Shown one piece after another: positions 1 to 16,498 of a stretch of 16,498 bases of DNA (within the stretch, counting starts at the first letter, position 1; each line of letters begins with the position of its first letter). Below the pieces are notes generated by a model. It saw only the letters and a list, made by a program, of their open reading frames with translations. It searched no databases and had not been told where the DNA came from. The translations under genes were made by a program, and so were the position numbers. The stretch is taken from assembly GCA_030147905.1 (NCBI GenBank), contig JASBUM010000472.1, forward strand, positions 1 to 16,498. The letters run 5' to 3'. The DNA comes from Acidimangrovimonas sp. (lineage in GTDB: Bacteria; Pseudomonadota; Alphaproteobacteria; Rhodobacterales; Rhodobacteraceae).

Positions 1-321
1 TTCATCCGCACCAAGCCGCAATTCGACGAAAGGGGCGTCGACCGGATCATCTGTATTGCGGTCAACGATCCCTTCGTGATGAAGGCCTGGGGTCAGGCCA
101 CCGGTGCCGAGGAAGCGGGGATCATGCTGCTGGGCGATCCCGAGGGTGCCTTTACCCGCGCGATCGGCATGGATTTCACCGCCGAGCCCGCGGGCCTGAT
201 CGGCCGTTCGCGCCGCTATGCGCTTTACGCCGAGGACGGTGAAGTGAAGGTGCTGCACGCCGAGGAAAGCCCGGGCGTCTGCGCGACCTCGAGCGGCGAG
301 GAGATGCTTGCCGCGATCTGA
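1..321 (+). CDS. Peroxiredoxin, Prx5/redoxin type (5' end missing)
   Basis: The reading frame is open from the first base and ends at TGA 319-321, giving the last 106 residues; the start and the peroxidatic cysteine lie upstream of the window. The run ICIAVNDPFVMKAW, then LLGDPEGAFTRAIGM and a GLIGRSRRYAL strand, matches the second half of Prx5-type thiol peroxidases, which reduce H2O2 and organic peroxides in the cytoplasm. The cysteine in GVCATSSGEEML near the C-terminus sits where the resolving cysteine of atypical two-Cys Prx5 proteins lies; assigning it that role is inference. It converges with the mscS-type gene, leaving an 89-base GC-rich spacer. The family call is firm; the substrate is not known. 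Confidence 0.85.
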   Translation, partial: FIRTKPQFDERGVDRIICIAVNDPFVMKAWGQATGAEEAGIMLLGDPEGAFTRAIGMDFTAEPAGLIGRSRRYALYAEDGEVKVLHAEESPGVCATSSGEEMLAAI

Positions 322-410
322 ACGTGCGCGCCCGGCAACGCGCATCCGGCGCGGAACCGGGGACGCCGCCCGGCCGGCGCGGGCCCGGCGCACCGCCCGA
401 GCCGGCGCGA

Positions 411-1301
411 TCACGGCGCGACGGGACCCTGCGGTGCCGGCGCGGCGGGATCCTCGGGGGCTGCCTGGACGATGGTCCGGGTCGGGAAGGGGATATCGAT
501 GCCCTCGGCGTCGAAATTTTCCTTCACCTTGCGGGTCATGTCGGTCTTGAAACCCCAGAAATCGGCGCTCGACACCCAGCAGCGGCAGAGGAAATCGACC
601 GAGCTGTCGCCGAGGTTGGTCACCTGCAGGAAGAAGGCCGGATCGGTCATCGCCCGCGGATCGCCGGTGATCGTGTCGCGGATGATCCGTTCGGCCTTGG
701 CCAGGTCGGTATCGTAGGACACGCCGAACGTCCATTCCGCGCGCCGTGTCGTGTTGACCGAATAATTGGTGATCGTGTTGCCCCAGACCTTGGCATTGGG
801 CACGATGACCTGCAGGTTGTCCGGCGTTGCCAGTTCGGTGAAGTTCAGGTTGATCCCGCGCACCGACCCCGACACCCCGCCCACCGAGACGAAATCACCC
901 AGCTTGAAGGGCCGGAACAGGATGATCATCATCCCCGCCGCGACATTCGACAGCGTGCCCTGCAAGGCCAGGCCAACGGCCAGGCCCGCGGCGCCGAGAA
1001 CCGCGATGACCGAGGTCGTGCGGATGCCGAAGGTATTGAGCACGAACAGGACGGTGAAGGTCAGCACCGAATAGCGCGCGATATTGCCGAGGAAACTGAA
1101 CATCGCCTCGTCGAGCCGGGCATGGGTCTTGCCCAGGCGGGAAATCCGCGCATCCGCCCAGCGCGCGATGAAATAGCCGACGATCAGGATGATCAACGCG
1201 GCCACGACATTGCCCATGATCGCGGCAAGAAACTTCACCGTCAGCACGTCGCCGATCGTCTTGCCCTGGATCAGCGGCGTATTGAGTAAGTTGTTCAGCA
1301 T
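411..1301 (-). CDS. Small-conductance mechanosensitive channel, MscS family
   Basis: A 296-residue inner-membrane protein of typical small MscS length. There are hydrophobic segments near residues 30-50 and 75-95. The pore helix TM3 follows with the conserved Ala/Gly pattern [17 protein letters not shown] and then [11 protein letters not shown], the start of the cytoplasmic beta domain. The C-terminal tail is Pro/Ala-rich. Such channels open under membrane tension and release solutes on hypo-osmotic shock. The ATG at 1301-1299 lies inside the end of the upstream dehydratase gene (7-base overlap), so translation is probably coupled. It is the last gene of the minus-strand run. Which MscS paralogue it is cannot be decided here. 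Confidence 0.93.
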
Positions 1302-1594
1302 TGCGCCAGTTGCTCCATTTTCTTGGCCAGTTTCACGTCAAGTTCGCTCAGTCCGCCGGCGTCATGGGTGCTCAGGACCACTTCGACGGTATTGTAGACA
1401 TTCGACCATTCGGGGTGGTGGTTCCATTTCTCCGCCCAGAGTGCGACGCGCGTCATCCAGCCGAAGGCCTCGACGAAATTGCGGAAGCGATAGCATCGGG
1501 CGATGGCGTCGCGTCCTTCGACGACGGTCCAGCCGGCCTCCAGCAGCGGGGCGAGCATCTCGGGGCGGGCGCTGTCGCTCAGAACTTCTGCCAT
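1295..1594 (-). CDS. phhB: Pterin-4a-carbinolamine dehydratase
   Basis: A 99-residue protein, the usual length for the PCD/DCoH family, which dehydrates 4a-hydroxytetrahydropterin and so regenerates the pterin cofactor of aromatic amino acid hydroxylases. The active-site motif is visible as [17 protein letters not shown], with paired His, Pro and Trp, followed by the family's [18 protein letters not shown]. The ATG at 1594 is chosen over an in-frame ATG at 1666 because it has GGAGA just upstream and gives family length; the extra 24 residues are Pro/Arg-rich and not conserved-looking. The stop overlaps the mscS-type start by 7 bases. No aromatic hydroxylase gene is in the window, so its physiological partner is unknown. 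Confidence 0.93.
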
Positions 1595-1675
1595 GGTCTC
1601 TCCGGTTGCATTGCCTTTCGGCCGGTTGGGTCTTGGCGGGTTCGCGTCCGGCGGGTGGCGGCGCAAGCCGCGCGA

Positions 1676-2890
1676 TCAGGCCCCGTCCGCCGGGTCGCAG
1701 CCCGCACCGTCCGCTGCCGTCCCCGCCCCCTTGCGGAAGGGCGTGAAGGCCGACAGGGCGGCCATTTCCTCGTCCGTCGCGTCGCGCTCTGCCTCGAGAT
1801 AGCGCGCGATCGCGTTTCGAAAACCCGGATCGCGGATCCAGTGCAGCGAATGGACCGCGCTGGGCACATAGCCGCGGGCCAGCTTGTGTTCACCTTGGGC
1901 GCCGGCCTCCACCCGGCCGCAGCCGGCCTCGAGCGCGAATTCGATCGCCTGATAATAGCACAGCTCGAAATGCAGGCAGGGGTGATCCTCGATGCAGCCC
2001 CAGTAGCGGCCGAAGAGCGTGTCGCGCCCGATGAAGTTCAGCGCCCCCGCCACCCAGTGCCCGTCGCGCCGCGCCATGACCAGCAGGATGTCGTCGCGCA
2101 TCTGCTCCTGCATCTGCTCGAAGAAGGCGCGCGTCAGATAGGGCCGGCCCCATTTGCGCGATCCGGTATCCTGATAGAAGCGCCAGAAGGCATCCCAGTG
2201 TTCGGGGCGCAGGTCGTCGCCGGTCAGCCGGTGTATGGTGCCGCCGAAATCCTGCGCCTGTCGGCGTTCCTTGCGGATCGCCTTGCGCTTGCGCGAGGCG
2301 AGCCCTGCCAGAAAGCCCTCGAAATCGCCATAGCCGGCATCATGCCAGTGGAACTGCTGCGTCACCCGGTGCAACAGCCCCATCTGCGCGCCCAGGCGGG
2401 CCTCCTCCTCGGTGCAGAAGGTCGCGTGCAGCGACGAGAGCGCATTGCCGTCGGCGATCTGGACGGCGCCCTGCAGCAGCGCGGTGCGGGCGGTATCCTC
2501 CACGCCCGGCCGGCACAACAGCCGCCGGCCCGTGGCCGGTGTGAAGGGTACCGCGATCTGCAGCTTGGGGTAGTAGTGGCCGCCCGCGAGTTCATAGGCA
2601 TGCGCCCAGTTGAAATCGAAGATGTATTCGCCCTGGCTGTCGGATTTGGCGTAAAGCGGCGCGAAACCCAGAGTGGTCTCGCCGAGCTTCGCCACCAGCG
2701 GCCGGGATTGCCAGCCGGTGCCCGGTCCGACCGAGCCGGAATGCTCCAGCGCGGTCAGGAACCGGTGCGTGGTGAAGGGATCGCACGGACGTCCGCCATC
2801 GGCGCATTCGGGTGCGGCGCAGACATCCCATTCATGCGCGGCCACATCCGCCACCCCGTTGAGAAGCGTGATGTCGATGGTTTCGCTCAT
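1676..2890 (-). CDS. DUF482/COG3146 GNAT-like N-acyltransferase family protein
   Basis: About 404 residues. The whole-length pattern matches the COG3146 (DUF482) family, described as peptidoglycan biosynthesis/recognition or FemAB-like GNAT proteins. Visible family blocks are FNWAHAYELAGGHYYPKLQ near residues 92-110, an Arg/Lys-rich stretch ASRKRKAIRKERR, then FYQDTGSRKWG, GRYWGC and GEHKLARGYVP near the C-terminus. The real substrate is not established. Two starts are possible: ATG 2890, used here, where the sequence becomes family-like (MSETI), and ATG 2914, which has AGGTGG directly abutting it and is therefore too close for a good ribosome site. It lies between GDPD and phhB in the same direction, with short gaps. 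Confidence 0.88.
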   Translation of the reverse strand: MSETIDITLLNGVADVAAHEWDVCAAPECADGGRPCDPFTTHRFLTALEHSGSVGPGTGWQSRPLVAKLGETTLGFAPLYAKSDSQGEYIFDFNWAHAYELAGGHYYPKLQIAVPFTPATGRRLLCRPGVEDTARTALLQGAVQIADGNALSSLHATFCTEEEARLGAQMGLLHRVTQQFHWHDAGYGDFEGFLAGLASRKRKAIRKERRQAQDFGGTIHRLTGDDLRPEHWDAFWRFYQDTGSRKWGRPYLTRAFFEQMQEQMRDDILLVMARRDGHWVAGALNFIGRDTLFGRYWGCIEDHPCLHFELCYYQAIEFALEAGCGRVEAGAQGEHKLARGYVPSAVHSLHWIRDPGFRNAIARYLEAERDATDEEMAALSAFTPFRKGAGTAADGAGCDPADGA

Positions 2891-2940
2891 GGGTTCCGGT
2901 CCGGCTGCATCCACCTAAGCTTGTGCTCGCGCGGCGCGGG

Positions 2941-3711
2941 TCAAGGGCGCAGCCGGGCCGGGTAGCCTTCGAAGGTGATGTTGTCGGCCATCTCGCGGGC
3001 CTGCGCCTCCTGTTCGGGGCTGCGCACGGTCCAGCACAGGATGGCCGCACCCGCCGCCTTCAGCGCCGCCACCCGCGGCGCGCCCAGATCGCGGGCGCGG
3101 TGGCTGATGAAACTGGCGCCGACGCGGTCGTAATCGGCGATTTCGGCCAGTTCGGTCCGGCGCGCCGGCGACAGCGCAGGCCAGTCTTCCGCGTCATAGC
3201 CGCAGGTCGTGAGCCCGCGCGGAAGATCCGGCGCAAGCCGCGCCATCGCCGCGACGGAATGGGGATTGAACGACATCACCGCGACGGGGCCGGCATAGCC
3301 CGTCAGCGCGGCGACGACCGCCTCTTCCAGCGGGCCGACCGCGGGGCCGTTGGCACCGTCCTGGTCCTTGATCTCGATCAGCAGCGGCACCTGTCCGGCC
3401 ACGATTGACAGCACCTCGGCAAGGGTGGGTATCCCGTCCGGTGCGTCGCGCAGCCGGGTCGCGCCCAGTTCGGCCGCGCTGCGTCCACGCACCGGGCCGC
3501 CGGCGGCCGTCAGCCGGTCGAGCGTATCGTCGTGAAAGACCATCGCCACCCCGTCCGAGGACGGCTGGATGTCGATCTCGATCCCGTAGCCGCGGTCGAC
3601 GGCGGCATGGATCGCCCCGCGTGAGTTCTCCGGCCGGCCCGCGGCGCGGTCGTGATAGGCGCGGTGGGCGATCGGGTTCCCGAGGAAGGCGGCTGGCAAG
3701 CGGGGCGGCAT
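2941..3711 (-). CDS. Glycerophosphodiester phosphodiesterase family protein
   Basis: 256 residues with a GDPD TIM-barrel signature: HR (16-17), PEN (27-29), the metal-binding pair EIDIQPSSDG (E45, D47) and the catalytic His in VFHDDTLDR (H60). LLIEIKDQ supplies the further acidic ligand. Enzymes of this family hydrolyse glycerophosphodiesters to glycerol-3-phosphate and an alcohol. There is no obvious signal peptide, so a cytoplasmic UgpQ-like enzyme is likely. The ATG shares one base with the upstream ridA-family stop (TGATG), so the two are translationally coupled. Substrate range cannot be read from sequence. Confidence 0.93.
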   Translation of the reverse strand: MPPRLPAAFLGNPIAHRAYHDRAAGRPENSRGAIHAAVDRGYGIEIDIQPSSDGVAMVFHDDTLDRLTAAGGPVRGRSAAELGATRLRDAPDGIPTLAEVLSIVAGQVPLLIEIKDQDGANGPAVGPLEEAVVAALTGYAGPVAVMSFNPHSVAAMARLAPDLPRGLTTCGYDAEDWPALSPARRTELAEIADYDRVGASFISHRARDLGAPRVAALKAAGAAILCWTVRSPEQEAQAREMADNITFEGYPARLRP

Positions 3712-4175
3712 CAGCGAATCTCGAAAATCGCCTCGATCTCGACGGCGACGCCGAGGGGCAGTGCCGCCGCGGAGACGGCCGAGCGCGCATGACGCCCCGC
3801 GTCGCCGAGGATCTCGACGAGGAAATCGGACGCGCCGTTGACCACTTTCGGCTGGTCGGTGAAATCCGGCGTGGAATTGACGAAGCCGATCAGCTTGACC
3901 ACCCGCACCAGACGGTCGAGATCGCCGTCGCAGGCCGCGCGGAGCTGCGCCAGAAGACCCAGTGCGCAGGCCCGTGCCGCCGCAGCGCCGGCCTCGGTGT
4001 CGAGGTCTGCCCCGAGCTTGCCGCGGATGAGCCCCTCGGGGCCTTGGCTGATCTGTCCCGAGACGAAGACAAGCGTGCCGCTTTGTACGAAGGGCACGTA
4101 ATTGGCGGCCGGCGCCGGAGCGGCGGGCAGGGTGATGCCGCGTTCGGTCAGGCGTTGCTCGATCGTTGCGCTCAT
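3711..4175 (-). CDS. RidA/YjgF/YER057c/UK114 family protein
   Basis: 154 residues. The Rid fold is recognised from VQSGTLVFVSGQISQGPEG, the central VVKLIGFVNSTPDF block and the C-terminal HARSAVSAAALPLGVAVEIEA. The Arg in HARSAV is at the place of the carboxylate-binding Arg of true enamine/imine deaminases; this suggests but does not prove deaminase activity, and the length of about 150 residues fits a Rid subgroup longer than RidA itself (about 130). The ATG at 4175 follows GGAGG with a 5-base gap, a clear ribosome site; the frame continues open to 4430 but only as an antisense shadow of the adaptor gene. It starts 61 bases after the HlyD-type gene and overlaps the GDPD start. Confidence 0.93.
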   Translation of the reverse strand: MSATIEQRLTERGITLPAAPAPAANYVPFVQSGTLVFVSGQISQGPEGLIRGKLGADLDTEAGAAAARACALGLLAQLRAACDGDLDRLVRVVKLIGFVNSTPDFTDQPKVVNGASDFLVEILGDAGRHARSAVSAAALPLGVAVEIEAIFEIR

Positions 4176-4236
4176 CGCTCCCTCCGGGTGTTGTCCAGGC
4201 CGGACACTAGCGCCGCCCCCGGCCGAGCGAAAGGGG

Positions 4237-5613
4237 CTATCGGTCTGCCGGCGGTCCGCGGTCGAGATAGGTGGCGAGGGGGGCGAAAAGCGCCGCCAGC
4301 GGATTGGCGGGCCCCATCCGGATGATGGCCTCGACCGGGGTTCCGGGCTTGAGCCGGCCCGCCGACGAGCCACCGCCCGAACCGCCGCTGCCCGAACCGC
4401 CGCTGCCCGGGCCACCGTCGGCCGGGCCACCGTCGTCAGGGCCGTCTGTGGGACCGTCGTTCAGCGCGACCTCGGCCCGGAAATAGACCCCGCCGCCGCC
4501 CGGGTCGGCGAAGCGATCGGCGGATATCCGTTCGATCCGCCCGGTCAGTTCGCGGCCCCCCTCGGCATCGCCGTCAGCCGGAATGATGCGGGCGCGGGTT
4601 CCCGGGCCTATCCGGGCGATCAGATGCGCCGGGATCCGCAGGCGCGCGACGCGAGGCGCCGCATCCTCGACGATCGACATGAGCGGCGCGGCCGCGCGCA
4701 CCACACCGGGCGCGGGCGGCGCGGTCAGGCCATGGACGACACCGGAAACCGGCGCCCGGATCACCAGCGCGGCCAGCCGGCCGCGGAGCAGCTCGAGCCG
4801 CAGCCGGGCGGCGTCGTCGGCCCGGTCGAGATCCCCGAGCGCGCTCAGCGCGGCGGCGCGGGCATCGGCGGCATCCGCGCGGCTGCCCAGAGCGATCCGC
4901 GCGGATTCTTCCCGAGCCATGGCACGGGCCGCGATCAACTGCCCCTGTCGTCCGGAATGTTCGGCGGCGGCGCGTTCGAATGCGCGCAGGCGATCACGGG
5001 TGCCCAGTCCGCGCGTGCTCAGCGCACGTGCACGGTCGAGATCCTCGGCGATCAGGGCGGCCTGCCGCTCTGCCGCCGCGATCTGCGTATCGAGCCCCTC
5101 GATGCGCCGCGCGATCTCGGCCTCCCGTCGCCGGTTCTGTTCGCGCACCGCCCGGCGCGCATCGCGGCGGGTCCGGAAATGCCTGCGCTCATCCTCGATC
5201 AGGCTGCGCAGCGCCTCATCGGATTCGGCCCGCAGCAGCAGCTCGGGAGGAAAGATCGGCTCGGTGCCGTCGCCGCGGCTTTCGGCACGCAGGCGGGCGC
5301 GGTGCAGGGCCCGGCGATCGCGCGCCCGTCGCAAGATCGCCGCCTCGGCCTCCAGCGCGCTGCCGTCGAGACGGATCAACGGCTGGCCGACCTTGACCGG
5401 GGATCCCTCGCGGACCAGCAGCGCCGCCACGGTGCCACCTTCGGCATGGGCGAGGACGGGCCGTGTCCTTTCCGGCGCGACGACGCCGGTCAGGCTCGCT
5501 GCGCCTTCGATCCTTGCACCCGCGGCCCAGGCAAGCGTGCCGCCCGCGAGAATGGCCAGCGCGATCAGCGCGCGGCGCGCCGGAATCCGCATGCGGAGGT
5601 GATGCGGCTTCAT
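4237..5613 (-). CDS. HlyD-family type I secretion periplasmic adaptor
   Basis: 458 residues: a cytoplasmic N-terminus, one membrane anchor (about 14-31), a first lipoyl half near EGGTVAALLVREGSPVKVGQ, a long charged alpha-helical hairpin rich in Arg, Ala and Glu (about 90-280), the second lipoyl half IRAPVSGVVHGL, and a beta-barrel region closing with LKPGTPVEAII. This is the membrane fusion protein that joins the ABC exporter to an outer-membrane TolC-like channel. Its ATG overlaps the ABC gene stop (ATGA), so the two are made together. Oddity: residues about 385-419 are almost purely Gly, Ser, Pro and Asp and are encoded in part by 15-base repeats. No TolC or RTX substrate gene is in the window. 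Confidence 0.92.
   Translation of the reverse strand: MKPHHLRMRIPARRALIALAILAGGTLAWAAGARIEGAASLTGVVAPERTRPVLAHAEGGTVAALLVREGSPVKVGQPLIRLDGSALEAEAAILRRARDRRALHRARLRAESRGDGTEPIFPPELLLRAESDEALRSLIEDERRHFRTRRDARRAVREQNRRREAEIARRIEGLDTQIAAAERQAALIAEDLDRARALSTRGLGTRDRLRAFERAAAEHSGRQGQLIAARAMAREESARIALGSRADAADARAAALSALGDLDRADDAARLRLELLRGRLAALVIRAPVSGVVHGLTAPPAPGVVRAAAPLMSIVEDAAPRVARLRIPAHLIARIGPGTRARIIPADGDAEGGRELTGRIERISADRFADPGGGGVYFRAEVALNDGPTDGPDDGGPADGGPGSGGSGSGGSGGGSSAGRLKPGTPVEAIIRMGPANPLAALFAPLATYLDRGPPADR
4376..4435. repeat. Four 15-base tandem units inside the HlyD gene
   Basis: Four consecutive 15-base units lie at 4376-4390, 4391-4405, 4406-4420 and 4421-4435. The first two are identical (CCCGAACCGCCGCTG); the last two end CCGGGCCACCGTCG and differ from each other by one base. 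The unit is five codons, so copy-number change keeps the adaptor frame. On the coding strand it gives the Gly/Ser/Pro-rich linker of the adaptor. Confidence 0.85.
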
Positions 5614-7427
5614 CGCTTCACCGGCCGCAGGCTGGCGAAGATCGGGCCGCGCACGGCCGCGGTCTTTGCGGCGGGGCCGGTGACGGGCCGCGTGTCGGAC
5701 GGGGCGGCGCCCCTGGTCGCGCCGGCCGGGCCGGGCGGCGTCTTCGCGGCCCCCGGCACCGGCCGCAGGGCGATCCCCGTGCGGGGGCTGATCGCGCGGA
5801 TCCTCCCGGCGTCGAGCGCCATGATCCGCCCGCATTCGCGTATCGCGGCCGGGCGATGGGCCATCACCAACGCCGCGCCCCCGGCGGCCAGGTGTCGGCG
5901 GAGCGCGGCGCCGATGGCGAGATTGCCGGCGTGGTCGAGATGGGCGTTGGGCTCGTCCAGAACCAGCAGCACCGGGGCGCCATAAAGCGCGCGCGCCAGT
6001 CCGATGCTCTGACGCTGGCCGCCCGACAACGGGGCCCCGTCCGGCTCGAGGGGCGTATCGAAACCGCCGGGCAGACCGCGGATCATCGCCTCCGCACCGG
6101 CCGCGCGGGCTGCGGCGATCACGGCAGCCGGGTCCGGCGACGGATCGAGCCGCGCGATGTTCTGGGCCACCGTTCCCTCGAACAGGGTGATCTGCTGGGG
6201 AAGATAGCCGATCCAGCGGCCGAGCCGATCGGCATCATGCAGCGCCAGAGCGCCGCCGCCCAGCGCGATCGTCCCGCGTGACGGCGTCCAGACGCCGGCC
6301 GCCAGTCGCGCCAGCGACGATTTTCCTGCCCCGCTCGGCCCGATCACGCCCATCGCCTCGCCGGGGTTCAGGCGAAAGTTGATGTCGATCAGCGCCGCGC
6401 GGCCGGCGCCCGGCGGCACCACGCCGACATCCGAAAATTCCAGCATCGCATCCGGGCGCAGGGTCGCGAGGCGAGGCGCGGCCGGCGGATCGCCTGCGAG
6501 AAGGGCGGACAGCTGTCGCCATGCCACGACCCCCCGTGCCAGCACGTCCCACTGGGCAATCGCGGTTTCCAGCGGGGCCAGTGCCCGGCTGAGCAGGACC
6601 GAGGCCGCGATCATCGCGCCCGGCGAGACCGCCCCGCGCAGCGCCAGCCATGCCCCCAGCCCCAGCATCGCCGATTGCACGAACAGCCGCAGGCTGCGTG
6701 TGAAGGCGGCGAAACCGCCCGCCAGGTCTGCCGCGCCGATCTCGGCGCCAAGGGCCGCGTCGCGCCGCCGGCGCCAGCGCGCGCGGGCGGTGCCCCGCAT
6801 GCCCAGGCCGCCCAGCGTCTCGGCGCCCGCGCGATAGCTTGCCGCCATTGATTCGGCCCCGTTGCGCAAGAGACCCGCCCGCGCCAGCCGCCGCCGCACC
6901 AGCAGCCGGTTCGTCGCCGCAAGCGCCAGGAGAACGGCGCTGGCAGCCAGCGCGAGCAGGCCAAGCTGGATATGGAAGGCGAAGATCACGGCGATGAAGA
7001 ACGGTGTCCACGGGATGTCGAACAGCGCCAGCGCGACCGGCGCGGCGAACAGCCGGCGGAGCGATTCGACGGCGCCTTCGGGCCCGGCGCCCGGATTGTG
7101 CTGCGCCTGCCGCAACGCGGCCGAGAAGACGCGCCCGTCCAGCCGGTCCTGCAATCGCGCACCGATTCGGGTCACGATCTGGCCGCGGGCATGATCCACG
7201 AAGGCGAGCATGACGAAGAGGAAGGCGGCGAGCAGGGTCAGCGCCAGAAGGGTTTCGGCGGAGCGGCTGCGCAGGACCCGGTCGTAGACCTGAAGCATGT
7301 AGAGCGGTCCGGTCAGCATCAGCGCGTTCACCGCGAAACTGAGCATCAGCAGAAGCGGAACCAGCCGCCGATTCGCGGCCAGAACGTGCCACAGGGAAGT
7401 CCGGCCGAGGGACGAGAACTGTGGCAA
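5610..7427 (-). CDS. Type I secretion system permease/ATPase (PrtD-like ABC exporter)
   Basis: 605 residues from the chosen start. The N-terminal membrane domain has the family hallmark LMLTGPLYMLQVYDRVL (about residue 35-52). The ATPase domain has Walker A GPSGAGKSS (about 360), the Q-loop GYLPQQITLFEGTV, signature LSGGQRQ (about 466), Walker B VLLVLDEP (about 486) and the switch His in MAHRP. It energises export of an unknown protein through the HlyD-type adaptor encoded next. The frame is open to an ATG at 7514, but that ATG has AGGCGG with no spacer. TTG 7427 has AAAGGA with a 6-base gap and gives family-like length, so it is preferred. A Pro/Ala-rich tail of about 53 residues follows the ATPase domain. 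The stop overlaps the adaptor start. Confidence 0.92.
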   Translation of the reverse strand: MPQFSSLGRTSLWHVLAANRRLVPLLLMLSFAVNALMLTGPLYMLQVYDRVLRSRSAETLLALTLLAAFLFVMLAFVDHARGQIVTRIGARLQDRLDGRVFSAALRQAQHNPGAGPEGAVESLRRLFAAPVALALFDIPWTPFFIAVIFAFHIQLGLLALAASAVLLALAATNRLLVRRRLARAGLLRNGAESMAASYRAGAETLGGLGMRGTARARWRRRRDAALGAEIGAADLAGGFAAFTRSLRLFVQSAMLGLGAWLALRGAVSPGAMIAASVLLSRALAPLETAIAQWDVLARGVVAWRQLSALLAGDPPAAPRLATLRPDAMLEFSDVGVVPPGAGRAALIDINFRLNPGEAMGVIGPSGAGKSSLARLAAGVWTPSRGTIALGGGALALHDADRLGRWIGYLPQQITLFEGTVAQNIARLDPSPDPAAVIAAARAAGAEAMIRGLPGGFDTPLEPDGAPLSGGQRQSIGLARALYGAPVLLVLDEPNAHLDHAGNLAIGAALRRHLAAGGAALVMAHRPAAIRECGRIMALDAGRIRAISPRTGIALRPVPGAAKTPPGPAGATRGAAPSDTRPVTGPAAKTAAVRGPIFASLRPVKR

Positions 7428-7433
7428 AACTGA

Positions 7434-7439
7434 TCCTTT
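7434..7439 (-). promoter_or_regulatory. Ribosome binding site AAAGGA deciding a TTG start
   Basis: AAAGGA on the minus strand lies 6 bases before the TTG at 7427. It is the best placed Shine-Dalgarno match among the possible starts of the type I exporter gene. Confidence 0.5.
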
Positions 7440-7444
7440 CGCCT

Positions 7445-7507
7445 TCAAAACGACCACGCCCCCCGTCTGGTTTGGGGAACCGGCCGGGTGCCACCGTTGT
7501 TTTGCAT
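7445..7507 (-). CDS. Possible 20-residue leader peptide upstream of the ABC exporter
   Basis: A short reading frame starts at ATG 7507 and ends with TGA at 7445; its product begins MQNNGGTRPV and ends GAWSF. It has AGGCGG 7 bases upstream, which is ideal spacing, whereas the same AGGCGG directly abuts the exporter's alternative ATG at 7514. The stop lies 17 bases before the exporter's TTG, whose own ribosome site (AAAGGA) falls in that gap. The arrangement would suit a translationally coupled leader. This is inference from spacing only; no homology is recognised and the frame may be chance. Confidence 0.3.
   Translation of the reverse strand: MQNNGGTRPVPQTRRGAWSF
7476..7501 (+). promoter_or_regulatory. 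Weak candidate EcfG-type promoter before mlaA
   Basis: GGAAC at 7476-7480 is followed after 17 bases by TGTT at 7498-7501, about 77 bases before the mlaA ATG and in the right direction. The pattern resembles the three elements near the sigma gene, but a match this loose is expected about once by chance in a window of this size. Confidence 0.22.
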
Positions 7508-7577
7508 CGCGCATCCGCCTAAATCTGACGGGCATCCCGGGGCCGGTCTTTCCCCGCCAGTTCGGACAGTAAATTCG

Positions 7578-8354
7578 ATGACAGCTAACATTCCGTTTCC
7601 CGCTTTGGGTCTGACACGGCTTCGCCGGGGTCCGATCGTGGTGGCGCTGCTGCTGGCGAGCGTGGTGGCCGGTTGCGCCGCACCGAACGGCAAGTCGCGC
7701 TTCAACGACCCCTACGAGAAGCAGAACCGGGAAAACCACGCGGCCAATATCGCGCTGGACAAATCTGTGATCCGGCCGGTTTCGCAGGTCTACGGCAAGG
7801 CCATGCCGGGGCCGTTGCGCCGCGGCGTGACGAACCTGTCGAACAACTTCGCCCTGCCGTCCTATGTGATCAACGACCTGCTGCAGGCCAAGATCTATGC
7901 CGCGGCCGACAATTCGCTGCGCTTCGCGGTCAACACGATCTTCGGCATCGGCGGCATCTTCGATCCCGCGGGGGCCATGGGTCTGACCGCCAAGCGCAAT
8001 GATTTCGGCGAGACGCTGTTTGTCTGGGGCGCGCCCGAGGGCGCCTATCTGGAGTTGCCGGTGCTGGGCCCCTCGACCGAGCGGGACGTGGCCGGCAAGG
8101 TCGTGGATGCGGTCGCGGATCCGCTGCGCTTCGTCCTGCCGCGCGACCTGCGCCGTCTGCCGCTGACCACCGAGGTGGCCTCAAAGCTCAACGATCGATA
8201 TCGTTTCTCGGGTACCGTCGATTCGCTGCTGTACGGATCGGCCGACAGCTATGCGCAGATGCGCCTGCTGTATCTGGAAAAGCGCCATTTCGAGATCGGC
8301 CAGAAATCGGCGAGCGCCAACTACAACCCCTACGAGGACCCCTATGCCAAATGA
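7578..8354 (+). CDS. mlaA: MlaA (VacJ) family outer-membrane lipoprotein
   Basis: 258 residues with a lipoprotein signal: basic TRLRRG, a hydrophobic stretch and the lipobox VVAGC, giving lipid-modified Cys33. The MlaA fold follows with FNDPYEKQNRENHAANIALDK, PLRRGVTNLSNNFALPSYVIND, RFAVNTIFGIGGIFDPA and YLELPVLGPSTERD, then a C-terminal region rich in Tyr and Asn. MlaA is the outer-membrane component that removes mislocalised phospholipid from the outer leaflet and hands it to periplasmic MlaC. The ATG at 7578 is chosen over an in-frame start at 7488 because only it places the signal peptide at the N-terminus. It is divergent from the type I exporter and overlaps mlaC by 11 bases. Confidence 0.95.
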   Translation: MTANIPFPALGLTRLRRGPIVVALLLASVVAGCAAPNGKSRFNDPYEKQNRENHAANIALDKSVIRPVSQVYGKAMPGPLRRGVTNLSNNFALPSYVINDLLQAKIYAAADNSLRFAVNTIFGIGGIFDPAGAMGLTAKRNDFGETLFVWGAPEGAYLELPVLGPSTERDVAGKVVDAVADPLRFVLPRDLRRLPLTTEVASKLNDRYRFSGTVDSLLYGSADSYAQMRLLYLEKRHFEIGQKSASANYNPYEDPYAK

Positions 8355-8949
8355 TCTGACGCGACGCAGCCTGATCGCCGGCCTGGCGGCCGGCTCTGCC
8401 GCCCTGGCCCTGGCCAGGCCGGCGCTTGCGCTGGACACCGCTTCGGCACGGGCGCTGATCGGGCGGCTGGTGGATGACATCAACCGCATCATCAACTCGG
8501 GCGAATCCGAACAGCAGATGTTCAAGGATTTCGAACAGGTGTTCAACAAGTATTCGGACGTGCCGGTGATCGCCCGTTCGACCCTGGGCATCGCCGCGCG
8601 CAGCGCGACGCCGGCGCAGATGAAGGCCTATACCGAGGCTTTCACCGGTTATATCTCGCGCAAGTACGGCCGGCGCTTCCGCGAGTTCATCGGCGGCAAG
8701 ATCACCGTGGTCAGCGCCCAGAAGGTCAACGGCTTCTATTCCGTCGATTCGGTCGCCAAGCTGCGCGGCGAGGCCCCCTTCGACGTGCGCTGGGACGTCT
8801 CGGACCGCAGCGGCCGCGACCTGTTCTTCAACATCGTGATCGAGGGCATCAACATGCTTGCCGCCGAACGCACCGAGATCGGCTCGATGCTGGACAAGAA
8901 CGGCGGCAACATCAATGCGCTGATCGCCCTGCTCAAGAAATCCGGCTGA
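8344..8949 (+). CDS. mlaC: MlaC/Ttg2D family periplasmic phospholipid-binding protein
   Basis: 201 residues. The N-terminus has TRRSLIAG followed by a hydrophobic stretch ending PALA-L, so export is likely, with cleavage after residue 29; the twin Arg suggests possible Tat use. The mature part has the MlaC pattern: FKDFEQVFNKYSDVPVIARSTLG, QMKAYTEAFTGYISRKYGRRFREF, and a final DLFFNIVIEGINMLAAERTEIGSML. MlaC ferries phospholipid between MlaA and the inner-membrane MlaFEDB transporter, which is not in the window. The start has GAGGA (8334-8338) 5 bases upstream, inside mlaA, and overlaps that gene by 11 bases, so the two are coupled. Confidence 0.94.
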   Translation: MPNDLTRRSLIAGLAAGSAALALARPALALDTASARALIGRLVDDINRIINSGESEQQMFKDFEQVFNKYSDVPVIARSTLGIAARSATPAQMKAYTEAFTGYISRKYGRRFREFIGGKITVVSAQKVNGFYSVDSVAKLRGEAPFDVRWDVSDRSGRDLFFNIVIEGINMLAAERTEIGSMLDKNGGNINALIALLKKSG

Positions 8950-9075
8950 CGGGCGACGATCGGCTGCAGCTGCGCGAGGCGGTCGCGATCCGCCCGGCTG
9001 CGGGCTGACGCGACTGCCGATGACGGGACCGGCGGGCGGGGCCTATGGTGCCCCCTCCCGGCCGCAGCCCAGCAT

Positions 9076-9120
9076 CCCGGTGTCGTTACCCCCCCCGGAT
9101 CCCCCCGGTGCCGTTATCCC
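9076..9120. repeat. Imperfect 28-base-spaced repeat in the mlaC/PBP1A spacer
   Basis: CCCGGTGTCGTTACCC at 9076-9091 recurs as CCCGGTGCCGTTATCCC at 9104-9120, and a shorter echo GTTGCCGTTTCGG follows at 9121-9133. The rest of 8950-9218 shows no coding character. Confidence 0.5.
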
Positions 9121-9160
9121 GTTGCCGTTTCGGATCCCGCGGGCGACCGGAGCGGGGCGA

Positions 9161-9182
9161 CCGGCCCGCACGGCCGGGCCGG
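9161..9182. terminator. Candidate terminator hairpin between mlaC and the PBP gene
   Basis: A perfect 8-base stem CCGGCCCG (9161-9168) pairs with CGGGCCGG (9175-9182) across a 6-base loop. It lies between two convergent genes, where a bidirectional terminator is expected. There is no T-tract, so it is only a candidate. Confidence 0.4.
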
Positions 9183-9218
9183 GCAGCCCCGCCGGCCCAC
9201 TTGGCGTCTTTCACGCGA

Positions 9219-11429
9219 TCAGTTGCGCCCGGCGAGCCCCCCGAGAATATTGTTCAGGATCCGGCTGATGACGGTGTTTCCGGGCACTTTCGGCGCCGGC
9301 GCGGCCGCGGGGGCGGCCTTCTGCGCCGGCAGGGGCGTGATCATCGGCAGCGGTTTCGGCGGCAGGTTCAGTTCCTTGTCCACCGTGGCCATCGTGTCGT
9401 GCCAGATCTCGGCCGGGAGGCTGCCGCCGGTGATGCGTTTCATCGGCGAGTTGTCGTCATGCCCGACCCAGACGCCCATGATGTAATCGCTGGTGAAGCC
9501 GATGAACCAGGCATCGCGCCAGTTCTGGGTTGTGCCGGTCTTGCCGGCAGCCTCGCGATCGGGGAGCTTCGCGCGCGTCGCCGTGCCGCCGTTCACGACC
9601 TGGTTCATCATGTAGACCAGCTCGCCGTCGGCCTGGGCGGAGATCACCCGTTGTCCCGGCGTCGCCGCGCGGTCCACCAACGGTGTGCTCTCGCCGCGCA
9701 GGCTGACCGAGCGGATGGCATAGGGCGCCACCGAAACCCCGCCGTTGAGAATGCCTGCATAGGCTCCGGTCATGTCCAGAAGCGTGGCCTCGGAGGCACC
9801 CAGCGCGATCGCCGGCCCCTTGGCGAGCGGGCTCTTCACGCCGAAGCCATGCGCGACCTTGGCGACCATGTCGCGCCCGACCGCCTCGGAGACCTTCACC
9901 GCCGGGATGTTGAGCGAATCCTTCAGCGCAGTGGTCAGGGTGACCACGCCCTTGAAGGTGCGTTCGTAGTCGAGCGGCTTCCACGGGCCGGATCCGGGGA
10001 TGTTGATCGTCAGCGGGGCATCGTCCACCAGATCGTTGGGGCTGTAGCCCATGTCGAGTGCCGCGCCGTAGACGAAGGGCTTGAATGACGAGCCGGTCTG
10101 GCGCAGGGCCTGGGTGGCGCGGTTGAACGCGCCGGCCGCCTGCATCTTGCGCCCGCCGATCATCGCGCGCACCGCGCCGTCGGGCGACATCACCACCGCC
10201 GCCACCTGAATCTTCGATTTCTTCAGCCCCGGTTGGTCGAAGACCTTTTGCACCGCCGCCTCGGCCGCGGCCTGGATCCGCGGATCGAGCGTGGTCTGCA
10301 TCACGACGTCCTCGGTCGTGTCGCGGGTCAGGAAGCTCGGCGCGCTTTCCATCACCCAGTCGGCGAAATAGCCGCCCGCCTTGGTCTTCGCCGGATCGGC
10401 GAGCTGCGCGGGGTGGCTGCGGGCGTAATCGGCCTGCTGCGGCGTGATGTATTTTTGCTGTTCCATCAGGCCGATGATGACATTGGCCCGGTCCTGCGCC
10501 CGCGCGAGATTGTTGGTGGGCGCGTAATAGGACGGCGCGCGCAGCAAGCCCGCAAGCATCGCCGCCTCGGCCGGGGTCACCTGGCTCGCATGTTTGCCGA
10601 AATAGCGTTCGGCCGCCGCCTCGAAGCCGCGCGTGCCGGCACCCAGGTAGACCCGGTTGATATAGATCGTCAGGATCTGGTTCTTGGGATATTTGGCGTC
10701 CATCGCCAGCGCGTAGGGCACCTCGCGGATCTTTCGCCACAGCGAGGAGACGCGGCAATCCGCCTGATAGGCGGCCTCGGTCTTCCAGACCTTGGGGTCA
10801 TAGGGCCGGCCCATGCACAGCAGCTTGGCCACCTGCTGCGTGATGGTCGAGCCGCCGTTGCCCTCGAAGGGGCCGCGTCCGGCGCGGATGTTGATGATCA
10901 TCGCGCCGATGATGCCGCGCGGCGAAACGCCGAAATTCGAATAGAAGCGGCGATCCTCGGTGGCGACGATCGCATCCTTCAGATAGGGCGAGATCGAGGT
11001 CGCGGTGACGGTGCCGCCGAAGGTCTGGCCGCGCCAGGCGAAGGGCTTGCCGGTATCGTCGAGCATGGTGACCGAACCGCGGACCCGCCCGTCGAGAAGC
11101 GTCTTCGCCGGGGGCATGGTGCTGTAGTCGTAGACCGCGGTCAGGAATATGACGAAGGCGATCATCACCGCCCCGCGCCACGCCAGCGCCCAGAAGCCGC
11201 GCATGACAGCGACGAGCGCCGCCCACAGATGGCCGAGCGGCCCGCGCGGCGGACGCCGCGACCCGCCGCCCTGTCCACGCCGCCGCGTCCCCTTTCCGTT
11301 GCCGCCGCTCGACGTCTTCGCCCCGGTTCCGGCGCGCGGCCCGCCCTTGCCTCTGGTCTCTTGCGTCTTCTTCGCGGCCTTTGGCCGGGTCGCCACCAGC
11401 GGCGGCCTCCTGCGGGTGTTGTCGGTCAT
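9219..11429 (-). CDS. mrcA: Class A penicillin-binding protein 1A (transglycosylase/transpeptidase)
   Basis: 736 residues. A basic, Gly/Lys/Arg-rich cytoplasmic tail (1-65) precedes one membrane anchor (about 85-100). The GT51 glycosyltransferase domain shows the catalytic Glu in VATEDRRFY (E158), GGSTITQQVAK (192-202) and the RKIREVPYALAMD and YINRVYLGAGTRGFEAAAERYFGK blocks. The transpeptidase domain has SSFK (nucleophile S447, K450), SLN (505-507) and KTG (630-632). It polymerises and cross-links peptidoglycan in the periplasm and is a beta-lactam target. The C-terminus ends in a Pro/Ala-rich linker and a short hydrophobic segment. The start at ATG 11429 has a weak ribosome site. It is a single gene, divergent from glnK and convergent with mlaC. 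Confidence 0.95.
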   Translation of the reverse strand: MTDNTRRRPPLVATRPKAAKKTQETRGKGGPRAGTGAKTSSGGNGKGTRRRGQGGGSRRPPRGPLGHLWAALVAVMRGFWALAWRGAVMIAFVIFLTAVYDYSTMPPAKTLLDGRVRGSVTMLDDTGKPFAWRGQTFGGTVTATSISPYLKDAIVATEDRRFYSNFGVSPRGIIGAMIINIRAGRGPFEGNGGSTITQQVAKLLCMGRPYDPKVWKTEAAYQADCRVSSLWRKIREVPYALAMDAKYPKNQILTIYINRVYLGAGTRGFEAAAERYFGKHASQVTPAEAAMLAGLLRAPSYYAPTNNLARAQDRANVIIGLMEQQKYITPQQADYARSHPAQLADPAKTKAGGYFADWVMESAPSFLTRDTTEDVVMQTTLDPRIQAAAEAAVQKVFDQPGLKKSKIQVAAVVMSPDGAVRAMIGGRKMQAAGAFNRATQALRQTGSSFKPFVYGAALDMGYSPNDLVDDAPLTINIPGSGPWKPLDYERTFKGVVTLTTALKDSLNIPAVKVSEAVGRDMVAKVAHGFGVKSPLAKGPAIALGASEATLLDMTGAYAGILNGGVSVAPYAIRSVSLRGESTPLVDRAATPGQRVISAQADGELVYMMNQVVNGGTATRAKLPDREAAGKTGTTQNWRDAWFIGFTSDYIMGVWVGHDDNSPMKRITGGSLPAEIWHDTMATVDKELNLPPKPLPMITPLPAQKAAPAAAPAPKVPGNTVISRILNNILGGLAGRN

Positions 11430-12073
<644 letters not shown>

Positions 12074-12103
12074 CGCTCAGGATCAGGGGAAAGAGATAGC
12101 GAC

Positions 12104-13411
12104 ATGTCCAAGCTGAACAAAATCATGGGACTGGCCGCCGCCGCCACGCTGCTGGCGGCGCTGCCGGCGCTGGCGCAGTCGGCGCCGGCCAAGATCGATG
12201 CCGGCGATACCGCCTGGATGATGACCTCGAGCGCGCTGGTGCTGTTCATGACCCTGCCGGGGTTGGCGCTGTTCTACGGCGGTCTCGTGCGGTCGAAGAA
12301 CATGCTGTCGGTGCTGATGCAATGCACCCTGATTTCGGCACTGGTGATGGTGATCTGGGTGCTTTGGGGCTATTCGATCGCCTTCGGCGGCGCAACCTCG
12401 CCCTTCTGGGGCGGCTTCGGCAAGCTGTTCTTGTCCGGCGTCGGGGTGAAGTCCGTGTCCGGAACGATTCCCGAATATGTGTTCATCGTCTTCCAGATGA
12501 CCTTTGCCGTCATCACGCCGGCGCTGATCATCGGCAGCTTCGTCGAGCGGATCCGCTTCTCGGCGCTGCTGCTGTTCATCGGCCTGTGGGTGACCTTCGT
12601 CTACTTCCCCATCGCCCATATGGTCTGGGACGGATCGGGGCTGTTCTTCAAGATGGGGGCGATGGATTTCGCCGGCGGCACTGTGGTGCATATCAACGCG
12701 GGCATCGCGGCACTGGTCGGAGCATTGGTGATCGGCAAGCGCGTGGGCCTTGGCCGCGACAACATGGCGCCCCATTCGATGACGCTGGCGATGGTCGGCG
12801 CGTCGATCCTGTGGGTGGGCTGGTTCGGCTTCAACGCGGGTTCGGCGCTGGCGGCGAACGATACCGCCGCGCTGGCCATGATCAACACCTTCGTCGCGAC
12901 CGCCGCCGCCGTGCTGTCCTGGTCCGCCGTCGAGGCGATCACCCGTGGCAAGGCGTCGATGCTGGGGGGGATTTCGGGCATGGTCGCGGGATTGGTCGCG
13001 ATCACCCCGGCCTGCGGCTTTGTCGGTCCGATGGGCGCGGTTGTCCTTGGCCTGATCGTCTCGCCGATCTGCTACTTCTTCGTCACCACGGTGAAGACCA
13101 GGTTCGGCTATGACGACAGTCTCGATGTCTTCGGCGTGCATGGTATCGGCGGGATCACCGGCGCGATCCTGACCGGGGTCTTCGCCTCGACCGCGTTCGG
13201 CGGGGTGGGCTATGCCCAGGGGCAGACGATGGCGGGCCAGCTCATGGTGCAGATCGCGACCGTCGGGACCACGATCGTGTGGTCGGGCGTGGTGTCGTTC
13301 ATCCTCTACAAGCTGGTGGACATGACGATCGGTCTGCGCGTGAGCAACGACGCCGAGCGCGAGGGGCTCGATCTTCATTCGCACGGCGAGGCCGCCTATC
13401 ACATGACCTGA
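12104..13411 (+). CDS. amtB: Ammonium transporter AmtB
   Basis: 435 residues with a cleavable signal (ALAQSAPA near residue 22-28) followed by the eleven-helix Amt fold. Recognisable elements: FYGGLVRSKNMLSVLMQ, the periplasmic Phe-gate region VFIVFQMTFAVITPALI (F130), AHMVWDGSG (W175), AMDFAGGTVVHINAG with D188 and the first pore His (H196), and DVFGVHGIGGITGAILTGVFA with the second pore His (H346). It takes up ammonium at low concentration and is closed by non-uridylylated GlnK. The ribosome site is GGGGAAAGAG before the ATG. It is co-transcribed with glnK and ends at a hairpin terminator. Confidence 0.97.
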   Translation: MSKLNKIMGLAAAATLLAALPALAQSAPAKIDAGDTAWMMTSSALVLFMTLPGLALFYGGLVRSKNMLSVLMQCTLISALVMVIWVLWGYSIAFGGATSPFWGGFGKLFLSGVGVKSVSGTIPEYVFIVFQMTFAVITPALIIGSFVERIRFSALLLFIGLWVTFVYFPIAHMVWDGSGLFFKMGAMDFAGGTVVHINAGIAALVGALVIGKRVGLGRDNMAPHSMTLAMVGASILWVGWFGFNAGSALAANDTAALAMINTFVATAAAVLSWSAVEAITRGKASMLGGISGMVAGLVAITPACGFVGPMGAVVLGLIVSPICYFFVTTVKTRFGYDDSLDVFGVHGIGGITGAILTGVFASTAFGGVGYAQGQTMAGQLMVQIATVGTTIVWSGVVSFILYKLVDMTIGLRVSNDAEREGLDLHSHGEAAYHMT

Positions 13412-13475
13412 GGTCGGGCCTCCTGCGGACAGGGGCGGGGCCGCGCTGCCCCGTCCCGCCGTGGCCGGAAAGACA

Positions 13476-13511
13476 AAGGCGCCTGCCGGTGGGGTTTCCG
13501 GCGGGCGCCTT
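13476..13511. terminator. Bidirectional terminator between amtB and the HAD gene
   Basis: AAGGCGCCTGCCGG (13476-13489) pairs with CCGGCGGGCGCCTT (13498-13511) across an 8-base loop, with one wobble. On the minus strand the stem is followed by a T-rich run (TTTGTCTTT), so it should stop the HAD transcript well; on the plus strand the tail is short. It sits 65 bases after the amtB stop. Confidence 0.75.
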
Positions 13512-13615
13512 CATCGCTCCGGCTTGCTGCTGATCGGCGGGCGCCGCCCCTGCCGGGATACGCCATCCTGTGGCGGGCTATCCTCCGGACGGGAAGCGGG
13601 CAGCGCCGTCATGGT

Positions 13616-14320
13616 TCAGACCGCGGCCGCCGGCCATCTGGCGATGATCCGTTCGGCGAGGGCATGCATGTCGTCGACGATGATGTCCGGCACCGGCACG
13701 CCCGCGGCAAGCATTTCCGCGTTTCCCGGCCGTCTCACCAATGCAGCCGCACAACCCGCGGCCTGTGCGCCGATCGTATCCCACAGGTGGCATGCGACCA
13801 TGCACAGCCCTGCCGGCTCGGTCCCCAGTGTCGCCGCGACGGAGCGATAGGTTTCCGGCGCGGGCTTGAACCGGCCGACCGCATCCACGCTGAAGGCGCG
13901 CTCGAAATATTCGCCGAGCCCCGCACGATCGAGCGCAGAGGGCCCCGCCGCCGGTGGGGAATTGGTCAGCGTGACCAGCCGGAACCCTGCGGATCCAAGC
14001 CGCCGGAGTGCGGGCGCCGCATCCGGATGCGCCGGCATCGCCGCGATCCGCTGCTTCAACTCGTCGATGTCGGCATCCGTCACCGTCACCCCCGAGGTTG
14101 CGGCCACCATGCGCAGGCTGCCCGCCGCGAGTTCGCCGAACGGCGTGTAGAGGCCGGACAGGGTCAGCGCCTCGGAATAGAGGATGAGCTGGGCGAACCA
14201 TTCCCGCATCTTCGCGCCGTCGCCAAAGCAGCGCACGAAAAGCGGCGTGACCGACTCGAGGTCGAGCAGCGTCTCGTTGACGTCGAAGACGATGATCGGC
14301 CGGCGGTCGGATCGTTGCAT
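13616..14320 (-). CDS. HAD hydrolase, haloacid dehalogenase type II family
   Basis: 234 residues. The HAD nucleophile motif is FDVNETLLD (D13), motif II LTNSP (119-122), motif III Lys in FKPAPETYR (K152), and motif IV VACHLWDTIGAQAAG (D181). MREWFAQLILYSEAL in the cap is the place where type II L-2-haloacid dehalogenases carry their substrate-binding Arg (here R39). Family members release halide from L-2-haloacids with inversion. In motif IV the VSSNAWD run of characterised dehalogenases is replaced by VACHLWD, so dehalogenase activity is not assured. The ribosome site before ATG 14320 is weak. It converges on amtB and lies downstream of the Gln-rich gene, separated by two hairpins. Confidence 0.9.
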   Translation of the reverse strand: MQRSDRRPIIVFDVNETLLDLESVTPLFVRCFGDGAKMREWFAQLILYSEALTLSGLYTPFGELAAGSLRMVAATSGVTVTDADIDELKQRIAAMPAHPDAAPALRRLGSAGFRLVTLTNSPPAAGPSALDRAGLGEYFERAFSVDAVGRFKPAPETYRSVAATLGTEPAGLCMVACHLWDTIGAQAAGCAAALVRRPGNAEMLAAGVPVPDIIVDDMHALAERIIARWPAAAV

Positions 14321-14464
14321 GGGATGATATCTTTCCGTCCCCGGTGGCCGGCCGGATCCCGCTCGTCGGCTGAATCGTCAGACAAGACCGGACGGCCGCT
14401 CCGGTTGCCGCGCAATGATGGGGCGCACCTTGCTGTGGCGCACGCGCGTCATTCTTGCCCGTCA

Positions 14465-14498
14465 GCCGCCACGGCGCAAGGTCTGACGCCGTGGCGGC
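14465..14498 (-). terminator. Second hairpin of a tandem pair after the Gln-rich gene
   Basis: GCCGCCACGGCG (14465-14476) pairs perfectly with CGCCGTGGCGGC (14487-14498) over a 10-base loop. It lies 23 bases from another perfect hairpin's stop-proximal arm system. It could be a back-up terminator or a structured RNA end; no T-tract follows. Confidence 0.5.
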
Positions 14499-14503
14499 GG
14501 GGA

Positions 14504-14531
14504 CCGGGCAGACAGGAGGGCGTCTGCCCGG
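14504..14531 (-). terminator. Terminator hairpin just after the Gln-rich gene
   Basis: CCGGGCAGAC (14504-14513) pairs perfectly with GTCTGCCCGG (14522-14531) over an 8-base loop, starting 14 bases past the stop codon of the minus-strand gene. The position suits a terminator, though no U-tract follows. Confidence 0.6.
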
Positions 14532-14544
14532 CTCCGTTCACGCC

Positions 14545-14817
14545 TTAGCGCGTCGGGTTGCCCTTCGGCCCGTGTTCGCCGGAGCGCCCGTCGTGTTCGC
14601 GGTGTTGATCGCCGGCGGGGGTCTTGCCCGTGCCGGACGACCCGTCGCGGCGCGCTTCGCCCTGCTGCTGCTGCTGTTGCTCACGCTCGGGCTGGCGCTG
14701 GCCCTGCTGCTGTGCCTGCTGCTGGCGCTGCTGGTCGTGGGGTCCGTCGGACCCTCCGGACGTCTTGCGCGAGTCCTGGGCACGGTCCTGGCCGTGCTTT
14801 TCGTTGGAGTTGTTCAT
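14545..14817 (-). CDS. Gln/Gly-rich hydrophilin-like small protein, unknown function
   Basis: 90 residues, not recognised by homology. It has 19 Gln and 14 Gly, many charged residues and His, and no Leu, Ile, Val, Phe, Trp, Tyr or Cys at all, so it should be fully disordered and soluble. Gln runs occupy residues 29-52. Gene reality is supported by AAAGGAG exactly 7 bases before the ATG, a GGAAC-N17-GTT promoter further upstream, and a perfect hairpin after the stop. Proteins of this composition (hydrophilin-like) are often induced by osmotic or desiccation stress; that role is inference from composition and promoter. It is divergent from the EcfG-type sigma gene. The Leu-rich frame on the opposite strand is its antisense shadow. 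Confidence 0.75.
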   Translation of the reverse strand: MNNSNEKHGQDRAQDSRKTSGGSDGPHDQQRQQQAQQQGQRQPEREQQQQQQGEARRDGSSGTGKTPAGDQHREHDGRSGEHGPKGNPTR

Positions 14818-14824
14818 CGGTTTG

Positions 14825-14831
14825 CTCCTTT
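14825..14831 (-). promoter_or_regulatory. Strong ribosome binding site of the Gln-rich gene
   Basis: AAAGGAG with a 7-base spacer to ATG 14817. It is the best Shine-Dalgarno sequence in this part of the window and fixes the start of an otherwise unrecognised gene. Confidence 0.8.
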
Positions 14832-14850
14832 AGACCGGTGGAACCGTGCA

Positions 14851-14875
14851 AACAGTGGAGCCCGTCTATTGTTCC
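14851..14875 (-). promoter_or_regulatory. EcfG-type promoter of the Gln-rich gene
   Basis: On the minus strand GGAAC (14875-14871) is followed after 17 bases by GTT (14853-14851), equal to GGAAC-N16-TGTT. The known consensus for EcfG sigma factors is GGAAC-N16/17-CGTT. The -10 part lies 33 bases before the ATG, leaving room for a short leader with the ribosome site. The -35 part is one arm of a 16-base palindrome. Confidence 0.65.
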
Positions 14876-14886
14876 CGATCGGGAAC
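14871..14886. repeat. Perfect 16-base palindrome GTTCCCGATCGGGAAC
   Basis: The palindrome contains a GGAAC element on each strand. The minus-strand copy has a correctly spaced GTT; the plus-strand copy has none. It may be an operator or simply a paired promoter element. Confidence 0.7.
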
Positions 14887-14955
14887 CGCTGTGCCTCTGC
14901 TATGGCGACAATCGGCCTGCCGCCGGCTGCTGCTGCCAGTGTGATCGCGCGGCGC

Positions 14956-14981
14956 GGAACGATGTGGATCGCCGCCGCGTT
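14956..14981 (+). promoter_or_regulatory. EcfG-type promoter of the sigma factor gene
   Basis: GGAAC at 14956-14960, 17 bases, then CGTT at 14978-14981, a full match to the EcfG consensus GGAAC-N16/17-CGTT. It points at the sigma gene, implying positive autoregulation, and predicts a transcript start near 14990 and a leader of about 245 bases. Confidence 0.7.
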
Positions 14982-15046
14982 TCCTATTCGCTGCACTCTA
15001 GATGTCGCGCGCGCGAGGCGCCGGGGATGCCAGCGGCCGCTCCAGA

Positions 15047-15075
15047 CCGGGCGGGGTCGGGTGAAACCCGCCCGG
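15047..15075 (+). other. Strong hairpin in the sigma gene leader
   Basis: CCGGGCGGG (15047-15055) pairs perfectly with CCCGCCCGG (15067-15075) around an 11-base loop. It lies about 57 bases after the predicted transcript start and 160 before the ATG. It could attenuate transcription or be a structural part of the leader. Confidence 0.5.
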
Positions 15076-15219
15076 CCGGCAACGAAACCGATGACGGTCG
15101 CGCCTGTCCGTGCACCGCATCTGGGCACCGCATCCGGGCCGGGCCCGCGCCGCACCCGCCGTCGTGACGACGCTGGTCGGCGACAGGACGGGCGAACCGT
15201 CTTCTGATCTGTCTGCCCT

Positions 15220-15228
15220 GGAAGGAAG
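15220..15228 (+). promoter_or_regulatory. Ribosome binding site fixing the sigma gene start
   Basis: GGAAGGAAG lies 6 bases before ATG 15235 and supports this upstream start over the in-frame ATG at 15265, which has no such site. Confidence 0.65.
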
Positions 15229-15234
15229 AACGAC

Positions 15235-15945
15235 ATGCGCAAACCCCGATCGACGCCTCGTGCGATGCGCGACCGGCGGGAAGGTTCGCGCCCGGACCCC
15301 GCCCAAGCCCGGCCCGGCACGCCGCCACCAATCACGCCGCCAACCGTCACACCTCTGACCGCGCATCTCGATCCGGAACTTCTGATCGAGTGGATTCCCA
15401 GCCTGCGGGCCTTCGCGCGGACGCTGACCCGCGAACCGGCCGATGCCGACGATCTCGTGCAGGAAACGCTGTGCAAGGCGATCCTCAACAAGGAGAAGTT
15501 CGTGGCCGACACGAACCTGCGTGCCTGGCTCTTCACGATTCTCAAGAACAGCTTCTACAACAGCCGCAAGCGCGCCGCGCGCGAACAGGTGGGTGCCTCC
15601 GAATGCGCCTCGGAACTGGCCAGCGTTCCGGCGACACAGGAATGGTCGTTGCATGGCCGCGACCTCGTCAATGCGATCCAACGGCTACCGCCCCATTACC
15701 GCGATACGCTGGTGCTGGTCCTCATGCAGGGAGAAAGCTACGAGGCGAGCGCGCGGATCTGCAACTGCACGATCGGGACGGTCAAGAGCCGCGTGAACCG
15801 GGCCCGTGCCATGGTGATCGCCGGCCTCGAGGAGGTCCGCCCGACCCTCAAGGCGCCTTTGCATCCGGCGGGCCGCCGGCCTCCGCCTACGCCCGGCCGG
15901 GCGGGACTGAGCGGGAGGTTGGGGATGCGCCCGGCGCTGCGCTGA
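15235..15945 (+). CDS. ecfG: ECF sigma factor of the EcfG (general stress response) type
   Basis: 236 residues. Region 2 (about 48-115) reads SLRAFARTLTREPADADDLVQETL and NLRAWLFTILKNSFYNSRKR, typical of EcfG. Region 4 (about 142-195) reads AIQRLPPHYRDTLVLV, ESYEASARICNC and IGTVKSRVNRARAM, with the helix-turn-helix that reads the -35 GGAAC. EcfG directs the alphaproteobacterial general stress response and is normally held by the anti-sigma factor NepR until PhyR is phosphorylated. Oddities: a Pro/Arg-rich N-terminal extension of about 45 residues, a Pro/Gly/Arg-rich tail of about 35 residues, and no nepR or phyR nearby. It has its own consensus-type promoter. That it is an ECF sigma is near certain; the EcfG group assignment is strong inference. 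Confidence 0.9.
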   Translation: MRKPRSTPRAMRDRREGSRPDPAQARPGTPPPITPPTVTPLTAHLDPELLIEWIPSLRAFARTLTREPADADDLVQETLCKAILNKEKFVADTNLRAWLFTILKNSFYNSRKRAAREQVGASECASELASVPATQEWSLHGRDLVNAIQRLPPHYRDTLVLVLMQGESYEASARICNCTIGTVKSRVNRARAMVIAGLEEVRPTLKAPLHPAGRRPPPTPGRAGLSGRLGMRPALR

Positions 15946-15993
15946 ATCCCCGGCGGGCACGCGGGTGTCGCGATCGCCGGCGCCGGGATGGAA

Positions 15994-16030
15994 CGGGCGG
16001 ATCAGCGACCGGCGCCGGCGGATCCGCCCG
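15994..16030 (+). terminator. Candidate terminator of the sigma gene
   Basis: CGGGCGGATC (15994-16003) pairs perfectly with GATCCGCCCG (16021-16030); the 17-base loop itself contains the palindrome CCGGCGCCGG. It begins 49 bases after the sigma stop. No T-tract follows. Confidence 0.55.
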
Positions 16031-16181
16031 CCGCGCAAGGCGTCGGCGTCATTCCGCGCGCGGCCGAACCCGGGCAGCTCCGGCCGTCAGGTCCTTGATG
16101 GCGCTCGATGAAATGCGCCCGTTCGGCGAAGATGTGGCCGGCTTGGCGCCGCTTCGCGATCCTGCCGGCCCGCCCCCCGCA

Positions 16182-16207
16182 GGAACCCGTGGCGCGCGGC
16201 ATCCGTT
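16182..16207 (+). promoter_or_regulatory. EcfG-type promoter of the SDR gene
   Basis: GGAAC at 16182-16186, 17 bases, then CGTT at 16204-16207: the same form and spacing as the element before the sigma gene. It is oriented toward the SDR gene and predicts a leader of about 150 bases. Confidence 0.65.
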
Positions 16208-16366
16208 ATGTCCCGTGCCGGCCGTGCACATGATCCCGCGCCCGCATTCGGCGCCGGGACCAACCGGTCGCATGATCCGGCCCTGCCGCAACCGGCCGGT
16301 CCGTTCATCCGCGCTGGCGTCCTGCGCCCCTCGCCACATCCATCCATGACCCGGAGTCCGAATTCC

Positions 16367-16498
16367 ATGTCCAAACCGCAGTCCGAACCCCGGCCCGAAC
16401 CCCGGTCCTACCCGACACCGCCGTTCCCGAGCCAGCCCCAGCGCCCCCCCGGTCTCGAACGCCGGATGGAGCCCGAACCCGACCATGGCGAGCACAGC
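16367..16498 (+). CDS. SDR family oxidoreductase, stress type (3' end missing)
   Basis: The first 44 residues of a gene that leaves the window. The sequence TPPFPSQPQRPPGLERRM followed by PEPDHGEHS is the characteristic N-terminal extension of the YghA/general stress protein 39 group of short-chain dehydrogenases. There it precedes a YKGSGRL-like segment and the Rossmann ALITGGDSGIG motif, neither of which is in view. These are cytoplasmic NAD(P)-dependent oxidoreductases often placed in general stress regulons. ATG 16367 is chosen because GGAG lies 10 bases upstream; the in-frame ATG at 16346 has none. An EcfG-type promoter lies upstream. The call rests only on this N-terminal signature. Confidence 0.78.
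   Translation, partial: MSKPQSEPRPEPRSYPTPPFPSQPQRPPGLERRMEPEPDHGEHS

Follow-up and report, generated by a model that had tools for sequence, protein, structure and literature searches.

In one account that surveyed completed alphaproteobacterial genomes, about half of them have extra EcfG copies (PMC3892343), and two arrangements of such copies have been published. In Rhizobium etli, ecfG2 is described as autoregulated and as having targets of its own (PMC3892343), and its control by NepR is called unclear in that account and not known in another (PMC4814048). In Sinorhizobium meliloti, RpoE2 is reported to activate rpoE5, and just one putative target is reported to have emerged when RpoE5 was overexpressed (PMC6180224), a finding that tells against an autonomous regulon in that species. 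The genes for two further EcfG paralogues, Caulobacter SigU and Sphingomonas melonis EcfG2, are placed under SigT/EcfG1 control, and both proteins are reported not to bind NepR (PMC4814048). They are second copies, like the sigma factor considered here, but are described as nearer to canonical EcfG (PMC3892343), which sets them apart from it.

The stretch of DNA analysed here (the window, 16,498 nt) carries a new example of this known kind of locus. Comparison with related sequences indicates that the right end of the contig is probably a stress island around a second, non-canonical EcfG sigma, and that an EcfG-type sigma would read the promoter elements found before the sigma gene, a divergent small gene and a gene for an SDR-family oxidoreductase. 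The sigma gene (15235–15945, + strand) has an AAGGAAG Shine-Dalgarno sequence before its ATG and specifies a non-canonical EcfG-type (ECF15-like) protein of 236 aa, with a core at about residues 40–200, a Pro-rich N-terminal extension (about residues 1–39) and a basic, Pro-rich C-tail. Pfam domains Sigma70_r2, PhyR_sigma2 and Sigma70_r4_2 were detected, and the best PDB match was 5uxx_A (E 1.4e-29), an entry that also contains NepR. Among the 25 of 79 NCBIfam matches listed, the general ECF superfamily model alone reached its cut-off. The protein had been called an EcfG-type sigma in an earlier note on this DNA, and the Pfam, PDB and tree results agree, its sigma-70 regions 2 and 4 being closest to those of EcfG-type sigmas.

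In a tree of 59 non-canonical and 27 canonical sequences, separated by a split with 100/100 support, the window sigma falls in the non-canonical clade with R. etli EcfG2 and S. meliloti RpoE5, and groups with sequences of Roseivivax marinus, Pseudooceanicola batsensis and one further genome, G281 (99/91). A Rhodobacterales group is thereby connected with the R. etli/S. meliloti clade. A motif count separates the two sides as well. QEW or QDW occurs in 47 of 56 relatives, in the window sigma (QEW, along with an RE..DC signature) and in R. etli EcfG2 (PTQEW; RpoE5 has SQEW), and in none of 26 canonical sequences, while a REVxDxDG stretch is found in 22 of 26 canonical sequences, in 0 of 58 others, and not in the window sigma. 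A search for alignment columns specific to the non-canonical side returned four weak differences, and was less clear than the motif count. An N-terminal extension resembling NepR, which sigmas of Methylobacterium are reported to have (PMC4814048), was considered for the window sigma and rejected, the extension being Pro-rich and unmatched by an iterated NepR-like profile.

The window shares its sigma domains and promoter consensus with the canonical alphaproteobacterial GSR locus, in which nepR lies beside ecfG and phyR is divergent. That layout was not found in the window, where a six-frame search with the iterated profile detected no NepR-like ORF and no response regulator was seen among the main ORFs scanned. 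If the core system is meant, the description of the region as a general stress locus is not supported, since neither nepR nor phyR was recognised in the window and its sigma, without REVxDxDG, belongs to the other clade. Among 21 Rhodobacterales genomes (G001–G021), chosen because a locus in each matched the window sigma, all 21 have NepR, PhyR and a sigma beside the NepR match. In 20 of the 21, a window-type sigma is encoded as an additional copy at a site separate from nepR-ecfG/phyR, and all 20 genomes having such a sigma also have the canonical locus. In G014 the two sigma copies are about 8.5 kb apart. By analogy with these relatives, canonical EcfG, NepR and PhyR are assumed to be encoded elsewhere in the window's organism.

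The two best comparisons each differ from the window in some respects. R. etli EcfG2 (PF00052), the best-studied member of the clade, lies on the same side of the 100/100 branch and is likewise solitary, with a divergent ferritin-like gene adjoining, but it belongs to the Rhizobiales, has other neighbours, lacks a forward GGAAC element in the 350 nt searched, and shows no NepR-like ORF in 35 kb. We infer that PF00052 is the p42f gene at 54673–55200, because this was the sole EcfG-like match in the 35 kb fetched. For S. meliloti rpoE5, the published promoter sequence was found without mismatch, which confirms the identity of the locus. RpoE5 shares the clade and has EcfG-type elements nearby; unlike the window, its promoter has CATT at −10, and a NepR-like ORF lies 39 nt downstream on the opposite strand, where none was seen in the window.

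A pattern search of the window recovered the three promoter-like elements of the earlier note, with positions and strands all correct. The sigma gene (14956–14981, +) and the SDR gene (16182–16207, +) each have GGAAC-N17-CGTT, and the divergent small gene has GGAAC-N16-TGTT (14851–14875, −) 33 nt before its ATG, TGTT being one of the enriched −10 forms in element counts around the relatives' sigmas. The full GGAAC-N16/17-CGTT form had been judged rare by chance and is so: 0.20 matches are expected in the window and two occur, and 7 of 200 shuffles have at least two. The relaxed NGTT form has four matches against 0.55 expected, a number reached in 2 of 200 shuffles. Three of the relaxed matches fall in a 1.36 kb cluster for which a hand calculation gives an expectation of about 0.045, the stretch having been chosen post hoc. 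The fourth (7476–7501, +), absent from the earlier note, lies away from the cluster and precedes mlaA; none of seven anchorable relatives has an element there, 10 of 17 loci being without an anchor by the pattern used.

The same elements recur among relatives. One lies within 350 nt upstream of an anchor residue in the sigma in 26 of 32 Rhodobacterales relatives (19 strict) and at 41 of 58 other loci (39 strict), as against 8.0% of control windows (2.9% strict), counts that are not independent, as many Rhizobiales and some Rhodobacterales loci are close kin. Three duplicates (L104, L105 and L108) were left out of the element and NepR-like counts, and two more (L140 and L155) out of the latter. 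In 23 of the 26 element-bearing Rhodobacterales relatives the element is at −104 to −136 relative to the anchor, and the other 6 of the 32 have none within 350 nt. In the window, 279 nt separate the element from the sigma ATG, a far greater distance than most relatives have. Relative to the anchor residue the element is at −441, so that the 350-nt test scores the window as a miss. This displacement gives a leader of about 250 nt (14982–15234, +), in which no NepR-like ORF was detected; a search of the window against Rfam gave no match. The element also recurs before 17 of 26 SDR homologues (control 15.4%). In the window, the PRK06128-like SDR gene (16367–16498, +) is represented by its N-terminus, the contig ending at 16498; this part scored 26.8 bits in the NCBIfam search and aligns to relatives. 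Translation probably begins at 16367 (or possibly at an ATG at 16346) and not at the ORF start, 16208, and the element lies about 160 nt before 16367.

Spacing was relied on as the control, as scrambled −35 sequences differ in dinucleotides. The Rhodobacterales loci have 121 matches with N16 and 35 with N17, compared with 3–25 at 16 other spacings, and the other locus set has 300 and 211, compared with 15–46. Element density is 13.8 per 10 kb at distances of up to 500 bp from the sigma and falls to about 2 at 4–8 kb (control 0.2–0.8). Such sigmas sit amid clusters of matching elements, and the assignment of these as EcfG-type promoters is supported by their recurrence at sigma and SDR genes, their spacing and their decay with distance.

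The best reading is of a sporadic island of the EcfG2 type, transcribed, we infer, by an EcfG-type sigma. RNA polymerase with such a sigma (the local one, the canonical one assumed elsewhere, or both) would read the GGAAC-N16/17-NGTT elements of three genes. The one at the sigma gene would create a positive loop that amplifies the response; the others precede the SDR oxidoreductase gene and the divergent gene, whose predicted product is strongly hydrophilic, probably disordered and putatively protective. One autoregulated module, as proposed in the earlier note, is plausible, but autoregulation is less than certain: the consensus would be read by the local sigma and by canonical EcfG alike, and the literature has an example of each arrangement. 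It is possible, if somewhat doubtful, that canonical EcfG alone reads the elements, leaving the local sigma as an amplifier further down the cascade or a near-silent paralogue, as S. meliloti RpoE5 may be, with no autonomous autoregulated module. The activation of rpoE5 by RpoE2 and the single putative RpoE5 target (PMC6180224) fit such a cascade, as do the control of sigU and S. melonis ecfG2 by SigT/EcfG1 (PMC4814048) and the same consensus at canonical loci, whereas the autoregulation and separate targets of R. etli ecfG2 (PMC3892343) do not. The crowding of elements around the non-canonical sigma and their decay with distance suggest a local relation, although canonical EcfG could read them too.

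The divergent ORF (14545–14817, −) would encode a 90-aa Gln/Gly/Arg-rich protein, probably disordered, with 15.6% Gly and a GRAVY of −2.39. Hydrophilins are strongly hydrophilic proteins with over 6% Gly, a description that this product fits by composition alone. The undescribed small protein of the earlier note is probably the product of a real gene with its own promoter, given the element, a Shine-Dalgarno sequence (AAAGGAGC) before the ATG, and a coding-type codon bias, its G+C by codon position (0.78/0.49/0.87) resembling that of the HAD, AmtB and PBP genes of the window. No relatives were found (none of 19 candidates at E 0.01, and 0 of 390 genomes at E 1e-4 in a search without a positive control), leaving no homologue to show selection, and the element might then serve an untranslated RNA or nothing; we consider this unlikely in view of the Shine-Dalgarno sequence, the codon-position G+C and the stress-type genes that fill the same spot in several relatives. 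Divergent elements were read at eight loci, the window included. They precede what we take to be DUF892-type genes (L012 and L070), presumably a manganese-catalase-like ORF (L005) and LigD-like ORFs (L002 and L006), and an unknown ORF in L081; in L001 no clear gene follows. Coincidental matches in G+C-rich DNA, although two strict matches arose in 7 of 200 shuffles and the mlaA element recurs in none of seven anchorable relatives, are a highly improbable and already disfavoured explanation, given the recurrence before relatives' sigma and SDR genes, the spacing specificity and the distance decay.

Comparison with relatives also points to a small protein that may restrain such sigmas. A NepR-like family of 50–77 aa, with the core LLxxIExExVPERLLxLARxLQxAL, accompanies 58 of 90 such sigma loci. 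It was found with a two-sequence seed and then an iterated profile. Because the iterations drew on the same loci, the E-values of this profile are inflated, and reliance was placed on a genome set and a reversed-sequence control (best E 0.67). Across 292 genomes, the family occurs in 15 of 20 with the sigma and in 8 of the other 272. The Pfam NepR model and a canonical-locus NepR profile gave weak traces of it at some loci (E about 0.002–0.05). The best six-frame match in the window has E 0.48 (4.2 bits), with about 0.55 kb of contig downstream of the sigma. An EcfG element lies within 200 nt before 2 of 61 NepR-like genes, which gives no hint that these genes are co-regulated in this way. We lean towards the view that many non-canonical EcfG sigmas have a dedicated NepR-like anti-sigma, a second NepR-EcfG pair parallel to the first in Rhodobacterales and Rhizobiales, and that the window is a derived case in which the gene for a lineage-specific disordered protein stands in the inhibitor's place and control has moved elsewhere. 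In Methylobacterium, PhyR is reported to be bound by two NepR paralogues, and binding to an EcfG was found for none (PMC4814048); the NepR-like proteins might therefore act on PhyR instead. The family is a concrete candidate partner, and binding is directly testable in laboratory strains. S. meliloti RpoE5 provides one published precedent, and the family profile matches its neighbouring ORF with an E-value of 1.9e-15.

The earlier note had placed GGAAC-N16/17-NGTT elements before the sigma gene (14956-14981, + strand), the SDR gene (16182-16207, + strand) and a Gln-rich gene (14875-14851, - strand), and a search of the window sequence found all three at these coordinates and on these strands. 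The Gln-rich ORF (14545-14817, - strand) has 90 aa. Its claim that full matches are rare by chance held in part: two strict matches (GGAAC-N16/17-CGTT) occur against 0.20 expected, although 7 of 200 shuffles also reach two. Relaxed matches (NGTT) number four against 0.55 expected, a count reached by 2 of 200 shuffles and, judged on the window alone, the probability that the matches are coincidental is low but not negligible.

Related loci carry the same elements. In the 350 nt that precede the anchor residue, 26 of 32 Rhodobacterales loci and 41 of 58 other loci have the relaxed element, and 19/32 and 39/58 the strict one, compared with frequencies of 8.0% (relaxed) and 2.9% (strict) across 7940 control windows drawn from these loci. 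In 23 of the 26 Rhodobacterales relatives having one, it lies at -104 to -136; that of the window sigma, at -441, is outside the range tested. When 18 spacings were compared, the 28 Rhodobacterales loci (window included) gave 121 elements at N16 and 35 at N17 versus 3-25 at other spacings, and the 58 other loci gave 300 and 211 versus 15-46. Element density in 21 Rhodobacterales loci is highest next to the sigma, at 13.8 per 10 kb for 0-500 bp, followed by 7.1, 2.9, 3.8, 2.3 and finally 2.1 (6-8 kb), the control being 0.2-0.8. At the first -10 position, G occurs 46, T 37, C 31 and A 15 times (control 4.4, 3.6, 4.2 and 2.0, respectively), and since all four letters are found there, the TGTT of the Gln-rich gene's element is supported.

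A domain search recognized sigma regions 2 and 4 in ORF 15235-15945, for which the general ECF superfamily was the sole model over cut-off among the 25 NCBIfam models listed. The closest solved structure is 5uxx_A, presumably from Bartonella quintana, and chain B of the same entry is NepR. The window sigma has a Pro-rich N-terminal extension (15235-15351), without counterpart in 15 aligned relatives, and its leader is also unusually long. In an 84-row tree, a long branch (support 100/100) sets apart the canonical sigmas, i.e. EcfG of the nepR-ecfG/phyR core locus, with one odd row (L114) weakly placed next to them. After addition of Sinorhizobium meliloti RpoE5, whose locus was identified by an exact match to the published promoter, and one further canonical sequence, the tree split into two sides (100/100) of 59 non-canonical and 27 canonical rows, with RpoE5 and Rhizobium etli EcfG2 on the side of the window sigma. 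The latter groups (99/91) with the sigmas of Pseudooceanicola batsensis, genome G281 and Roseivivax marinus, the last at 58% identity. The signature QEW/QDW is present in 28/32 Rhodobacterales, 19/24 other relatives, the window and R. etli EcfG2, and in 0/26 canonical sigmas; REVxDxDG is found in 22/26 canonical sigmas versus 0/58 others.

A scan of species genomes for sigma relatives supplied the best 80 loci of 559 relatives, one of them (L074) a canonical locus. The 21 Rhodobacterales genomes behind the loci compared (locus L007 left out) were chosen through their sigma matches; all 21 have NepR, PhyR over cut-off and a sigma gene within ~150 bp of the NepR match, and 20 possess, apart from that gene, a second one of window type. 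A profile built from window-type rows (A1) scored the separate copies at 238-292 bits versus 149-171 for the NepR-adjacent ones. The canonical and window-type copies lie ~8.5 kb apart in G014, and G021 has only a NepR-adjacent copy (187 bits). The window-type gene is sporadic: 20 of 292 sampled genomes of the order match at E 1e-58, and a single-sequence search under stricter conditions gave 13. Of the 20, seven (G050, G081, G195, G212, G214, G215 and G227) were assigned by score alone (201-235 bits) and stand outside the tree.

ORFs of 50-77 aa that resemble NepR occur near non-canonical sigma genes (L002, L003, L005, L006, L010, L013, L070, L081, L155 and other loci). A profile seeded by two ORFs near the sigmas of the nearest relatives, then iterated, detected them at 58 of 90 non-canonical loci (21/32 Rhodobacterales, 37/58 others), 22 within 500 bp of the sigma and 37 within 1 kb. 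Canonical NepRs are among its next-best, weak matches, and a comparison of the two profiles gave a probability of 89 (E 2.1e-6, 40 columns; a pairwise value). Pfam NepR gave weak matches for 9 of 21 members, the best at 0.0026, NCBIfam gave no consistent match to the family, and a PDB search returned NepR chains at E 0.3-0.5 amid unrelated chains, the top match being an unrelated kinase (0.029). The family profile matches an ORF next to S. meliloti RpoE5 at E 1.9e-15; one record annotates this ORF as hypothetical, and it is presumably the RsiA1-like ORF of PMC6180224. The three nearest relatives have the gene on the same strand as the sigma, 0.06-0.9 kb upstream of it, an interval that in the window is occupied by the leader and the Gln-rich gene; profile searches found no such ORF in the window or in 35 kb of R. 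etli p42f. A different NepR type was seen directly downstream of a non-canonical sigma in L068 (8544-8750; 27.5 bits, over the Pfam cut-off) and 3.7 kb from one in L008 (12174-12341; 24.9 bits, just below it).

The family (E 1e-3) is present in 23 of the 292 genomes, 15/20 with the window-type sigma versus 8/272 without (Fisher 1.3e-15, or 1.2e-13 once the two genomes used in building the profile are excluded; both nominal, the genomes being related). In eleven of the 15, it is no more than 5 kb from the sigma; in three (G264, G230, G007) the distance is ~8-15 kb, and in one (G011) it is on another contig. Among the seven score-assigned genomes, none of which had supplied a locus to the analysis, it lies at 0.06-3.4 kb in five (G081, G195, G212, G214, G227) and is lacking in G050 and G215.

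An SDR homologue (NF004782) is present in 19 of the 21 genomes, and 17 of 26 anchorable loci (30 in all) have an element within 600 nt upstream (control 15.4%), 16 of these at -191 to -308. Gene context was read for eight divergent elements (L001, L002, L005, L006, L012, L070, L081 and the window). Behind them are DUF892-type genes in L012 (Pfam) and L070 (by similarity), presumably a manganese-catalase-like ORF in L005 and LigD-like ORFs in L002 and L006, an ORF of no recognized type in L081, no clear gene in L001, and the Gln-rich ORF in the window; a ferritin-like gene is divergent beside R. etli EcfG2. Behind N16/N17 elements, ORFs that are small, hydrophilic (GRAVY below -1.2) and preceded by a Shine-Dalgarno sequence number 4 in Rhodobacterales and 36 elsewhere, compared with 0-1 for any other spacing. 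None of the others listed is as extreme as the Gln-rich ORF, and a search for relatives of the latter found none. A recurrent small hydrophilic family in Rhizobiales, characterized by GLEDTFPASDPV plus a TP/AP-KPP motif at the C-terminus, lies behind EcfG-type elements in L026, L027, L036, L041, L042, L043, L048, L050, L052, L053 and L059.

Under stress, an EcfG-type holoenzyme would most likely activate the sigma, small protein and SDR genes together. The sigma in charge may be the local one, canonical EcfG or both: autoregulation is reported for R. etli ecfG2 (PMC3892343), and a cascade from RpoE2 to rpoE5 for S. meliloti (PMC6180224). In relatives, the NepR-like protein may quite plausibly add control at the protein level, the least certain step because the NepR homologues of Methylobacterium are reported to have bound PhyR but none of the EcfG proteins (PMC4814048), and neither SigU nor S. 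melonis EcfG2 binds NepR. Rubellimicrobium thermophilum is described as having two GSR loci, each with PhyR and EcfG. A literature search found no paper treating EcfG and hydrophilin together and, in titles and abstract openings, none on the non-canonical EcfG clade of Rhodobacterales. On the Dinoroseobacter shibae plasmid pDSHI02 (L179), a response regulator gene is divergent from a nepR-ecfG cluster, and genes for a DNA starvation protein and glucosylglycerol-phosphate synthase lie nearby.

The window itself appears to span a whole contig. Its remaining genes are of housekeeping type (MscS channel, pterin dehydratase, FemAB-like, GDPD, RidA-like, HlyD/ABC pair, MlaA, P-II and ammonium transporter), and for its PBP1A and sigma the relatives that carry a name are chiefly Rhodobacterales. 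The fourth relaxed element, GGAAC-N17-TGTT at 7476-7501 (+ strand), precedes mlaA (Pfam MlaA), whose probable start codon (ATG at 7578) is ~76 nt further on; at mlaA of the seven anchorable relatives no such element was found. The HlyD-type membrane-fusion and ABC transporter pair (4237-7739, - strand) resembles a type I secretion exporter.
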